Shown: positions 1 through 64,000 of the stretch, one piece after another
How the letters are laid out: each line of letters opens with the position of its first letter
Numbering within the stretch: the stretch's first letter is position 1
NCBI RefSeq assembly: GCF_027214005.1
Contig: NZ_JAPWGY010000006.1
Span: 62,001-126,000 of the forward strand
Reading direction: 5' to 3'
DNA: 64,000 nucleotides
Source: Kiloniella laminariae
GTDB taxonomy: Bacteria; Pseudomonadota; Alphaproteobacteria; Kiloniellales; Kiloniellaceae
Program-made: the position numbers and the translations under genes
Notes under the pieces: generated by a model
The model's database searches: none
Seen by the model: the letters and a program-made list of their open reading frames with translations, nothing else
What the model was told of the DNA's origin: nothing

Positions 1-802
1 AGGCCTCTGGTTTAAGGGCCGCCTTGGTTATAGCAAAGAGGGCAATCTGCTGAGCCTTTCCCAGGGGCTGCTCTCTTCGCTTCACGACACAAATGGCCTC
101 GCCCTGACCCACAAGAAAGATCGGGATAGCGAATCTCTGGCGATGGCAGAAAACGGTGCCGTTTATGTCAGCTTTGAACGCAAGCACCGTATCTTGCGAT
201 ATGAAAGTCCCCTTGCCCCGAAAGCCGAGGCTATCCCCTTTCCCGAAGCACTCGAGGATGCCCGCAAAAACCGGGGGATCGAAGCCATGACCGAGTTGCC
301 CGGCGGGTGTCTCCTTGTCCTCCCCGAACGTCAGCAACCTGATGATCTTCTTGAAGCCTATCTCTGGGATCATAAGAGCTGGCAAAGCCTTACTCTGCAG
401 GCAAACCGTGCAGGATTGCTCCCGACGGGCCTGGCAATCACACCCGATGGCGATCTCCTGCTGCTAGAGCGAGGTTTCAGCTTCTTTGGCGGTTTTACAA
501 GCAGTCTGAGAATTTTTCCCGCAGAGGAAATACGTCCAGGACACATTATGAAAGGTCGGGTACTCGCCTATTTTGACAGCGAGCATGCCATGGATAACCT
601 GGAAGGCGTCAGCAGCAGGCGTGGAGAAAATGGCGAAACACTGGTTTATCTGCTCTCGGACGATAACCTGAGCATGGCACAACAAACGCTGCTGGTGATG
701 TTTGAACTGCGCAAACAAGAAAAGCCCGCTGGCTTACGCTCAGCGGGCTGTCTCAAGAACGGATCGGCTTATTCAGCTGCTTTGGAAACCAGAGCTTTCT
801 GA
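1..802 (+). CDS. Esterase-like activity of phytase family protein, 5' end outside window
   Basis: The frame is open from the first bases of the window, so this is the C-terminal part of a longer protein. The first ATG in frame is at 143, but residues upstream of it continue the same fold. Motifs such as GAVYVSFERKHRILRY and a later FLLERGFS-like block (read here as LLLLERGFS) match the family of secreted beta-propeller proteins annotated as 'esterase-like activity of phytase'. These are periplasmic or exported, with no settled substrate. The last 30 or so residues run through the rpmB terminator hairpin and 34 bp into the convergent rpmB gene. The recognisable domain seems to end near base 715, so the tail may be chance read-through or the mark of a small frameshift. 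Family assignment is fairly good; function is unknown. Confidence 0.72.
   Translation, partial: GLWFKGRLGYSKEGNLLSLSQGLLSSLHDTNGLALTHKKDRDSESLAMAENGAVYVSFERKHRILRYESPLAPKAEAIPFPEALEDARKNRGIEAMTELPGGCLLVLPERQQPDDLLEAYLWDHKSWQSLTLQANRAGLLPTGLAITPDGDLLLLERGFSFFGGFTSSLRIFPAEEIRPGHIMKGRVLAYFDSEHAMDNLEGVSSRRGENGETLVYLLSDDNLSMAQQTLLVMFELRKQEKPAGLRSAGCLKNGSAYSAALETRAF
712..749 (-). terminator. Rho-independent terminator of rpmB
   Basis: The arms AGCCCGCTG (723-731) and CAGCGGGCT (741-749) form a perfect 9-bp stem with a 9-nt loop. On the minus strand it is followed by TTTTCTTGTTT. It lies about 20 bp past the rpmB stop codon. The same bases are coding sequence for the end of the convergent phytase-like gene. 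Confidence 0.88.
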
Positions 803-1065
803 ACGCGCTTCTTCATTTCACGGGCTTTTTTGCCCAATTTTTCAGATGCTGTTGACAGCAAGAACGCGTCAATACCACCACGCTTTTCGATGGTGCGGAT
901 AGCGCTGGTGCTCAGACGGAACTGAACAACCTGACCAAGCGCATCGCTCAACATCGAGGTTTCCTGAAGATTTGGCAGGAACCGACGGCGTGTTCTGTTT
1001 TTGGCGTGGCTCACATTGTTACCAGTCTGAACCCCTTTGCCTGTAAAGTCGCAACGGCGTGCCAT
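769..1065 (-). CDS. rpmB: 50S ribosomal protein L28
   Basis: A 98-residue protein starting MARRCDFTGKGVQTGNNVSH, followed by the basic NRTRRRFLPNLQ segment and the LSTSAIRTIEKRGGIDAFL core typical of alphaproteobacterial L28. It is a component of the large ribosomal subunit near the L1 stalk. It has a single N-terminal cysteine, so it is not the four-cysteine zinc-binding form. It is monocistronic: a promoter gap of about 155 bp separates it from meaB, and its own terminator follows. A 13-bp palindrome GCCGAT-A-ATCGGC (1107-1119) lies in its upstream region and could be a leader stem. Confidence 0.97.
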   Translation of the reverse strand: MARRCDFTGKGVQTGNNVSHAKNRTRRRFLPNLQETSMLSDALGQVVQFRLSTSAIRTIEKRGGIDAFLLSTASEKLGKKAREMKKRVQKALVSKAAE

Positions 1066-1220
1066 GGTTTTAATCCTGTATTCTCGATGAATAATAAAAA
1101 ACTACTGCCGATAATCGGCTCGGCGCGAGTTTTAGGCCACAGGACCATAAGGGTCAAGGCAAAAGCTCGATTCTGGAGAAGATTCCTCAAAATTATTTGG
1201 AAATCTTCGATTTTTCAAAG

Positions 1221-2246
1221 CTATGAGGGCTTTAAAAACAGATTGAGCAACCTATTTGCGGCCGACGCTGGCGCCAGTTGCCCCTCTATAACACCGGATT
1301 CCATCTGATGCAATGCAGCGGCCACCTGTGGATCCTCTCGAAAGGCAATAACCAGTGTCTCCCGGATTTCATTCCACATCCAGGCCTTGGCTTGCTGGGC
1401 ACGCTTTTGCGGGATCTCTCCACTTTCCCATAGTTTTTCGCGAAACCTGCCTATAGCCTCCCAGATCTCCGCTATGCCCTCTTCCTGCAGTGCCGAGCAC
1501 TTCTTGACCGCAGGCTTCCAATTCGGACTGGAAGGGCGCATCAACCCCAGAGCCGCATGATATTCCGCCGCGGCCCTGTTGGCAGCCGGAATCAGATCAC
1601 CATCTGCCTTATTGACCACCACCATGTCAGCCAGTTCCATGATGCCTTTTTTGATGCCTTGCAATTCATCTCCCCCGCCGGGCAGGAGTAACAGCAAAAA
1701 CATATCCACCATTTCCGACACTGCGGTTTCTGACTGCCCAACGCCGACAGTCTCGACCAGAATGACATCGAAGCCTGCCGCCTCACACAACAGCATCGCT
1801 TCACGTGTTCGGCGGGCCACTCCCCCAAGCGTCTTCCCCGCTGGTGAAGGCCGGATAAAGGCGGATTGTTGCCGGGAAAGTAGCTCCATCCGCGTCTTGT
1901 CCCCCAGAATGGAACCGCCTGTACGCTGGGAAGAAGGGTCGATAGCCAGGACAGCGACTCGATGCCCTGCTTTAATCAGATGCATTCCGAAAGCTTCAAT
2001 GAAGGTGGACTTTCCCACGCCCGGCACACCGGAGATTCCGATACGAATGGATTTTCCGCTATGAGGTAAAATCTGTTCCAGCAATACATCCGCTTCGCTC
2101 CGATGATCTCGCCGGGTCGATTCGATCAGTGTGATTGCCCGCGCCAGAGCTCGCCGCTCTCCGGCAAGGACCCCTTCAGCCATTCGACCAGATGTTGTTT
2201 TCGAATTCACCTTTTTCATCACCAGATCTTCTTTTGCTCCCGACAT
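1221..2246 (-). CDS. meaB: Methylmalonyl-CoA mutase-associated GTPase MeaB
   Basis: A G3E-family P-loop GTPase of 341 residues that protects and reactivates adenosylcobalamin-dependent methylmalonyl-CoA mutase. The Walker A GVPGVGKST is at about residues 73-81, the AIDPSS and ETVGVGQSE switch segments follow, and the NKADGD guanine-specificity motif is present. The true start is uncertain: Met1, Met10 and Met22 are all possible, and conservation with the family begins around Met22. It is the last gene of a minus-strand run behind the ABC exporter (30-bp gap). Its partner scpA is 4.4 kb upstream in the same direction, so the pair is separated by two unrelated genes. Family identity is secure. 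Confidence 0.95.
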   Translation of the reverse strand: MSGAKEDLVMKKVNSKTTSGRMAEGVLAGERRALARAITLIESTRRDHRSEADVLLEQILPHSGKSIRIGISGVPGVGKSTFIEAFGMHLIKAGHRVAVLAIDPSSQRTGGSILGDKTRMELLSRQQSAFIRPSPAGKTLGGVARRTREAMLLCEAAGFDVILVETVGVGQSETAVSEMVDMFLLLLLPGGGDELQGIKKGIMELADMVVVNKADGDLIPAANRAAAEYHAALGLMRPSSPNWKPAVKKCSALQEEGIAEIWEAIGRFREKLWESGEIPQKRAQQAKAWMWNEIRETLVIAFREDPQVAAALHQMESGVIEGQLAPASAANRLLNLFLKPS

Positions 2247-2276
2247 CTCAGCGCGCTATCTCTTGATCACGTCAGC

Positions 2277-4127
2277 TTAAACAGACAGGTCATTCTTCAG
2301 TGTCGGCACAGCGACATCTTCGCTCTTTTCTGCCACTTCAAGCTGACGTTGCCACATTTCCGCATAGTGTCCTTTTTGCCCCAGGAGTCCCCGGTGCGTC
2401 CCCCGTTCGACTACCTGCCCCTGTTCGAGGACAATAATCTCGTCAGCATCGACCACTGTCGAGAGACGGTGGGCAATGACCAGCGTTGTCCGGTCTTTGG
2501 AAACATCATTCAAGCTGGCCTGAATTTCCCGTTCGGTCTTGCTGTCCAGTGCCGAAGTCGCTTCATCGAACAGCAAGATTGACGGATCTTTCAGAACCGT
2601 CCGTGCAATCGCCACCCGTTGCTTTTCGCCGCCGGAAAGTTTCAACCCTCGTTCACCAACAACAGACTCGTAACCATCAGGAAGCGAGAGAATAAAATCA
2701 TGGATCTTTGCCAGCTTTGCCGCGGCCTCAACCTCTTCCCTGCTCGCAGAGGGACGTCCATAGGCAATATTGTAATAGATGCTGTCGTTAAAAAGCACCG
2801 TATCCTGTGGCACGATACCAATCGACTGGCGCAGGGATGCCTGGGTCACCGCCGCAATGTCCTGTCCATCAATCGTGATCTTGCCGCCATCCAGATCATA
2901 GAAACGGAACAACAAACGACTGATGGTGGATTTCCCCGCCCCGCTTGATCCGACAATAGCCAGCTTCTTTCCGGCAGGAACGGTGAAGCTGATCCCCTTG
3001 AGGATTGGGCGGCGCGCATCATAGCCAAAGAGACAGTCTTCAAAGCGGACTTCCGCCCCTTTGACCGCCAACTCGCTAGCACCATCCGCATCCTTGATCT
3101 CAAGGTCCTGGCGAATCAGTTCGAACATCGTATGCATATCAATCAGTGCCTGGCGAATTTCACGATATACAAACCCAAGAAAATTCAAAGGCATCGCCAG
3201 CTGCAGGAGATAGGCATTGACCATCACAAAGTCACCGACAGTCATGGCCCCTGACGAAACACCATAGGCTGACATAACCATCATGAGGCTGGCACCAAGC
3301 GAGATCACACCGGACTGGACGATGTTCAGGCTGGATAGGCTTGTCCTGCTGCGGATCGCTGCATTTTCATAGGCTGCGAGACCGCGGTCATACCTTGCGG
3401 CCTCATGCTCTTCATTGCCGAAGTACTTTACTGTTTCAAAATTCAGGAGGCTATCAACGGCTTTGGTATTGGCATCGTTATCCGCCGCGTTCATATCCCG
3501 GCGCAGGGTGATCCGCCACTCGGTAATCCGCAAGGTCAGATAAATATAGGCCAGTATGGTCACAAGAGGTACGACGGCAAAGCGCCAGTCAAAGAGATAC
3601 CAGAGCAAACTGCAGACAACCGCGATTTCGAGCAGTGTCGGGATGACATTGAACATCAGGAAGGTGAGCATAAACTCGATGCCCTTGGTTCCCCGGTCAA
3701 TGGCCCGGGTGACACCGCCGGTACGGCGTTCGATATGGAACCGCAACGAGAGAGCATGCAGATGACGGAAAGTCACCAGCGCCACACGGCGGATGGCATT
3801 CTGGACCACCTTGGCAAAGACACCCTCGCGAATATTGTCAAAGGCAATCGCACTGACCCGGGCAAGGCCATAGGCAATCAGCAAGCCCAGAGGCACAACA
3901 AGCAATCCCGGCTCTGTAATGCTGAGCGCATCAACCGCCCCTCGCAGGATGTAAGGCACTGACACATTGGTCAGCTTGGCCAGGATCAGAAGACCAAAAC
4001 AGATAATGATCCGGACCTTCAGATCAACACGATCCGCAGGCCAGAAATAGGGCAGCAGCGTTTTCAGGGTATCCAGCTGACTGGTTTCGCCCGGCACTTC
4101 CGGGCTGTTCTCACGCATCCGTCGCAT
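2277..4127 (-). CDS. Atm1/ABCB7-type ABC exporter (fused permease and ATPase)
   Basis: A 616-residue half-transporter. An N-terminal six-helix ABC-type-1 membrane domain (about residues 30-330) is followed by a nucleotide-binding domain with Walker A GSSGAGKST (393-401), signature LSGGE (497-501), Walker B ILLFDE and the H-loop AHRLST. The sequence resembles the bacterial Atm1/HMT1 group, which exports glutathione-linked metal or sulfur compounds as a homodimer in the inner membrane. Its ribosome-binding site GGAG overlaps the stop codon of the upstream coiled-coil gene, and the intergenic gap is only 6 bp, so the two are translationally linked. The exact substrate cannot be read from sequence. 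Confidence 0.93.
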   Translation of the reverse strand: MRRMRENSPEVPGETSQLDTLKTLLPYFWPADRVDLKVRIIICFGLLILAKLTNVSVPYILRGAVDALSITEPGLLVVPLGLLIAYGLARVSAIAFDNIREGVFAKVVQNAIRRVALVTFRHLHALSLRFHIERRTGGVTRAIDRGTKGIEFMLTFLMFNVIPTLLEIAVVCSLLWYLFDWRFAVVPLVTILAYIYLTLRITEWRITLRRDMNAADNDANTKAVDSLLNFETVKYFGNEEHEAARYDRGLAAYENAAIRSRTSLSSLNIVQSGVISLGASLMMVMSAYGVSSGAMTVGDFVMVNAYLLQLAMPLNFLGFVYREIRQALIDMHTMFELIRQDLEIKDADGASELAVKGAEVRFEDCLFGYDARRPILKGISFTVPAGKKLAIVGSSGAGKSTISRLLFRFYDLDGGKITIDGQDIAAVTQASLRQSIGIVPQDTVLFNDSIYYNIAYGRPSASREEVEAAAKLAKIHDFILSLPDGYESVVGERGLKLSGGEKQRVAIARTVLKDPSILLFDEATSALDSKTEREIQASLNDVSKDRTTLVIAHRLSTVVDADEIIVLEQGQVVERGTHRGLLGQKGHYAEMWQRQLEVAEKSEDVAVPTLKNDLSV

Positions 4128-4133
4128 CTCGTG

Positions 4134-6497
4134 TTACTCCATCCGGCCAAGCGACCGTGCCAGAAGCACATAAAGCTTGCCAACGTCTGCGGTCATAAAG
4201 GTGGCTGCCAGGATATCTTCGCTATCGCACTCTCGTGCCTGGGCCATAAGATTATCAAACTGGTCCATGTAGCGGTTCACCTGATTGCGAAAGGTCTGAT
4301 TGGTTTCGAAGTAGCGTTTTACTTCGCGCGTGCCATAAATATCCTTTTTCTTCAGGATATGTCGGGCAAAAATCGAACGATCCCCCTTGTGGTATCGTCT
4401 CCAGTATTCTTCCGGCAGGTCTTCGTCGAGTATCTTGTTCAGATCTATAGCGGTAGAGTTCAGATCATCAATCAGTAATGTCGCCCCCCGCAGGAAGGCC
4501 TCCCGCTTGTTCACTGACCGGTCTTCGCGCAGCTTCAACGCCTGACGTGTTGCTTCTTCCGAGGCATGTGTCAGATCCCGTGTCTGCTGGCCAAAGGTCT
4601 CTGCCAGCTTTGATACCTTGTTGTGAATGTCGGAAACATCCGTGCTGTTTTTATGCAGACTTTTATTAAGGGTCTCTGCCTTTTCCAGAGCAGCTTTGAC
4701 AACCTTGTCCAATCCATTGGTAGTTGCTTCTGTTCGCTGACTGATTTCCTCAACCCGCTGCCGGGCCTCTTCCGCCAGTTTCGTCAGTTTGTTTTTCTGG
4801 TTTTCAGTTTCCTGCTGCAGTGCCTGTGCGGTCTGACGGGATTCCTCAGACGCTTCGGTCAGGGCTGTTGTCCTGTCATCAAGGGATGAACGGACCTCTT
4901 CCAACAGTTTTGCGAAATCTGCGGAAAGCTGTCTGAAAGCATCAAGTTCTTCATGGACACCCTGACGCAAATCCTGAACTGCCTGGTTTGCCGCGCTGGC
5001 TCCCTCAGCAAGTGCCGAGGTTTGCAGCTTGAAGACCTTGGCGACTTCGGTCGTATGGCGTACAGCCTTGTCAGCTGCCAGTTCCATCAAACGGGACTGG
5101 TCTTTCAGGCTCTTTGAGGCTTTCTCCACATTATCATGGGCTACCTGGCTAACCTGCCCGATTTCGCGGGTATGTTCACTCAAGCCTCCCATAATCACAT
5201 CGGCAAGATCACTGAGTTTCTCGGAAGATTCCTGAAGGCTTTCAATACCGGGACGTATTTTCTCTGCTGCAGAAACCAGCATATCCTGTGCCTGCCCTGT
5301 CGCTTCGGTCAGACGGGATGCTTCCTGTCGTCCAGCCACCGCAACCGCCTCACTCAGATCACGGGTAACCTGAGTCAGATTTTCGGCAACATCTTCTCCG
5401 CTCTTGCCAAGCTCTTTTGCCTGTATCCGGAAACGGTCCGTCATTTCCCCCGCCTTAAGAGAAACATCGGCAAAAAGTTCACGCACCTCTTCGGCATCCT
5501 TGCGCATGGCATCGGAAAGCGAGACCGCTTTATAGCCAATCTCGGCAACCAGCTGTTCCATCGCCTGATTTTCGCTGGAGAGCTGTTCCCTAAGCTCTGA
5601 TACCTTGTCGCCCGCGCCTGCCAGAAGTTCTTCCACATCTCCGATACGATCTTTGATCAACCCCTTGAAACGATCCCCCTCAGATTCAATCGTATCTTGA
5701 ACCAGCCTGAGCGCCTCGAGGTCCTGCTTCAGGCTCTCGCGCATGGTTTCACTGCTGACTTCGGCAGTCGTTCCTGCCGCAGCCATATCTTCCGCCTGTT
5801 GGCGCAGCATCTCGCCAGCATCTTCTGTTCGATTGATGGTTCGTTCGACAGCGTCATCCAGAACATCCACGGCTCCCCCCAGAGTCTTGCTGATTGTCTC
5901 GGCCATCACCTCACTGCGAATACCTGCACTTTCCAGTGAAGAGACCTGTTCCTTCACAGCTTCACGCGCGGCTTCAAGACTGCTGTGGATCGAGCGGTGA
6001 ATTTCATCAAGTGACGTTTGCTGGGTTCCAAGAGTCTCCTGGATCTGTTCCGTCTGGGATGATGCCCTGATCGCTGCGCCCGTGAGATGTTTTGTCTGCT
6101 CCTTAAAGGTGGAAATCAGGCCATTCAGGCGGTGTTCTACATCACTGGAGGCGCTGTTGAGGCTCTCGGTCTGTTCAAGAAGCTGACGCGTGATATCCTT
6201 GACCCGCGTCTGTTCTTCATCATCAGGATAGGTCAGACGCTCCATCTGCTGCAACAGGCGCCGGGATGTCACAGACATTGCCGCGCCCCGCACCATAAAC
6301 AGCAACACCACCCATAACAGAAACAGCGGCAGGGTAATTCCGGCCAGCATCTGTCCCTGCTCCTGGGGTAACATGGTTGTCACCACACTCCATCCGACCA
6401 GCCTGGTGATATAGTCATAGCAGAGCCATAACCACCCCCCTGTTGCAGCCAGCCCCACCAGCGTTAAAACTCTGGTGATCCAGGTATGACCTGACAT
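4134..6497 (-). CDS. Large membrane-anchored coiled-coil protein of unknown function
   Basis: A 787-residue protein with two hydrophobic N-terminal segments (about residues 8-28 and 50-70). Some 550 residues follow of heptad-rich, Glu/Gln/Ala/Ser-rich coiled coil with chemoreceptor-like spacing. It ends in a distinct C-terminal domain of about 130 residues that starts near FLRGATLLIDDLN and contains EEYWRRYHKGDRSIFARH. The layout (two transmembrane helices plus a long cytoplasmic coiled coil) recalls the Caulobacter polarity factor TipN, but I cannot show homology. It sits between scpA and the Atm1-type exporter on the same strand, tightly coupled to the latter. It is not a chemoreceptor: the conserved signalling hairpin tip is absent. 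Function unknown. Confidence 0.85.
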   Translation of the reverse strand: MSGHTWITRVLTLVGLAATGGWLWLCYDYITRLVGWSVVTTMLPQEQGQMLAGITLPLFLLWVVLLFMVRGAAMSVTSRRLLQQMERLTYPDDEEQTRVKDITRQLLEQTESLNSASSDVEHRLNGLISTFKEQTKHLTGAAIRASSQTEQIQETLGTQQTSLDEIHRSIHSSLEAAREAVKEQVSSLESAGIRSEVMAETISKTLGGAVDVLDDAVERTINRTEDAGEMLRQQAEDMAAAGTTAEVSSETMRESLKQDLEALRLVQDTIESEGDRFKGLIKDRIGDVEELLAGAGDKVSELREQLSSENQAMEQLVAEIGYKAVSLSDAMRKDAEEVRELFADVSLKAGEMTDRFRIQAKELGKSGEDVAENLTQVTRDLSEAVAVAGRQEASRLTEATGQAQDMLVSAAEKIRPGIESLQESSEKLSDLADVIMGGLSEHTREIGQVSQVAHDNVEKASKSLKDQSRLMELAADKAVRHTTEVAKVFKLQTSALAEGASAANQAVQDLRQGVHEELDAFRQLSADFAKLLEEVRSSLDDRTTALTEASEESRQTAQALQQETENQKNKLTKLAEEARQRVEEISQRTEATTNGLDKVVKAALEKAETLNKSLHKNSTDVSDIHNKVSKLAETFGQQTRDLTHASEEATRQALKLREDRSVNKREAFLRGATLLIDDLNSTAIDLNKILDEDLPEEYWRRYHKGDRSIFARHILKKKDIYGTREVKRYFETNQTFRNQVNRYMDQFDNLMAQARECDSEDILAATFMTADVGKLYVLLARSLGRME

Positions 6498-6622
6498 CCC
6501 TCACTCCCTGATTTCGCTCACGATCTTTTATAACCTTGAACAGATGATAGGCTAGGAGGCGCCCACAGTCCAAGAAAGACCAGCAAGATCAGCAACTTTT
6601 TAAAAAATCAGCTGTCCACACT

Positions 6623-8767
6623 TCAGGAAGAGGATTTCAGGATGGAAATGATTTCCCGGGCCGCCAGTGGAATATTGCTCCCCGGACCATACACGGCGGA
6701 GACCCCGGCTTCTTTCAAAGCCGGATAATCCTGTGCCGGGATAACACCGCCACAGACAACAACAATGTCATCGGCTCCCTGCTTGCGAAGCTCGGCAATC
6801 AGCTGCGGGACAAGTGTCTTGTGACCTGCCGCCTGGGTTGAGACACCAATCACATGGGCATCGTTCTCGATTGCCTGCATTGCGGCTTCTTCCGGCGTCT
6901 GGAACAAGGGGCCAACATCAACATCAAAACCGATATCAGCAAAGGCGGTTGCGATAACCTTGGCACCCCGGTCATGCCCATCCTGCCCCAGCTTGACAAC
7001 CAGCATCCGCGGACGGCGCCCTTCTTCTGTGGCAAAGTCCTCAATTTCCTTCTGTATCTGGGCGAAGGTTTCATCCCCTTCGTAGGCTGAACCATACACG
7101 CCTGAAATACTCCTGTTCACTGCACGATGACGCCCAAAAACCTTTTCAAGCGCATCGGAAATCTCTCCAACAGTCGCCCGCTGACGGGTCGCCTTGACGG
7201 CCAGATCCAGCAAGTTGCCCGTTCCGGCTTCGGCTGCTGCAGTCAGCTCTGTCAGAGCAGCCTGACAGGCTGCATTATCCCGTCTGGCTTTGATCGAAGC
7301 CAGACGTTCCAGCTGTTTTTCCCGGACCACCGTATTGTCGATATTCAGAATATCCATATCGTCTTCCCTGGCCAGACGATATTTGTTAACACCAACAACA
7401 GTTTCTTGCCCGCGATCCACCCGTGCCTGTTTTCGCGCCGCGGCTTCCTCGATACGAAGCTTGGGCATACCAGTTTCAACCGCCTTGGTCATTCCGCCCA
7501 TAGCCTCGACTTCGTCAATCAGCTTGCGGGCTTCTTCGATCATGCTCGCTGTCAGGCTTTCAACATAATAGCTGCCGGCCAAGGGATCGACGACCTTTGT
7601 TATTCCGGTTTCTTCCTGCAAAACCAGCTGGGTATTCCGGGCAATCCTTGCCGAAAAATCTGTTGGCAAGGCTACCGCTTCGTCCAGTGCATTGGTATGC
7701 AGGGATTGCGTCCCCCCCAGAATAGCCGCCATGGCTTCAACGGTGGTCCGGATCACATTGTTATAAGGGTCCTGTTCCGTCAGAGAGACCCCGGATGTCT
7801 GGCAGTGGGTGCGCAGCATCAAAGACTTGGTGTCCTTGGGATCAAACAGCTCTTTCATATAGTGGGCCCAGAGGAATCGCGCCGCCCGCAGCTTGGAGGC
7901 CTCCATGAAAAAGTTCATGCCGATGGCAAAGAAAAAGCTCAAACGCGGGGCAAAGGCGTCAACATCAAGGCCCCTGGCAATGGCAGTACGCACATACTCG
8001 ATACCATCCGCGATGGTAAAGGCCAGTTCCTGAACCAGGGTCGAACCAGCCTCTTGCATATGATAGCCGGAAATCGAGATCGAATTGAAACGCGGCATGT
8101 TTTCCGCGGTATAGGCGATAATGTCGGAAACAATCCGCATCGAGGGTGCCGGCGGGAAAATATAGGTATTCCGCACCATGAATTCTTTCAATATATCATT
8201 CTGGATTGTCCCGGAGAGCTTGTCTGGACTAACGCCCTGCTCTTCCGCGGCGACAATATACCCGGCCAGAACCGGCAAGACCGCCCCGTTCATGGTCATG
8301 GATACAGACATCTGGTCCAATGGAATACCATCAAACAGGATTTTCATATCCTCGACAGAATCAATTGCGACGCCTGCTTTCCCCACATCTCCGACCACAC
8401 GGGGATGATCAGAATCATACCCTCTGTGAGTTGCCAGATCAAAAGCAACGGAAAGCCCTTTCTGTCCGGCAGCAAGATTCCGGCGATAAAAAGCGTTGGA
8501 CTCTTCAGCTGTCGAGAAGCCTGCATATTGGCGGATCGTCCAGGGGTGCGCCGCATACATACTGCCGCGAGGTCCCCGCAGAAAAGGTGCAAAGCCTGGA
8601 AGACTATCAAGTGTGTCCAGCCCCTCAAGATCTTCTGCGGTGTAAAGCGGCTTGACCACAATCCCTTCTGGCGTTTCCCAGTTCAGACTTTCGCTAGGCT
8701 TCCCCTTGAGCTCTTTTTCGACAAGGTTTTGCCAGTCACTGGTCGCTTTCTTAGGAAAATCGGACAT
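6623..8767 (-). CDS. scpA: Methylmalonyl-CoA mutase (adenosylcobalamin-dependent)
   Basis: A 714-residue protein that converts (R)-methylmalonyl-CoA to succinyl-CoA in propionate and branched-chain catabolism. The N-terminal TIM-barrel substrate domain contains [20 protein letters not shown] and the [12 protein letters not shown] block. The C-terminal B12-binding domain has the base-off histidine motif DGHDRG (about 596-601) and a GVSTQAAGH segment. An upstream ATG at 8812 exists, but the ATG at 8767 is chosen because GGGAGAGG lies just before it and the protein then begins MSDFPKKA as in the family. It is the single-chain, homodimer-type mutase. The promoter faces that of the YHYH gene across about 260 bp. 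Confidence 0.97.
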
Positions 8768-8851
8768 TTTTGCCTCTCCCGCCTTCAGAGTTCTACTCTG
8801 GTTTTGTCGCATTTGTTCATTTTTAAACAGGACATCCTGCTTGGGTTTTTA

Positions 8852-8862
8852 TTGCAGTGCAA
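8852..8862. promoter_or_regulatory. TTGCA-N-TGCAA palindrome in the scpA / YHYH divergent promoter
   Basis: TTGCA-G-TGCAA is a perfect inverted repeat about 85 bp upstream of the scpA start, inside the 260-bp divergent region. Related TTTGCAAA-type sites are bound by ScfR/PccR-family regulators of propionyl-CoA genes in other alphaproteobacteria. Assignment here is by resemblance only. Confidence 0.4.
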
Positions 8863-9027
8863 TATTAAACAGTTTTGCTGTCAAGTCCATGCCTCGCAAG
8901 GAAGGGATATTGGCAGACCCACCCTCACATTCTTGCAGAACAGACCTGGCCGTATTTTTTTTCGACAGAATGTTGCATCTCTTGCGTTAAAATCGAAGTC
9001 AGAAAAAGAAGGAGAAGCCAATTGACC

Positions 9028-9939
9028 ATGGCCGACAAGACGTCAATGCAACGCCGACAATTCATGATTTTGATGGGGGTTCTGCCTGCCGCAGGTTTTG
9101 TTGCCATGGCAAATCGGAATGCCTGGGCTCTGGAAAGTAAAGTCGAGGTTACCCAAGACAGCAGGTATCGTTATATTCGCGCCAACGGCATCCCTGATCA
9201 TACGACGGGCAGTTTTCCAAACCGGAACAACCCAAACCGGATCGAAACCCAGAATCACCACTTCCGGGTTCCCCTCATTCCAGAAATCCGCCCTACAGCG
9301 CAAGACGCTGGCCTCATGACAATAGGCATCGCCCTGAACGGCATTCCCTTTGATCCTGCAGCTAACGAGTTCTGGAAAAGAGATCGAAACTCGGGTTGGC
9401 GTTATGAAGCTCTCTCGGGAAAAATCAATCTCGGACTTGATCAAAACAACGCTCATGTCCAGCCCAACGGGGCTTACCATTACCATGGCCTGCCCACCGG
9501 GTTGATCAAGAGTTGGTCTGATCGTCAGCACTCCCCTCTCATTGGTTATGCCGCAGATGGGTTTCCGATTTATGTTCTCTATGGTCTGGACAAACCAGAG
9601 AAGCCAGACACAGAAATCAGGCCTCTGACCTCCAGTTATCGACTGAAATCCGGAACAAGAAACAGTGGTCCCGGAGGGCCACACGACGGGACTTTTGTTC
9701 AGGATTATCATTATCTGCCCCAGGCAGGTGATCTTGATGAATGCAATGGCCGCTTCTGCATCACCCCTGATTACCCGCAGGGTATCTATGCCTATTTTCT
9801 GACTGCAGATTATCCCTTCATTCCCCGTCTGTTCCGGGGCGCACCAGACCCCTCTTTCCATAAACGCAACGGAGGCGGCCAACAGGGCCATCCTCCCCCA
9901 CCTGGTGGAAGGCCTCCAAAAAGAAAAAACCGCCCTTAA
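9028..9939 (+). CDS. YHYH domain protein, Tat-exported
   Basis: A 303-residue exported protein. The ATG at 9028 is chosen because GAAGGAGAA precedes it and the product then begins with a Tat-like leader (QRRQFMILMG followed by a hydrophobic stretch and an Ala-x-Ala-type site near NAWALE). The mature part carries the family signature AYHYHGLPTGLI, the block PLIGYAADGFPIY and GGPHDGTF...DYHYL, with many histidines and aspartates that suggest metal binding. The C-terminal tail is rich in Gly, Pro and Lys. YHYH proteins are secreted and have no established activity. The gene is divergent from scpA and converges on the HAD hydrolase gene with an 18-bp gap. Confidence 0.85.
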   Translation: MADKTSMQRRQFMILMGVLPAAGFVAMANRNAWALESKVEVTQDSRYRYIRANGIPDHTTGSFPNRNNPNRIETQNHHFRVPLIPEIRPTAQDAGLMTIGIALNGIPFDPAANEFWKRDRNSGWRYEALSGKINLGLDQNNAHVQPNGAYHYHGLPTGLIKSWSDRQHSPLIGYAADGFPIYVLYGLDKPEKPDTEIRPLTSSYRLKSGTRNSGPGGPHDGTFVQDYHYLPQAGDLDECNGRFCITPDYPQGIYAYFLTADYPFIPRLFRGAPDPSFHKRNGGGQQGHPPPPGGRPPKRKNRP

Positions 9940-9957
9940 AGGAAAAGTACGACAAGA

Positions 9958-10845
9958 CTACCAGCGGAAAATCGACATCGCCGCGACAGGATACTCTTTA
10001 TACTTATCGCACAGGGTCACCAAACGCATCATATCACCAAGCGACTTCAGCCCGTGGAGATCCTCACAATGGATGCCCCCCGCGATGAAGAGGCCATGAA
10101 TTCCCGCGGCATTGGCCCCGGCAATATCCGTGCGGAGGGAATCGCCAACAGCCAGGACCCTGGACGCATCATGAACACCAAGCAATTCCATACATTCACG
10201 ATAAATATCTTGGTGAGGTTTGCCGTGATACTGCACTACCCCCCCCATCTTTTCATAATGTTGGGCAACAGCCCCCGCACAAAGTTCTCTATTCCCACCC
10301 CGGATCACTTCAAGATCGGGATTGGCACAAACCATTGGCAAACCTTTGGCCAAGGCGGGCTTGAGCAAAAAGTCATAACGCTCGACAGCATCAGCCGGAT
10401 CCCAGATACCCGTCAAAAGAATAAAGTCAGCATCCTCGATTTCCTCGACAAACTCATAGGGAAGCCCCTCTTTCATTCCCAGATCACGGGCAGGACCGAT
10501 CAACAAGGTTTTTGCCCCGAGTTTCTGATAGAAAGGAAGCGTGCGTTCTTTGAGATTGCGCCAGGTGACCTCACCAGAAGAGAGAACAGCATCTGCCAGA
10601 TCCCGGGCGATACCCAACTCCTCATTACGTTCCGCAACAGAATCTGATCGGCGGGGGGCATTCGAGAGAATAACAATTCTCTTGCCCGCAGCGCGGAGCT
10701 TCTGCAGAGCTTCCACTGCTTCGGGGAAAGCTTCCTCACCATCATGCATTACCCCCCAAAGATCGATGACAAACCCGTCGTAATCATCAAGGATCTCGGA
10801 AACACCGGACAAGAGAGGAATGGTTCGGGGCGTGGTGGTGGACAT
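9958..10845 (-). CDS. HAD superfamily hydrolase, class IIA (TIGR01459 type)
   Basis: A cytoplasmic phosphatase-like protein of about 295 residues. The HAD motif I is present in variant form, FVIDLWGVMHDGE, with Asp nucleophile DxW. Motif II is ILSNAPRR, followed by a class IIA cap, then KPHQDIY and the acidic motif VGDSLRTDIAGANAAG. These are the marks of the NagD-like alphaproteobacterial subgroup. The upstream in-frame ATG at 10878 is passed over in favour of the ATG at 10845, which has GGAG seven bases ahead. The substrate is not predictable. It stands alone between a convergent YHYH gene and the EAL gene. Confidence 0.9.
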   Translation of the reverse strand: MSTTTPRTIPLLSGVSEILDDYDGFVIDLWGVMHDGEEAFPEAVEALQKLRAAGKRIVILSNAPRRSDSVAERNEELGIARDLADAVLSSGEVTWRNLKERTLPFYQKLGAKTLLIGPARDLGMKEGLPYEFVEEIEDADFILLTGIWDPADAVERYDFLLKPALAKGLPMVCANPDLEVIRGGNRELCAGAVAQHYEKMGGVVQYHGKPHQDIYRECMELLGVHDASRVLAVGDSLRTDIAGANAAGIHGLFIAGGIHCEDLHGLKSLGDMMRLVTLCDKYKEYPVAAMSIFRW

Positions 10846-11062
10846 AAAGGGCTCCAGAAAAGGCATAAAAAAAGACAAGAAAACCAGCAGGCAGAACAGT
10901 CGACAATGATATTCAGAAAACAGACTGCTTTTGTGCCATAGCTCGACCGACTTGCAAACCTCTGCATAAGACTATGCTGTCTGAATAAGATAAGCTGCCT
11001 GACGACCGTGCCCCTGATCCTGTCGCGAAGATTTCAAGTCAGGTAAAATCTGAAAAGCGGAA

Positions 11063-12361
11063 TCAGGGCCGGGCCGGGCGTGGTTCGCCAAAAAGAAACC
11101 CCTGGCCATAAGAAACATCCTGCCCAAGAACCTGCACCAGGGCATCTTCAGTTTCCACCTTTTCGATGACCAGCTCAATGGGCAAGCCTCGCAACTGCTC
11201 CAGAAACCGTTTGGTCTCAATCTGGTTCTCGGCAAAAAGCCAGCCTTCAAGCTTGAGAAACCGGACCCGGCCGTTTGCCAAGGCCTCAAGGTCCATATCC
11301 AGACTCTGTACCTGGTCCAAGGACAGGCGACAGCCCAACCCCATCAGCCGCTCAAGGCTTAACAGCTCGCTGGCTTTCAAGCCCAGAAACTCTTTCTGGG
11401 CCACTTCGATAATCAGATGTGGGGCAAGTTCGATATTGCCCCGGACAAATTCTACAAAATCATCAAAAAAGTCGTGATCCTTCAGCGTGTGGGACGACAG
11501 ATTGACGAAAAAGGCAATATCATCACCTGATTTCAATATCTTCCTGATGATCTGCACACAGCGAAACAACAGCATATTATCGATCGCTGTAATCAGACCT
11601 GCACGGGTAGCGATCGCTACATACTGACCCGGCTCGATAACCTGCCCCTTTGAGGTCCTCAAACGTGAAAGGCATTCGTAAAACTTGCGTTTGCGCTGTG
11701 GCAGGGCAACAACGGGTTGCAGAAACATCTCAATCCGGTCGTCACGAAGCGACTGCCTCACTATGGACAGCACTTCAGTTTCACCCAGACCCGTCAGAAC
11801 AGAAACGGCCTCTGGCTCGGCAGGCTCCCTTACTGTTTTCCCTATATAATTTTCCGGCCGGAAATCATCAAGAAAATCAGGGTGCTTTGCCCGACGCGCC
11901 TCCCCTTCCTCACGTACTCTCTGATCTTTTTTGATCACATTGGTTTCGTCCTCAAATAACCCCAGAAAAGGATCAGTAAGACGCGGCATAAGGGTTTTGA
12001 GAAGGTTCACTTCCGAAAGAGCATCATTGATAATACTCTGTTCGGCGCTCAGCTTGCTTGATTTTGCAGCTCCCTCCAACGCTTCGGCCATCCCGAGCAT
12101 CTCACGCCGTGTCCAGGATATCCGGTCTCTGAGCACAGCCTGATTGTGATGCAGCGTTTCCAGCGTGCTCGTTGTCTCTTCTTCCCGAGAGCGACGCGTC
12201 ATGATCTCATGCAGAACCACTCCGGCCAAAAAGACCCAGAGGCCAAGCAACATGGCACCGCCTGTTTGTAGCTCTGGAATATAGGTTGGTCCAAACAAGA
12301 CCGCTAGAAGAGCAAGCCCGCAATAGAGAGTTATGAAAAAAAGATGCTGAAGCAAAGGCAT
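11063..12361 (-). CDS. TipF-like membrane protein with degenerate EAL domain
   Basis: 432 residues. Two N-terminal membrane segments (about 5-25 and 33-52) and a coiled-coil linker (60-150) precede an EAL-like domain (about 200-420). Key catalytic positions are changed: EAL reads ECL (229-231), the second-metal DDFG motif reads DQVQ, and the ELTE motif reads EVAQ. The NLS motif (VNLSSHTL) and a lysine in FLKLEG remain. The same layout and a non-hydrolysing EAL domain characterise Caulobacter TipF, a c-di-GMP receptor that helps position the flagellum. I infer a receptor rather than a phosphodiesterase. It is monocistronic. Assignment to TipF rests on architecture. Confidence 0.72.
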   Translation of the reverse strand: MPLLQHLFFITLYCGLALLAVLFGPTYIPELQTGGAMLLGLWVFLAGVVLHEIMTRRSREEETTSTLETLHHNQAVLRDRISWTRREMLGMAEALEGAAKSSKLSAEQSIINDALSEVNLLKTLMPRLTDPFLGLFEDETNVIKKDQRVREEGEARRAKHPDFLDDFRPENYIGKTVREPAEPEAVSVLTGLGETEVLSIVRQSLRDDRIEMFLQPVVALPQRKRKFYECLSRLRTSKGQVIEPGQYVAIATRAGLITAIDNMLLFRCVQIIRKILKSGDDIAFFVNLSSHTLKDHDFFDDFVEFVRGNIELAPHLIIEVAQKEFLGLKASELLSLERLMGLGCRLSLDQVQSLDMDLEALANGRVRFLKLEGWLFAENQIETKRFLEQLRGLPIELVIEKVETEDALVQVLGQDVSYGQGFLFGEPRPARP

Positions 12362-12500
12362 AATCTTGAGTTAATTTTCATCCAGTGAATTGAGACGACG
12401 ACACATCCAGGAAACCAAGCTTGTCAGAACCGCCTTGAGAGACCCTTAACAAAATCCATAAAATCTGTCACACACTGTCCTTTAATTCACTTATCACAGA

Positions 12501-12860
12501 ATGCTGGATCTCATGAGCGTAAAAATACTCCACAACCCGCGTTGCAGCAAATCCCGCCAAACCCTGGAGCTTCTCAAAGACCGGGGCTGTGTTCCGGAGG
12601 TCATTGAGTATCTCAAAAACCCGCTGGACCGGACAACCTTGGAAAGCATCCTTGCCAAACTGGGGCTTTCTCCACGCGACATTCTCCGCAAGGGAGAGAA
12701 GATCTATCAGGAAATGGAACTCGCCAACCCTGATCTGCCTGACGAAGCCTTGATTACAGCCATGCTGGAAAATCCGATTCTGATTGAGCGGCCAATCGTA
12801 ATAACCGACAAAGCAGCCAGAATCGGACGTCCACCTGAATCAGTCCTCGAGATCCTCTAG
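12501..12860 (+). CDS. arsC: Arsenate reductase, ArsC glutaredoxin-dependent family
   Basis: A 119-residue thioredoxin-fold protein. The motif ILHNPRCSKSRQTLELL holds the catalytic cysteine near residue 15, and PILIERPIVI and RIGRPPE near the end are diagnostic of the ArsC branch over Spx/YffB. The predicted reaction is glutathione/glutaredoxin-coupled reduction of arsenate to arsenite. The start could be ATG 12501 or ATG 12513; neither has a strong ribosome-binding site. It stands alone with no arsR or arsB next to it, and converges on pyrD with a 6-bp gap. A second arsenic gene (arsJ) is at the far end of the window. Confidence 0.88.
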   Translation: MLDLMSVKILHNPRCSKSRQTLELLKDRGCVPEVIEYLKNPLDRTTLESILAKLGLSPRDILRKGEKIYQEMELANPDLPDEALITAMLENPILIERPIVITDKAARIGRPPESVLEIL

Positions 12861-12866
12861 ACCCCC

Positions 12867-13931
12867 TCAGCGGTGATCAGCACCAACAGCTTCAGTTACA
12901 GAAGAAAACCCGTCCCGCGTCAAAAGCTGAACCAATTCGGTCAAGACAAGAGGTATCAGGGCCGGGCCACCGTAAACCAGTGCTGAGTAGAGCTGAACCA
13001 AAGAAGCGCCCGCCCGGATTTTTGCGTATGCCTGAACTCCAGAGGAAATTCCTCCCACACCAATCAGGGGAATTTTTCCTTCGGTAAGGCGGTAGATATC
13101 GCCGAGAACCTTTGTAGAGGCTTCAAACAATGGTGCACCGCTGAGACCGCCCGCCTCATTTCGATGCACACTTTGAAGACTGTCAGGTCGATCAATCGTT
13201 GTGTTGGTTACAGTCAAACCATCAAGCTTGAGCTCCAGTGCCACGGATGCGATATCTTCCTTGTCCGCCTCGGTCAGATCGGGCGCAATTTTCAAAACCA
13301 GTGGAGGGGCCTTGTCCCCCAGATTCTGTCTGAGTGTTTCCTGAACTCCACCGATCAGCACCTGCAACTCTGCACGTCCCTGTAAGGCGCGCAGTCCCGG
13401 CGTGTTCGGTGATGAAACATTGATGACCATATAGTCGGCATAAGGGGCAAGCAGTTGCGCCCCTTTTTTATAGTCGTCCACAGCAACCGCCGTGTCCTTG
13501 TTCTTGCCCAGATTGACACCAAGCAGCCCTTTATATCCCTCCGACTTGAGTTTCTGCAGCCTCTCACAGGCGGCCTCCGCTCCGCCATTATTGAAGCCCA
13601 TGCGATTGATCACAGCCTGATCTTCCGCCAGACGGAAAATCCGGGGTCGCGGGTTCCCCGGCTGGGCCCGTGGGGTAATGGACCCAACTTCAACAAACCC
13701 AAAGCCTTGATCCAACATGGGCTGAACAACTTCTGCATTCTTGTCGAACCCAGCTGCAAGCCCAAGCGGATTACTGAATTCCCGCCCCCAGAGAGACGTT
13801 TTCAAGAGAGGCGATATGACCGGTTTCTGTGACGGAACCACCCCCGTCTTCAAACACCAAAGAGTAAGGTTATGAGCCCTTTCTGGCTCCAACAACCGGA
13901 TCAGGGGACCAGCAAAACGAAAAGTATCCAC
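12867..13931 (-). CDS. pyrD: Dihydroorotate dehydrogenase (quinone), class 2
   Basis: About 354 residues. The protein oxidises dihydroorotate to orotate at the inner membrane in pyrimidine synthesis, passing electrons to quinone. Visible motifs are LGLAAGFDKNAE, VGSITPRAQPGNPRPR, NRMGFNN, NVSSPNTPGLR and the FMN-phosphate segment GVGGISSG. The N-terminal amphipathic segment (FAGPLIRLLEPERAHNLT) is the quinone-tunnel helix of class 2 enzymes. The GTG at 13931 is preferred over the ATG at 13991, because GGAG lies six bases upstream and the product then starts where the family starts. The DUF952 gene ends 113 bp upstream on the same strand. Confidence 0.95.
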   Translation of the reverse strand: MDTFRFAGPLIRLLEPERAHNLTLWCLKTGVVPSQKPVISPLLKTSLWGREFSNPLGLAAGFDKNAEVVQPMLDQGFGFVEVGSITPRAQPGNPRPRIFRLAEDQAVINRMGFNNGGAEAACERLQKLKSEGYKGLLGVNLGKNKDTAVAVDDYKKGAQLLAPYADYMVINVSSPNTPGLRALQGRAELQVLIGGVQETLRQNLGDKAPPLVLKIAPDLTEADKEDIASVALELKLDGLTVTNTTIDRPDSLQSVHRNEAGGLSGAPLFEASTKVLGDIYRLTEGKIPLIGVGGISSGVQAYAKIRAGASLVQLYSALVYGGPALIPLVLTELVQLLTRDGFSSVTEAVGADHR

Positions 13932-14044
13932 AAACGGCTCCAGCTTTAATAGAGAGAACTGATGTCCGGAAGTACCACAGCGCGACAGCAAGAACCAGTA
14001 TCCCCCAAAAGTATATACCCTTCCACAAAGGGATCAGCCGCTAT

Positions 14045-14401
14045 TCAACAGAGGTCAAACCAGTCAGGCAAAAGGTGTTTACCATCTTCCCCCAATCGGA
14101 CAGCCCCATTCCGGCGGACAGCCGTAAGAGGCAACTCCCCATAGAGATGCGGGAACAGCTGACCACCTCGAGATTTTTCCCAGATCAGCTTCTGTCCCAA
14201 CAAGGCACCATCGACCTCAAGAAGAACAAGGTCATCTTGTCCTGCACGATGTTTCGCAACAGAAACCTGCAGTTGCTTTCCTGAAGAGAAATGAATAAAC
14301 CCGTCGGCCTGGTCCTGAGAGGACCCAGGATAAACACCGGCCTTATTGGCCTCTTTCCATTCTGTTGCCTTACAAACGTGATAAATCCACCGTTCAGCCA
14401 T
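14045..14401 (-). CDS. DUF952 family protein
   Basis: 118 residues starting MAERWIYHVCKATEWKEA, with GFIHFSSGKQL and LFPHLYGELPL, the signature segments of the DUF952 family, which is of glutathione-S-transferase-like small soluble type and has no known activity. The ATG at 14401 has AAGG eight bases upstream and is preferred to the GTG at 14410. It may be cotranscribed with pyrD. A pair of large inverted-repeat sites (14433-14477) begins 32 bp upstream of its start codon and is likely to regulate it, the small gene on the other side, or both. Confidence 0.85.
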   Translation of the reverse strand: MAERWIYHVCKATEWKEANKAGVYPGSSQDQADGFIHFSSGKQLQVSVAKHRAGQDDLVLLEVDGALLGQKLIWEKSRGGQLFPHLYGELPLTAVRRNGAVRLGEDGKHLLPDWFDLC

Positions 14402-14432
14402 AGGATACACCTTGTATTATTTCTAATTATGC

Positions 14433-14477
14433 GTTGCATATTGCAAAAACCACAGCCACGCATTTGCAATATGCAAC
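14433..14477. promoter_or_regulatory. Perfect 15-bp inverted repeat made of two TTGCA-N3-TGCAA sites
   Basis: GTTGCATATTGCAAA (14433-14447) and TTTGCAATATGCAAC (14463-14477) are exact reverse complements with a 15-bp spacer. Each arm is itself a palindrome, TTGCA-N3-TGCAA, and the two centres (14440 and 14470) are exactly 30 bp apart. They therefore lie on the same face of the helix, as expected for two dimers of one regulator. Confidence 0.75.
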
Positions 14478-14738
14478 AAAACTCAACACTTCAAACTTGA
14501 TATTCACCCAAGGGTTTCCCTTAAAGTCCGCAGAAATCCTATAGTTTTGAACACCACAAAAGAGTAACGGACAGCAGAAACACTACTGAAAAACGCCAAA
14601 TACCGCAGAAAACCTGACCTCCCCCTAAGATACAACTTCACAGAAACGCCAGAAAGAAAAATTGAATTCATATTTTTTCATTTAAATACATACAGTTAAA
14701 TAAAAACATTTAAAAAAACAAAACACTCTCCCAGAACT

Positions 14739-14752
14739 GGCACAGTCCATGC
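14739..14752 (+). promoter_or_regulatory. Sigma-54-like -24/-12 promoter
   Basis: CTGGCACAGTCCATGCA has GG (14739-14740) and GC (14751-14752) separated by exactly ten bases, with a TGGCAC -24 element and an ATGC -12 element (consensus TTGC). The predicted start of transcription near 14764 falls just before the leader hairpin. An A/T-rich stretch (14655-14725) that could bend lies upstream. Confidence 0.5.
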
Positions 14753-14766
14753 AATTACTACTTTCA

Positions 14767-14792
14767 GGAAGTCTATTGCGAGCTAGACTTCC
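14767..14792 (+). promoter_or_regulatory. Leader hairpin upstream of the 69-residue gene
   Basis: GGAAGTCTA (14767-14775) and TAGACTTCC (14784-14792) make a perfect 9-bp stem with an 8-nt loop. It sits 8 bases ahead of the Shine-Dalgarno AGGAGAG (14801-14807), so it is placed to affect translation or message stability. Confidence 0.65.
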
Positions 14793-14811
14793 ATCACGAA
14801 AGGAGAGACCC

Positions 14812-15021
14812 ATGGCACATCAAAACATGACAGCGAGCACCATCGGCAGCAGGGCATTGGCAACTGCCCTAGACGCCGTTTCCGCCATGGGACAAACCGG
14901 TCATCTAATAATACCGGAAACTCCGACCCCGGCGATGCTCAAAGCAGGATCGCTAATCGGTGGCTTGAGCGAAGAGACAGTAAGAAAAATCTTCGTTTCT
15001 ATGATTGAGGCAGAACAATAA
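14812..15021 (+). CDS. Small hypothetical protein, 69 residues
   Basis: I do not recognise the family. The ATG at 14812 has a strong AGGAGAG ribosome-binding site. The product starts MAHQNMTASTIGSR, is rich in Ala/Thr/Met, and ends with an amphipathic helix-like stretch (GLSEETVRKIFVSMIEAEQ). It has no signal peptide, membrane segment or cysteine. A sigma-54-like promoter, a leader hairpin and a tandem hairpin/terminator frame it as an independently controlled monocistronic unit. About 260 bp of A/T-rich noncoding DNA lies upstream. The flanking regulatory DNA is the main argument that it is a real gene. Confidence 0.65.
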   Translation: MAHQNMTASTIGSRALATALDAVSAMGQTGHLIIPETPTPAMLKAGSLIGGLSEETVRKIFVSMIEAEQ

Positions 15022-15054
15022 CCCCCTCACTGCATCAATCATAGATGTCATCAC

Positions 15055-15118
15055 AGACTGCCTTTAGCCTGTGAAAGGCGGTCTACCAAAGCGGGAAGCT
15101 TGCTTCCCGCTTTTTTTT
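15055..15118 (+). terminator. Tandem 3' hairpins ending in a strong terminator
   Basis: The first stem is AGACTGCCTTT (15055-15065) with AAAGGCGGTCT (15074-15084), 11 pairs including one G-U. The second is GCGGGAAG (15091-15098) with CTTCCCGC (15103-15110), followed by eight T. The second is a textbook Rho-independent terminator for the 69-residue gene; the first may protect the 3' end. Confidence 0.88.
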
Positions 15119-15196
15119 ACTCCCGATCTCTACCTGACAGCAGACAGGCTGGGCTGGGATTAGTCAGGGCTGAGTTAATAAAGTTGTCACCAGCCT

Positions 15197-15901
15197 CTAG
15201 ATAATATCCTCGGGTAATACGCTCTTCCACTGTCCAGGCAACAGCTCACCAAGCATCAACTTTCCAATTGATTCTCGCACCAAACGAAGGGTTGGATATC
15301 CTGCTGCAGCCGTCATTCGCCTGACTTGACGGTTTTTCCCCTCCGTCAGGGTCATTCTAAGCCAGGCTGTTGGAATATTTTTTCTTTCGCGGATCGGCGG
15401 ATCCCGAAGAGGAAGACAGGGAGCTTCCGGCAATAGCTCGACTTTGCACGGTCGGGTCTGATACCCCTTAATCAGTATGCCATCGCGCAATTTTTGCAAC
15501 GCAGCAGCATCAGGCACTCTTTCAACCTGAACCAGATAGCTTCGGCTGTGACCATTCCTGGGATGGATCAAACGATCAATAAAAGGCCCGTCATTACTCA
15601 AAAGCAACAGGCCCTCGCTATCCTGATCCAGCCGACCTGCTGCATAGACACCTGCCGGTAGATCAAGTTCACGTAGTGTGCGCTGATTTTCCTCTCCGGT
15701 ATACTGGCTCAACATGCCGTAAGGTTTAAAAAGGGCAATATACAGTGGATTCTTTTGTGGATTTTTGTATGGATTTTTTTGCTGTGACGGCGTTCGAGCT
15801 AACGGACCCTGCTTTCGGTCCAAGTGCTTTGGCTGGTCAGCAGTCCTCCTGCCAGGACGGTTACCTCTTTTATACACTTGCTGTACTTTCCCGGTTTTCA
15901 T
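15197..15901 (-). CDS. rluE: 23S rRNA pseudouridine synthase, RluE/RsuA family
   Basis: 234 residues. A Lys/Arg/Gln-rich N-terminal tail of about 50 residues is followed by a catalytic domain starting PLYIALFKPYGMLSQYT. The catalytic aspartate is in AAGRLDQDSEGLLLLS, and the C-terminal segment TEGKNRQVRRMTAAAGYPTLRLVR is characteristic of the RsuA/RluB/E/F group. The closest match by eye is RluE, which modifies one uridine of 23S rRNA. There is no S4 domain, again as in RluE. It is monocistronic, with the S24-like regulator divergent from it. Confidence 0.88.
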   Translation of the reverse strand: MKTGKVQQVYKRGNRPGRRTADQPKHLDRKQGPLARTPSQQKNPYKNPQKNPLYIALFKPYGMLSQYTGEENQRTLRELDLPAGVYAAGRLDQDSEGLLLLSNDGPFIDRLIHPRNGHSRSYLVQVERVPDAAALQKLRDGILIKGYQTRPCKVELLPEAPCLPLRDPPIRERKNIPTAWLRMTLTEGKNRQVRRMTAAAGYPTLRLVRESIGKLMLGELLPGQWKSVLPEDII

Positions 15902-16094
15902 TCCATCTTATTACCCCAGGCCCTTGATACGGTCTACGTATAAAGCCATCAGTTCGAACACCATTTTATGTGTCATCTGAAAGGCGAAAGGGGAAATACT
16001 AAGTTTTTGGTCCTATTATCATTAAAAATACTATATAATCGACAGTACATAGCGCGGATCACATTTCGTTTCCCCCATCTGTGGTGACTGTAAA

Positions 16095-16724
16095 ATGCTG
16101 AAGCACGCAGACATCTGGCGAGCCATCGACAGTCTCGCCACCCGAAATTCTCTTTCCCCCTCGGGCCTTGCCCGCAAGGCAGGGCTGGATCCAACAACCT
16201 TTAATAAAAGCAAGCGGATTACCCCTCAAAACAAACAGCGCTGGCCCAGCACGGAATCCATAGCCAAGATTCTCGCTGCAACAAACTCCACTCTGGCAGA
16301 ATTTGTCGAACTCGTCGGCGGAGAAAGTGGCGGCCTGCTCGCCCAACGCATCCCTGTACTAGATCTCACTCATGCTGCATCTGGCAAAAACTTTGATCCG
16401 CAAGGCAGGCCAACAGGCAACAGTTGGGATGAAACACTCTTTGCCCATGTCGACGATCCCGCAGCCTATGGACTGGAAATTATTGGAAGCCTCTATGCTC
16501 CGATCTACAACGACGGCAATGTCCTGATTGTCTCACCTGCCGCAGATCTCAGGCGGGGTGACAGAGTGGCCGTCATGACCAAAAATTTCCAAATTCTGAT
16601 CAAAGAACTTATACGTAACAGTCCCTTAAAGGTGGAACTGAAAGGATTGGGATCACAGGAAGATAAATCTTATCTTGCCCAGGACATCATCTGGATCGCC
16701 CGCATTCTCTGGGTCAGCCAGTAA
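16095..16724 (+). CDS. XRE/S24-like transcriptional regulator lacking the catalytic serine
   Basis: 209 residues. The N-terminal helix-turn-helix (about 20-65; LSPSGLARKAGLDPTTFNKSKR) is followed by a LexA/CI-type S24 domain (about 125-205). In active S24 proteases the segment reads G-D-S-M-x-P. Here it is IIGSLYAPIYNDGN, so the nucleophile serine position is Leu, while the lysine region (ILIKELIR) is kept. Self-cleavage is therefore unlikely, and it probably acts as a ligand- or partner-controlled repressor. A TATAAT (16034-16039) lies about 55 bp upstream. No phage genes surround it, so it is more likely a resident regulator than a prophage remnant. Confidence 0.8.
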   Translation: MLKHADIWRAIDSLATRNSLSPSGLARKAGLDPTTFNKSKRITPQNKQRWPSTESIAKILAATNSTLAEFVELVGGESGGLLAQRIPVLDLTHAASGKNFDPQGRPTGNSWDETLFAHVDDPAAYGLEIIGSLYAPIYNDGNVLIVSPAADLRRGDRVAVMTKNFQILIKELIRNSPLKVELKGLGSQEDKSYLAQDIIWIARILWVSQ

Positions 16725-16888
16725 ATTGGCCGCAATTTTAAGAGAAAATACAAGAAAGAAAAACGACAATAGATTGCAAATTAAGCATTTTTACCTTTCT
16801 TAAAGCCTTTATAAGTCAAACTGTAACATAGAAATATCGTAATTTGTCGTCTCAGTACTGACGACCTGTGTTTGAAAGGCAGAACCAA

Positions 16889-17317
16889 ATGGCCAAACTG
16901 GATATGGATGGCCCCTTCCCGCTGGAAGAGGAGGCAATCCTGAGAGAAACTGGCCAGCCGATGCCAGGCAGCATAGCGCTTGGATATCTGGCAGCCAACC
17001 GTAGCTTCGAAGTTCTCTATGTCGACTTTGCCGACTCAACAGTTCAAGAGACGCTTTTGAAGTGCTTGAAAAAGGGAATTGGCAAAGGTGGGCTGTTTGA
17101 CAAACTGAAGGGCAAAAACCCTATCAATGCTTTCAAATTCAGCTACGCCATGTCTGTGGAAGCAAGTTACCAAAAATCGTGCAAGAATTTCCATGAATTT
17201 GGTGGCTCGAAAAAACTCAATAATAAAGAGCACCCTCGCCCTCCAAGAGGCAAAGACTGGGCCTGCGATCGCTGCACAGCCGAACTGAGCGCCAACTTCA
17301 AGATCAAAACCGGATAG
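16889..17317 (+). CDS. Hypothetical protein with degenerate GIY-YIG-like fold and C-terminal CxxC
   Basis: 142 residues from the ATG at 16889 (another ATG at 16868 is possible). The order of segments is MAKLDMDGPF, PGSIALGYLAANRSFEVLYV, FKFSYAMS, NFHEFGGSKKLNNKEHP and a terminal CDRC. It resembles a little-studied family of short GIY-YIG-like proteins. In this copy the first strand reads ALGY and the second LYVDFAD, and the catalytic arginine region expected after it is lost, so nuclease activity is doubtful. The C-terminal CxxC could bind a metal. The gene follows the S24-like regulator by 164 bp, with a short TCAGTACTGA palindrome (16852-16861) between them. Assignment is tentative. Confidence 0.55.
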   Translation: MAKLDMDGPFPLEEEAILRETGQPMPGSIALGYLAANRSFEVLYVDFADSTVQETLLKCLKKGIGKGGLFDKLKGKNPINAFKFSYAMSVEASYQKSCKNFHEFGGSKKLNNKEHPRPPRGKDWACDRCTAELSANFKIKTG

Positions 17318-17346
17318 CTCGGATCAGATAGAACATTCCAAGTAAT

Positions 17347-17377
17347 AAAAAAGCCCGGAAATCCGGGCTTTTTTATT
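17347..17377. terminator. Bidirectional terminator between the GIY-YIG-like gene and lysS
   Basis: AAGCCCGGA (17351-17359) and TCCGGGCTT (17362-17370) form a 9-bp stem, with an A-run before it and TTTTTTATTT after it. It can therefore end transcription from both convergent genes. Confidence 0.92.
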
Positions 17378-17407
17378 TATGCATCAAAGTGACAGTGCCT
17401 TGCGGCT

Positions 17408-18991
17408 TCAGGAGGAGAGGTCTTCCCCAGCCAGAGCCCGCTCAATTAGAGAGATACTCTCTTCCAGACCATAAAGTGCAAAGAAGGTTCCCATTCTTGG
17501 CCCCTGAGATTGCCCGAGCAGAACTTCATAAAGGCATTTGAACCAGTCGCGCAGATTTTCGAAACCGTGGTTCTTGCCCACTGTGTAAACCTCGGTCTGA
17601 ATATCTTCTGCAGAAATATCGGCAGGAAGCTTTTTAAGCACAGACAGCAGCTCTTCCAATGCAGCCCGCTCTTTGTCGTCAGCGGCACGATACTCAAGCG
17701 TTGGTTTGACAAAATCCTGATAATACCGAACGGCAAAACCAACCAGTTGATCAAGAAATGGCGTGGCTTCCGGTGAGGCATCGGGCGCATAACGCTTGAT
17801 AAATGCCCAGAGACGATCGCTCTCACTCGCATTACAGACACTTGCCAAATTCAACAGAATGCCAAAGGAAAGTGATGCAGGTTCAGTAGGAATGTCGCCA
17901 GAATGAATATGCCAGGCAGGATTTTCGAACAGCTTCTCCTGCTCTTGTCCACCAGCATTGTCCCGGAAGGTTACATAGTCATCGACCATACGCGGAATAA
18001 CATCAAAGTAGAGTTTTTTCGCCGTTTTGGGTTTGTTATACATGAACAGCGCCAGGCTTTCTGGCGGCGCATAGGTCAACCACTCTTCCATCGACAGGCC
18101 ATTGCCTTTCGATTTGGAGATCTTCTGGCCTTTTTCATCCAGGAAAAGTTCGTAAGTGAAAGTCTCCGGGCCTTTAATTCCAAGAACACGATGGATTTTT
18201 TTGCCCAAAGCCACAGAATCGATCAGATCCTTCCCGGACATTTCATAATCAACATCCAGAGCATACTGACGCATGGCCCAGTCAGGCTTCCACTGAAGCT
18301 TGCAATGTCCCCCCGTCACAGGCACCTCGACCAGTTCTCCGGCATCATCACGATAGACAACTGTCCCGCTGTCCTGGCGAACTTCTTCAATAGCAACCTG
18401 CAGAACTTTGCCGGTTTTGGGGCAAATCGGCATAAAGGGGCTATAGGTGGCCCGACGTTCCTGACCGAGAGTCGGCAGCATTACGTCCATGATCCCGTCA
18501 TAGCAGGAAAGAACCTTTAGCAAGGCTTCATCCAGCTGTCCGGACCGATAGACATCCGTAGCCGATTTGAATTCATACTCAAAACCGAAGTTGTCAAGAA
18601 ACTGGCGAAGACGGGCGTTGTTATGATGCCCAAGACTTTCGTACTCGCCAAAAGGATCCGGAACAGCAGTCAGCGGCAAGCCAATATTCTGCGCCAGCAT
18701 TTCCTTTTGCGGCAGGTTATCGGGAACCTTGCGAAAACCGTCCAGATCATCAGAGAAACAAAACAGTCTGGTCGGGATATCGCTGATCTGCTCAAAGGCC
18801 TTACGCACCATCGTCGTGCGGGCAACTTCGCCAAAAGTCCCGATATGGGGCAAGCCAGAAGGACCATAACCCGTCTGAAATAAAACATAGCCCTTCTTCG
18901 GCGTCTTTCCACCGACACGAGCCAATACTCTTCGCGCTTCTTCAAACGGCCATGCTTTCGCCTGCATGGCAAGTTCCTGGTGGTTGGACAT
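17408..18991 (-). CDS. lysS: Lysyl-tRNA synthetase, class I
   Basis: 527 residues. It charges tRNA-Lys in the cytoplasm. The class I signatures are HIGT (49-52, within GPSGLPHIGTFGE) and KISKS (290-294), with the archaeal-type LysRS-I sequence instead of the class II enzyme of most bacteria. This is the usual form in alphaproteobacteria and supports the taxonomic reading. Cysteines around residues 159-190 belong to the inserted domain. The gene is monocistronic, closed by a shared terminator and divergent from the DinG-type helicase gene. Confidence 0.96.
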   Translation of the reverse strand: MSNHQELAMQAKAWPFEEARRVLARVGGKTPKKGYVLFQTGYGPSGLPHIGTFGEVARTTMVRKAFEQISDIPTRLFCFSDDLDGFRKVPDNLPQKEMLAQNIGLPLTAVPDPFGEYESLGHHNNARLRQFLDNFGFEYEFKSATDVYRSGQLDEALLKVLSCYDGIMDVMLPTLGQERRATYSPFMPICPKTGKVLQVAIEEVRQDSGTVVYRDDAGELVEVPVTGGHCKLQWKPDWAMRQYALDVDYEMSGKDLIDSVALGKKIHRVLGIKGPETFTYELFLDEKGQKISKSKGNGLSMEEWLTYAPPESLALFMYNKPKTAKKLYFDVIPRMVDDYVTFRDNAGGQEQEKLFENPAWHIHSGDIPTEPASLSFGILLNLASVCNASESDRLWAFIKRYAPDASPEATPFLDQLVGFAVRYYQDFVKPTLEYRAADDKERAALEELLSVLKKLPADISAEDIQTEVYTVGKNHGFENLRDWFKCLYEVLLGQSQGPRMGTFFALYGLEESISLIERALAGEDLSS

Positions 18992-19141
18992 CTTAAAAAT
19001 CCCTCAAGGGCTAGGTGGTCTAATGAAAAATCGGCTGGCGTGTCCCGCACGCCTTTCCAGACCCGGGAAATTAGGCTGAGACGGCCCTCACGTCAACAAT
19101 CACGCGACAAGAAGCCAAAGTAATGCTAGCAAAGAGACAAT

Positions 19142-19156
19142 GTTCGCCAATTGTTC
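19142..19156. promoter_or_regulatory. LexA (SOS) box of alphaproteobacterial type
   Basis: GTTC-GCCAATT-GTTC matches GTTC-N7-GTTC exactly, the LexA recognition form of alphaproteobacteria. It lies in the 310-bp region between lysS and the DinG-family helicase gene, 146 bp ahead of the helicase start. No other feature is clear in that region apart from a small GGCGTG/CACGCC hairpin at 19034-19050. Confidence 0.65.
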
Positions 19157-19301
19157 TTTTGCATAGCCAATCATCATTCTCCCTTTTATAAGAAAGAACA
19201 CGGCGTTTAATCTTCGGGTTTTTATAACTGTCCAGGTCAGCCCCGCCCTGATATAGAAACCTGCAGGAAGAAACCCGGCCTAAAAACCTGATCTGGCAAC
19301 C

Positions 19302-22100
19302 ATGACTGCAGACCACGACACTCCAGCACCGCAGGCAACAGGCACAGCAGCCGGCCTGATGATGCCCAAAGCACCGCTGCTGCTTTCGGGTATGCGCTTT
19401 TCAGTCTGGATCAGTCCGGATGGAGAAATCGAACGCCTGGCGAACAGCGACGTCGCCAAGAGGATCACACTAGAGCCTCCGTTTGTCTGCCACGCCAGAG
19501 CCACGGCACAGCGGCTGGGAGTAGAGCCTTTTCTGGCCTATGACGTACTTGAACTGATTGCCTTCGTCAGGCCGACAGCAGCCTGCACCCCGACCCCCCG
19601 TGGCCTTGCCGCCTTTATTGGTGCTCCGGAACCAGCATCCATCGAAGCGGCAACACTTCTCCTGTACCAGACAGCTGAGTTGCTGCTGCGTGAGCAGGCT
19701 TCGCGTGGCAGAAGCTTCGACCCCTACGCTGCGGATGTTGCCCGAACCATGATGATGGGCGGCTGGCTCTGGGGGCCTGCCGTTCTCGCGGCCATGGGGG
19801 AACAGGACCTTCATTCCCCGGCATCTCGTCCTGGTCGGGGCCTCAACGTATGGGAACGCCTTGAGGAATGGAGTGATCACGCTCCGGAAGATCCGCCACG
19901 CCAGCTATCGGTAAGCGCAGAGGAATCGCGGAATCGACTGGCAGAACTTCTGGGAGAGGAAGCAGAGTCCCGCCCCCAGCAAGCTGACTATGCTTCTGCT
20001 GTCGCCAGTGCCTTCGCACCAAGAAATGTCGCCGGGGAACCCAATATCTTGCTTGCCGAAGCCGGAACAGGTGTCGGAAAAACCCTGGGCTATATTGCCC
20101 CGGCCAGTGTTTGGGCAGAGAAAAACGGTGCACCTGTCTGGATTTCGACTTACACCAGAAACCTTCAAACCCAGATCGACAGCGAGCTGGACCGCCTTTT
20201 CCCCGAACGCTACGACAAGGCCAAACGGGTTGTCATTCGCAAGGGACGCGAAAACTATCTTTGTTTGCTCAACCTTGCAGAGGCAACCCAGGCTCTGACC
20301 GCCCGTCCCAATGATGCCATTGCCATCGGGTTGATGACACGCTGGGCTGGTCGCTCCCGCAATGGCGACATGGTCGGAGGCGATTTCCCCGGCTGGCTAT
20401 CCGATCTCGTCGGCCGGAGCCGGACCACAGGCCTGACTGACCGCCGGGGCGAATGCATCTATTCAGCTTGCCCCCATTACAGTCGCTGTTACATCGAACG
20501 CAATATCCGCAAAGCCAAGCGAGCCAATATCGTTGTCGCCAACCATGCCCTTGTTATGGTTCAGGCCGCCATGGGCGGCGGTCGGGATGAAGGCAACTTA
20601 CCCAGCCACTATGTCTTTGATGAGGGGCACCATCTGTTTGATGCCGCTGATGCCGCTTTTTCGGCTCATCTGACTGCTCAGGAAAGCCAGGAACTGCGCC
20701 GTTGGCTTACGGGTGTCGAGAGCAGCACAGCCCGTTCTGCCAGCCGTGCCCGCGGCCTGAAAAAACGTCTCGAAGACCTGATTGCCACTGATCCCCGCAC
20801 GGGTGAGCTTGTCACAGAAACCATTCATGCCGCACGTCACCTTACAGGCGATGGCTGGGTAAATCGCCTGGAAGACAATCTGCCCGTCGGCCCAATGGAA
20901 AGCTTTCTCGCACACGTTCGTACCCAGGTTTATGCGCGAACCGATCCCGAGAACTCTCCCTACAGCCTGGAAACAGAGACAAAGCCGACGGTCCCGGGCT
21001 TGATTGAATCGGCTCTTGAACTGAAAACCGCCTTGAAGGAACTGCTTGAGCCGATCAAAAATCTGCGTCGCAGGCTGGAGCAACGCCTTGATACTGAAGC
21101 GGATGAACTCGACAGCGACACCCGGCGCAGAATTGAAGCAGCCTGTAAAAGCCTTGAGCAACGTGGCAGTAACCAGGTTCAGGCATGGGTTTCCATGCTT
21201 GACGCCCTTGAGGATGAAATTCCAGAGGAATTTACCGACTGGTTCTCGGTTGAAAGAGCGGGTGGAAAAGATCTTGATGTCGGCTTGCACCGCCACTGGA
21301 TTGATCCGACAAAACCCTTGGCAAATACGCTTCTGACGCAAGCACACGGCACGGTTATCACCTCCGCTACTCTGACAGAAGGCAGCGGAAGTGAAGAAGG
21401 GGACTGGATCGGGGCAGAACGACGCACTGGGGCGTCTTTTGTGCCAGGCAATCCGATCCGGGTGAAGTTCAAATCACCCTACGATTATGCGGATCAGACT
21501 CGCGTCTTTATCATCAACGATGTACGCAAGGATGATATGGAACAAGTCGCGGCAGCCTATCGTGAGCTGTTTCTGGCTTCGCAAGGCGGGGCACTCGGCC
21601 TTTTTACAGCAATCTCCAGACTCCGCAGTGTACACCAGAAAATCGGCCCCGAACTTGATCGTGCCGGGTTGACCCTCTACAGCCAGCATATGGATAATCT
21701 TGACACTTCCACACTGATCGATATTTTCCGGGCCGAAAGAAATTCCTCCCTGCTTGGGACCGATGCAGTCCGGGATGGCGTTGACGTCCCCGGAGACTCC
21801 CTGCGCCTGATTGTTTTTGACCGTGTGCCCTGGCCACGTCCCACTATCCAGCACCGGGCCCGCAAGGAACACTTTGGCGGCAACAGATACAATGACAGCC
21901 AGACACGTCTAAAGCTGAAACAGGCCTATGGCAGGCTGGTTCGTCGCGCCAATGACCGGGGTGTTTTTGTTCTGCTTGATCCGATGATGCCCAGCAGACT
22001 CCAGAACGCCTTTCCCGAAGGAGTCTCCATTCAGAAAATCGGACTCGCGGAAACAGTGCAACAGATCAAATCTTTCTTTGCACCACCCGCTGTGAAATAA
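19302..22100 (+). CDS. DinG/Rad3-family ATP-dependent DNA helicase with 4Fe-4S cysteines
   Basis: 932 residues. An N-terminal extension of about 200 residues precedes the superfamily 2 helicase core. Walker A is AEAGTGVGKT (252-261) and the DEAH-type box is DEGH (440-443). The four cysteines at about 321, 385, 390 and 396 are spaced as in the iron-sulfur domain of XPD/DinG. The C-terminal motifs GLFTAISRLRSVH and YGRLVRRANDRGVFVLLD complete the core. It probably unwinds damaged or structured DNA 5' to 3'. A LexA-type box upstream suggests SOS control. The product is longer than E. coli DinG (about 716), mainly at the N-terminus. It is monocistronic. Confidence 0.9.
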   Translation: MTADHDTPAPQATGTAAGLMMPKAPLLLSGMRFSVWISPDGEIERLANSDVAKRITLEPPFVCHARATAQRLGVEPFLAYDVLELIAFVRPTAACTPTPRGLAAFIGAPEPASIEAATLLLYQTAELLLREQASRGRSFDPYAADVARTMMMGGWLWGPAVLAAMGEQDLHSPASRPGRGLNVWERLEEWSDHAPEDPPRQLSVSAEESRNRLAELLGEEAESRPQQADYASAVASAFAPRNVAGEPNILLAEAGTGVGKTLGYIAPASVWAEKNGAPVWISTYTRNLQTQIDSELDRLFPERYDKAKRVVIRKGRENYLCLLNLAEATQALTARPNDAIAIGLMTRWAGRSRNGDMVGGDFPGWLSDLVGRSRTTGLTDRRGECIYSACPHYSRCYIERNIRKAKRANIVVANHALVMVQAAMGGGRDEGNLPSHYVFDEGHHLFDAADAAFSAHLTAQESQELRRWLTGVESSTARSASRARGLKKRLEDLIATDPRTGELVTETIHAARHLTGDGWVNRLEDNLPVGPMESFLAHVRTQVYARTDPENSPYSLETETKPTVPGLIESALELKTALKELLEPIKNLRRRLEQRLDTEADELDSDTRRRIEAACKSLEQRGSNQVQAWVSMLDALEDEIPEEFTDWFSVERAGGKDLDVGLHRHWIDPTKPLANTLLTQAHGTVITSATLTEGSGSEEGDWIGAERRTGASFVPGNPIRVKFKSPYDYADQTRVFIINDVRKDDMEQVAAAYRELFLASQGGALGLFTAISRLRSVHQKIGPELDRAGLTLYSQHMDNLDTSTLIDIFRAERNSSLLGTDAVRDGVDVPGDSLRLIVFDRVPWPRPTIQHRARKEHFGGNRYNDSQTRLKLKQAYGRLVRRANDRGVFVLLDPMMPSRLQNAFPEGVSIQKIGLAETVQQIKSFFAPPAVK

Positions 22101-22253
22101 CAGATTCATAGCGGATAATCCCCCTGACCCGGCAAAGCAGCTCCTTTCCTGTAGATAAAATGCCTGTCCTGACAGCATTATTATATTCAAGAGAATTTTC
22201 CTTTATTTTTTTCTTGCAAAAAGAAAAGAGGAAGCATAAACCTCACTCCGGAT

Positions 22254-22330
<77 letters not shown>

Positions 22331-22354
22331 ATCTTCTAGCGAAGATTGACATTC

Positions 22355-22380
22355 AAAGGTCGCCTTGGGCGGCCTTTTGT
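22355..22380 (+). terminator. Terminator of tRNA-Pro
   Basis: AAAGGTCGCC (22355-22364) and GGCGGCCTTT (22368-22377) form a 10-pair stem (one G-U) with a 3-nt loop and a TTTT tail. A smaller AATCTTC/GAAGATT stem-loop (22330-22347) lies directly after the tRNA. Confidence 0.88.
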
Positions 22381-22505
22381 CATAAGGGGCCTGATCTCTC
22401 TGCTGAGCAGTGTCTCATGACAATTCCTGAAGCTCTCAATCAAGCTATACAAGCCCGGTTTTTGGCGATACGCTCACTTCCTGAATGTCCTACAGGATAC
22501 TGACA

Positions 22506-23129
22506 ATGTCTCTCGAACTCTGGTTGCTTTTTGTCCCAGCCGCCTTTGCCCTGAATGTACTGCCTGGCCCCAACAATATGCTCGCCATGAACAATGGCCT
22601 GCGTTATGGACTTCTCTATGCCCTTAAGGGCGGTGTGGGGCGTCTCCTCGCATTCAGTATTCTGATCTTGTTAACCGCAACGGGCCTGGGAGCAATTCTC
22701 TCAACTTCCGTAACCGCTTTCTATCTGCTGAAAATTGCCGGTGCACTCTATCTGGTTTACCTCGGTTATCGCCTCTGGCGTAGCCAACCCGAAGAAACAA
22801 GCAAAGACTCCCATACAAAAGAACAGAAAGTCTCGACCCGGAACATCATTCGCCAGGAATTTTTTGTTGCCATCACGAACCCGAAGGCAATCCTGATTTT
22901 TACTGCGTTTTTCCCCCAGTTTCTGGTCGCTGACACCCCGATGCTGCCTCAGTTCAGCATCATGGGCAGTACATTCATAGTACTCGAAATCATTGCCCTG
23001 ATCCTTTACGCTGTTTCCGGGAAACAGCTGGCATTTCTGACCCGAACAGTCCGGGGACAGAAAATCATGAACCGGACAAGTGGCAGCTTGCTTATCGGAG
23101 CGGGGGGTCTCTTGGCTCTGTCCAAATAA
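22506..23129 (+). CDS. LysE/RhtB family amino-acid exporter
   Basis: 207 residues, about six membrane helices. The N-terminal MSLELWLLFVPAAFALNVLPGPNN and the conserved PGPNNMLAMNNGLRYG segment are the hallmark of LysE/RhtB translocators, which export amino acids such as homoserine, threonine or lysine. A later segment (LYLVYLGYRLWRS) and TNPKAILIFTAFFPQF also match. The ATG at 22506 has AGGA eight bases upstream and is preferred over the earlier in-frame start at 22485. The substrate is not predictable. It is monocistronic after tRNA-Pro. Confidence 0.9.
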   Translation: MSLELWLLFVPAAFALNVLPGPNNMLAMNNGLRYGLLYALKGGVGRLLAFSILILLTATGLGAILSTSVTAFYLLKIAGALYLVYLGYRLWRSQPEETSKDSHTKEQKVSTRNIIRQEFFVAITNPKAILIFTAFFPQFLVADTPMLPQFSIMGSTFIVLEIIALILYAVSGKQLAFLTRTVRGQKIMNRTSGSLLIGAGGLLALSK

Positions 23130-23157
23130 CCTTTCAGAGAATATTTTTTACCGTTAC

Positions 23158-23187
23158 GGGAATAAATCTGCTTCTGAGGTGTCTAAT
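23158..23187 (+). promoter_or_regulatory. Possible ECF-type promoter of the secreted-repeat gene
   Basis: GGGAATAA (23158-23165) is followed after 15 bases by GTCTAA (23181-23186), the spacing and composition of many ECF sigma promoters. It lies 48 bp ahead of the secreted-repeat gene, which is just upstream of an ECF sigma/anti-sigma pair. Only one copy is seen. Confidence 0.35.
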
Positions 23188-23234
23188 CTATACCTGCCTC
23201 TAGCTGGGGCCTCCACCAGAAGGATGTTACTCTC

Positions 23235-23639
23235 ATGAAACGGACACTGAGCACTCTTGCACTCTCGGCATCATTACTTGTTGTCAGCGCCAGTTTTCTT
23301 GGCAATGCCTATGCCCAGGAACTACAGAACGTTGTGACAACCGGGGAAACATCCCTTGGCTCTGTTCTGACAGACAGCAAGGGAATGACGCTTTATACCT
23401 TTGCCAATGATTCTGACGGAAAATCAACCTGTAACGGGGGCTGTGCCCAAGCCTGGCCTCCCCTTCTCGTTCAGGGTGAAACGGAAGAAACTGACGAGTT
23501 CACAAAAATTACACGGGATGATGGCACCCAACAATGGGCATATAAAGGCAAGGCACTTTATGGCTGGGTCCAGGACAAAAATCCGGGCGATGTGACAGGC
23601 GACAACTTCAAGAATGTCTGGCATGTTGCCAAGCCCTGA
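23235..23639 (+). CDS. Secreted repeat (Lipoprotein_15 / COG4315) protein
   Basis: 134 residues with a signal peptide ending near AYAQE (residues 1-28). The mature part has the two short repeats typical of the family: SLGSVLTDSKGMTLYTF, then CNGGCAQAWPPLL, and KGKALYGWVQDKNPGDVTGD followed by VWHVAKP. The two cysteines in CNGGC are conserved. These periplasmic proteins are often found next to ECF sigma factors, and no enzymatic function is known. It lies 104 bp ahead of the sigma gene on the same strand and is a plausible target or partner of that regulator. Confidence 0.88.
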   Translation: MKRTLSTLALSASLLVVSASFLGNAYAQELQNVVTTGETSLGSVLTDSKGMTLYTFANDSDGKSTCNGGCAQAWPPLLVQGETEETDEFTKITRDDGTQQWAYKGKALYGWVQDKNPGDVTGDNFKNVWHVAKP

Positions 23640-23743
23640 TCTCTGCCGGATCAAGGGCAAATAAGGATTTCGCCCTGTGCTCTATTGACAGCAGAGGCAG
23701 GCAAAACCGCTTTTGCCAATCGGCATCGGATCAGGAACAAGGT

Positions 23744-24280
23744 ATGGACGAGTTTCTAGAGCAGCTGACCAAAGCAATCCCGACGTTACGTCGATATGCT
23801 TATGCACTGGTCAGGGACTCGTCTCTGGCTGATGACCTCGTACAGGACTGTCTTGAAAAAGGATTGGCGCATCGCGCCCAATGGCGAGGAGAGGGAAACC
23901 TTAAAACCTGGTTATACAGGATTTTGAGCAATATCCATCTTAATCAGATAAGGGCAGACAAGGGAAATTTCTTGAAGACTTCAGATACCACAAGCGAAGC
24001 CGTACTTACTGCTGCAGAAGCACAAAGTCCAGCCAACCAGATTGATCATCTGTATTTGCAGGATCTCGAAGCCGCCATTGCCCAGCTGCCAGAAGAACAA
24101 AAACAGATCCTTCTCCTGATCTGCCTCGAAGGCTTTTCCTATCAAGAAGCCGCAAAAACGCTTGAACTGCCCTTGGGCACTGTTATGTCACGACTTTCGC
24201 GCGCCCGGGAAACGCTGCGCCACAAAACTTCCGGAACTGGAACTGATGAAGCAGCCGCAAACATAAGGCGGATCAAATGA
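23744..24280 (+). CDS. ECF-family RNA polymerase sigma factor
   Basis: 178 residues. Region 2 is at about 10-75 (YALVRDSSLADDLVQDCLEKGL, then TWLYRILSNIHLNQIR). Region 4 is at about 110-160 (LPEEQKQILLLICLEGFSYQEAAKTLELPLGTVMSRLSRAR). There is no region 1 or 3, so it is a minimal ECF factor. AGGA precedes the ATG by seven bases. It overlaps the anti-sigma gene by ATGA, so the two are translationally coupled. Output genes are unknown, though the adjacent secreted-repeat gene is the first candidate. Confidence 0.94.
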   Translation: MDEFLEQLTKAIPTLRRYAYALVRDSSLADDLVQDCLEKGLAHRAQWRGEGNLKTWLYRILSNIHLNQIRADKGNFLKTSDTTSEAVLTAAEAQSPANQIDHLYLQDLEAAIAQLPEEQKQILLLICLEGFSYQEAAKTLELPLGTVMSRLSRARETLRHKTSGTGTDEAAANIRRIK

Positions 24281-25095
24281 ACAAACATAAATTCGAGGGA
24301 GCCGACCTTCTCCACGCTTATGTTGATGGTGAATTGACTGCTGCCGAGAGAAACCGTGTAGAGCAATGGCTATCCACACACCCTGAAGATGCAGAACGGG
24401 TGGCTTCCTGGCAAAAGCAGACTCGTGGGCTCCGGGTTCTGTTTGATCACAAAGCAGAAGAAATAGCCCCTCCTCAGTTGTTTCCCGGCGAACCCCTGGC
24501 AACAAACATTACCTCCTCATCCCCTGCCCCCAGGAAAACCTCACGCGTCTGGTCCAGGCTTGCAGCCGCGGTTCTGTGGCTTACCATCGGAGGCAGTGGG
24601 GGATGGTTTGGCCATGAGTATATCTCGAACAATTCTGGAATTTTTCAGGTACCCGGCTTTCAAACCGCCCGGACTGTCAACTTCACCCAACCTGCACTGG
24701 AAGCACACTGGGTCTATACGCCCGAAGCGAGACATCCGGTCGAGGTCTTGGCAAATGAAGAGGCCCACCTGGCCAAGTGGCTCTCCAATCGCCTGGAGGT
24801 CCCTCTTACCATTCCCGATCTTGCCTCGGCAGGGTTCAGCCTCGTTGGGGGGCGTCTTCTTCCTTCCACCAATGGACCCGCAGCACAGTTTATGTATCAA
24901 AACACGGATGAAAACCGGGTTACACTGTACCTGTCCAGACAATCTGGCAGTAAAGAAACAGCATTCCGCTATCATGAGGAAGGCACAACCAGAGCCTTTT
25001 ACTGGTATGACGGCCCTCTGGGATATGCCCTGGTTGGCGAGATGAATCGCCAGGAGCTCTCACAACTTGCTGATCTTGTCTATCAACAGCTCTGA
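24277..25095 (+). CDS. Membrane anti-sigma factor
   Basis: 272 residues. The N-terminal anti-sigma domain has LLHAYVDGELTAAERNRVEQWL and lacks the zinc HxxxCxxC motif. One membrane helix follows at about 90-112 (LAAAVLWLTIGGSGGWFG), then a periplasmic domain of about 160 residues with no recognised ligand-binding signature (segment WLSNRLEVPLTIPDLASAGF). It is expected to hold the partner sigma factor at the membrane until an outside signal arrives. The start overlaps the sigma stop codon by four bases. The absence of the zinc motif argues against direct thiol redox sensing by this domain. Confidence 0.9.
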   Translation: MNKHKFEGADLLHAYVDGELTAAERNRVEQWLSTHPEDAERVASWQKQTRGLRVLFDHKAEEIAPPQLFPGEPLATNITSSSPAPRKTSRVWSRLAAAVLWLTIGGSGGWFGHEYISNNSGIFQVPGFQTARTVNFTQPALEAHWVYTPEARHPVEVLANEEAHLAKWLSNRLEVPLTIPDLASAGFSLVGGRLLPSTNGPAAQFMYQNTDENRVTLYLSRQSGSKETAFRYHEEGTTRAFYWYDGPLGYALVGEMNRQELSQLADLVYQQL

Positions 25096-25260
25096 TCAAC
25101 GCCCGACAGCCACATTTGAAAAGACTTCTCTAGGCCTTTCCGGCAAGGGGCTGGTATAGTATCACCAAAGGGATTGCTTTTGGGCTTGCTTCATCATGTG
25201 GAGTTTGGATTTCCAGGCCAGTCAGTACATAAACACATAAAGGTAAAAGGACGTTCCTTA

Positions 25261-25665
25261 ATGACCGACTATAGAACCGCACTTGTCTACATTATGGTTC
25301 TCGCATCAGCTGCTGATAGCGACATGACGGATTCCGAATTGCAGACCATTGGCGAAATCGTGAAATTCCTTCCGGTTTTCAAAGGGTATAATCCGGATGA
25401 CCTGCCCAAGGATGCCAATGCCTGCGCCGAGCTTCTGGGTGGCGAAGACGGCTTTGAAGAAGTTATCTCTCAGGCCGCTAAAGCCCTGCCGGAAAAACTT
25501 CATGAAACAGCTTATGCTCTTGCACTGGAAGTTGTCGCGGCTGATGGCTTTGCCAGTCAGGAAGAGCTCCGGTTACTTGAAATTCTCCGCCATACACTGA
25601 ATGTTGAACGTCTTGTTGCAGCTGCGATTGAACGCGGCACCCGTGCACGCTACACTTCTGTCTAA
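25261..25665 (+). CDS. TerB-domain protein
   Basis: 134 residues of all-helical TerB fold: TALVYIMVLASAADSDMTDSE at the N-terminus and the second half-repeat ALALEVVAADGFASQEELRLLE. The acidic D-x-D/E positions in both halves are the family's putative metal-binding residues. An in-frame start exists upstream, but the ATG at 25261 with an AAAGGA site is preferred. TerB-like single-domain proteins are widespread in alphaproteobacteria and are not proof of tellurite resistance; no other ter genes are present. An A-rich-stem terminator follows. Confidence 0.85.
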   Translation: MTDYRTALVYIMVLASAADSDMTDSELQTIGEIVKFLPVFKGYNPDDLPKDANACAELLGGEDGFEEVISQAAKALPEKLHETAYALALEVVAADGFASQEELRLLEILRHTLNVERLVAAAIERGTRARYTSV

Positions 25666-25681
25666 CGGAATAAGCCAGACG

Positions 25682-25720
25682 AAAAGAAGAGGGAACTCAC
25701 AGCACTTTCCTCTTCTTTTT
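25682..25720 (+). terminator. Probable terminator after the TerB gene
   Basis: AAAAGAAGAGG (25682-25692) pairs perfectly with CCTCTTCTTTT (25709-25719), ending in a T-run. The stem is A/G rich, so strength is uncertain. Confidence 0.6.
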
Positions 25721-25746
25721 CAACTTACGACGAGATTACCTCCCCT

Positions 25747-26463
25747 ATGCCCGTCATCACAGACGAACCACCCGCCCTCCCACCTGCACAGCTAGAACTT
25801 GACCATATCTTTGTTTTTGTCACACTTCAGGACAGTGAGACAAAACCGAAAGAGGCAACTCTTCTGGAACAGGCCGGGCTGCAGGAAAGCTATCGACGGG
25901 CGCACCCCGGGCAGGGAACAACAAATATCTGTTACTGTTTTGATAACTGCTATCTGGAACTCTTGTGGCTCACGAACGAGCAAGAAGCCCGCAGCCCCCT
26001 GATCGCCAGAACCGCTTTGGCTGAACGCGCCCACTGGAAAACAAATGGTGCTTCCCCTTTTGGTCTGGCCTTGCGACGGACGGTCCAGCATCCGTTCCCT
26101 CTGGCTACGTGGGATTACCTCCCACCCTACCTGCCGCCTGGCATGACAATTCCCGTCAGCCTTTCCAGTCAGGATCCACTGCATCCCTTCATCTTCCAGT
26201 CACCTGGTGGAAAACGACCGGATCAATGGGAAAACAGCAACCGACAGAACTTTAGTGACCTGGACCTGATAGAGTTACAATTACCGCAGGATGAAGGTTT
26301 TTCTGAAGATCTGGAGAAACTGCGACAGATATCTCTGATACCTGCCATAACCTACAGGAACACCTCCCCAGGAATGCAGCTGTCCATCAAAGATCTAACC
26401 GGCAGGATAACACACCACCTCCAGCTTCCTTCCTGCAGGATCACCCCGGCACCAGCATCTTAA
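25747..26463 (+). CDS. Glyoxalase-like (VOC superfamily) protein
   Basis: 238 residues. The first module starts LELDHIFVFVTLQ, with a metal-ligand-type His, and continues NICYCFDNCYLELLWLTNE, where a glutamate sits at the second ligand position as in glyoxalase-like domain proteins. The central region is PFGLALRRT and YLPPGMTIPV. No third ligand is obvious in the C-terminal half (ITYRNTSPGMQLSIKDL), so catalytic competence is unclear. It is cytoplasmic. It lies 81 bp after the TerB gene with a terminator between, and 106 bp before ctaA. The substrate is unknown. Confidence 0.78.
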   Translation: MPVITDEPPALPPAQLELDHIFVFVTLQDSETKPKEATLLEQAGLQESYRRAHPGQGTTNICYCFDNCYLELLWLTNEQEARSPLIARTALAERAHWKTNGASPFGLALRRTVQHPFPLATWDYLPPYLPPGMTIPVSLSSQDPLHPFIFQSPGGKRPDQWENSNRQNFSDLDLIELQLPQDEGFSEDLEKLRQISLIPAITYRNTSPGMQLSIKDLTGRITHHLQLPSCRITPAPAS

Positions 26464-26569
26464 GAGTCCTTCTTTGGTATCATCCAAGAACAATAGTCTT
26501 ATCTGCCTTGAAACACCCCGGATTCTCTCTATAAACCCAGTGTGACTCTATTTTCTATTTGGATTGAGA

Positions 26570-27625
26570 ATGAAGAACGACACCCGCCAACAGGATCGCC
26601 CAATCGCGATTTGGCTTCTGGTTTGCTGTGCGATGATTTTGATTATGGCTGTGATCGGGGCCATTACCCGCCTCACCGAATCAGGCTTGTCGATTATGGA
26701 GTGGAATCCAATCGGCGGGGCCCTTCCGCCACTGTCCGAAACAGAATGGCAGCGGCTCTTTACCATCTATCAGCAAATTCCCGAATACCAGCAGGAAAAT
26801 GCCGGAATGAGTCTGGAAGAATTCAAGGGAATTTTCTGGTGGGAATTTATCCACCGCCTTTGGGGGCGGGCGATCGGTGTTGTCTTTCTTGTTCCCTTTC
26901 TCTGGTTCTGGCTCCGTGGTCAGATCAGAAGAGCACTGGTTCCCCACCTGCTCTGCATGTTCCTGCTCGGCGGGTTACAGGGCGCTCTTGGCTGGTACAT
27001 GGTTGCCAGTGGTTTTGCCGACAGAACCGATGTCAGTCAATATCGACTGACAGCACATCTTCTGGCCGCTTTTGCGATTTACGCTTATCTCTTCTGGGTT
27101 GCGTTAGGCCTGCTTTTCCCCCAACCCGGTCACAAAGCCGCCGAAGCCAGCACCCGCCTGTACCGTCCTCTGGCACTCCTGCCCTGGTTGATTGTAACAA
27201 CCATCGCCTCTGGCGGGCTTGTGGCGGGGCTCAATGCCGGAATGATTTATAACACCTTCCCACTGATGGAAGGACAGATCATTCCCCCGGCCTATAACGA
27301 CATTACCCCCTGGTACATCAATCTCTTCGAGAACGTTGCCGCTGTACAGTTCAACCATCGTCTCCTCGCCGTTACAACTGTTGCCATGACCCTGGGCATA
27401 TGGCTCTACGCGTGGCGACTTCCCCGCTCAAGGCCCTTGAACAAAGCGCTCCATCTTCTGGTTCTGGCAGCACTCGTTCAGCTCAGCCTTGGAATATCTA
27501 CCCTGCTTCTGGTTGTTCCCATTACACTGGGCGCCCTGCATCAAGCAGGAGGGCTTCTGTTTCTCACCGCCAGCCTTTATAGTTTGTTTCTGGCTCGCCG
27601 GGACAAAAATCCTTCGCTCATCTGA
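26570..27625 (+). CDS. ctaA: Heme A synthase, CtaA/COX15 type
   Basis: 351 residues with about eight membrane helices in two four-helix halves. It oxidises heme O to heme A for cytochrome c oxidase. Motifs seen are GAITRLTESGLSIMEWNPIGG, EFIHRLWGRAIGV with its heme-ligand histidine, QGALGWYMVASG, RLTAHLL, and VQFNHRLLA in the second half. The ATG at 26570 is used; the TTG at 26564 is the alternative. The cysteine pair of Bacillus CtaA is absent, as in the alphaproteobacterial/mitochondrial class. The COG0523 GTPase gene follows after 11 bp and is probably cotranscribed. Confidence 0.95.
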   Translation: MKNDTRQQDRPIAIWLLVCCAMILIMAVIGAITRLTESGLSIMEWNPIGGALPPLSETEWQRLFTIYQQIPEYQQENAGMSLEEFKGIFWWEFIHRLWGRAIGVVFLVPFLWFWLRGQIRRALVPHLLCMFLLGGLQGALGWYMVASGFADRTDVSQYRLTAHLLAAFAIYAYLFWVALGLLFPQPGHKAAEASTRLYRPLALLPWLIVTTIASGGLVAGLNAGMIYNTFPLMEGQIIPPAYNDITPWYINLFENVAAVQFNHRLLAVTTVAMTLGIWLYAWRLPRSRPLNKALHLLVLAALVQLSLGISTLLLVVPITLGALHQAGGLLFLTASLYSLFLARRDKNPSLI

Positions 27626-27636
27626 AAGATCTGATC

Positions 27637-28770
27637 ATGTCCGATATAAAATTTCAGGTCCATGATATGGACATTCCCGAAGAGCCTCTCGCTCTGTCTG
27701 TCCTGACCGGCTTTCTCGGCAGTGGCAAAACCACCTTGCTTAAACAGCTTCTCCAGCATCCGGAAATGGATGAAACGGCAGTTATTGTAAACGAGTTTGG
27801 TGAAATCGGGCTGGATCATCTGCTGGTCGAGAGCTCGCAGGAAGACATCGTGCTGATGAACAGTGGTTGCCTCTGCTGTACCGTGCGAGGGGATCTGGTT
27901 GAAACCATCCGCAAGCTCTATAAAAAGCGCCTTATCAAAGAGGTCCCTGCCTTTAAGCGCCTTGTTATCGAAACAACGGGTCTGGCAGATCCTGCACCCA
28001 TTCTTCAGACATTGATGACGGACCCTTTTTTGAGTGAACGCTTCCGGCTGGATGGTGTTATCACCACCGTCGATGCCGTCAATGGCAACAGTACACTGGA
28101 CAACCACCCAGAGTCCGTCAAACAGGTTGCCGTTGCAGATCGTTTGCTCATCACCAAAACCGATATGACAGAAGGGAAAAGAGATCCGGATCTTCTTCAC
28201 CGGATCAAAACCCTGAATCCTGCTGCAATGATTCAGGAGGTCAGTTTTGGCAATGTTGAGCCAGCGGTCCTGTTTAATGCCGGGCTATACAACCCCGAAA
28301 CCAAGTCTCTTGACGTGCAAAAGTGGTTAAAGGCCGAAGCTTTCGAGGAAACTTCTCACGGACATGACCATAGCCATAGCCATAGCCATAGCCATAGCCA
28401 TAGCCATGGTCATGGTCATGACACGAATCATCATCACGATGTCAATCGCCATGATGACAAGATCCATGCTTTTTGCCTGATCCACGACAGACCGATCGAC
28501 TGGGACCAGATGAATTCCTGGGTCGATATGCTGATCACGCTCTATGGCAATAATATTCTGCGGATAAAGGGGATTTTAAATATCGAAGGCGACCAGAATC
28601 CCGTCGTCATCCACGGGGTCCAGCACGTCTTTCACCCACCTGTCATGCTCGAAGGCTGGCCAGATGAGGACCATCGCTCCAAACTGGTCTTTATTGTCCG
28701 AGACCTGAAAAGGGATATGTTTGACGAAACCTTCCGGGCCTTCATCAAGGAAAGCGCGGATTTACATTGA
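27637..28770 (+). CDS. COG0523 (CobW/ZNG-like) metallochaperone GTPase
   Basis: 377 residues. Walker A GFLGSGKTT (25-33) is followed by the metal-binding GCLCC motif (77-81), an ETTGLADP switch, TKTDM for guanine specificity, and the C-terminal CobW_C domain. A His-rich insert near residues 240-270 separates the GTPase and C-terminal domains. It is encoded in part by tandem CATAGC hexamers, giving alternating His-Ser. The family delivers or guards zinc, cobalt or nickel; the His tract argues for metal buffering. Together with the upstream heme A synthase gene (11-bp gap) it forms a short operon. The metal cannot be named from sequence. Confidence 0.92.
   Translation: MSDIKFQVHDMDIPEEPLALSVLTGFLGSGKTTLLKQLLQHPEMDETAVIVNEFGEIGLDHLLVESSQEDIVLMNSGCLCCTVRGDLVETIRKLYKKRLIKEVPAFKRLVIETTGLADPAPILQTLMTDPFLSERFRLDGVITTVDAVNGNSTLDNHPESVKQVAVADRLLITKTDMTEGKRDPDLLHRIKTLNPAAMIQEVSFGNVEPAVLFNAGLYNPETKSLDVQKWLKAEAFEETSHGHDHSHSHSHSHSHSHGHGHDTNHHHDVNRHDDKIHAFCLIHDRPIDWDQMNSWVDMLITLYGNNILRIKGILNIEGDQNPVVIHGVQHVFHPPVMLEGWPDEDHRSKLVFIVRDLKRDMFDETFRAFIKESADLH
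28369..28416 (+). repeat. In-frame hexanucleotide repeat (CATAGC)6 plus (CATGGT)2
   Basis: Six perfect CATAGC units (28369-28404) are followed by two CATGGT units (28405-28416), all in frame and encoding His-Ser and His-Gly pairs of the metallochaperone. Unit changes would alter tract length without a frameshift. Confidence 0.95.
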
Positions 28771-28827
28771 GAACTCCAGGAGGGGATTACAGCCAGAATT
28801 TGCTGGCTTGACCAGAGGATGTTCAGG

Positions 28828-31020
28828 TTAATTCAAGCTCCCCAGCCCCGGCACGGGCGGCGCAGTTCCAGTCCCCCCCTGTGAGCACCATTTGACAAAT
28901 TCCTCTGCCGGCATGGGGCGCGCGAAGTAAAACCCTTGAGCCTCTTCACAGCCCCGCTCTTTCAGGAACAGCATATGGGCTTTTTCCTCGACGCCCTCGG
29001 CAAGAACCCGGGTTCCCATTGCATGGGCCATGGAAATAATCGCCGCCGTAATTGCCGCATCATCCGGATTTTGATCCAGCTTCATGACAAACGATTTGTC
29101 AATCTTGAGCTTGTCCACGGGAAACCGTTTGAGGTAGGACAGCGATGAATAACCCATTCCAAAATCATCAATCGCCAGGTTTACTCCCAATTCATCCAAA
29201 CGGTTAAGGATGCGATCTGCTTCCTTAAAATCGGCCATAATAGCTGTCTCGGTGATTTCCAGCTCAAGACATTCCGGGCTCACCTGGGTAAATTCGAGCA
29301 CTTCACTGACCTTGTTGACAAAATCTGCCTGCCGGAAAGAAACTGCCGACAAATTCACGGCAATCCTGATTCCGGGAATAATGCTTTGCCATTCCTTCGC
29401 CTGTGTACAGGCGGTCGTCATAACCCAGTCGGTGATGGGATCAATCAAGCCCGTTTTTTCCGCGATGGGAATAAAACGATCAGGGCTGACCATCCCTTCA
29501 CTGCTGTGCCAACGAATAAGCGCTTCGGCGCCGACCAGATTTCCTGTCTTCAGGTCAATCTGGGGTTGATAGTACAATTCAAACTCATTCCGAACCAGTG
29601 CAGCGCGTAACAGGTGCTCAATCCGGCTGCTTTCCTCAGCATTTTGCTTGAGGGTGTTATTGAAAAACGAATAGGTTGCCCGGCCCTTGTTCTTGGCGTG
29701 ATAGAGCGCCATCTCTGCACAGCCAAGCAAAGAAGCCGCTTTGTCCCCGTGCACCGGGAAGAGCGAAATCCCGATACTGCAACCAGAATAGATTTCCTGA
29801 TCATTCAACACGAATGCGCGGCTCATTTTTCGGAGGATTTTCTGGGCGAACAGCTCGGGCTCCTGATCATCATCATAGGGGATCATCAGGGCGAACTCAT
29901 CGCCTCCCAACCGGGCCATATAACCATCGCCCGTTATTCTCTTGCTGAGAATTCTGGCCACATTCCGCAAAAGCTGATCACCGGTCTCGTGCCCGAAAAT
30001 ATCATTCAGATCTTTAAAGTGATCCAGATCGAGAACAAAGACAGCCCATTTATCTTCTTCCCCGCAGCTCTTTGTTTCGGCATCCATATGCCGTACAAAC
30101 TGGGTGCGGTTTCCAAGCCCGGTCAATCCGTCATGCAAGATCATATGCTCGACAGTTTCCTCGGCTTTTATCCGGGCGTGAATTTCCTGACTGAGTTCCT
30201 GGGTTTGTTCCTCGACTTTTCGTTTGAGAACGCCCTGTATGCGCAACAGCTCTTCCTGCCGTAACAACAGATCTGTAATATCCCGGGCTTCCAGAAGGAA
30301 GCCATCACGCCTGCCATGGCGAAACCGCGAAACCTTCATCTCCACGCGCAGTTCAGTGCCCCGCAATCCGATAAGTTTCAAGGGCAGAGGTTCAACCTCT
30401 TGAGCAAGAACATCCAGTTCGCTTCTGAAGATTGATTTATAATCAGGATGGACAAGCTGCGCGAACTTCAATCCCAGAATTTCATCTTCTTGTTCGGCTT
30501 CAAGCAGCCTTACCCCAGTCGGATTGATATAACTGATACCTTCCGGATCACAAATACAAAGCAGGGAAAGAGACACGTCATTAAGCACCCGTTGGGAAAG
30601 CGCATTTCCCATCTGGACTGTTGCATCCATTTCGATAGTGGAGAAGTCTTTCCCATAGAGAATAACCACATCCTTACCGACCTCCAGTGAACAGTCGGCA
30701 TGAAACAGGATTTCATGGAATGCTCCATCATTACTCTTGATTTTCAGAGGAAACCGCGTTGCCCCTTTTTTCAGGAGATCTTGCCATACCTCGAGAAAAA
30801 CATCCTGGTACTGCTCGTGCACCAACTCTATCAAGGGGCCGTTGACAATCTCGGAATCAGTCTCTGCCTTAAGCATGGAAAGACCAGCTTTATTGCAAAA
30901 AGTAATGTTCCCGTCCCGAATCAGCATCGCAAGATCGGGGAGAGTATCCAGTATATGTCGTATGTTCGTGTTCAATTTGTCCCCGAGACCAGATCTAGGA
31001 CAAATCCCGGGGATTGCCAT
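28828..31020 (-). CDS. PAS-PAS-GGDEF-EAL cyclic-di-GMP protein
   Basis: 730 residues with no membrane segment. Two PAS-like domains (about 20-130 and 140-260), a short coiled coil and a GGDEF domain (about 295-450, intact active site RLGGDEFAL) are followed by an EAL domain (about 470-715). The EAL domain has an intact GAEALIRW, VNLSAVSF, LEITETAIM and DDFGMGYSSLSYL. Both synthesis and hydrolysis of c-di-GMP are possible on sequence grounds; PAS input probably sets the balance. An alternative start is the TTG at 30975 (GGGG five bases upstream), just before the first PAS helix. It is monocistronic and converges on the COG0523 gene. Confidence 0.94.
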   Translation of the reverse strand: MAIPGICPRSGLGDKLNTNIRHILDTLPDLAMLIRDGNITFCNKAGLSMLKAETDSEIVNGPLIELVHEQYQDVFLEVWQDLLKKGATRFPLKIKSNDGAFHEILFHADCSLEVGKDVVILYGKDFSTIEMDATVQMGNALSQRVLNDVSLSLLCICDPEGISYINPTGVRLLEAEQEDEILGLKFAQLVHPDYKSIFRSELDVLAQEVEPLPLKLIGLRGTELRVEMKVSRFRHGRRDGFLLEARDITDLLLRQEELLRIQGVLKRKVEEQTQELSQEIHARIKAEETVEHMILHDGLTGLGNRTQFVRHMDAETKSCGEEDKWAVFVLDLDHFKDLNDIFGHETGDQLLRNVARILSKRITGDGYMARLGGDEFALMIPYDDDQEPELFAQKILRKMSRAFVLNDQEIYSGCSIGISLFPVHGDKAASLLGCAEMALYHAKNKGRATYSFFNNTLKQNAEESSRIEHLLRAALVRNEFELYYQPQIDLKTGNLVGAEALIRWHSSEGMVSPDRFIPIAEKTGLIDPITDWVMTTACTQAKEWQSIIPGIRIAVNLSAVSFRQADFVNKVSEVLEFTQVSPECLELEITETAIMADFKEADRILNRLDELGVNLAIDDFGMGYSSLSYLKRFPVDKLKIDKSFVMKLDQNPDDAAITAAIISMAHAMGTRVLAEGVEEKAHMLFLKERGCEEAQGFYFARPMPAEEFVKWCSQGGTGTAPPVPGLGSLN

Positions 31021-31176
31021 CCATAAGGTCGACTCATTTCATATCCTAAAGATCTGCAGCACTGTTCTTTGAACGGGTGTTATCACCCGCCGTCTCCTAA
31101 CCTAACAAAACGACGGTTACTGGAGTGTAAACACCGGACAGGATTTATCTGTTTTGCCTAAACAAATTTGTTTTTC

Positions 31177-31428
31177 CTATTCTTCGCCCGAACGGCGTCT
31201 TTTGAGAAAATGAACCAGAATATTAATTGCAACAATCGGCAACACCACACCCGCCCCTAGCAGGATATAGCGGCCACCCCAATCGAGAAACTCAAGAATG
31301 TAATCGATCACTTCCTTGAAATTACTGGTAACCCATCTCATCAGGCCCAGTGCATCAGTATTGAAAGCGGCCAAAATTACGCCAACAACAAAACAAAGAA
31401 GAACAACCTGAACAATACGACCAACCAT
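31177..31428 (-). CDS. Small membrane protein, DUF6460-like
   Basis: 83 residues from the ATG at 31428 (MVGRIVQVVLLCFVVGVILA). There are two hydrophobic helices (about 3-22 and 50-72) and a basic tail KRRRSGEE. The arrangement, with a first helix, a short DALGLMRWV segment and a second helix ending in arginines, resembles alphaproteobacterial DUF6460 proteins, whose function is unknown. An upstream in-frame start at 31482 is possible but adds a hydrophilic leader. It is divergent from the TetR operon, with an A/T-rich shared promoter region. An AAACAAATTTGTTT palindrome (31160-31173) lies right after its stop codon. Confidence 0.7.
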   Translation of the reverse strand: MVGRIVQVVLLCFVVGVILAAFNTDALGLMRWVTSNFKEVIDYILEFLDWGGRYILLGAGVVLPIVAINILVHFLKRRRSGEE

Positions 31429-31538
31429 TATCTTTGAATGTCCGCAATATATGCGGCCCCTTATGTGATGAGACGAGATCATATTTTTTTAGTTCTCGCT
31501 GAAAATAGGGGCAAGTTAAAAATAATAATATATTATCA

Positions 31539-31599
31539 ATATTGACAATTTACCCATCACTCCATAAATCATCTATATTGACAATTTATGGAGTGGGTC
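31539..31599 (+). promoter_or_regulatory. Promoter and operator of the tetR operon, with direct and inverted repeats
   Basis: The 14-mer ATATTGACAATTTA occurs twice (31539-31552 and 31575-31588), 36 bp apart. The first copy supplies TTGACA (31542-31547), spaced 17 bp from TAAATC (31565-31570). CACTCCATAAAT (31558-31569) and ATTTATGGAGTG (31584-31595) form a perfect 12-bp inverted repeat. Its left arm covers the -10 element and its right arm covers the GGAG ribosome-binding site of tetR. This is a strong candidate for autoregulation. Confidence 0.7.
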
Positions 31600-32190
31600 A
31601 TGGGACGTCCCAGTAAAAAAGCAGAACGGACAGAACAAATCCTTGCCGCCTTCCAACGATGCGTTGCTCGGTCAGGCCTGGAAGGAAGCACACTTGACCA
31701 GATCGCCGAAGAAGCAGGTATGCAAAGAAGTCTCGTCCGGCACTTCGCCGGTAATCGAGAAGAACTTGTACGTACTCTGGCACACTGGGTGATCGGAAAC
31801 AGCGTTCCCGTCTGGGAAGAGTTCAAAGCTGGAATTCCAGAGGACAATCCACTTGATTATCTTCTCGATGGTCTCTTCGAAGAAAAAAATACAAACCCAG
31901 AGACTGTCCTGGTTATTTCTGCACTGACCTTTTCCGCCGGGAACGATCCGGATCTCGCCAAAATGCTCAGAAACTGGATAAACAGCTTCACCCAAGATAT
32001 CCAGACGATACTCGGTAGTATATTTCCACAGGCGAAACGAGAACAGGTTGACGCAGTCGCTTTTGGACTCGTGTCTCTCAACTTTAATCTTGATGCTCTT
32101 TCTCCACTTAACATCGGTCCAGAATATCGCCGGGCGGCACGGACCTGTGCAGAAAGCCTCATCTCAACCCTACGTAACGCTTCGGAATAA
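31600..32190 (+). CDS. TetR/AcrR-family transcriptional regulator
   Basis: 196 residues from the ATG at 31600 (GGAG six bases upstream); an ATG at 31588 is less well placed. The N-terminal helix-turn-helix is MGRPSKKAERTEQILAAF, then GSTLDQIAEEAGMQRSLVRHFAGNREEL. The C-terminal ligand domain is all-helical and not assignable to a subfamily. It is first in a compact operon with a tiny membrane protein, a membrane-anchored ligand-binding domain and a fatty-acid hydroxylase, and is likely to repress that operon through the repeats directly upstream. Base composition is more A/T-rich than in neighbouring housekeeping genes. Confidence 0.93.
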   Translation: MGRPSKKAERTEQILAAFQRCVARSGLEGSTLDQIAEEAGMQRSLVRHFAGNREELVRTLAHWVIGNSVPVWEEFKAGIPEDNPLDYLLDGLFEEKNTNPETVLVISALTFSAGNDPDLAKMLRNWINSFTQDIQTILGSIFPQAKREQVDAVAFGLVSLNFNLDALSPLNIGPEYRRAARTCAESLISTLRNASE

Positions 32191-32198
32191 ACAACGTC

Positions 32199-32369
32199 AT
32201 GCCCTGGCCTTCGGTTATTGGTGTCATACTTCTCCTCTGGTTAGGACTAAACCTTCTCAATGGGACTACTTGGTTTCATCGTAAATATTATCGAAAAAAA
32301 TCCCCTATACACTATTGGGGATTACTCACCTTATGGTTCTTAGTCGCAATTTCTTGCTTCTACTGGTAA
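32199..32369 (+). CDS. Small two-helix membrane protein, 56 residues
   Basis: An open frame of 57 codons running from ATG to TAA. It starts MPWPSVIGVILLLWLGLNLL and ends LLTLWFLVAISCFYW. Two membrane helices (about 5-22 and 40-56) are joined by a basic turn WFHRKYYRKKSP, which predicts both termini outside and the turn in the cytoplasm. It fills the space between tetR (8-bp gap) and the next gene (12-bp gap), so the operon has no other room. The ribosome-binding site is weak, which suggests translational coupling to tetR. I know of no named family. Its position makes it a probable partner of the two following proteins. Confidence 0.72.
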   Translation: MPWPSVIGVILLLWLGLNLLNGTTWFHRKYYRKKSPIHYWGLLTLWFLVAISCFYW

Positions 32370-32381
32370 AGGGTTCAAGCC

Positions 32382-33020
32382 TTGACTATACCTAAACACA
32401 ATATTTTCCTGCAGATTTCTTATGTGATCAGCCTCTTGTGCATGGTTATATTTATCAGTTGGATCGCTTTTTCAGATAGCTCGTATCAGATCTCGCTCGC
32501 CAACACGCCTGCACCCCATGGAGCAGAAGAAAGTTCAGGAGAAATTGGACTAATAGTTCCGGTTAAATATCAGCAACAACAGCTGATATCAGGGAAAACC
32601 GTTTCGATAGATCTTTCCAAAAATGTGGAAAAGCAACTCGATACTCTATGGATCGATTTTCTCACCGATGACCTCGCTCATTCTCAGATTACAGAGACAC
32701 CCAACAGTCTGTATCTGGTTTATCACGACTACGACACCAACCAGGAAACGGTGCTGGTGACTCTGGGGTACCGGATCAATTCCGATAACTCTACCTCAGC
32801 TTTTCTCGACAGCTTCATTATTCCTGCCGGAGATTACATTCAGCAGAGCGGAGCAAACGTGCTTGAAGCTTGGAGCAGCCCTCAGAATAACGAATTCAAT
32901 TTCACCTATGCCGCTGATTACGAACTCTATCAGTTCGGCGCCGGAGACACCGTTGTATCTCAAACAACATTTCTAGGAGTAATCACTCCCATGTCAAAAA
33001 CCAATAAAGCAGGTAAATAG
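32382..33020 (+). CDS. Membrane-anchored GyrI/Cass2-like effector-binding domain protein
   Basis: 212 residues from a TTG at 32382 with AAAGGG upstream. One N-terminal helix (about 8-30; FLQISYVISLLCMVIFISWI) works as an uncleaved anchor or signal sequence. A domain of about 150 residues follows, with the pattern of the effector-binding (GyrI-like / Cass2) fold: LDTLWIDFLTDDL, SLYLVYHDYDTNQETVLVTLGY, FIIPAGDYIQQSG, and the acidic YAADYELYQFG. In known proteins this fold binds small, often cationic, hydrophobic ligands in the cytoplasm and is linked to AraC or MerR domains. A periplasmic, membrane-tethered version in an operon with a lipid hydroxylase is unusual. Fold assignment is by eye. Confidence 0.65.
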   Translation: MTIPKHNIFLQISYVISLLCMVIFISWIAFSDSSYQISLANTPAPHGAEESSGEIGLIVPVKYQQQQLISGKTVSIDLSKNVEKQLDTLWIDFLTDDLAHSQITETPNSLYLVYHDYDTNQETVLVTLGYRINSDNSTSAFLDSFIIPAGDYIQQSGANVLEAWSSPQNNEFNFTYAADYELYQFGAGDTVVSQTTFLGVITPMSKTNKAGK

Positions 33021-33022
33021 AT

Positions 33023-33964
33023 ATGAACACCGCTGACTGGGTGACCTATATTGAATACATCTCTTTCGATATATATGACTGGACTTTGCTGTTCGCACTT
33101 CTGTTTCTGACCATCGAACTGCTTGACGAAATAGTCACCAAACGCCTCAACGGCGAGCGCATACTTGAAACCATCTCAAGCTGCTTTACCCAGATTCCCT
33201 ATTATTTCTCTGAAGCTGTTATTTTTGGAATCGCAGTCTATGGCTACTTCACGATTTACGAATACATTCCCTGGCAAATTCCCACAACAGGCTATGTCTT
33301 CTTGCTAGTCCTCCTCTTGGCCGATTTTACCTATTATGTGGAGCATTACTTTGCTCACAAGATACGTCTTTTATGGCTGGCTCACTCAGTCCATCACAGT
33401 TCGACAATGATGAACACTGCGACAGCTTTCAGGTTTAGTATATTCGATCCCGTTATGTCTGCCGTTTTCCACCTGCCGTTATTACTGCTTGGTTTCAACC
33501 CTATCTTTATCTTTGGCGCAGAGGTTCTTGTTCAGGCCTACCAGTTTTGGATTCACAATGAAATGGTCGGCAAGCTGGGGCCTCTCGAATGGATTTTCAA
33601 CACACCTTCCCATCATCGGGTTCACCATGGTTCAGACCGGAAATATCTTGATAAAAATTTTGGGGGCATCCTGATTATCTGGGACCGTTTGTTCCAAACT
33701 TATCAGAAAGAAGAGGAATTACCCACTTATGGCTTGACGATTCCTATGACGAGTAAAAACCCTATTACGGTTCAGTTCCACGAATTCATAAATCTTTACA
33801 AAGACTTGAATAGCGCCAAGACTGGTGGGGAGTTTTTAGGCTTCCTGTTACGCGGCCCCGGGTGGAAACCTTTACGCCTGCGCAAAAAACGCGCTACCGG
33901 AACTACTCAGGAATCTTTTCAATCAGGGAATTCGATTGTTTCTGACGATGTATATTCAAAATAA
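33023..33964 (+). CDS. Fatty acid hydroxylase / sterol desaturase family di-iron membrane enzyme
   Basis: 313 residues with about four to five membrane helices (near 15-35, 55-80, 88-108 and 140-170). The histidine clusters of the family are present: EHYFAH, HSVHHSS and HHRVHHGSDRKYLDKNFGG, with WDRLFQTYQ after them. It uses oxygen and a di-iron centre to hydroxylate or desaturate a lipid in the inner membrane; the precise lipid is unknown. The C-terminal 40 residues are basic then Ser-rich. It starts 2 bp after the preceding gene and is the last of the tetR operon, ending about 60 bp before tRNA-Gly. Base composition is lower in G+C than the flanks. Confidence 0.9.
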   Translation: MNTADWVTYIEYISFDIYDWTLLFALLFLTIELLDEIVTKRLNGERILETISSCFTQIPYYFSEAVIFGIAVYGYFTIYEYIPWQIPTTGYVFLLVLLLADFTYYVEHYFAHKIRLLWLAHSVHHSSTMMNTATAFRFSIFDPVMSAVFHLPLLLLGFNPIFIFGAEVLVQAYQFWIHNEMVGKLGPLEWIFNTPSHHRVHHGSDRKYLDKNFGGILIIWDRLFQTYQKEEELPTYGLTIPMTSKNPITVQFHEFINLYKDLNSAKTGGEFLGFLLRGPGWKPLRLRKKRATGTTQESFQSGNSIVSDDVYSK

Positions 33965-34022
33965 TCAAAGACGAACCCGCCGTAAACGCAAACAGTCATA
34001 AAGGAAAAAATATGCCGGGCTT

Positions 34023-34096
34023 TGGAGCGGGTGAGGAGAATCGAACTCCCGTATTTAGCTTGGGAAGCTAATGTTCTACCATTGAACTACACCCGC
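34023..34096 (-). tRNA. tRNA-Gly (anticodon CCC)
   Basis: A 74-nt cloverleaf on the minus strand. The acceptor GCGGGTG pairs with CACCCGC, the anticodon stem TTAGC/GCTAA encloses TTCCCAA (anticodon CCC), the T loop TTCGATT is present, and T73 plus CCA are encoded. Its 3' end faces the tetR-hydroxylase operon. Confidence 0.96.
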
Positions 34097-34218
34097 ATCA
34101 CTGCCGCACGATCATTGATCGGCTTTGATTCTTCTAGCTCTCAGGACAAACCTGCGCAAGCCTTCTTTTAACCTGCCTCTGTCTGTCTCGATAAAAACAG
34201 ACGATTTCAGTAAAACCC

Positions 34219-34310
34219 TCGTGATGAGAGTGCCTTAAGGCTGACAGCTCTCCGGTGACCCTGTAGGCTGTCTCGATTGAAGTTACCAATCAGTCCCGGG
34301 TGAAACGGGA
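34219..34310 (+). promoter_or_regulatory. Structured leader upstream of the ynjBCD-like operon
   Basis: Three consecutive stems can form: GACAGC (34243-34248) with GCTGTC (34267-34272); GATTG (34275-34279) with CAATC (34287-34291); TCCCG (34294-34298) with CGGGA (34306-34310). A GCCTTAAGGC palindrome (34232-34241) precedes them. The region from the tRNA to the gene start is about 250 bp. It does not match the conserved cores of the TPP or cobalamin riboswitches as I know them. Confidence 0.35.
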
Positions 34311-34351
34311 TTATTGGCCCAAGCACTTGCAGGTTGAAAAGAGGAATGAAC

Positions 34352-35569
34352 GTGGTCAGTAAAACATTCGGAGCTCTCGCGCTGGTATCAAGTTTGTTCT
34401 GGGGGGGAGCAACATCGGTTTCCCAGGCTGAAGAACTGAACTGGCAAGAGATCGCAGCAAAGGCAGAAGGCCAAACCCTCTATTGGAACGCCTGGGGGGG
34501 CAGCGAGAAGATCAATGACTATATTGCCTGGGTGGGACAGCGATTGGATCAGCAGTATTCCATTCGCCTGACGCACGTCAAAGTCACAGATACAGCCGAT
34601 GTTGTCAGCCGCGTCCTTGCCGAAAAGACAGCTGGCAAAAATGAGGGCGGCAGTGTTGATCTGGTCTGGATCAATGGTGAAAATTTTGCTTCGATGAAAC
34701 AACACCAACTGCTGTTTGGTCCCTTCACACAAAGCCTGCCCAACTATCGTTTTGTTGATATTGAGAACAAAGCCACCACAACCGTTGACTTCACTATCCA
34801 GGTTGAAGGGTTAGAAGCCCCCTGGGGTATGGCAAAGTTCAATTTTATGTATGATTCTGCCCATATCAATACCCCCCCAACCTCCTTGCAGGAACTGTCT
34901 GACTGGGCCGAGAAACACCCCGGACGTTTCACCTATCCAGCTCCTCCTGATTATCTTGGTTCGACTTTCTTAAAACAGGCCCTGATTGATCTTACTGACA
35001 AAGAGGATACCCTGCGCTCACCTGTCGCCAACCAGGCAGAGTTCGATGAAAAAACAAAACCCCTCTGGCAATTTCTCGATCGGCTTCATCCAGAACTATG
35101 GCGCAGTGGCAAACAGTTCCCTGTCAGCAGTTCGGCCCAGCAACAACTTCTTGATGATGGCGAGGTCGATATTCACCTTTCTTTCAATCCTGGCGCAGCA
35201 TCTGCCCTGATCGAAAGCGGTGAACTCCCTGCCAGCGTTCGGACCTTCACCTTCAAGGACGGGACAATCGGCAACACCCACTTTGTCGCGATCCCCTACA
35301 ATTCGTCCCACAAGGAAGCTGCCATGGTTGTTGCCAATTTCCTGATGAGTCCGGAAGCCCAGGCCCGAAAGCAGGATCCTCGCTACTGGGGCGACGACAC
35401 AGTTTTGGCTATAGACAAGCTCTCCGCAGAAGATCGCAGTACATTTGATGCTATTGAGCTGGGCATCGCAACCCTGCCCCCGCAGGATCTCGGACCAACC
35501 TTGCTTGAACCTCACCCCTCCTGGATGGAGAAAATCGAACGGGAATGGCTGAAACGCTATGGCCAATAG
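34352..35569 (+). CDS. ABC transporter substrate-binding protein, YnjB (COG4134) type
   Basis: About 405 residues with a signal peptide (TFGALALVSSLFWGGATSVSQAEE; written in two parts, cleavage near SQA-EE). The mature segments are LYWNAWGGSEKINDYIAWVG, VDLVWINGENFASMK and APWGMAKFNFMYD, with a closing segment LEPHPSWMEKIEREWLKRYG. These are the marks of the YnjB family, a periplasmic binding protein distantly related to thiamine and iron binding proteins. GTG 34352 has GAGG seven bases upstream; ATG 34346 and TTG 34334 are alternatives. It is the first gene of a three-gene importer operon. The ligand is unknown. Confidence 0.87.
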   Translation: MVSKTFGALALVSSLFWGGATSVSQAEELNWQEIAAKAEGQTLYWNAWGGSEKINDYIAWVGQRLDQQYSIRLTHVKVTDTADVVSRVLAEKTAGKNEGGSVDLVWINGENFASMKQHQLLFGPFTQSLPNYRFVDIENKATTTVDFTIQVEGLEAPWGMAKFNFMYDSAHINTPPTSLQELSDWAEKHPGRFTYPAPPDYLGSTFLKQALIDLTDKEDTLRSPVANQAEFDEKTKPLWQFLDRLHPELWRSGKQFPVSSSAQQQLLDDGEVDIHLSFNPGAASALIESGELPASVRTFTFKDGTIGNTHFVAIPYNSSHKEAAMVVANFLMSPEAQARKQDPRYWGDDTVLAIDKLSAEDRSTFDAIELGIATLPPQDLGPTLLEPHPSWMEKIEREWLKRYGQ

Positions 35570-35595
35570 CTTTCTCTGCGGCATCAAGACAGAAC

Positions 35596-37308
35596 ATGGT
35601 AAAAATCTCGATCATCACTGATTGTCTAAGCCTGAAATATGTCCCGGCATTTACCCTTCTGGTTTTTCTTGGTCCCTTGGGCGCCGGGTTGATTGGTACG
35701 ATTTTGCCTGCTTTCGGGTATTTTCCTGCTCTGGGTGCAGAGGATTTTTCTCTCCTGAGCTGGCGGTATCTGCTGGACTATCCGGCTTTGCCTGAGGCAT
35801 TACACCTCACACTCTTATCTGGCTTTGTCGCAACAGCACTCTCCCTTAGCCTGGCAATTGCCTTTACTGCTGCCTGGCAAGGCCGCCCCAGCTTTAATCG
35901 CGTTCGAAAACTGCTTGCGCCTATTTTGGCAATTCCTCACTCGGCTTTGGCGATCGGCTTTGCTTTTCTGCTTGCCCCCAGTGGCTGGATCGCGCGTCTT
36001 TTCTCTCCGGGGGTGACGGGATGGGATACCCCTCCAGATATAGCCATTATCCACGATCCCTTTGCGGTTTCCCTGATTCTGGGACTTGTGATTAAAGAAA
36101 CCCCCTACCTGCTTCTGATGATCATTGCGGCATGTGACCAGGGACAGGCAAGACAGCGGCTTGTTTTGGCACAAACCCTCGGATACAGCCCGGTTGCGGC
36201 CTGGATCAAGGCTGTTCTCCCTCTGATATATCGCCAGATCCGTCTGCCCATCTATGCCGTTCTCGCCTTCTCCCTCTCTGTTGTCGATGTGGCTCTTGTT
36301 CTCGGCCCGACAGCTCCCCCGACCTTGCCGGTCCTTATCGTGCGATGGTTCAATGACCCCGACCTGAGCTACCGGGCCCTCGCATCAACGGCAGCTGCTT
36401 TTCAACTCGTCATCGTCGTTCTGTCCATTCTGGTCTGGTATCTTCTGGAACAGTTAATGGCACAGATCTTTCGCCACTGGCTTAGCAATGGGCAGAGGTC
36501 ATGTGCTGAACGAACCATCAGCTTTCTCTCCCGGTCATTTTTCCAAATTCTTGGCGGTGTTTTCTGTGGGTCTCTGCTGGTCATCGCCATCTGGTCCTTT
36601 ACCCGAAGATGGCGCTATCCCGATGCTTTTCCTTCTGAATGGAGTATTCAAAGCTGGCAAAACAACCTCGACACACTATTACTGAGCAGCAGTACAACAT
36701 TGATTGTCGGTAGTATCAGTGCCCTGATTGCCGTCATCCTGAGCGTAGCCTGTCTCGAGAATGAAAAGCGGCGTGGCAAAACTGCTGGATCCGGTGCACT
36801 CTGGCTGCTGTATCTTCCTCTGATGATTCCTCAGGTTTCATTCCTTTTCGGTACCCAGGTGATTGCAATAAAACTTGATATAGACGGCAGCTGGCTGGCG
36901 TTGATCTGGAGCCACCTTCTTTTTGTACTCCCCTATGTTTTCCTTTCACTGGCTGAGCCCTATCGCTTTCAGGATAACCGTTTTGTCAACATTGCCCACT
37001 GCCTTGGCGCCAGCCCCTGGCGTGCTTTTTGGAAAGTGCGCCTGCCCATGCTTTTACGCCCCTTGCTTTTTGCCCTGGCTATCGGTTTTGCCGTCTCGGT
37101 GGCCCAGTATCTCCCGACACTTTTTGCTGGCGGCGGGCGTTTTATGACTTTGACCACCGAGGCTGTGAACCTGTCAGCCAGTGGTAACCGCCGGATCATC
37201 TCTGTTTATGCCTTGCTCCAAGGCCTGTTCCCGCTCCTGGCTTTCAGTGCGGCCATCGGGTTTTCCAACTTCACTTTCCGCCACAGAAAAGCTTTGTCCC
37301 AGTCATGA
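35596..37308 (+). CDS. ABC transporter permease, YnjC type (duplicated membrane domain)
   Basis: About 570 residues with roughly twelve membrane helices in two tandem binding-protein-dependent permease domains. The coupling (EAA) loops are around AQTLGYSPVAAWIKAVLP and AHCLGASPWRAFWKVRLP. This fused layout is that of YnjC and of iron/thiamine-type permeases. Start choice is weak: ATG 35545 overlaps the ynjB-like gene by 25 bp, while ATG 35596 gives a hydrophobic N-terminus closer to the family. Neither has a good ribosome-binding site. It overlaps the ATPase gene by ATGA. Confidence 0.88.
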   Translation: MVKISIITDCLSLKYVPAFTLLVFLGPLGAGLIGTILPAFGYFPALGAEDFSLLSWRYLLDYPALPEALHLTLLSGFVATALSLSLAIAFTAAWQGRPSFNRVRKLLAPILAIPHSALAIGFAFLLAPSGWIARLFSPGVTGWDTPPDIAIIHDPFAVSLILGLVIKETPYLLLMIIAACDQGQARQRLVLAQTLGYSPVAAWIKAVLPLIYRQIRLPIYAVLAFSLSVVDVALVLGPTAPPTLPVLIVRWFNDPDLSYRALASTAAAFQLVIVVLSILVWYLLEQLMAQIFRHWLSNGQRSCAERTISFLSRSFFQILGGVFCGSLLVIAIWSFTRRWRYPDAFPSEWSIQSWQNNLDTLLLSSSTTLIVGSISALIAVILSVACLENEKRRGKTAGSGALWLLYLPLMIPQVSFLFGTQVIAIKLDIDGSWLALIWSHLLFVLPYVFLSLAEPYRFQDNRFVNIAHCLGASPWRAFWKVRLPMLLRPLLFALAIGFAVSVAQYLPTLFAGGGRFMTLTTEAVNLSASGNRRIISVYALLQGLFPLLAFSAAIGFSNFTFRHRKALSQS

Positions 37309-37994
37309 ATACACACCAGCGACCCGGCGCTGCTCAGGCACCCGAACCCCTTATACTCAAGGATCTCACACTTTCGCTCTTCAGAGCCGGGGTAAACAGA
37401 ACCCTTTTCAACAAATTTGATCTGGAAATACAGCCCGGTGAAATTACGACAATCATGGGTCCTAGCGGCTGTGGGAAATCCAGCCTTCTCTCCTTCATCA
37501 GTGGGACGCTTGCCAAAGATTTCACCGTGGACGGTCGGGTTTGCCTCGGACAACGCGATATTACCGACTCCCCGCCAGAACAGCGACATATTGGCATGTT
37601 ATTCCAGGAAGATCTGCTCTTCCCGCATCTCTCGGTCGGGGAAAACCTCGGCTTTGGCATTCCTGCCGTTGTGCGCCAGAAAACAGACCGGAAAATGCTG
37701 ATCGAACAGGCTCTGGAAGAAGCCGGCTTATCCGGTTTTGCCGATCAGGACCCCGCCACCCTGTCCGGAGGACAACGGGCGCGGGTCGCTGTGATGCGAA
37801 CCCTGCTGTCTCGTCCTTCTGCCCTGTTGCTTGACGAGCCATTCTCCAAACTCGACAGCGCTTTGCGCGAACGTTTTCGAACTTTTGTATTTGATCATGC
37901 CCGCGCTCATAATCTTCCAACCCTGCTTGTCACACATGACCCGGAAGATGCGCGTTCGGCTGAAGGTGTCATTCTGAACATGCCTTTTGTATGA
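37305..37994 (+). CDS. ABC transporter ATP-binding protein, YnjD type
   Basis: 229 residues. Walker A is MGPSGCGKSS (about 51-60), the Q-loop is LFQEDLLFPHLSVGEN, the signature is LSGGQRARVAVMR, Walker B is ALLLDEPFSKLD and the switch histidine is in LLVTHD. It powers the importer formed with the two preceding genes. The start overlaps the permease stop codon by four bases. The C-terminus is short with no regulatory domain, as in YnjD and ThiQ. Whether the ligand is thiamine-related, a metal or something else is open. Confidence 0.92.
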   Translation: MNTHQRPGAAQAPEPLILKDLTLSLFRAGVNRTLFNKFDLEIQPGEITTIMGPSGCGKSSLLSFISGTLAKDFTVDGRVCLGQRDITDSPPEQRHIGMLFQEDLLFPHLSVGENLGFGIPAVVRQKTDRKMLIEQALEEAGLSGFADQDPATLSGGQRARVAVMRTLLSRPSALLLDEPFSKLDSALRERFRTFVFDHARAHNLPTLLVTHDPEDARSAEGVILNMPFV

Positions 37995-38243
37995 CCCCCG
38001 GTTATATGATCCCCTGGCACAGATCTTTGTTCTGGTCAGGGCCCAAATTGTTTTGTACTCAGTGTTTTCAGATGGTCGATATGTTGAAGAAAGTGCCCTG
38101 ATCGGGGAATTTTCAATAAATACCGTCGTGTTAGAGTGAAAACCGCAGTTTTTTTTACTGCAGTATGCCATCTTGATTTTGCCCCAACGGCAAATTCAGG
38201 ATAAAAGCTGTCACGATTTAAGACAGCCCCGGAGCCAGTGCCC

Positions 38244-38636
38244 ATGTATAGCCAGACCACCAGGTCTATAACGGTGACAGTAAAACCGACTTTTCTCGAA
38301 GATCAGTCGTCTCCCACTGACGACCACTATGTATGGGCTTATCAGGTCCAGATTGAAAATAAAGGTGACGACGCCGTCACACTGAGAAACCGTTACTGGT
38401 GTATTACAGACTCCATGGGCAGGGTACAGGAAGTCCGCGGTGCAGGTGTTGTTGGTGAACAACCTTGCCTCAAGCCGGGTGAAAGTTTTGAGTATACCAG
38501 TGGCACACCTTTACCGACGCCTTCAGGTATCATGTCAGGCAGTTACGAGATGGAAGGCCCGAATGGTGAACTTTTCAGCGTCATCGTTCCGGCCTTTTCA
38601 CTGGATAGTCCACACGAAGTGGCACGCCCGAACTAG
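38244..38636 (+). CDS. apaG: ApaG protein
   Basis: 130 residues of immunoglobulin-like fold. The sequence starts [15 protein letters not shown] and contains [39 protein letters not shown] and GSYEM, as in all ApaG proteins. The role is still unsettled: linked to magnesium/cobalt resistance and to diadenosine-polyphosphate handling through the ApaH operon of enterics. The ATG at 38244 has GGAG nine bases upstream; a GTG at 38238 is too close to it. The 249 bp before it contain no gene, only weak A/T-rich hairpins (for example GCAGT/ACTGC near 38146-38162). folE follows by 38 bp. Confidence 0.95.
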
Positions 38637-38674
38637 CACAACACTTCCAGCAGGAAGATAAAAGGAAAGAGCCC

Positions 38675-39283
38675 GTGAGCAACACCGAAAACACCGTCAT
38701 CCGTCCGACACGCGAAGAAGCTCTGTCGGCCGTGGAAACCTTGCTTCGCTGGGCGGGTGATGATCCCAGCCGCGAAGGTCTCTTGGGCACGCCCGACCGT
38801 GTTGTCCGCAGTTATCAGGAATTCTTTGCTGGTTACGATGTTGACCCCAATGAACTTCTCGAAAGAACCTTCGAAGAAGTTGAAGGGTATGACGAGATCG
38901 TATTGCTGCGCGATATCCGCTTTGAATCCCACTGCGAACACCATATGGCACCGATTATAGGCAAGGCCCATGTCGCCTACCTTCCCAACAACCGTGTTGT
39001 TGGTATCAGCAAACTCGCAAGAGTGGTCGAAGCCTATGCAAAACGTTTGCAGATCCAGGAAAAGATGACGGCACAGATCGCCAACGCGATCAATGATGTA
39101 CTGCAACCCAAAGGCGTTGCCGTCGTGATTGAGGCCGCACATCAGTGCATGACCACCCGCGGCGTCCATAAATCCGGCGTGACAATGGTAACCAGCCGGA
39201 TGCTTGGCTTGTTCAGAACCAACCCTTCGACCAGGCGAGAATTCCTTTCCCTGATCGGGAATCCTTCTTCTTCGGCCTCCTGA
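38675..39283 (+). CDS. folE: GTP cyclohydrolase I
   Basis: 202 residues, starting with GTG. It forms dihydroneopterin triphosphate from GTP, the first step of folate (and pterin) synthesis. The zinc and catalytic motifs are [39 protein letters not shown] and [15 protein letters not shown], including the Cys/His/Cys zinc ligands. The N-terminal segment ([20 protein letters not shown]) is normal for the family. It probably shares a transcript with apaG and is closed by a strong terminator 20 bp downstream. Confidence 0.97.
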
Positions 39284-39302
39284 ATAAAAAGATCTTTTCA
39301 AG

Positions 39303-39338
39303 GCCCCCGTTCCCTGCAATCGGGACCGGGGGCTTTTG
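39303..39338 (+). terminator. Terminator of apaG-folE
   Basis: GCCCCCG (39303-39309) pairs with CGGGGGC (39327-39333), with an inner TCCC/GGGA stem, followed by TTTT. Confidence 0.9.
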
Positions 39339-39501
39339 CATACCAAACTTGTTTTTTTTCTGCTAATCTCTGCTGCTGTAAACAGGCAGATCAATTGCTC
39401 CGGCCAGAACTGGACTTTGGCATGTCACATTTTACCGTCCCCGACGCATCACCGTTCAACTGTTTGATGCACTCAGTCCTATTGATGAAAAGGCCCTGTG
39501 G

Positions 39502-40947
39502 ATGATCCAGTTTCGTCCCGTCGTCTTCGTAACCGGAATTTTGCTCTCTATCATGGCTATTGCCATGATTATTCCGGCTGTGGTTGATGCCGCTGCCGGT
39601 CACCCGGACTGGCGTGTCTTTGCGACATCTTCCGCCTTGAGCCTCTCTATCGGCATTGCCATGGTTCTGGCGACCAACGCCTCCTGGCACCGTTTTTCTT
39701 TGCGAGAAGCCTTTGTCATTACCAATGTCGCCTGGCTGACCATTGCCGTTGCCGGCGCCATTCCCCTGGCTTTTTCCGAGCTGGAACTCAGTGTCACTGA
39801 TGCATTTTTTGAATCAATGTCCGGCATCACGACAACCGGCTCGACCATTATCGTCGGACTAGACAGTTCTCCGCCAGGGATTCTTCTCTGGCGCGGCATC
39901 CTGCAGTGGCTGGGCGGCATTGGTATTATCGTCATGGCCGTTGCCATCTTGCCGATGCTGCAAGTCGGGGGCATGCAGATGTTCCGGGTTGAAGCTTTTG
40001 AAGCAGACAAGGTCCTGCCCAAAGCCGCCCAGATTGCCGCCGCCATTTCTATCTTCTACGTTTTCATCACCATCGCCGCTGCAGTCATCCTCTCTCTGCT
40101 CGGGATGTCTGGATTTGATGCCGTTGTGCACGCGATGACCTCTATTGCAACAGGCGGTTTCTCAAACTACGACTCTTCTATTGCCCACTTCAAAAACCCG
40201 ATGATTCACTGGGCGATCTGCCTTTTCATGGTTCTTGGCAGTATTCCCTTTATCCTCTACCTCCGGGTTATCCGGGGTGATCTAACCAGCCTGCTTCAGG
40301 ATAGCCAGGTCAAAACCTTTCTGATCATTCTCGCTGTATCGGTCCTGACCATCACCCTCTGGCTCTGGTACATAGACGAAATGAGCCTGGGGACATCCCT
40401 TCGCCTGTCGGCTTTCAATGTGATCTCTGTTATGACAGGGACAGGCTACAGCTCTGCTGACTATGGTCAATGGGGCGGGTTTGCCCTCGCCTTGATGTTC
40501 ATTTTGATGTTTGTCGGTGGCTGTGCCGGATCGACCACATGCGGCATCAAAATTTTCCGTCTACAGGTACTCTACGCGACGACACAGGCACAGCTTAATC
40601 GCCTCATCCAGCCAAACGGAATTTTCTTTCCCAACTACAACAATAACCCCATTCCAGAGAGCGTTTCCAACTCTGTGATGAGCTTCTTTTTCCTCTTTGC
40701 CGTCAGTTTCGTATTTCTTGCCGTTGGGCTGGGTGCGTTCGGACTTGATTTTATTACCGCGGTTTCCGGTGCGGCCACTGCGATCGCCAACGTCGGTCCC
40801 GGGCTTGGGGATGTCATTGGTCCCGTCGGTAATTTCAAGACCCTGCCTGATGGGGCAAAGTGGCTCATGGCCGCGGGGATGCTGCTCGGACGTCTGGAGC
40901 TTTTCACCATTCTTGTCATGGTCTTGCCCCGTTTCTGGCGCGGTTGA
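39502..40947 (+). CDS. trkH: TrkH-family potassium uptake protein
   Basis: 481 residues, about ten membrane helices built from four channel-like repeats. The selectivity-filter glycines are in SGITTTGSTI, SIATGGFSNY, MTGTGYSSADY and ANVGPGLGDV. GGCAGSTTCGIKIFR lies between the third and fourth repeats. It takes up potassium with a TrkA regulatory subunit, which is not encoded nearby. The N-terminus (MIQFRPVVFVTGILLS) is like other alphaproteobacterial TrkH. The gene is monocistronic, with a terminator on each side, and converges on a lipoprotein gene. Confidence 0.95.
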   Translation: MIQFRPVVFVTGILLSIMAIAMIIPAVVDAAAGHPDWRVFATSSALSLSIGIAMVLATNASWHRFSLREAFVITNVAWLTIAVAGAIPLAFSELELSVTDAFFESMSGITTTGSTIIVGLDSSPPGILLWRGILQWLGGIGIIVMAVAILPMLQVGGMQMFRVEAFEADKVLPKAAQIAAAISIFYVFITIAAAVILSLLGMSGFDAVVHAMTSIATGGFSNYDSSIAHFKNPMIHWAICLFMVLGSIPFILYLRVIRGDLTSLLQDSQVKTFLIILAVSVLTITLWLWYIDEMSLGTSLRLSAFNVISVMTGTGYSSADYGQWGGFALALMFILMFVGGCAGSTTCGIKIFRLQVLYATTQAQLNRLIQPNGIFFPNYNNNPIPESVSNSVMSFFFLFAVSFVFLAVGLGAFGLDFITAVSGAATAIANVGPGLGDVIGPVGNFKTLPDGAKWLMAAGMLLGRLELFTILVMVLPRFWRG

Positions 40948-40955
40948 TCTGCCAA

Positions 40956-40997
40956 AGAAAAACAGCAGACCTGTTTCCAGGCCTGCTGTTTTTTTAT
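40956..40997. terminator. Bidirectional terminator between trkH and the lipoprotein gene
   Basis: AACAGCAG (40961-40968) and CTGCTGTT (40983-40990), with inner CCTG/CAGG, form a long stem flanked by an A-run and a T7 run. It serves both converging genes. Confidence 0.93.
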
Positions 40998-41033
40998 CGG
41001 TTAGAGCTTGCCTTCAGTAAGGTAAGCTCTGGG

Positions 41034-41630
41034 CTACATCACAAAACTGCTCAGATGTTTGGCAATTCCCTGCTGGAGCTGACGATCAATCTCAATCATC
41101 AGATCTTCCGTCATCTTGAACCAGATTTTTTCCCGTTCGCGCAGCGTTAGATTTTCAGGAACAGTTCTGCTCCGTTCAGCGCGGGCAAAGACCTGGGCAT
41201 CTTTGTATCCCCGGCCATCACGCACCTGCATTTCAATTTCAATCACACCATCATAGCGTTCGGACTGGTCATAAGTAACAAGACCTGTGATCCCACTTTG
41301 CCGCTCCAGCTTGGTTTCCGTGACGGACGCATTCTTGATGATAAAGTTCAGCACCCCGTCATTGCCCATTGCCTGCAGGCGATCCTGAGCCCAGCGTTCA
41401 GCTGCTTCAGACGGCGTCGTATTGAAAAGATGCTCGACATTCGGACTCTGCGCTGGGCTGACGTATGCCTGCTCAACCACTATCTCACTGACCAGCAGCT
41501 GATAAGGAGGAAGATGTGAATAGGTCAATTCCGGCTGACGCCCGGAAGAGGGCGCCGTTTGACAACCCGCCAATAAAGCACCTGAAAGGGAAACTCCCCC
41601 AAGCACAAAATTTCTTCTGCTAAGTTCCAT
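41034..41630 (-). CDS. Uncharacterised lipoprotein with twin-arginine-like leader
   Basis: 198 residues. The leader is SRRNFVLGGVSLSGALLAGC, with a lipobox LLAGC and an RR motif before the hydrophobic stretch. The mature protein contains the block VVEQAYVSPAQSPNVEHLF, followed by AERWAQDRLQAMG and FIIKNASVTETKL. This pattern recurs in uncharacterised Rhodospirillales lipoproteins. Residues 120-190 are charged (FARAERSRTVPENLTLRERE). It is probably anchored in the inner or outer membrane facing the periplasm. Function unknown. It follows hslO on the same strand after 134 bp. Confidence 0.8.
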   Translation of the reverse strand: MELSRRNFVLGGVSLSGALLAGCQTAPSSGRQPELTYSHLPPYQLLVSEIVVEQAYVSPAQSPNVEHLFNTTPSEAAERWAQDRLQAMGNDGVLNFIIKNASVTETKLERQSGITGLVTYDQSERYDGVIEIEMQVRDGRGYKDAQVFARAERSRTVPENLTLREREKIWFKMTEDLMIEIDRQLQQGIAKHLSSFVM

Positions 41631-41764
41631 GATCTAATCTGCCTCTTCTATAAGCGCTCTCCCCGGATCATCTCCCACGCTATTCCAAGGGGGATACAAA
41701 CAGGGGGGCCAAGTCTAATTATGATTAGGGAAATACCCAGAAATTATGGCACAAAGAAGACCTG

Positions 41765-42721
41765 TCAGGACTCGACCTCTTCCTCAGAATTAAGCCGGGC
41801 AATATCCGCATCATTAAAGTGGTAACTGCGGCTGCAAAACTCGCAGGAGGCAACAATCTTGCCCTCAACCTTGTAGGTTTCAATCTCTTCAAGGGGAATG
41901 GTTTTGATGACAGTTTCCAACTTCTCCCGGGAACAGCGGCACCCTTCCAGTATGGCCTTCTGATCAAAAACCCTGACCTGCTCCTCATGGAACAACCGGT
42001 AGAGCAGATCTGTTACAGGCAAATCAAGATCAAGAAGCTCGCCAGCGGTACAGCTGGCCATCAGGACCATGGAGCGTTGCCAGTCTTCTGTCAGCGTCTC
42101 TTCATCTTGATCTTTTCTTCCCTGGATGCCTCCCTCACCGGGCATGTATTGAAGAATCATGCCGCCACTGCGCCAGCTTTCTCCTTCGTTTTCTGTCTTG
42201 ACCAGAACGCCTGTTTTGATTTGATCAGACTGCTTGAAATATCCCTGGATACATTCGGACAGAGTAGCTCCTTCAAGCTCGACAATCCCCTGATACCGCT
42301 CCATATGTTCACCCTGATCAACCGTGAAAGCTAGATAGCCCTTTCCGGTCAAATCCTTGAGTGTAAGCGTGGCAGGATCATCTGTCCGCTCAAGCAGTTG
42401 AGCAAGTGCCTCTTCGTTGATTCCGGCATACCCGCGTAAAACGCCTTCCGACGTCATGTCGCTGACCAACATTTTTACAGGTCCGTCACTCTTGCTCTGA
42501 AGGGTAAAGCACCCATCAAACTTCATCAGCGAAGAAAGAACAGCTGTCAGGGTCAGCACTTCGGCCAGCAGTTCATTGACCACCTGTGGATAGTCATGGC
42601 GTGCCAGAATCGTGCTGATGGCTGGCCCGGTCCGGACCAGCCGACCTCGAATGCCGGTCGCCTCTAACAGAAATGGCTGAACCAGATCATCTCTTATGCC
42701 GGTCCCGACAGTGTTACTCAT
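41765..42721 (-). CDS. hslO: Redox-regulated chaperone Hsp33
   Basis: 318 residues. The C-terminal zinc-binding redox switch has GCRCSREK and CEFC (a CxC and CxxC pair), and the N-terminal core has the GYAGINEEALAQLLERTDDP segment. When oxidised it loses zinc and becomes an ATP-independent holdase. The ATG at 42721 fits the family start (MSNTVGTGIRDDLVQPF); an ATG at 42757 would overlap argF. The argD-argF-hslO order is common in alphaproteobacteria. It lies 20 bp after argF and is surely cotranscribed with it. Confidence 0.95.
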   Translation of the reverse strand: MSNTVGTGIRDDLVQPFLLEATGIRGRLVRTGPAISTILARHDYPQVVNELLAEVLTLTAVLSSLMKFDGCFTLQSKSDGPVKMLVSDMTSEGVLRGYAGINEEALAQLLERTDDPATLTLKDLTGKGYLAFTVDQGEHMERYQGIVELEGATLSECIQGYFKQSDQIKTGVLVKTENEGESWRSGGMILQYMPGEGGIQGRKDQDEETLTEDWQRSMVLMASCTAGELLDLDLPVTDLLYRLFHEEQVRVFDQKAILEGCRCSREKLETVIKTIPLEEIETYKVEGKIVASCEFCSRSYHFNDADIARLNSEEEVES

Positions 42722-42741
42722 TACAACATTACTCCAGCTTC

Positions 42742-43647
42742 TTACTTGCTCATACACCAGTACATGATGCCCTTCTGGGCATGTAATCTGTTACCGGCTT
42801 CATCAAAAACAACAGACTGAGGACCATCAATGACCTCTTCTGTCACCTCTTCCCCGCGATGGGCAGGAAGGCAGTGCATAAAAAGAGCATCCGGTTTAGC
42901 CAACCCCATCACCCGTTGATCCACCTGATAAGGTTTCAAAAGATTGTGACGGTTTGCTGCATCCGTATCCCCCATGGAAACCCAGGTATCTGTCACGATG
43001 CAGTCACTGTCTGTAGCCGCTTCCTCAACAGATCGGGTCACCGTGATTTTGCCGCCTTCTGCTTTGGCCCAGTCAAGAACAGCCTGATTGGGGGGCAGCT
43101 CGGCCGGTGTTGCCAGTTTCAGATGAAACCCAAACCGCACGGCCGCATGTATCCAGGAAGTGGCAACATTGTTGCCATCGCCGCACCACGTCACCGTTTT
43201 CCCGGCAATCGAGCCGCGATGTTCTTCATAGGTCATGATATCAGCCATCAGCTGGCAAGGGTGCGACTCATCTGTCAGGCCATTGATTACCGGAACGCTC
43301 GCATATTCAGCCAGCTCGTGCAGAATACTTTCAGAAGAGGTCCGGATCATGATGGCATCAACAAAACGGGAAAGAACCCGGGCTGTGTCTGCAATACTTT
43401 CCCCCTGCTCCATCTGTGTACTGCTGGAATCAAGCAGTACGGCATCGCCGCCCAGCTGAGAAATACCGACCTCGAATGAAACCCTGGTCCGTGTCGAAGG
43501 TTTCTCGAAAATCATCGCCAGGGATTTACCTTCCAGCGGGCGGCCCGGAATTTCTCCTGATTTCAGCTTCGTACCGTAATCAAGAATCGCGCGCAGCTGC
43601 TGCGTATCAAACCGGTTCAGATCCAGGAAGTGTTTTACGCTCGTCAT
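42742..43647 (-). CDS. argF: Ornithine carbamoyltransferase
   Basis: 301 residues. It makes citrulline from ornithine and carbamoyl phosphate in arginine synthesis. The carbamoyl-phosphate loop is [13 protein letters not shown], then [14 protein letters not shown], the ornithine/SMG-loop region is DTWVSMGD and the active-site motif is [12 protein letters not shown]. The length is normal for the catabolic/anabolic bacterial enzyme. It follows argD by 28 bp in the operon argD-argF-hslO. Confidence 0.97.
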
Positions 43648-43675
43648 TTTATTTACCTCGGGTATCCGGCGGCCC

Positions 43676-44854
43676 TCAGGCTGCCTGCGCCAGTTTTTGG
43701 CTCACATCTTCAAGAATGGCGATTGCCTCATCTACATGCGCACGCTCGATTGTCAGTGGTGGCAACAGGCGGATGACATTGTCAGCTGCCCCGACAGAAA
43801 GCAGGCCTCCTGCACGCATTGCCACAATCACATCAGAATTGAGGATCTTGCATTTCAAACCAAGCATCAGCCCGGAGCCCCGCACTTCCTCAAAAAGCAT
43901 TGGATAGCGGGCAACCAGTCCTTCAAACCGTTCGCGAGCATAACCGGAAATCTCCAGAACACCTTCCAGAAACCCTTCCTCAAGCAAAACATCAAGCACT
44001 GCGTTACCTATGGCCATTGCCAAAGGATTACCGCCATAAGTACTGCCATGCGTTCCCGGCTTCATCCCAGCCGCTGCCTTGTCAGTCGCCATGAATGCCC
44101 CGAGAGGGAAGCCCCCGCCAATACCTTTGGCCGTAGCCAGTACGTCCGGAGTTATGCCAGCCCATTCATAGGCAAAAAACTTGCCCGTACGGCCGTTACC
44201 ACATTGCACTTCATCAAGGATCAGCAGCAAGCCGAACTCATCACAAACCGTTCGCAAGCCTTTGAGGAAATCCAACGAAGCGGCACGAATCCCGCCTTCA
44301 CCCTGAATTGGCTCAACCAGTATCGCGGCAGTTTCTTCCGTGATGGCGGCGCGCAGTTCATTCAGATTGCCAAAGGCGACATGGTCAAACCCGGGAGTCT
44401 GGGGGCCAAAGCCTTCCAGATGTTTCGCATTTCCCGCCGCAGACAAAGCCGTCATGGTTCGGCCATGAAACGCACTGTCGCAGGTTATGATCCGGTATTT
44501 TTGTGGCTGTCCATTATGACTGTGATATTTCCGCGCCAGCTTGATGGCACCTTCAAGCGCTTCAGTACCCGAATTGGTAAAGAAGACCTTGTCGGCAAAA
44601 GTATGTTCCACCAGGCGTTCGGCAAGCCGTTCTCCACCAGAAATCCGGTAGAGGTTGGAAACATGCCAGAGCTTGCGTCCCTGTTCTTCCAGTGCCGCCA
44701 CCAGCCGGGGATGGCTATGTCCAAGAGAATTGACGGCAATACCACCGGCAAAATCGAGATATCGTCGGTTCTCAGCAGTATAGAGATAAGGTCCTTCGCC
44801 GCGCTCAAATGCGAGGTCGATACGTGCATAGGTCGGCATTACTGCGTCACTCAT
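43676..44854 (-). CDS. argD: Acetylornithine aminotransferase
   Basis: 392 residues from the ATG at 44854 ([20 protein letters not shown]). This PLP-dependent class III transaminase of arginine (and possibly lysine) synthesis shows [34 protein letters not shown], the [14 protein letters not shown] aspartate and the [15 protein letters not shown] lysine. The frame stays open for a further 79 codons upstream, but that part runs through a hairpin leader and is not conserved in type. A promoter-like pair and a terminator-like hairpin stand directly upstream. Confidence 0.96.
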
Positions 44855-44876
44855 TGGGATCTCTCTTGATATCTGC

Positions 44877-44953
44877 TGAAAAAACAAAACCCGGGGCGAC
44901 AATACTGCCACCCCGGAGCAAGGTATTAACCCAAGATCATCTGGAACTGTCAA
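44877..44953 (-). promoter_or_regulatory. argD promoter with a terminator-like leader hairpin
   Basis: On the minus strand TTGACA (44953-44948) is followed after 18 bp by TTAATA (44929-44924). A perfect CCGGGG/CCCCGG stem (44891-44896 and 44911-44916) with a 14-nt loop begins just where transcription should start, followed by GTTTTGTTTTTT and, 24 bases later, the argD start codon. It can be read as the terminator of the upstream TraB gene or as an attenuator-like leader of argD. Confidence 0.6.
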
Positions 44954-44993
44954 TAAGGAGAAAGCTGATTTTCTGCCTTTTCCGCAGGAAAAT

Positions 44994-45956
44994 TCACTTA
45001 ACAGGCTCAATCCTGTACCCCTGGGCCTGCAAAAGGCTGAGAATGCCTTCATGCCCGGGAAGATGCAGAGCATCAACAGCCACAAAAACATTTCCCTTGT
45101 TCAACATGCCGCGCATCCGTTCCACCATGCTATAGTTCCGGGATGTTACTAGCCGATGGATATAGGCATCAGCTTTTTCAGGCGGCAAGACCGCCAGGCT
45201 CTGGCGCTTGCGGGCATAAAGACCCGCAACATTTTGAGACAGATAATCTCCAACCAGATCTTCAAAATCGTCTTCAACTTCCTGTATTGTCTCTGGCAGA
45301 CTGGTCAGCAACAGGATCTGCTCTTCCTCGCCTTCGCCCTGCAAAGCCAACAACTGTTCCTGAATCGTTTCCAGCGCGATGATCTCTATTTCCTGCTTTC
45401 TCGCCAGATCCTGAAGCGATTGATCAAGAGTTCTGATCCCCAGTGAAATTCTTGAAGCTTCTGAAGGCGGGAAGGAAAACATGACCCCGGCGGCCCAGGG
45501 GCGCAGGACATTCATCTGGCGTGCCAGAAAACCGTATTCGTACCCCAGAACCTTGATCTTCTCGAAGGTTTCGGGCGAGACAAGCTGGTCCAGTCGCCGC
45601 CCGTCATCATAAACCATGGTCTCAAACAGGCGTTGCTGAATGGCGTCATCATCCTCGACTTCAATGACCAGACTTTTCGCTGTCAGGAGCTTTCGATGTG
45701 CCGAAGCACTGGAATCAACGACACGGCGTTCGCTACTGTGGAAAGTTCCATAGATAATACTTGGCTCAACGCCCTCCTTGCTCACCTGCCACATCAATCC
45801 TCGCCCAAAAGGCAACTCCTGCGCCTGGGCAAGCTGTGTGATGACCAGAAAAACCGGCATCAGGCTGAGCAACAGGATCCTGTTCCAAACAAGTTTCAGG
45901 CTCCTCGGGGCATATGACAAAGAAGCAGAATGAATACGAGAAGGTTTTTTCAGCAT
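44994..45956 (-). CDS. TraB/GumN family protein, copy 1
   Basis: 320 residues with a signal anchor or signal peptide ([20 protein letters not shown]; cleavage near AQA-QE). The family landmarks are [13 protein letters not shown] at the N-terminus, [21 protein letters not shown] and the C-terminal [23 protein letters not shown]. TraB/GumN proteins carry an EreA/PMT-like fold with a conserved GxxH pair that may bind metal. Their bacterial role is unknown. It is the second of two adjacent, diverged paralogues on the same strand. The start is the ATG at 45956; an earlier in-frame start lies at 45974. Confidence 0.85.
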
Positions 45957-46087
45957 GGAACATCCCAGATACAAAGGCGACAGACCTGCGAAGGTAGCAA
46001 ATCTGTGCAGCTTTTACAGAGGATTATCTCAAACCCGGGTCTTATGATTGTGTTGAGCCAAGTGAAAGAAACCTGAAACTGATACCC

Positions 46088-47092
46088 TCAATCCATAGGG
46101 CTAACCTGATAGCCCCGTTCCACCAGGATATTCAGAATGCCCTTCTCTCCCGGCAGGTGCAGCGCTCCGACAGCCGTAAAAGAATTCCCCCTTACCAGAC
46201 CGCGCGCCATCCGGTTGGCCATATTCAGGTTACGCTTGTCAATCAGTCTGGTTTTCATGATGTCATAGATCTCTGGAGGTTCTGTTTTGAGTTCCTCAAG
46301 CATGGATCGGTAAAATGCCGACGTATTTTCCGCCAGATACCATTGTTTGTATTGCTCCATCAGCTCCAGAGAGTTTTGAACAGCAAGGGGGCTTTCTAGT
46401 GCACGAATGATGGCATCATAAAAGATATTGTCATCCCGCTCATGGAAAACACCCAGCTGTTCTCTTGCTGTCTCAAGCGATTTAACCGGAACGTCGTTTT
46501 CCTCAGCCATTTGTCCCAGCTGAAAATCCAGAGCAAGCCCTTCTTCCTCGACCTTCTGGCTCTCCTCTCCCAAAAGGGACTGGATCATCGAATAGACGGC
46601 CCAGAGCTCCAGTTGTTTGAGATCCTCTTCAGGAATTTCCTGCTTCAGGGCGATATCCCGTATCTTGCTATACACCTCTTCCGGCAAAACCTCGTCCAGC
46701 GTTTTGCCATCATCACGGATCCTTACGTTGTAAGCTTCCCGAGCCTCTCGCAACGTCGGATCTATCTCAAGATAGAGAACATCCGCCTTGTTCAGATAAG
46801 GTTTCACCCTGTCTTTCTGTTTCAGAATCCGGGGGTCTGAAACGTGCATGGTCCCAAACAGATAACTCGGCGACCGTCCTTCGCGTTCAATCTTCCAGAA
46901 CAGCCCCTGCCCATAGAGGATCTCTTCCTTCTCACTTGCCTGTGTCAGGGAAGACAAAGGCAACAGAGACCAGAGCCCAAGCATCAGCATGATTACAAAG
47001 CGCTGGGGAGAACGGAATAACAAGCTGCGAAGAGGCAGGTCAGAAACTGCCTGGACTACAGTACTCAGGATCTCGAAACCAAAAACCTTCAT
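46088..47092 (-). CDS. TraB/GumN family protein, copy 2
   Basis: 334 residues. The hydrophobic leader (FVIMLMLGLWSLLPLSSLTQ, cleavage near QASEKE) is preceded by 30 residues that may not be translated, as internal Met33 or Met36 could be the start. The landmarks are YLFGTMHVSDPRI, LYLEIDPTL, DDGKTLDEVLP and FTAVGALHLPGEKGILNILVERGY. It is clearly related to the neighbouring copy but only at family level, so the duplication is old. It follows the ABC-2 permease genes by 44 bp and may be cotranscribed with them. Confidence 0.85.
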   Translation of the reverse strand: MKVFGFEILSTVVQAVSDLPLRSLLFRSPQRFVIMLMLGLWSLLPLSSLTQASEKEEILYGQGLFWKIEREGRSPSYLFGTMHVSDPRILKQKDRVKPYLNKADVLYLEIDPTLREAREAYNVRIRDDGKTLDEVLPEEVYSKIRDIALKQEIPEEDLKQLELWAVYSMIQSLLGEESQKVEEEGLALDFQLGQMAEENDVPVKSLETAREQLGVFHERDDNIFYDAIIRALESPLAVQNSLELMEQYKQWYLAENTSAFYRSMLEELKTEPPEIYDIMKTRLIDKRNLNMANRMARGLVRGNSFTAVGALHLPGEKGILNILVERGYQVSPMD

Positions 47093-47136
47093 CCACTATC
47101 TTCCTGTAAAGATCCAAGGATTGAATATTTGAATGG

Positions 47137-47964
47137 TCAGGCCTTTATCTTGTAACCCCGTGCCATCAATGTCCAGCCGGCGAGAAAAGCAACCACAGTT
47201 ATAACCAGTAACGCTGTCCCCTGCCAAAGAACCATCGAAGGATCGCCATAGCCTGTAATGCCATAGCGAAAACCATTGATGATCCAGAACATGGGGTTTG
47301 CTTCGAACAACCACTGCAGGTTCGATGGAATGCGATCAAGGGTAAAAAAGGTGCCTGACAACAGTCCTAGGGGAAGCACGAGAAAGTTATCAATCATGGA
47401 AAACTGGTCCCACTTTTCTGACCAGAGACCAACCAGGACACCAATCATGGCAAAAAGGAAGGCAGCGACTATGCCGAAAAACAACGTGTAACCCACGGCA
47501 TAAAGCATCGGACCCGTAAAAACAGTCATCGCCAGCATGATCAATACCGAAACAATCAAGCCGTTCATGACGCCAGCCAGTCCGTATCCAAGCAAGAGCT
47601 CAAGCGGCGTCAGGGGTGCCATCAGCACGTCGGCGATCACACCTTCCTGTTTATCGATGATCAACATAAAGCAGACATTCTGGAAAGAAATCTGCACCAG
47701 AACAAAAGCAGCCAGCCCCGGAGCAACAAACTGTAAGGCCGTAAGTCCCGGGGCGATCTGCTGACCACTATCAAGGGCCAGGGTAAAGACCGTCATAAAC
47801 AGCATGGTTGAAATCATCGGCCCCAACAGGCTTTCGGTCCAGAACCGCATGAAACGGACCACACCACGCCGATAGAACAAGGTCCAGACCCGCAGAAGCG
47901 CAATCACCCGGATCGGTTGATCGATCCCTGAAACAGCTGGAACTTTGGGACCCGGGTCTGTCAT
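47137..47964 (-). CDS. ABC-2 type permease, subunit 2
   Basis: 275 residues with six membrane helices and the ABC-2 signature region LLSGTFFTLDRIPSNLQWLFEANPMFWIINGFRYG. There is no ATPase domain. The start could be ATG 47964 or GTG 47967; the stop of the upstream permease gene overlaps this point, so the two are coupled. It resembles the YadH/NodJ class of exporter membrane subunits, which form dimers with a separate ATPase. With its neighbour it probably makes a heterodimer. No ATPase gene is in the cluster. The substrate is unknown. Confidence 0.87.
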   Translation of the reverse strand: MTDPGPKVPAVSGIDQPIRVIALLRVWTLFYRRGVVRFMRFWTESLLGPMISTMLFMTVFTLALDSGQQIAPGLTALQFVAPGLAAFVLVQISFQNVCFMLIIDKQEGVIADVLMAPLTPLELLLGYGLAGVMNGLIVSVLIMLAMTVFTGPMLYAVGYTLFFGIVAAFLFAMIGVLVGLWSEKWDQFSMIDNFLVLPLGLLSGTFFTLDRIPSNLQWLFEANPMFWIINGFRYGITGYGDPSMVLWQGTALLVITVVAFLAGWTLMARGYKIKA

Positions 47965-47968
47965 CACA

Positions 47969-48793
47969 TCAGGCCTTCAGCCTGTAACCAGTGGAAATCA
48001 GACGGTGCGTCAGAAGCCAGAGCAACAGATTGACAGAAGGCAACAGCAGATACCCGATGATTACATTGCCATCAGCATGACCGATAAAGCCGTAACGAAA
48101 ACCGTCAATCATATAGAAGAAGGGATTAAAGTGAGCCACAGCCACCCAGGCTTCGGGCAGGCGATCTATGGAATAGAACGTCCCGGAAAGAAAGGACAAG
48201 GGCGTGATCACAAAATTGGTAACCGCCGCGATATGATCGTATTTCTGGGCCCAGATCCCGCCAAGCATCCCCAAAAGCGAGAGCATCAGGCAAGCATTCA
48301 CGGCAAACCATAGCGCCGATAAAGGATGAGCAACACCACTGGGTACAAAAAACAACATCGCAACAAAAACTGTCAGACCGACAAGAAGCCCGCGGGTAAC
48401 ACCACCCGCCGCGATTGCGAGGGTCATCTCCCAGGGGGCCAAGGGCGGCATGAGAATATCGACAATGTTTCCCTGAACCTTGGCGATCAGGATCGAAGAC
48501 GAGGTATTGGCAAAAGAATTCTGCGTCATGGTCATCATCATCAGACCCGGCGCCAGAAAGGTAATATAGTCAACGCCACCGACCGTACGCCCCAGGCCAC
48601 CCAACGCCAGCGCAAAGACTGCCAGGAACAACAAGGTGGTAATCACCGGTGCCATCAAGGTCTGGGTGAAGACGTTCAGAAAACGTTTTACTTCACGGCT
48701 GTAGAGCGTCCAGAGGCCCAGAAAATTCATGGCACCAATCTGACGGGGAGCAATTTTACTCAAAGGCGGGTCGATCAAAGTCATGTTGCACAT
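47969..48793 (-). CDS. ABC-2 type permease, subunit 1
   Basis: 274 residues, six membrane helices. The ABC-2 features are FLAPGLMMMTMTQNSFANTS and PLSFLSGTFYSIDRLPEAW, followed by FFYMIDGFRYGFIGHADGN. It is similar in plan to the following gene but diverged, pointing to a heterodimeric exporter. ATG 48793 has AGG upstream at good spacing; ATG 48784 is an alternative. The TfoX-C gene lies 87 bp upstream on the same strand. The lack of an ATPase gene is notable, as both subunits would need one. Confidence 0.87.
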   Translation of the reverse strand: MCNMTLIDPPLSKIAPRQIGAMNFLGLWTLYSREVKRFLNVFTQTLMAPVITTLLFLAVFALALGGLGRTVGGVDYITFLAPGLMMMTMTQNSFANTSSSILIAKVQGNIVDILMPPLAPWEMTLAIAAGGVTRGLLVGLTVFVAMLFFVPSGVAHPLSALWFAVNACLMLSLLGMLGGIWAQKYDHIAAVTNFVITPLSFLSGTFYSIDRLPEAWVAVAHFNPFFYMIDGFRYGFIGHADGNVIIGYLLLPSVNLLLWLLTHRLISTGYRLKA

Positions 48794-48880
48794 TTACGCA
48801 ACCTGGGGGAAATCTTCAAGGGCAAGAAAAGGATAAGCCTATCAATCATTGATTATTTTCAATAATACCAGGCCACAAAA

Positions 48881-49189
48881 TTAAACTTTGCTATCTTTTT
48901 TTCCTTGTTTTAGTCCGTTGAAATATTCTTTCAGCTCCTGCTTTCGCTCCACCGGAAGCCAGCGCCAGTCGCAATCAAGATTTGCTCCCTCAAGTGCATA
49001 GAGATAATTCAGCGAGAATTTATGCTCGTCACAAAAGCGAAAATAAAGGCGGCGAAAGGTCTCTTCAGCACCATAATTTCGCAGGTCATCCGGGCTGGTT
49101 ATCCCGACTTCCAACAGCTGGGGTACAGACTTGGGACCAATGTTGCGCATTGCCAACAGTGCCTGCATCCCCTGGATTTTTGCAGACAT
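48881..49189 (-). CDS. TfoX/Sxy C-terminal domain protein
   Basis: 102 residues. It contains the helix-hairpin-helix-like segment AMRNIGPKSVPQLLEVGITSPDD and the ending LNYLYALEGANLDCDWRWLP, then ERKQELKEYFN, as in the TfoX C-terminal domain. In competence regulator TfoX/Sxy this domain follows an N-terminal one that is absent here, so it is a stand-alone domain of unknown role, common in alphaproteobacteria. Internal Met8 is another possible start. It is divergent from recX over a 144-bp gap. Confidence 0.85.
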   Translation of the reverse strand: MSAKIQGMQALLAMRNIGPKSVPQLLEVGITSPDDLRNYGAEETFRRLYFRFCDEHKFSLNYLYALEGANLDCDWRWLPVERKQELKEYFNGLKQGKKDSKV

Positions 49190-49333
49190 ACCTAACTTAT
49201 CCTATTTCTGTTTTTGCTGACTATTCTGAAAGTATAACCTGATCTCATCAGACAATACTGCTGAAGGGAAAAATTTATAAACCTGTTGCAGAAAAAAATT
49301 GGTTCACGCTCTGGGACATGGCATTTTTAGTAC

Positions 49334-49927
49334 ATGAAAAAGTTCACCCGACAACCGGAAGACGGCCCTCCGAAAAGGAAAGTGCCCCGCAAAGCGACGC
49401 CCAGGTATCTTGGAAATGTCGCCCGGTTTTATCTTGAGCGTTATGCCACGACAGAAGCCGGCTTGAGGCGTTATCTGATGCGCAAGGTCACTCTCTCGGC
49501 CAAGGAGCATGATACAGATCCACAAGAAGGGATCGAGGCGATTGAAGCCTTGATTATAAAGTTCCGCAATCTCAATTTTCTCAACGACGAACGCTATGCC
49601 GAAGGACGCAGCGGCAGTCTTCATCGGCGAGGCAACTCCTTACGGGCAATCCGCCAGGATCTTTCTCTCAAAGGTGTACCCGAAGAGGAAATCGGCAAGG
49701 CGATAAATGTCATCAAGGAAGAAAGCATCAACCCTGATCTGGAAGCAGCAGTGTCTTACGCCCGCCGCCGCCGCATGGGCCCCTATCGCCCCGAAGAAGA
49801 ACGCGAAGAACGGCGAGAGCGTGATATGGCAGCACTCGGCAGGAAAGGCTTTTCCTATGCGATTGCTGAAAAGGTCATTCAGGCTGAAGATCTTGAACTG
49901 CTTGAGGAAGAAGCAGGACTCTTTTAA
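49334..49927 (+). CDS. recX: Regulatory protein RecX
   Basis: 197 residues with three-helix RecX repeats: ATTEAGLRRYLMRKV, NLNFLNDERYAEGRS and RRGNSLRAIRQDLSLKGVP, then the basic linker YARRRRMGPYR and a final repeat RDMAALGRKGFSYAIAEKVI. RecX limits RecA filament growth. An Arg/Glu-rich insert (PEEEREERRERD) is longer than in E. coli. No recA gene or LexA box is next to it. It stands alone between the TfoX-C gene and the TPR gene. Confidence 0.9.
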   Translation: MKKFTRQPEDGPPKRKVPRKATPRYLGNVARFYLERYATTEAGLRRYLMRKVTLSAKEHDTDPQEGIEAIEALIIKFRNLNFLNDERYAEGRSGSLHRRGNSLRAIRQDLSLKGVPEEEIGKAINVIKEESINPDLEAAVSYARRRRMGPYRPEEEREERRERDMAALGRKGFSYAIAEKVIQAEDLELLEEEAGLF

Positions 49928-50000
49928 AATCCATCCAAGCAGAGCCGGTTTTCGTTTTATTGTTGCAAAGAAACATTGAATTCGGAGGAGAGACACCCAA

Positions 50001-50016
50001 TCCTTTTATAAAAGGA
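50001..50016. promoter_or_regulatory. 16-bp palindrome upstream of the TPR gene
   Basis: TCCTTTTATAAAAGGA is perfectly symmetric and lies 38 bp upstream of the TPR gene start. It may be an operator or part of the promoter; the TATAAA core resembles a -10 element. Confidence 0.4.
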
Positions 50017-50054
50017 CGTATGATCATCTGCCTTCACAACAGGGAAACAGAACA

Positions 50055-50516
50055 ATGCGATTTCGTCACACTGCCCTTGGCCTGCTTTTCGCTGCGGGCC
50101 TTTCTGCATACAGTCTTCCCGTCTCCGCAGCAGGCAGCGGCTGGGATAACCAGAGCTCCCCTGAACTCAAGGAAGCCGTCAAGCTTATCAAGGGTGAAAA
50201 GTATACAGAAGCTTTACCCCTGCTGACAAAAGTTACCGCAGAAGACCCGAAAAATGCAGATGCCTTCAACATGCTCGGATACAGTCTACGCAAGTTGGGG
50301 AACAAAGATGATGCCTTGAGCAACTACACCAAGGCCCTGGAAATAAACCCACGCCATCGCGGGGCCAATGCTTATCTCGGCGAGCTTTATCTGGAAATGA
50401 ACCAGCCGAACAAAGCGCTGGAGCGTCTGGAAATTCTCGACGAGAGCTGTTTTTTTGGCTGTGACGAATATTCAGAGCTGAAAACCGCCATCGAAAAATA
50501 CAAAAGCAACCAATAA
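50055..50516 (+). CDS. Exported TPR-repeat protein
   Basis: 153 residues with a clear signal peptide (RFRHTALGLLFAAGLSAYSL, cleavage near VSAAG). About three tetratricopeptide repeats follow: LIKGEKYTEALPLLTKVTAE, NMLGYSLRKLGNKDDALSNY and AYLGELYLEMNQPNKALERL. Near the C-terminus a CFFGC pair could form a disulfide in the periplasm. TPR proteins of this size act as scaffolds, and no partner can be named. AGGGAA eight bases upstream supports the start. It converges on the cyclase gene. Confidence 0.88.
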   Translation: MRFRHTALGLLFAAGLSAYSLPVSAAGSGWDNQSSPELKEAVKLIKGEKYTEALPLLTKVTAEDPKNADAFNMLGYSLRKLGNKDDALSNYTKALEINPRHRGANAYLGELYLEMNQPNKALERLEILDESCFFGCDEYSELKTAIEKYKSNQ

Positions 50517-50558
50517 ACGCGGGGCCGTTTAGGCTAATCCAGAAAAATTGCAGCACCT

Positions 50559-52217
50559 CTAGTGCGGAAGATCCTTTGCACTGGTTAATGACCAGACATC
50601 CATACCCCCGGTTCGGCCGCGCACCTGAATATGCTGTTTTGGGAAAGCACTGAAGTCCCCGCCTGCAATCTCGGCAACTGGCTGGGAAATCACCAGTTGA
50701 GCCCCCAGCTCCTTGCTCATACTCTCCAGCCGGCTAGCCGTATTTACGGCATCTCCGATTGCTGTGATCGAGGTTGCCTGCCCCCACCCCAGTTCGCCAA
50801 CGATCACCGGTCCGGTATGAATCCCGATACCGATTCGCAGGGGTTGGGGCAGTTCGTGGGCAAGATGCGCATTAAGTTCGTCCAGTTTTTCAGCCATCCG
50901 CTTGGCCGCTTTCAAGGCGTTGCGACAGCCAGCTTCCACGCCTCGATCAATACCGAAAAGCGCCATCACACCATCACCGATAAACTTGTCCAGCCGCCCC
51001 CCAGATTCTTCGACTGCAGTACCCATTGCCTCGAAGTAACGGTTGAGGATAAAGACCACGTCATAAGGAAGTTTTTTTTCCGAAAGGCTGGTGAATCCCC
51101 TGATATCAGCAAAGAGGATCGCAATTTCACGCTCCTGCCCTTGCGCAATAGAACTGACCTGCCGACCGATCATATTCATTCCGCTTTCTGCAGGGAGAAG
51201 CGGTGTAATCTCCAGATCCAATATCGGATAGGTCTGACAGGCGAGACGCATGTTCTCTGCAGCACCGATCCTTTGAAGTACCCTCAGTTCATCTTGTTCT
51301 ATGCTTGGCAAAGTATCCAGACCGCGCCCGACCCTGACTCTGCAGGTAGAACAGCGTCCACGCCCCCCGCAAACCGATGCGTGGGGAACACCGTTCATCA
51401 GGCTGACGTCCAGCAGATTTGTGCCCTTTATCGCCCTTAGCGCACGTCCATCCGGATAACTTACCTTGAAAGTCCCCTGCCACCGCTGATAGGCGTACCG
51501 CAACCAACGTGCGGAAAATGCCAGAAGCAACAAAAAGATAAATGCAACCTGCAACAAGGTCTCAAATCTGTAGATATCCCCGACCTCTTCCGCAGAAGGC
51601 AGGTTTGCCGAAACCAGAAAATTTTCCAGCCAAAGAGGATTTGCTGCCAGCTCCGTAATTTTCAAGCTGGATACATAGAACCCCGCCAGAGAAATCACAG
51701 GCAGAATCACTACCAACGACAGGGCATAAGGTTTGAATGCCTGATAGCCCGAACGATATCTCAGCCAGTAATGCAGCCCGACACAGCCATGCCCCCAGGC
51801 AAGGAAAAACAGGATAACTTGCCGAACCCCGGCATCGGGGCGCCAAACCACCAGGGCATAGAGTTCATAGTAATAATTGTCCTCTATTCCATAAATCTCA
51901 TGCGCGAAACGGGTTCCCAGCACATGCAAAACCAGTAAAAGAGGAATTATGGCCCCAGACACCAACTGCGCCATCTCCCAGAATCGCATATGCAGATGTT
52001 GACGACGATATACCCCCCACAGAGACAGACACATATGAGAGATCAACGCACCATAGAGCAAGAACGTACCAAGCGGGTTACGCCACAGTGCCAAAAAAAC
52101 CTCACGTCCCTCGTCCATCATGGCAATGGAATGGAGCCCCAGAGCATGATTCAACAGGTGGGTAAAGAGATAGAAAAACAGTACAAGCCCGCCGTATAAC
52201 CGGATCTTTCTGACCAT
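50559..52217 (-). CDS. Membrane / 2Fe-2S ferredoxin / class III nucleotide cyclase fusion
   Basis: 552 residues in three parts. First comes a membrane domain of about six helices (10-240) with many histidines (FTHLLNHALGLH, HMCLSL, LLVLHVLGTRFAHE), resembling cytochrome b-type heme anchors. Next is a plant-type 2Fe-2S domain (about 250-340) with Cys283-x5-Cys289-x2-Cys292 and Cys327. Last is a class III cyclase domain (about 365-545) with metal aspartates in FADIRG (Asp371) and FIGDGV (Asp415), Lys411 and the transition-state NTASRLE. All catalytic residues seem present, so it should make cAMP (or cGMP). The fusion suggests synthesis controlled by the redox state of the membrane or cytoplasm. 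Confidence 0.9.
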   Translation of the reverse strand: MVRKIRLYGGLVLFFYLFTHLLNHALGLHSIAMMDEGREVFLALWRNPLGTFLLYGALISHMCLSLWGVYRRQHLHMRFWEMAQLVSGAIIPLLLVLHVLGTRFAHEIYGIEDNYYYELYALVVWRPDAGVRQVILFFLAWGHGCVGLHYWLRYRSGYQAFKPYALSLVVILPVISLAGFYVSSLKITELAANPLWLENFLVSANLPSAEEVGDIYRFETLLQVAFIFLLLLAFSARWLRYAYQRWQGTFKVSYPDGRALRAIKGTNLLDVSLMNGVPHASVCGGRGRCSTCRVRVGRGLDTLPSIEQDELRVLQRIGAAENMRLACQTYPILDLEITPLLPAESGMNMIGRQVSSIAQGQEREIAILFADIRGFTSLSEKKLPYDVVFILNRYFEAMGTAVEESGGRLDKFIGDGVMALFGIDRGVEAGCRNALKAAKRMAEKLDELNAHLAHELPQPLRIGIGIHTGPVIVGELGWGQATSITAIGDAVNTASRLESMSKELGAQLVISQPVAEIAGGDFSAFPKQHIQVRGRTGGMDVWSLTSAKDLPH

Positions 52218-52413
52218 CCTGATGACACCTGTTTTTTGATCTGCTAAAGAAAACCGGATCGGGTAACGCTATTTTTCAGCAAAATAGCCCTATAACTTCT
52301 TGTTTTTGTCGCTTGCACGCAGCCTAAAGGTCGCGAAATAGACGAGTGATTAACAAATAGATGAGTAGGATAGTTGGGATTATCGAGGATAGCCAGCGTT
52401 AGGAAACAGGAAT

Positions 52414-52665
52414 TTGGTATCAGGACTTTCCAGAGAAGAACGTTCCGCCAGAAGGCAACAGCGGAAAGAGAAACTACTGCAGGAGCTGGATTCAACGATT
52501 CCGTCTCCCTGTACTTCTGTTTGCCAAATGGACGACCTGACCCAGCTCTGTATCGGGTGCCAGCGCAACATCGATGAAATCCGGGACTGGGTCATCATGA
52601 CTGGCGAAGAAAAAAAAGCCCTGCTGAATATCATCGAACAGCGCCGGACCAGTATGGTTGCCTGA
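52414..52665 (+). CDS. DUF1289 protein (small Cys-rich)
   Basis: 83 residues from a TTG at 52414. The DUF1289 core SPCTSVCQMDD, then LCIGCQRNIDEIRDW and MTGEEKKALL, has four cysteines likely to hold iron-sulfur or zinc. The N-terminal 30 residues are basic (EERSARRQQRKEKLLQ). Start choice is poor: there is no ATG before the conserved core, and AGGA lies nine bases before the TTG. The family is found widely in proteobacteria with no proven role. It is divergent from the cyclase gene over about 196 bp and 178 bp ahead of the U32 gene. Confidence 0.8.
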   Translation: MVSGLSREERSARRQQRKEKLLQELDSTIPSPCTSVCQMDDLTQLCIGCQRNIDEIRDWVIMTGEEKKALLNIIEQRRTSMVA

Positions 52666-52843
52666 TTTGTACCGGGCCGGACAGCATGCAACTGCTGTTC
52701 CCGCAATGACAGACTGTCTTTTCTCACAAGACTTGCTTCAGGATATTGCTCTCCACGGGCCAGAGCTTTTGTCCTAGATCAATTGCACGCGCCGTTGAAT
52801 ACAGCATAACAGCGAAAACTCCTGTTAACGCTGGTTCAAAAAT

Positions 52844-54544
52844 ATGGTCAAGATCGTGCCCCGCCCCCATCGCGCAGAACTTCTAATGCCTGCTGGTTCT
52901 CTTGAGAAACTGCAAATCGCCATACTGTATGGCGCCGATGCCGTTTATCTCGGCACACCAGACATGTCTTTACGCACCAAATCGGATTTCAGCCTGGAAG
53001 AGGTGATTGAAGGTGTCCGCTTTGCCCATGACCACGGCAAACGCGCGTATCTCACACTGAACCTCTTCTCTCATAACAAGGACATTGCCAAGCTGCCCCT
53101 GTTTATCGAAACCATACGGGCCGTTCGACCCGATGGTGTCATCATTGCGGATCCAGGTATTTTCAATTATGTCCGCGAACAGGCCCCCGAACTGGAATTA
53201 CATATTTCAACCCAGGCCAATGTCTGCTCGTGGTTGTCTGTTGATTTCTGGCAAAAACAGGGCGCCAGCCTCTGCGTTCTTGCCCGCGAGGTAACTTACG
53301 ACGAGCTTTGTGAAATCAGGGAAAGGTGTCCGGATATCAAACTTGAAGCCTTTGTTCACGGTGCCATGTGCATGACCTATTCCGGACGCTGCCTCCTGTC
53401 CAATTTCATGGCCGAACGGGGGGCAAACCAGGGCAGCTGCGCCAACTCCTGCCGCTGGCACTACAAAGTACATATGAAGCTCAAGGATGGTACTGTGAAA
53501 GAGCTTGAGCTTACCGAAGAAAATCTTGGACTGTTTGAATTTCTACTTGAGGAAGAATGTCGTCAGGGCGAGCTTATGCCCATAGAAGAAGACGAGCGCG
53601 GCTCCTATATTCTCAACTCCAAAGACCTTTGTCTGATGCCCCGGCTTGATGACTATCTGAAAATCGGCGTCGATTCCCTGAAAGTGGAAGGCAGAAACAA
53701 AAGCGCCTATTACGCTGCGGTAACCGCTCGGGCCTATCGTCAGGCAATAGACGACTGGTATAAGGCCCCTGAGGACTGGTCCCCCGAGCCCTACATGGAA
53801 GAGCTTTCCACGATCCCCAGTCGAGGCTACACCCTGGCTTTCCATGATGGACGCCTGCGTAACCATGCGCACAATTATGACCACACCAAAACCTTTGCCG
53901 ATTATGAATTTGCAGGTCTCGTCACCGAGCTGGATCAAAACGGCATTCATGTTGCCGTAAAAAATCGCCTTGAAGCGGGAGATGTTCTTGAGCTTCTTCC
54001 TCCAGGAGGGCTTCAGGCTATTCTGATCCGGCTCTATAGCTTCGAAGATGCCAGAACGGGTCAAAAAAATGAGGTCGTCAATGCCGGGCAAAAGCCGGTC
54101 ATCCTCCTCCGCTGGTCCCTGTTTGATCAGGAAAACATCAAGCGGTTGCAACAGGCTCTCTGCCCCCTGACGGTGATCAGAAAAGAAAAATCCCTGTCAC
54201 AGGCAGAATGGGACCGGCTCCGGTTAGACCAGACTGCCCGGAAGATTGAACTCGGACATGGGAGTGAGTCTCTTTATGAAAAACAAAAAGACCGCCTTCA
54301 GAGCAGTCTTCTTGTTGAAAATGGCGAGCGGATACCCAAAACACCACGGATTGGGACCAGTGGGTGTTGTGGAAGAGGCTGTAATGGTTGCATGATTTTC
54401 TGGCATGACCCGCTCTATGACAAAGCCCGGAAACTTCTTGCCCGGAAAAAACAGGGCGAGTTGTTTGATCGCGATATGCGCGATGATCTTTTTCTTTCGG
54501 AACAGGATATTCCCGGCACCTCGCTTCCAGCATCCACACCGTGA
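52844..54544 (+). CDS. U32-family peptidase-like protein (TrhP/YegQ type)
   Basis: 566 residues. The U32 signature HGAMCMTYSGRCLLSNFMAE and RGANQGSCANSCRW with its conserved cysteines is at about residues 178-210. The N-terminal barrel starts AELLMPAGSLEKLQIAILYG and has ADAVYLG. Members of this group (TrhP) are needed for 5-hydroxylation of tRNA wobble uridines, probably through an iron-sulfur centre and prephenate. The protein is about 110 residues longer than YegQ and carries a Cys-rich segment GCCGRGCNGC near residue 510, which is likely to hold a second metal site. It is monocistronic. Confidence 0.88.
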   Translation: MVKIVPRPHRAELLMPAGSLEKLQIAILYGADAVYLGTPDMSLRTKSDFSLEEVIEGVRFAHDHGKRAYLTLNLFSHNKDIAKLPLFIETIRAVRPDGVIIADPGIFNYVREQAPELELHISTQANVCSWLSVDFWQKQGASLCVLAREVTYDELCEIRERCPDIKLEAFVHGAMCMTYSGRCLLSNFMAERGANQGSCANSCRWHYKVHMKLKDGTVKELELTEENLGLFEFLLEEECRQGELMPIEEDERGSYILNSKDLCLMPRLDDYLKIGVDSLKVEGRNKSAYYAAVTARAYRQAIDDWYKAPEDWSPEPYMEELSTIPSRGYTLAFHDGRLRNHAHNYDHTKTFADYEFAGLVTELDQNGIHVAVKNRLEAGDVLELLPPGGLQAILIRLYSFEDARTGQKNEVVNAGQKPVILLRWSLFDQENIKRLQQALCPLTVIRKEKSLSQAEWDRLRLDQTARKIELGHGSESLYEKQKDRLQSSLLVENGERIPKTPRIGTSGCCGRGCNGCMIFWHDPLYDKARKLLARKKQGELFDRDMRDDLFLSEQDIPGTSLPASTP

Positions 54545-54737
54545 CCCGTTACAATTTTTCTTCTGTGAGTCAGTTTTATAAATTGGATAATCCTCACAAC
54601 TTTCCATTGAACTAAAGGCTTTGTTAGCTTTTTTGACCGACACTGATGCGTCTTAAGTTAATCCACAAACGAGACAAGAATAAAAACACCTAAAATCAAA
54701 GGCTTGTCTTTGTTCATCGCAACATCGGGAAAAGAAA

Positions 54738-56816
54738 ATGCGTCTTGCCTTCCACAGCCTGAGCTTCAGGCTTGTTGGCCTCACGGCCATCATGGTTATC
54801 CTCGGCTTTGCCGTACTGGTCTCCTACTCAACCTACAGTCAGGTGAAGAATTCACAGGAAGATGCCCAGCGGTATCTTTCCAGTCTGGCAGAACAGTACG
54901 CACTGGATGTCCGTATTGATATTGAGGAAGCTCTGGTTGCTGCCCGGGGCATGGCCCACGCGATTGAAGGCCCCTTGAGAAGCGGATCCACAGATCGTTC
55001 CGCTTTTGCCCGGATTGTCGAAAATACCATCCGTCGCTACCCAGGTATCGTTGGCGGTGCTGTTGGTCTTGATTCTAACATTGCAGGACAGGACAGTGAC
55101 GTTGCAGGGCAAGGGTATAATGATGATGCTGGCCGGCTCCTTCCCTATTTCTACCAGGATGGAAAAGGGGGAGTCGCCTGGGAACCTCTGGCTCTTGGCG
55201 GAGACAGTGGGTCGGAACTTTGGTACGACCTGCCCAAAACCACCAAACAGGAAGTGGTGACAGAACCCTATGTCTATCCCGTGAATGGGGAAGACGTGGT
55301 CATGACCACAGCAACAGTACCGATTTTTGATGCACAGGATCGTGCTGTCGGTGTTGCCACAACAGACATGGCCCTGAAGGATATCCAGATCCGTCTCTCC
55401 GAACTAAAGCTCTTTGAAACCGGAACAGTTTCCCTGATCACCGCAGAGGGGATGTGGGTTTCTCACCCGGATGATACAAAGCTGGCACAGCTGGAAAAAA
55501 GCCCTGCACTTACACCGGTTTTAGCTGCTCTTAAGGCCGGGAAAGACTTCTTTGGGGTTGTTGATGATCCGGCTGTTGGGGGCGAACGTTTTGTGTCTGT
55601 CCAGTCCATGCGCTTTGGCATGGCAGAAACAACCTGGGGAATTGTGGTCTCGGTTCCTGAAAGTGAAATCATGGCCCAGGCCAATCAGGCAAGAAACCTG
55701 ATGATTATCATTTCCCTTCTCGTTGTAATTGCTGTCATTGCCATCAACGCCTTGATCGGAACTCAGGCTATGGCAATGCTCGGCAAGGTAACCAACACCA
55801 TGCGTAACCTTGCAGACGGACAAACCGATCTTGAAATTCCAGGTCGGAACCGTCGGGATGAAATCGGGGCCATGGCACAAACTGTTGCGGTTTTCCGTGA
55901 GAATGCCCTTGAGAAACAAAAACTCGAGGCAGAACAGAAGCATCAACAAGAAACTGCTGTCATTGAGCGCAAATCGACCCTCGACAAGATTGCCACCCGT
56001 TTCCATGAGGGTGTCAGCGGTTTGATCCAGGACATCGAAGGCTCTGTAAGGGACATGAAGACTTTTGCCGATACCATGACAGGTATGGCACAGGAAACCC
56101 GTTCGAGAGCCTCCGAGGCCTCCCAGTCTTCCGAAAATGCCAATGACAACGCCCAGGCCGTTGCCAGCGCTTCTGAACAGCTGGCCGCATCCGTCGGTGA
56201 AATTGGTCAACAGGTTGGACAGGCAACCACCATCACCAACAAAGCTGTCGGCGAAGCTGGCCGATCCAATGAAAACGTCCAGTCTCTGGCGCAGGCTGCC
56301 CAGCGTATTGGCGAGGTGGTGAAACTGATCTCGGATATTGCTGAACAGACCAACCTTCTGGCATTGAACGCGACCATCGAAGCTGCCCGGGCCGGAGAAG
56401 CCGGTAAAGGTTTTGCCGTTGTTGCTTCCGAAGTGAAGTCACTTGCGACCCAGACATCCAATGCCACGGGCGAAATCGAACAGCAGGTTTTTGCCATCCA
56501 GACCCAGACCAATAATGCTGTGGAATCCATCGGTGAAATCAGCCGCGTGATCGGGCAGATAGATGAAATCAGCACGGTTATCGCAGGGGCCGTTGAAGAA
56601 CAAGGCGCAGCCACCCAGGATATTTCCGAAAAGATCCAGATGGTGGCAACAGGTGTCAGCTCTATCCGCGAAAGTATTGCCGGGGTTGATCAGGTCTCGG
56701 AACAGACCGATTCAGCAGCACGCTCTGTTGTTGACACCATAACCAACCTTGACCAGAAAGTCCGTGCTCTGAATGAAGAAGCCAATCGTCTGGTAGCCGA
56801 AGTCCGCGGTGCCTGA
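54738..56816 (+). CDS. Methyl-accepting chemotaxis protein with Cache sensor
   Basis: 692 residues. A first membrane helix (about 10-32) is followed by a periplasmic double-Cache-type sensor (about 35-310, with [20 protein letters not shown] and [20 protein letters not shown]), a second helix (about 318-342), HAMP and a long cytoplasmic signalling domain. The signalling tip reads [20 protein letters not shown], then [20 protein letters not shown]. The helices carry Glu/Gln pairs for methylation. There is no C-terminal pentapeptide for CheR. The sensor type often binds amino acids or organic acids, but the ligand is unknown. It is monocistronic with its own terminator. Confidence 0.96.
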
Positions 56817-56833
56817 TTAAGCGCGTTGCGAAT

Positions 56834-56870
56834 AAAAAAAGCCCTGTACCGGTTGGTGCAGGGCTTTTTT
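56834..56870. terminator. Bidirectional terminator between the chemoreceptor and agmatinase genes
   Basis: GCCCTG (56841-56846) and CAGGGC (56859-56864), with an inner ACC/GGT stem, are flanked by A7 and T6 runs. It serves both convergent genes. Confidence 0.93.
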
Positions 56871-56885
56871 ACTTCAGAGCTTTCC

Positions 56886-57707
56886 CTACCCGTTCTTCAG
56901 CAATCTGGAACCAACTTCTTTCACCAGCTTTGCCCCAACCATGGCTGTCATTCCAACCAGATCCCGATGTGGATTTAGTTCAACAATATCCGCCCCGACA
57001 AGATCCGCATCCAGCTTGTGTAGGCTATTGATCAGTTCACGGACCGACATCCCGCCGGGCTCATGATGGGAAACGCCCGGCGCAAAGGCGGGATCAAGAA
57101 CATCCAGATCGATCGAAAGATAAAGCGGCCCGTCAAAGCTCAGGTCCAGATTCGCTTTCCAGTCTTTCATCTGGATAATCTCCACCCCAAAACGCTCGGC
57201 CTGTTCTTTCTGATGCTGATTCAATGTCCGGATCCCAACCTGGACCAGTCGCTTGACCAGCCCGGTTTCCATAATCCGGGCAAAGGGACAGGCATGACTG
57301 TCCCGATTGCCATCCAGCTCGTCATAGAGATCGGAATGGGCATCAAAATGAAGAATGTTAAGCCCCGGATAAGCTTTGGCATGCGCTGTAATCAGTGGTG
57401 CAGATACAGAGTGATCTCCCCCAAGGCTGAGGACCTTTGCCCCCAGAGCAATTATCGCCGCAACCCGGTCTGAAATTTCTGATAATGCCGTTTCTCTGCC
57501 GGAAAATTTCAGATCCCCAAAATCCTTAAAACGGGAGTCAGCGCCAAGATCATACCCGGTCTCGCTGGTCATATTGGCTGAGCCGCAATGCAAGGCCTCT
57601 CTGATACGCTGGGGGGCCAAGGCTGGCCCTGTCATATACGATGAATTATGATCCAACGGGATTCCGAGCAAAGCGACATCACCCCTGTTTAAATTTTGAT
57701 TCGCCAC
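56886..57707 (-). CDS. Agmatinase/arginase family ureohydrolase
   Basis: About 273 residues. The binuclear manganese motifs are GGDHS, HFDAHSD and SIDLDVLDPAFAPG, and all metal ligands are present. DHNSSYMTGPALAPQRIREAL near the N-terminus is typical of agmatinases. It probably hydrolyses agmatine or a related guanidino compound to urea and an amine. GTG 57707 has GGAG seven bases upstream; GTG 57743 would add 12 residues. It is monocistronic and convergent with the chemoreceptor gene. The substrate could also be guanidinobutyrate or formiminoglutamate. Confidence 0.9.
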   Translation of the reverse strand: MANQNLNRGDVALLGIPLDHNSSYMTGPALAPQRIREALHCGSANMTSETGYDLGADSRFKDFGDLKFSGRETALSEISDRVAAIIALGAKVLSLGGDHSVSAPLITAHAKAYPGLNILHFDAHSDLYDELDGNRDSHACPFARIMETGLVKRLVQVGIRTLNQHQKEQAERFGVEIIQMKDWKANLDLSFDGPLYLSIDLDVLDPAFAPGVSHHEPGGMSVRELINSLHKLDADLVGADIVELNPHRDLVGMTAMVGAKLVKEVGSRLLKNG

Positions 57708-57815
57708 CAATTTTCTCCCTACAGCCAGGTACTGATTTTTCACAAATGGATCCGAACAACAAAATCAGGTCTTTACATTCGCAGTTCTCGCGTAAAAAAT
57801 GCAATAACGTACACA

Positions 57816-57829
57816 TTACAGCGCTGTAA
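57816..57829. promoter_or_regulatory. 14-bp palindrome in the agmatinase / histidine kinase intergenic region
   Basis: TTACAGCGCTGTAA is perfectly symmetric. It lies about 110 bp upstream of the agmatinase start, within the roughly 340-bp gap to the histidine kinase gene. Apart from it, the gap is A/T-rich with no obvious gene. Confidence 0.4.
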
Positions 57830-58045
57830 ATTGATCTTGTTTGGTATCTAATTTAAGAACGGAAAGATATCTAAGAAAACTCTTTAATTGAAGTATTTCA
57901 TTTGGCTGCACCCCCTCCCCCACATACGCTAAAGGAAATGCGTAATGCTGCTATCGGTTATTTCAGTCTTGCACAAAGGGATTGGGCCATAGCCGAAAGA
58001 ATGTAATGACCTCCTGCCCCCGTTATCCTTAAAAGTAGCTCGACA

Positions 58046-59062
58046 ATGTCCTCTAAAAGATTATCAAGTCCATCGCCAATGATCAAAAAGGTCGTCAATA
58101 GCCGATACATTAAATTCTGGATCTTTCTCCTGTTTAGTATCGTTTTTTATTCGGGCTTGATCTACGTAGATGCGCTCGAAACCATCTATGATTTCACGCG
58201 AGAGTATGAGGAATGGGAACTGGACGAACTGCTTCTGCTGCTTTTGGGAATGGCGTTCAACTACCTGCTCTTTCTTCTCTTTTCTCTTAAAAGTGCCTCG
58301 GCAAAGGCCCTTTCCTCAGAAAGAGAAATCACGCAACTAACGATGGAAAACGGCGCAAAATATGAGTTCCTGACATCTATGAGCCACGAACTCCGCACTC
58401 CTTTGAATGCGGTTATCGGCTTCAGTGAAATGATGCGTAACGAGATTTTTGGACCAATTTCACCTGAAAAATACAAGGCCTACATTGATGATATTCATGA
58501 ATCCTCCGGACAGCTTCTGACCATCATCGACAAATTACTCGCTCTGTCTTATCTCGATACGTACAAGATCACACTGCTGGAAGCTGAGCAGAGTGTCCTC
58601 TCTCTCCTGAAGGAGAGTATTGAAGCATCGAAGATACAGGCAAGTTCAAAAGGTATCGAAATCACTCTTAAGTGCTCCTGCGAGGACACGGTGTTAACTC
58701 TTGATCCGGCAATGATCAAAAAATCCTTCGTTGAAATTCTGAATAATGCAGTTCTCAACAGCCCAGAAAATACTGAGATTTTTATAAAAATTGACAGAGA
58801 TCTTCACAAGAGACTTCGCATAACGATCCAAGATCAAGGTCCAGGTATCTCTAAGGATGCGCTCAGAGGAATCTTTGAACCCTTTAATCAGATCGACCGA
58901 AATGCCCTCACATCATCAACTGGGCTTGGATTGGGACTGACAATTTCAAAGAGATATATAGAACTACACGGCGGATCTCTACGCCTGAAAAGTAAAATCA
59001 GGGAAGGCACAACCGTAACAATAACCTTTCCTACAATCCGGGATAAGCCAGCCCAAGGTTAG
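58046..59062 (+). CDS. Orphan membrane sensor histidine kinase
   Basis: 338 residues. Two membrane helices (about 23-42 and 60-82) flank a very short acidic periplasmic loop (DFTREYEEWELDE). The dimerisation domain has SMSHELRTPLNAVIGFSEMM (phospho-His about 114), and the ATPase domain has EILNNAVLNSPE, DQGPGISKDALRGIFEPF and GLGLGLTISKRYIELHGG. The HxE/DxxN-type H-box is like that of alphaproteobacterial PleC/DivJ-like kinases. No response regulator or receiver domain is near, so the partner lies elsewhere. The small sensor loop suggests a membrane or cytoplasmic signal. The ribosome-binding site is weak. Confidence 0.93.
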   Translation: MSSKRLSSPSPMIKKVVNSRYIKFWIFLLFSIVFYSGLIYVDALETIYDFTREYEEWELDELLLLLLGMAFNYLLFLLFSLKSASAKALSSEREITQLTMENGAKYEFLTSMSHELRTPLNAVIGFSEMMRNEIFGPISPEKYKAYIDDIHESSGQLLTIIDKLLALSYLDTYKITLLEAEQSVLSLLKESIEASKIQASSKGIEITLKCSCEDTVLTLDPAMIKKSFVEILNNAVLNSPENTEIFIKIDRDLHKRLRITIQDQGPGISKDALRGIFEPFNQIDRNALTSSTGLGLGLTISKRYIELHGGSLRLKSKIREGTTVTITFPTIRDKPAQG

Positions 59063-59198
59063 GCTACAGCACCCTTTACCTGTTTCAGTACAGATCACGA
59101 CACCGCTTCCGAAAAGCTTTGGGTCCTTGTCACGCAAACTGCCCGGCTGAACAACCAGCTTACTCAGCATTGTTTGTGACGGATTACCCACGAATATT

Positions 59199-59246
59199 CC
59201 ACGGGGATCAATAGCGGTATAGCTGTTGATCCCCGTGGACTTTTTA
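59199..59246 (+). terminator. Terminator after the histidine kinase gene
   Basis: CCACGGGGATCAA (59199-59211) pairs perfectly over 13 bp with TTGATCCCCGTGG (59226-59238), followed by ACTTTTTATT. The T-run overlaps the stop codon of the convergent membrane-protein gene. Confidence 0.9.
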
Positions 59247-59555
59247 TTCGTCAAAGGGATCTTCGACCAAAGATTGCCTGTGCTTGACATAACACCAGAC
59301 CACCACGGCAAAGCCTCCCCCCAGCAGCCAGGGGTTTTCACGTAACAAACCTGTGAGAAGCAAAACCCCGGCAACAACAGCCAGCACGGCGGGAGGTCCA
59401 TGTTTTTCGTCCCGGCAGATCCCATTCCAGAATTTTTCGTGCTTGAGCAAGACCTGGTTAAACTGGCCGGTTATCACCAGAAATCCGAGATAAACCAGAA
59501 CAACAAGCCCCATCAGGGCAGCAATTGTAAGCGACTGTTTGAACAGGTCTGACAT
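59244..59555 (-). CDS. Small hypothetical membrane protein
   Basis: 103 residues from the ATG at 59555 (GAAGG six bases upstream). There are about three hydrophobic helices: LTIAALMGLVVLVYLGFLVI (8-28), then AVLAVVAGVLLLTGL and LLGGGFAVVVWCYV. A short soluble loop (KHEKFWNGICRDEKHGP) lies between helices 1 and 2 with one cysteine. The C-terminus is acidic (EDPFDE). I do not recognise the family. It stands 115 bp after the start codon of the NicO operon's 3' neighbour region and may be its own unit. Confidence 0.7.
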   Translation of the reverse strand: MSDLFKQSLTIAALMGLVVLVYLGFLVITGQFNQVLLKHEKFWNGICRDEKHGPPAVLAVVAGVLLLTGLLRENPWLLGGGFAVVVWCYVKHRQSLVEDPFDE

Positions 59556-59670
59556 GAAGGACCTTCGAGCTGTTTTCAACAATCTACAGGAAAGCTCTCC
59601 CGTAACCAAATGCTCCCATCATAATACCTGTTTGATACAATCAGGGCGGTCAGGTTCCCGCTCATCACTC

Positions 59671-60747
59671 TCACATGAAAGGGTGATCCGGGGTCATAAG
59701 AACCTCAAGCAGAAGCGTCCCGCCAATAAGGATAATCAACAGGCCCCCGCCGATAGAAACCACCCGCGCAATAATGGCTGTTTGCACCCCCAGCTCATCA
59801 AGAATTTTAAGCAGGGGAAACCGGACGCCCTTGGCAGCCAGAGCCAACAGGGACACTGTCAGACCCGTGCCAAGCGACATTGCCAAAACAGCTGCCAGCC
59901 CCCCAGCCCAGTGTCCAAGCACAAAGGCCAAAATCAGAACCAGAAGAGCCCCGGTACAGGGACGAATCCCGATTGCCAGAACAATTGCAACAATATCCCG
60001 ATACGGCTTCAGCCCGGAAAGGCGGCTCCGTGGCACAGAAGAAGCACAGCAATCATGCCCCTTGGCATTGCCCGCTGAGAGGCCGTCATGACGGTGGACA
60101 TGAGAATGGCTATGCGTAATCTCTGAATTTGGCTTTTGCGGAACAGAGACATGGCTGTGGCCAGGCTCATCGCTATGGTCATGGGCGCAGCACTGTGATG
60201 CAGGAAGGCGCAGTCCGCGCCATAACAAAACGCCCCCAACTACAACAACGGCACCATAGCTGAGCGGTTCCATCACGGATTCTGCCGCTAAAGAGGCAGA
60301 ACGAACGCCGCTATCAATCAACAGATAACACAACCCGACGATCGTGATAGCTGTCAGCCCCTGCATAAAAGATGCGGCCATGGACAGCCCGACGACAGAT
60401 CTTATTTTGGTATCTGTACTCAGTGTATAGGTTGCAATTACGGCCTTGCCATGACCAGGTCCCAGGGCATGGAAAACACCATAGAGAAAACAGATCCAAA
60501 CCAGATGAATCAGGGAATCAAAACCAAGCCCATCTCCCAGCGCTCGGACCCCATCGCCCAGAATGGAAGAAAACGCACGTTGCTGGCTTCGCAGGGTCTC
60601 GAGAAAGCTGGCCCAGATGCCTGCTTCTTCAGAGGGAAAGATACCAACAACGCCAAACAGTGCATCGGCCAGTAGAATTGTTCCCGCCAACAAGAAGAGA
60701 AAAAACAATACCTGTAACCAGGTTTGGCCCCGCGCGATCCTGATCAT
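59671..60747 (-). CDS. NicO/RcnA-family nickel-cobalt (metal) exporter
   Basis: 358 residues with about seven membrane helices. The NicO motifs FHALGPGHGKAVIATY and GIRPCTGALLVLILAF are present. A cytosolic loop between them (about 185-245) is rich in His and Cys: CCAHDHSDEPGHSH, HSHSHVHRHDG, HDCCASS. Members export nickel or cobalt, and some uncharacterised alphaproteobacterial members are thought to move zinc. The start overlaps the stop codon of the upstream DUF1007 gene by four bases, so the two work together. The operon is preceded by a Zur-like palindrome, which points to zinc. Confidence 0.92.
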   Translation of the reverse strand: MIRIARGQTWLQVLFFLFLLAGTILLADALFGVVGIFPSEEAGIWASFLETLRSQQRAFSSILGDGVRALGDGLGFDSLIHLVWICFLYGVFHALGPGHGKAVIATYTLSTDTKIRSVVGLSMAASFMQGLTAITIVGLCYLLIDSGVRSASLAAESVMEPLSYGAVVVVGGVLLWRGLRLPASQCCAHDHSDEPGHSHVSVPQKPNSEITHSHSHVHRHDGLSAGNAKGHDCCASSVPRSRLSGLKPYRDIVAIVLAIGIRPCTGALLVLILAFVLGHWAGGLAAVLAMSLGTGLTVSLLALAAKGVRFPLLKILDELGVQTAIIARVVSIGGGLLIILIGGTLLLEVLMTPDHPFM

Positions 60748-61466
60748 GAACAGCTCACCCGCAAGGTTGAGGCAAAAATTGATCCCAGCTCGGGGTTGGC
60801 GGCAACTTCCTCATCGCTGAAAAAAAGATCTGAAAGTGGTTTTTCCGTACCCGTTACATCATCCGGTTTAATTACCTGATGAGTACAGCCTTCTGCATCA
60901 CTGGGAACAAAATTTGCCGTGTTTTCTGAAACCAGATCAATCGAGATAAAATAGGAAGGGTCGTACATTTTGAGCTCTATTGCCTGAGAGAAAGCAATCG
61001 GCTGATCAAGTGTCAGCTTGAAACGCAACACAAGGCGATTATTCAACAGGTCACCATCCGCGGTGATTTCTTTTGTAAAAACCAGCTTTTCGGCCCCAGC
61101 TTTTCGGGCAGAAAGAAAATAATCCCACTCATGGAGGTTGCGCACGGCATCCCCGGCAAAGCTGTTCAATTCTGCTTTTTCAACTACCCCGCTGAGGTCC
61201 TGATCAAGATCTTGCAACAGCGTTTCAGTATAAAGATCATCAAATATCCAGACGGGTTCAAGCGCAACAATTCGACCACTGTCATTCAGGTGAACAATCA
61301 CCGCAGCGTCAACCCAGACATGGGGATGCGCCTGAGCCGCAGATCCCCACAAAATCGCGACAACCGTTCCGGTTAGAAATTTCCTGAAACAGACTTTCAG
61401 AAGGGAGAGAGACGGCTGAATCACGGTAATCAACTCACAAGAAGAACGAGGCTGTGACAAAATCAT
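60744..61466 (-). CDS. DUF1007 family exported protein
   Basis: 240 residues from the ATG at 61466 (GAGG eight bases upstream). A signal peptide (FRKFLTGTVVAILWGSAAQA) ends just before the family start HPHVWVDA. The mature part contains WIFDDLYTETLLQDLDQDLSG, DYFLSARKAG and YDPSYFISIDL, and ends in a cysteine. DUF1007 proteins are periplasmic and nearly always sit beside NicO transporters, probably as metal-binding partners. It overlaps the NicO gene by four bases. It is likely to be controlled by the Zur-like box 55 bp upstream. Confidence 0.87.
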   Translation of the reverse strand: MILSQPRSSCELITVIQPSLSLLKVCFRKFLTGTVVAILWGSAAQAHPHVWVDAAVIVHLNDSGRIVALEPVWIFDDLYTETLLQDLDQDLSGVVEKAELNSFAGDAVRNLHEWDYFLSARKAGAEKLVFTKEITADGDLLNNRLVLRFKLTLDQPIAFSQAIELKMYDPSYFISIDLVSENTANFVPSDAEGCTHQVIKPDDVTGTEKPLSDLFFSDEEVAANPELGSIFASTLRVSCS

Positions 61467-61520
61467 TGATACAGCCTCATCACAATCGCCCGAACCCAAA
61501 AGTCGAGCCTCAGAGCTTTA

Positions 61521-61533
61521 GTTATAATATAAC
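61521..61533. promoter_or_regulatory. Zur/Fur-like operator of the DUF1007-NicO operon
   Basis: GTTATA-A-TATAAC is a perfect 13-bp inverted repeat equal to the core of the known Zur box (TGTTATA-W-TATAACA). It lies about 55 bp upstream of the DUF1007 start codon and next to a TTATAAT-type -10 element on the minus strand, so binding would block transcription. Confidence 0.65.
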
Positions 61534-61574
61534 ATTATTATAATTCAATCCCGCTTATAACTTTAATCGGGAAA

Positions 61575-62726
61575 TCACCCCTCCCCCATAACCATGGCCC
61601 GCATGTTCAGGGCAGCAAGATCCGCATGACGGGCGTATCCGTCTGCCTCCTGCCTGTAGGTCATAAAGCTCTTGTATATTTCTTCTGCCAAAGCGCTCGT
61701 CTGGCTGATCTCCAGCAACGTTTCCTCTGACGCCTTGTACAGCGCCTGCATTACCTCGTTCGGGAAAGTTCGGAGCTCCACCCCTTCTTTCGCAAGAAGC
61801 GGGGCAAAGGATTTCACGTTTCCATAGGTAAAGTCTGCGTAACTTTCTGTTGCTGAAGCCATCACGGCCCGCTTTACCAGCTCCTGTAAATCTTCCGGCA
61901 AAGCCGCATAGGCCTCCTTGTTTACAATCGCCTCCAGCGCCGGGCCAATCTCATGGAAAGCAGGCATGTAATAGTATTTGGCAACCTTGTAGAGACCAAA
62001 AGCCAGATCATTCCAGGGGCCAACCCACTCAGCCGCATCCACAGTTCCCGCCTGCATGGCGGGGAAAATTTCGCCTGGAGGCAGCAATACCACATTTACG
62101 CCAAGCCGCCGCATGGCTTCCCCGCCCAGTCCGGCAATGCGCATTTTGATCCCCTGGAGATCTGCAAGGCTGTTAATCTCCTTGCGGAACCAGCCACCAG
62201 CCTGTGGCCCGGAAGATCCCGCATAGAAAGGAAGCACCCCAAAGGGTTCATAGGCGCGTTGCCAGAGTTCCTGGCCACCACCAAAATACAGCCATCCACT
62301 ATGTTCCGCAGCTGTCAGGCCGAAAGGGACCCCGGTAAAAAAGTGGAAAGCCTGATTTTTTCCCTGCCAGTAATAGGGGGTCGCATGCCCCATCTGGGCA
62401 ACATTGTTTGAAACCGCATCGAATACTTCAAAGGGCGGCACCAATTCTCCAGCAGCAAAGAGCTCGATCGTCAAACGTCCTCCGGACATTGTCGTAATCA
62501 TCTCGGCCAGCCGCTGGGCATTTACCCCGACCCCCGGCACATTGCGCGGCCAGCTCATGGCCATTTTCCAGACAATTTTTTCATCCGCCCGCACAACAGC
62601 AGGGGCCGCAAGACTGGCTGCTCCGCCAACGGCAAACGCACCCAGCAGTTCTCGCCGGCTGATTCCTTTAACCCTGGAATTATTCTGTTTTTCTAACGTT
62701 CTTTGATTTTTCCGTGTATCAGACAT
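61575..62726 (-). CDS. TRAP transporter substrate-binding protein DctP
   Basis: 383 residues with a Tat leader (SRRELLGAFAVGGAASLAAP, cleavage near VVRA-DE). The mature protein has the TRAP DctP pattern: VWKMAMSWPRNVPG, RLTIELFAAGELVPPFEVFD, GKNQAFHFFTGVPFGLT, and the carboxylate-binding arginine in KMRIAGLGGEAMRRLG, then DAAEWVGPWNDLAFG. It belongs to the mannitol/chloroaromatic (FcbT-like) subgroup. ATG 62726 has GGGG five bases upstream and is preferred to 62738 or earlier. No DctQ or DctM membrane genes are next to it in this window, so it is orphan. Confidence 0.92.
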   Translation of the reverse strand: MSDTRKNQRTLEKQNNSRVKGISRRELLGAFAVGGAASLAAPAVVRADEKIVWKMAMSWPRNVPGVGVNAQRLAEMITTMSGGRLTIELFAAGELVPPFEVFDAVSNNVAQMGHATPYYWQGKNQAFHFFTGVPFGLTAAEHSGWLYFGGGQELWQRAYEPFGVLPFYAGSSGPQAGGWFRKEINSLADLQGIKMRIAGLGGEAMRRLGVNVVLLPPGEIFPAMQAGTVDAAEWVGPWNDLAFGLYKVAKYYYMPAFHEIGPALEAIVNKEAYAALPEDLQELVKRAVMASATESYADFTYGNVKSFAPLLAKEGVELRTFPNEVMQALYKASEETLLEISQTSALAEEIYKSFMTYRQEADGYARHADLAALNMRAMVMGEG

Positions 62727-62850
62727 ATCAGCCCCCATGGATATTTTAATCCACTTTAGCTCTTCACGCATAAGACGCAATATCTCCTGCACTTCCCGGA
62801 ACATTATTCCCGGATTGCCACAAGCTCCCCAGCATTGAGAAGGCCGGAAT

Positions 62851-64000
62851 TTAGCTGTCTTCAGCAGATTTTTCCCCATATTGGGAAAGAAGAAACAGAG
62901 GAACAGTTGCAATCAGGACCATTACCGCCGAGACGACAAGGCAGGCTGTTAACCCGGCAAGCTGAAAGACAACACCGGACAAAAGAGTCCCGCCCAAGCG
63001 CCCCACTGCGTTGGCCATGTAGTAAAATCCGACATTTAACGCCACCTTGTCTGCATCCGAGAAGCCGACAATAAGATAGGAATGCAAGGAAGAATTCACT
63101 GCAAAAACAAAACCGAAAACCAGCAACCCGATGATCAGAATATAAAGGCTCGCCGCTGTATCCATCCAGATCCCCATGGCAATGAGCAATGGAACAGTCG
63201 CCAGCGTACCTCCCCAAAACCCGGCAGCCTTCACCCCCAGCTCTGGTGTTACCACTCCACGGGTAAATCTGGGAACCACGGCCTGTACCAGACCGTACCC
63301 TATAACCCAGACAGCCATAAAGGCGCCGACTTCTTCAAAGCTCCATCCAAAAGCAGAGTAGAGGAAAACCGGAAGCGCGACCACAAACCAGACATCCCGG
63401 GCGGCAAAGAGAAAAACTCTGGAAAACGATAGAAGATTGATTTCCCGGGTTTTAGAGAAGAGATCCCGAACCCCGACAGAGCTCTTCACCCGCCCCAATT
63501 CGCGTTCGGCCAGAGAAAAACTCCCGAGCAAAACCAGAACAAGGCCAAAGGCCAGCACCCAAAGCGAAAGCTGGAAACCGAACCCTTCCAGCAACAGCCC
63601 ACCCAGGAGAAAACCCAGCCCCTTGAGGGCATTTTTTGATCCTGTCAGCAAGGCTACCCAGCGAAAGAGCAAGCCAGGCTTGGTGTTCAAGATTTCTCCG
63701 CTGTCTTCTTTTACCACCAGTTTGACTGCAGATTTTGAACTCATTTTAGTCAGGTCTTTGGCAACACCTGACAGAGCCTGAGCCACCATGACATAAAACA
63801 CGGAAAAGCCGATGGACCATCCTGTATCCAGTGCAGAAAGCAGCAGCAGGGCAAAGACCTGTATTGCCAGCCCCATTAACAGGGTCAACCGCAAACCAAA
63901 GCGGGCTGCAATCCAGCCCCCGGCAAGGTTTGTGACAATCCCCATGGCTTCATACAGCAAGAACAGACTTGCCAGATCCAGAGGTGAAAAGCCGAGCAGG
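62851..64000 (-). CDS. arsJ: Organoarsenical efflux MFS transporter ArsJ, 5' end outside window
   Basis: The frame is open to the edge of the window, so the N-terminal part is missing; 383 codons are seen. Matching segments are PLDLASLFLLYEAMGIVTNL, then AGGWIAARFGLRLTLL, SGVAKDLTKMSSKSAVKL, FRWVALLTGSKNALKGLG, FMAVWVIGYGLVQAVVPR and KVALNVGFYYMANAVGRLGG, all typical of ArsJ. ArsJ exports 1-arseno-3-phosphoglycerate made by a dedicated GAPDH. That gapdh gene should lie beyond the right edge. About eleven membrane helices are visible in the fragment. Confidence 0.88.
   Translation of the reverse strand, partial: LLGFSPLDLASLFLLYEAMGIVTNLAGGWIAARFGLRLTLLMGLAIQVFALLLLSALDTGWSIGFSVFYVMVAQALSGVAKDLTKMSSKSAVKLVVKEDSGEILNTKPGLLFRWVALLTGSKNALKGLGFLLGGLLLEGFGFQLSLWVLAFGLVLVLLGSFSLAERELGRVKSSVGVRDLFSKTREINLLSFSRVFLFAARDVWFVVALPVFLYSAFGWSFEEVGAFMAVWVIGYGLVQAVVPRFTRGVVTPELGVKAAGFWGGTLATVPLLIAMGIWMDTAASLYILIIGLLVFGFVFAVNSSLHSYLIVGFSDADKVALNVGFYYMANAVGRLGGTLLSGVVFQLAGLTACLVVSAVMVLIATVPLFLLSQYGEKSAEDS

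Follow-up and report, generated by a model that had tools for sequence, protein, structure and literature searches.

Upstream of a gene for a 69-residue protein in Kiloniella laminariae lie a sigma-54-like promoter and, close to the start of a divergent gene, two palindromes. The locus raises the question of which regulator uses these sites, and what the transcript that they would control does. We analyzed a 64,000-nt stretch of DNA, referred to here as the window (GCF_027214005.1, NZ_JAPWGY010000006.1, positions 62,001-126,000 of the forward strand), together with related genomes. The results point to a LuxO-activated, sigma-54-dependent, quorum-linked unit of ~350 nt as the probable identity of the locus, a reading in which the role of the RNA is left open.

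Sigma-54 promoter and conservation of the locus

The elements of the locus are listed in Table 1. An earlier note on this DNA had read it as a sigma-54 gene under enhancer control, with a pair of activator sites, and our results support that reading, to which they add the type of activator, the constraint on the RNA and the luxI-luxR connection; the layout is conserved, and the genome encodes RpoN and eight clear sigma-54 activator domains (four further weak matches were other AAA proteins). The GG-N10-GC promoter that the note described is present, with GG at 14739-14740 and GC at 14751-14752, and it differs at one position from TGGCAC-N5-TTGCW. Sigma-54 matches with up to two mismatches occurred in the window at chance level (42 versus 40.2 expected), and therefore the match alone was unconvincing; it is the conservation of the element that persuades. 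Genome-wide, matches with up to one mismatch were approximately twofold more frequent than those of a reversed-pattern control (80 and 77 versus 40 and 33).

Table 1. Features of the locus (positions in the window)
Feature	Positions	Strand	Remarks
LuxO-type enhancer site 1, TTGCATATTGCAA	14434-14446	.	exact TTGCAWWWTGCAA match
LuxO-type enhancer site 2, TTGCAATATGCAA	14464-14476	.	exact TTGCAWWWTGCAA match, 30 bp from site 1
A/T-rich stretch, possible bend	14655-14725	.	86% A+T; without a clean IHF site in the window
Sigma-54 (-24/-12) promoter, TGGCACAGTCCATGCA	14738-14753	+	0-1 mismatch in 15/18 loci
Predicted transcription start	14764	+	inferred: 12 bases past the -12 GC
5' leader hairpin H1, GGAAGTCTA-TTGCGAGC-TAGACTTCC, loop TTGCGAGC	14767-14792	+	
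Ribosome-binding site AGGAG	14801-14805	+	
69-residue protein gene	14812-15021	+	homologues in 18/98 genomes of relatives
RNA hairpin H2 across stop codon, loop with UAACCCCCUCAC	15001-15042	+	compensatory changes in 3/10 pairs
RNA hairpin H3, loop AGCCUGUG	15055-15084	+	compensatory changes in 6/9 pairs counted
Intrinsic terminator H4 with T tract	15088-15118	+	compensatory changes in 2/11 pairs

Comparison of the region among relatives revealed that the promoter, with no more than one mismatch, and palindromes 30-33 bp apart recurred together in 15 of the 18 oriented loci, nine of them from Kiloniella, four from a sister genus (the Pelagibius/Denitrobaculum group) and two from a genus in another family. 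Both sites had 0-1 mismatch in six of the nine Kiloniella loci, the second site having two mismatches in L007, L009 and L011; the sites of the two loci from the other family were degenerate, with three mismatches each. In the sister genus, the pair lies 87-118 bp from the promoter. The layout was also found in two more distant genomes, G178, which is described below, and G081, where a sigma-54 match with one mismatch is located 61 bp before the start of the gene and degenerate sites (two and three mismatches) lie 33 bp apart. Sites and promoter were present at a contig end in G006, with the small gene off the contig. Three longer homologues (L019, L020 and L022), all from genomes without a LuxO-type protein, had neither the promoter nor the site pair.

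The leader hairpin described in the earlier note is present as well, three bases past the predicted +1. The proposed bend region is supported in part. It corresponds to the A/T-rich stretch, whose A+T content compares with 49% window-wide, and in five of the nine Kiloniella loci an IHF-like site with 0-1 mismatch to the consensus WATCAANNNNTTR was found 116-127 bp upstream of the start codon; the best IHF match in the window itself has two mismatches.

Paired palindromes of the LuxO type

The two palindromes are reverse complements of each other with starts 30 bp apart, which confirms the pair and gives the sense in which its members had been called identical. Their centres lie ~294 and ~324 bp before +1, correcting the 260-330 bp upstream given before. 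NtrC-type sites were rejected, as NtrC sites are spaced more widely than this pair. The pattern TTGCA-N3-TGCAA occurred twice in the window, both times in the pair, versus 0.17 expected, and only one of 100 shuffled windows reached two. A search of the 4.38-Mb genome placed it at six positions, of which the four outside the pair comprised three inside long open reading frames and one located ~56 bp upstream of the first ATG in a reading frame. Scanning the genome for more sites to define a regulon gave no convincing one.

The accessible part of a V. fischeri study gives TTGCAWWWTGCAA as the LuxO upstream activating sequence of Vibrio qrr genes and describes two copies in the qrr1 promoter (PMC10162802). 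In V. cholerae, five LuxO ChIP-seq peaks were reported, four of them at qrr genes, and TTGCAAAATGCAA, TTGCAATTTGCAA and TTGCATTTTGCAA, found here and in relatives, are identical to the LuxO sites given for qrr1-4 in the portion of that report available (PMC10328515). The locus thus carries paired TTGCAWWWTGCAA sites upstream of a sigma-54 promoter, as expected of a LuxO enhancer.

The start of the divergent DUF952 gene, at 14401, lies so near the palindromes that the ownership of the sites needed testing. In one alternative, the palindromes would be the operator of this gene (-pyrD), bound by another regulator and unrelated to the sigma-54 promoter; they are ~33 bp from the DUF952 start versus ~290-330 bp from the sigma-54 start, and DUF952 stands beside the gene in eight of nine Kiloniella loci and in the sister-genus loci. 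We rejected it as very improbable on the evidence of a second copy in G008 (L007; 8.2 kb in L068), in which the pair (one exact site and one with two mismatches), the promoter and the transcript are kept without the DUF952, RsuA-like and HTH/S24 genes, so that the sites stay with the small gene when these neighbours are absent. Also against it are the short distance between pair and promoter in the sister genus, where the same sites also precede an unrelated sigma-54 transcript, the presence of pair and promoter beside pyrD in G178 (read by eye), and the motif itself, which is that of a sigma-54 activator in the available part of PMC10162802.

We also searched 385 alphaproteobacteria blindly for pairs of exact sites at a distance of 4-34 bp. 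Four genomes matched (the window genome, G178, G233 and G414), and a control pattern matched none. In G178, which belongs to another family, a 74-codon gene is preceded at a distance of 64 bp by a perfect promoter, TGGCACGCGACTTGCT; this gene is a homologue of that for the 69-residue protein (32.1 bits; the best of 2000 shuffles scored 9.1). Read in stretches, this genome also encodes RpoN, a LuxO (55% identity, 516 bits) and two other activators (278 and 253 bits), which by eye were named FlbD-type and NtrX-type. In G233 and G414, the locus had no sigma-54 match with up to one mismatch.

A LuxO-type activator and a candidate LuxU-like partner

One of the eight activators of the window genome (L027) was closest to LuxO in both comparisons, with wide margins. 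Its best PDB match was LuxO 5ep0 (475.7 bits; first non-LuxO chain, 331.8), and its best NCBIfam model was LuxO (645.2 bits; next model, 406.7); the other two activators scanned, L024 and L025, scored 340.1 and 263.9 bits against the same model. The protein contains a receiver domain, an AAA+ domain with GAFTGA and a Fis-type helix-turn-helix (HTH). As its score is below the NCBIfam equivalog cut-off of 800, we regard it as a LuxO homologue and have not filed it as a Vibrio equivalog. The available part of a V. cholerae study names 11 HTH residues essential in LuxO (PMC11407668), of which L027 matches seven, including five of six in the recognition helix STIYRKK.

An enhancer-binding protein other than LuxO might use the sites while sigma-54 control holds, and the eight clear activators in the genome supply candidates, among which L026 and L030 equal L027 at seven of these 11 positions; in the accessible text of PMC10162802, the sites of V. 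fischeri SypG overlap those of LuxO. We consider this unlikely, since five of the six recognition-helix residues were matched only by L027 and the other activators scored (L031 was left out) matched one to four, with three for L026 and four for L030. In addition, G178, which was found by its sites alone, has three clear activators, and one of them is of the LuxO type.

LuxO-type proteins (at least 361.9 bits; the next group scored at most 323.8) were found in 30 of 98 genomes. Where the homologue of the small gene has a sigma-54 match, 13 of 15 genomes encode such a protein, a count in which the genomes are related and thus not independent; the two exceptions, G005 and G050, are 77% and 90% complete. 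Among genomes whose homologue lacks the promoter, G025, G048 and G059 lack LuxO and G051, found by profile, has it; in these related genomes, 16 of the 30 with a LuxO-type protein do not have this sigma-54 gene. At least one exact LuxO-type site was detected in 16 of 26 genomes searched, and a control site in four of 26.

A gene for a 117-residue Hpt protein adjoins luxO, and its sole NCBIfam match was LuxU, at 45.5 bits versus a cut-off of 140. By motif search, a LuxU-like gene was found beside seven of eight Kiloniella luxO loci and, within 1.5-kb flanks, beside none of 22 luxO loci outside Kiloniella. A 2004 survey of 138 genomes reported LuxU orthologues only in Vibrio, according to the part of the text available (PMC524169). 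Taken together, the sites, their conservation and the activator make it very probable that the unit is under LuxO and sigma-54 control.

The small protein and its possible link to luxI-luxR

No Pfam or NCBIfam family was found for the 69-residue protein, and its sole PHROGs match was phrog_5913 (E 0.0018), a family of unknown function. Homologues matched none of the phage records; weak matches were found to three plasmid records, and the two Skermanella plasmid records examined contained no sigma-54 or upstream-activating-site match. The AlphaFold model, with three helices, was poor (pLDDT 64.9, pTM 0.35).

Profile searches revealed a second small gene, whose product contains the module GSRAL-x2-ALDAV-x-AM. 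In the window genome, the order is luxI (PF00765), luxR and this small gene (G000:C11, ~388-390 kb). Searching with PF03472, we found eight Kiloniella LuxR loci, with the second small gene just downstream of luxR in six (not L165 or L166); outside Kiloniella, it accompanied none of nine LuxR loci. G004 (100% complete) and G006 (97%) gave no LuxR hit, and G006 has another paralogue. Comparison of the two small families by hhalign gave 96.3% and E 1.7e-9 over 27 columns, from a pairwise comparison of shallow alignments, and the profile of the second family recovered all nine sigma-54 genes of Kiloniella, with E no higher than 2.1e-6, and the four from the sister genus (E 0.002-0.004). The region common to both families is the N-terminal module.

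In view of this LuxR-linked paralogue, the most likely function of the unit is to pass the state of a LuxO phosphorelay on to acyl-homoserine-lactone quorum sensing, and on balance we lean towards a link to luxI-luxR. The LuxR anti-activators TraM and QslA are small proteins genetically linked to a LuxR-type regulator; by analogy, the likeness here would lie in that genetic link, through homology to the luxR-side gene.

Structure and constraint of the transcript

The predicted 357-nt transcript folded better than all of 100 shuffled sequences (z -7.0). Covariation was assessed in nine Kiloniella sequences over 38 pairs in four hairpins, the structure being drawn from the same alignment, which favours it. 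With that bias, 98.0% of the positions remained paired across the nine sequences, and 11 pairs had changes on both sides versus 4.2 after shuffling (0/500 shuffles reached this). The covariation score was likewise higher, at 0.238 versus 0.130 shuffled (0/500), and slid controls gave at most 0.096; the count of further pair types, one of five measures, was not significant (19 versus 17.7, 165/500). H1 is mostly invariant, with one pair broken in some species and no compensatory change; H2 exposes ACCCCCUCAC, and most compensations are in H3.

The nucleotide sequence of the reading frame is constrained as well. Over 21 genome pairs, pS of the small gene was 0.246 in codons 2-28 and 0.330 in codons 29-69, and that of luxO was 0.739; among 474 luxO windows of 27 codons, the lowest value was 0.594. 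Control values were 0.770 for DUF952, 0.783 for RsuA and 0.810 for HTH/S24 (eight genomes each), so that synonymous divergence in the Kiloniella small gene is two to four times below that of the four control genes (0.25-0.33 versus 0.74-0.81). In the sister genus, the small gene showed no RNA constraint (pS 0.475 versus 0.520 for luxO in the same three genomes), and its pN/pS shows that the protein is conserved. A conserved reading frame together with independent RNA constraint, as expected of a dual-function RNA, was thus found in Kiloniella and not in the sister genus. As the sister genus conserves the protein only, the protein would be the ancestral product and the RNA constraint an apparent Kiloniella feature.

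An Rfam search of the transcript gave only sub-threshold matches, the best being MicF (30.7 bits versus a gathering score of 79), and nothing Qrr-like at E up to 1. The promoter is of the LuxO- and sigma-54-controlled type that marks Qrr RNAs; we have not filed the transcript as a Qrr because it matched no curated RNA family. Duplex tests of three RNA loops against the leaders of luxI, luxR and the paralogue (48 comparisons) gave five results at p <=0.03, with no pair shared by two species.

These results bear on the strongest alternative, that the locus is an ordinary sigma-54-dependent small-protein gene whose low pS comes from codon bias or mRNA stability, whose hairpins are stabilisers and a terminator, and which includes no RNA regulator. 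Outside Kiloniella the protein family is conserved too, its pN of 0.120 being much lower than its pS of 0.565, which agrees with this alternative, as do the Rfam result, the lack of a consistent base-pairing partner for the loops and the sister genus without RNA constraint. It accounts less readily for a pS below that of every luxO window of the same length, and for compensatory changes in H2 and H3, the former extending across the stop codon. We give this alternative a substantial probability, somewhat short of even. The evidence for a regulatory role of the RNA in Kiloniella is, in our judgement, evenly balanced.

A long-range pairing was also predicted between the ribosome-binding site GGAGA (window 14805 region) and UCUCC in the reading frame (A2 columns 162-166). 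It is kept at four of five pairs in all nine sequences, and, if the predicted fold forms, translational self-control is possible.

Proposed circuit and comparison with known systems

In the reading that we prefer, LuxO/sigma-54 control of a quorum-linked unit, an upstream kinase would phosphorylate the LuxU-like Hpt protein and, through it, the LuxO-type regulator; in Vibrio, LuxO is phosphorylated at low cell density. Phospho-LuxO would bind both TTGCAWWWTGCAA sites, and the DNA would loop over the A/T-rich stretch, perhaps with the help of IHF, bringing LuxO into contact with RpoN-RNA polymerase, which would start near 14764. The resulting transcript would consist of the 5' hairpin, the 69-codon reading frame, two conserved 3' hairpins and the terminator. 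In Kiloniella, the RNA would probably have a function of its own as well. The small protein, whose N-terminal helix module is also that of the luxR-linked protein, might bind LuxR or compete there; base pairing of the C-rich H2 loop with purine-rich leaders is also conceivable. More tentatively, and with a probability that we place well below even, this would be an alphaproteobacterial LuxU-LuxO-sigma-54 quorum circuit in which a Kiloniella dual-function mRNA replaces the Vibrio Qrr and connects LuxO to acyl-homoserine-lactone signalling through both protein and RNA, with sister genera having a plain small-protein gene and a separate LuxO-driven, apparently non-coding RNA.

Features in common with the Vibrio LuxO-qrr system are the pair of TTGCAWWWTGCAA sites, the sigma-54 promoter, an activator of the LuxO type with a LuxU-like candidate partner, a short transcript that is structured and ends in a terminator, and a small dedicated regulon. 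The unit differs from that system in several respects: the transcript in Kiloniella carries a gene for a 69-residue protein and shows no detectable similarity in sequence to Qrr, the sites lie 290-330 bp upstream, and its host is an alphaproteobacterium. As far as the available part of the report on V. cholerae VcdRP shows (PMC8672173), that dual-function RNA is similar in having a small reading frame in a structured, nucleotide-constrained RNA; the differences are LuxO and sigma-54 control, a larger reading frame and no known target in our case. A glutamine synthetase mRNA that releases a 3' UTR small RNA (PMC9731577) is comparable in its structured 3' part, and sigma-54 is mentioned in the accessible text; there the protein is a metabolic enzyme, whereas here it is a small protein of unknown function.

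LuxO, sigma-54 enhancers and dual-function RNAs are known; their combination, the host group and the coupling to luxI-luxR did not turn up in the literature that we searched. To our knowledge, LuxO-Qrr control has been described from Vibrionaceae. Our literature search, with most subscription journals outside its range, found no LuxO-controlled transcripts in alphaproteobacteria. The results suggest a connection between two signalling systems that are usually investigated separately. If so, marine alphaproteobacteria would gain a LuxO regulon whose promoter is defined and whose activator is easily tested; the locus would also add a new structured RNA, a family of small proteins with a link to LuxI-LuxR, and an example of an mRNA gaining or losing an RNA function between genera.

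Other candidate LuxO-type targets and neighbouring elements

In the sister genus, we observed paired sites 19 bp apart, located ~150-190 bp before another sigma-54 promoter. This promoter precedes a conserved, apparently non-coding RNA of ~140 nt with a terminator (L134:1741-1880; L128 on the reverse strand, L129 and L136). The RNA was present in all four sister-genus genomes, and elsewhere among the 98 genomes only one 22-base match was found. It matched no Rfam family, and no Qrr at E up to 1; we consider it a candidate Qrr-like small RNA. At the G233 locus of the blind search (L153), with no sigma-54 match of up to one mismatch, three exact LuxO-type sites lie within 78 bp. In G034 (L118), a pair of divergent perfect sigma-54 promoters near luxO flanks two sites, and in G018 (L130) one site and a promoter stand before two genes, one for a molybdopterin-domain protein and one for a histidine kinase, ~5 kb from luxO. 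The molybdopterin-domain proteins at L118 and L130 and the membrane histidine kinase are possible cognate sensors.

A regulator with an HTH and an S24-peptidase-like domain is encoded near the small gene at 16095-16724 of the window, and a relative of it lies directly 3' of the small gene in L017 and L018. Between enhancer and promoter, the motif CCGCAGAAA is found at window positions 14528 and 14603, 75 bp apart, and its variants recur near -284 and -209 in most Kiloniella loci. The repeats are possible sites for a further regulator.
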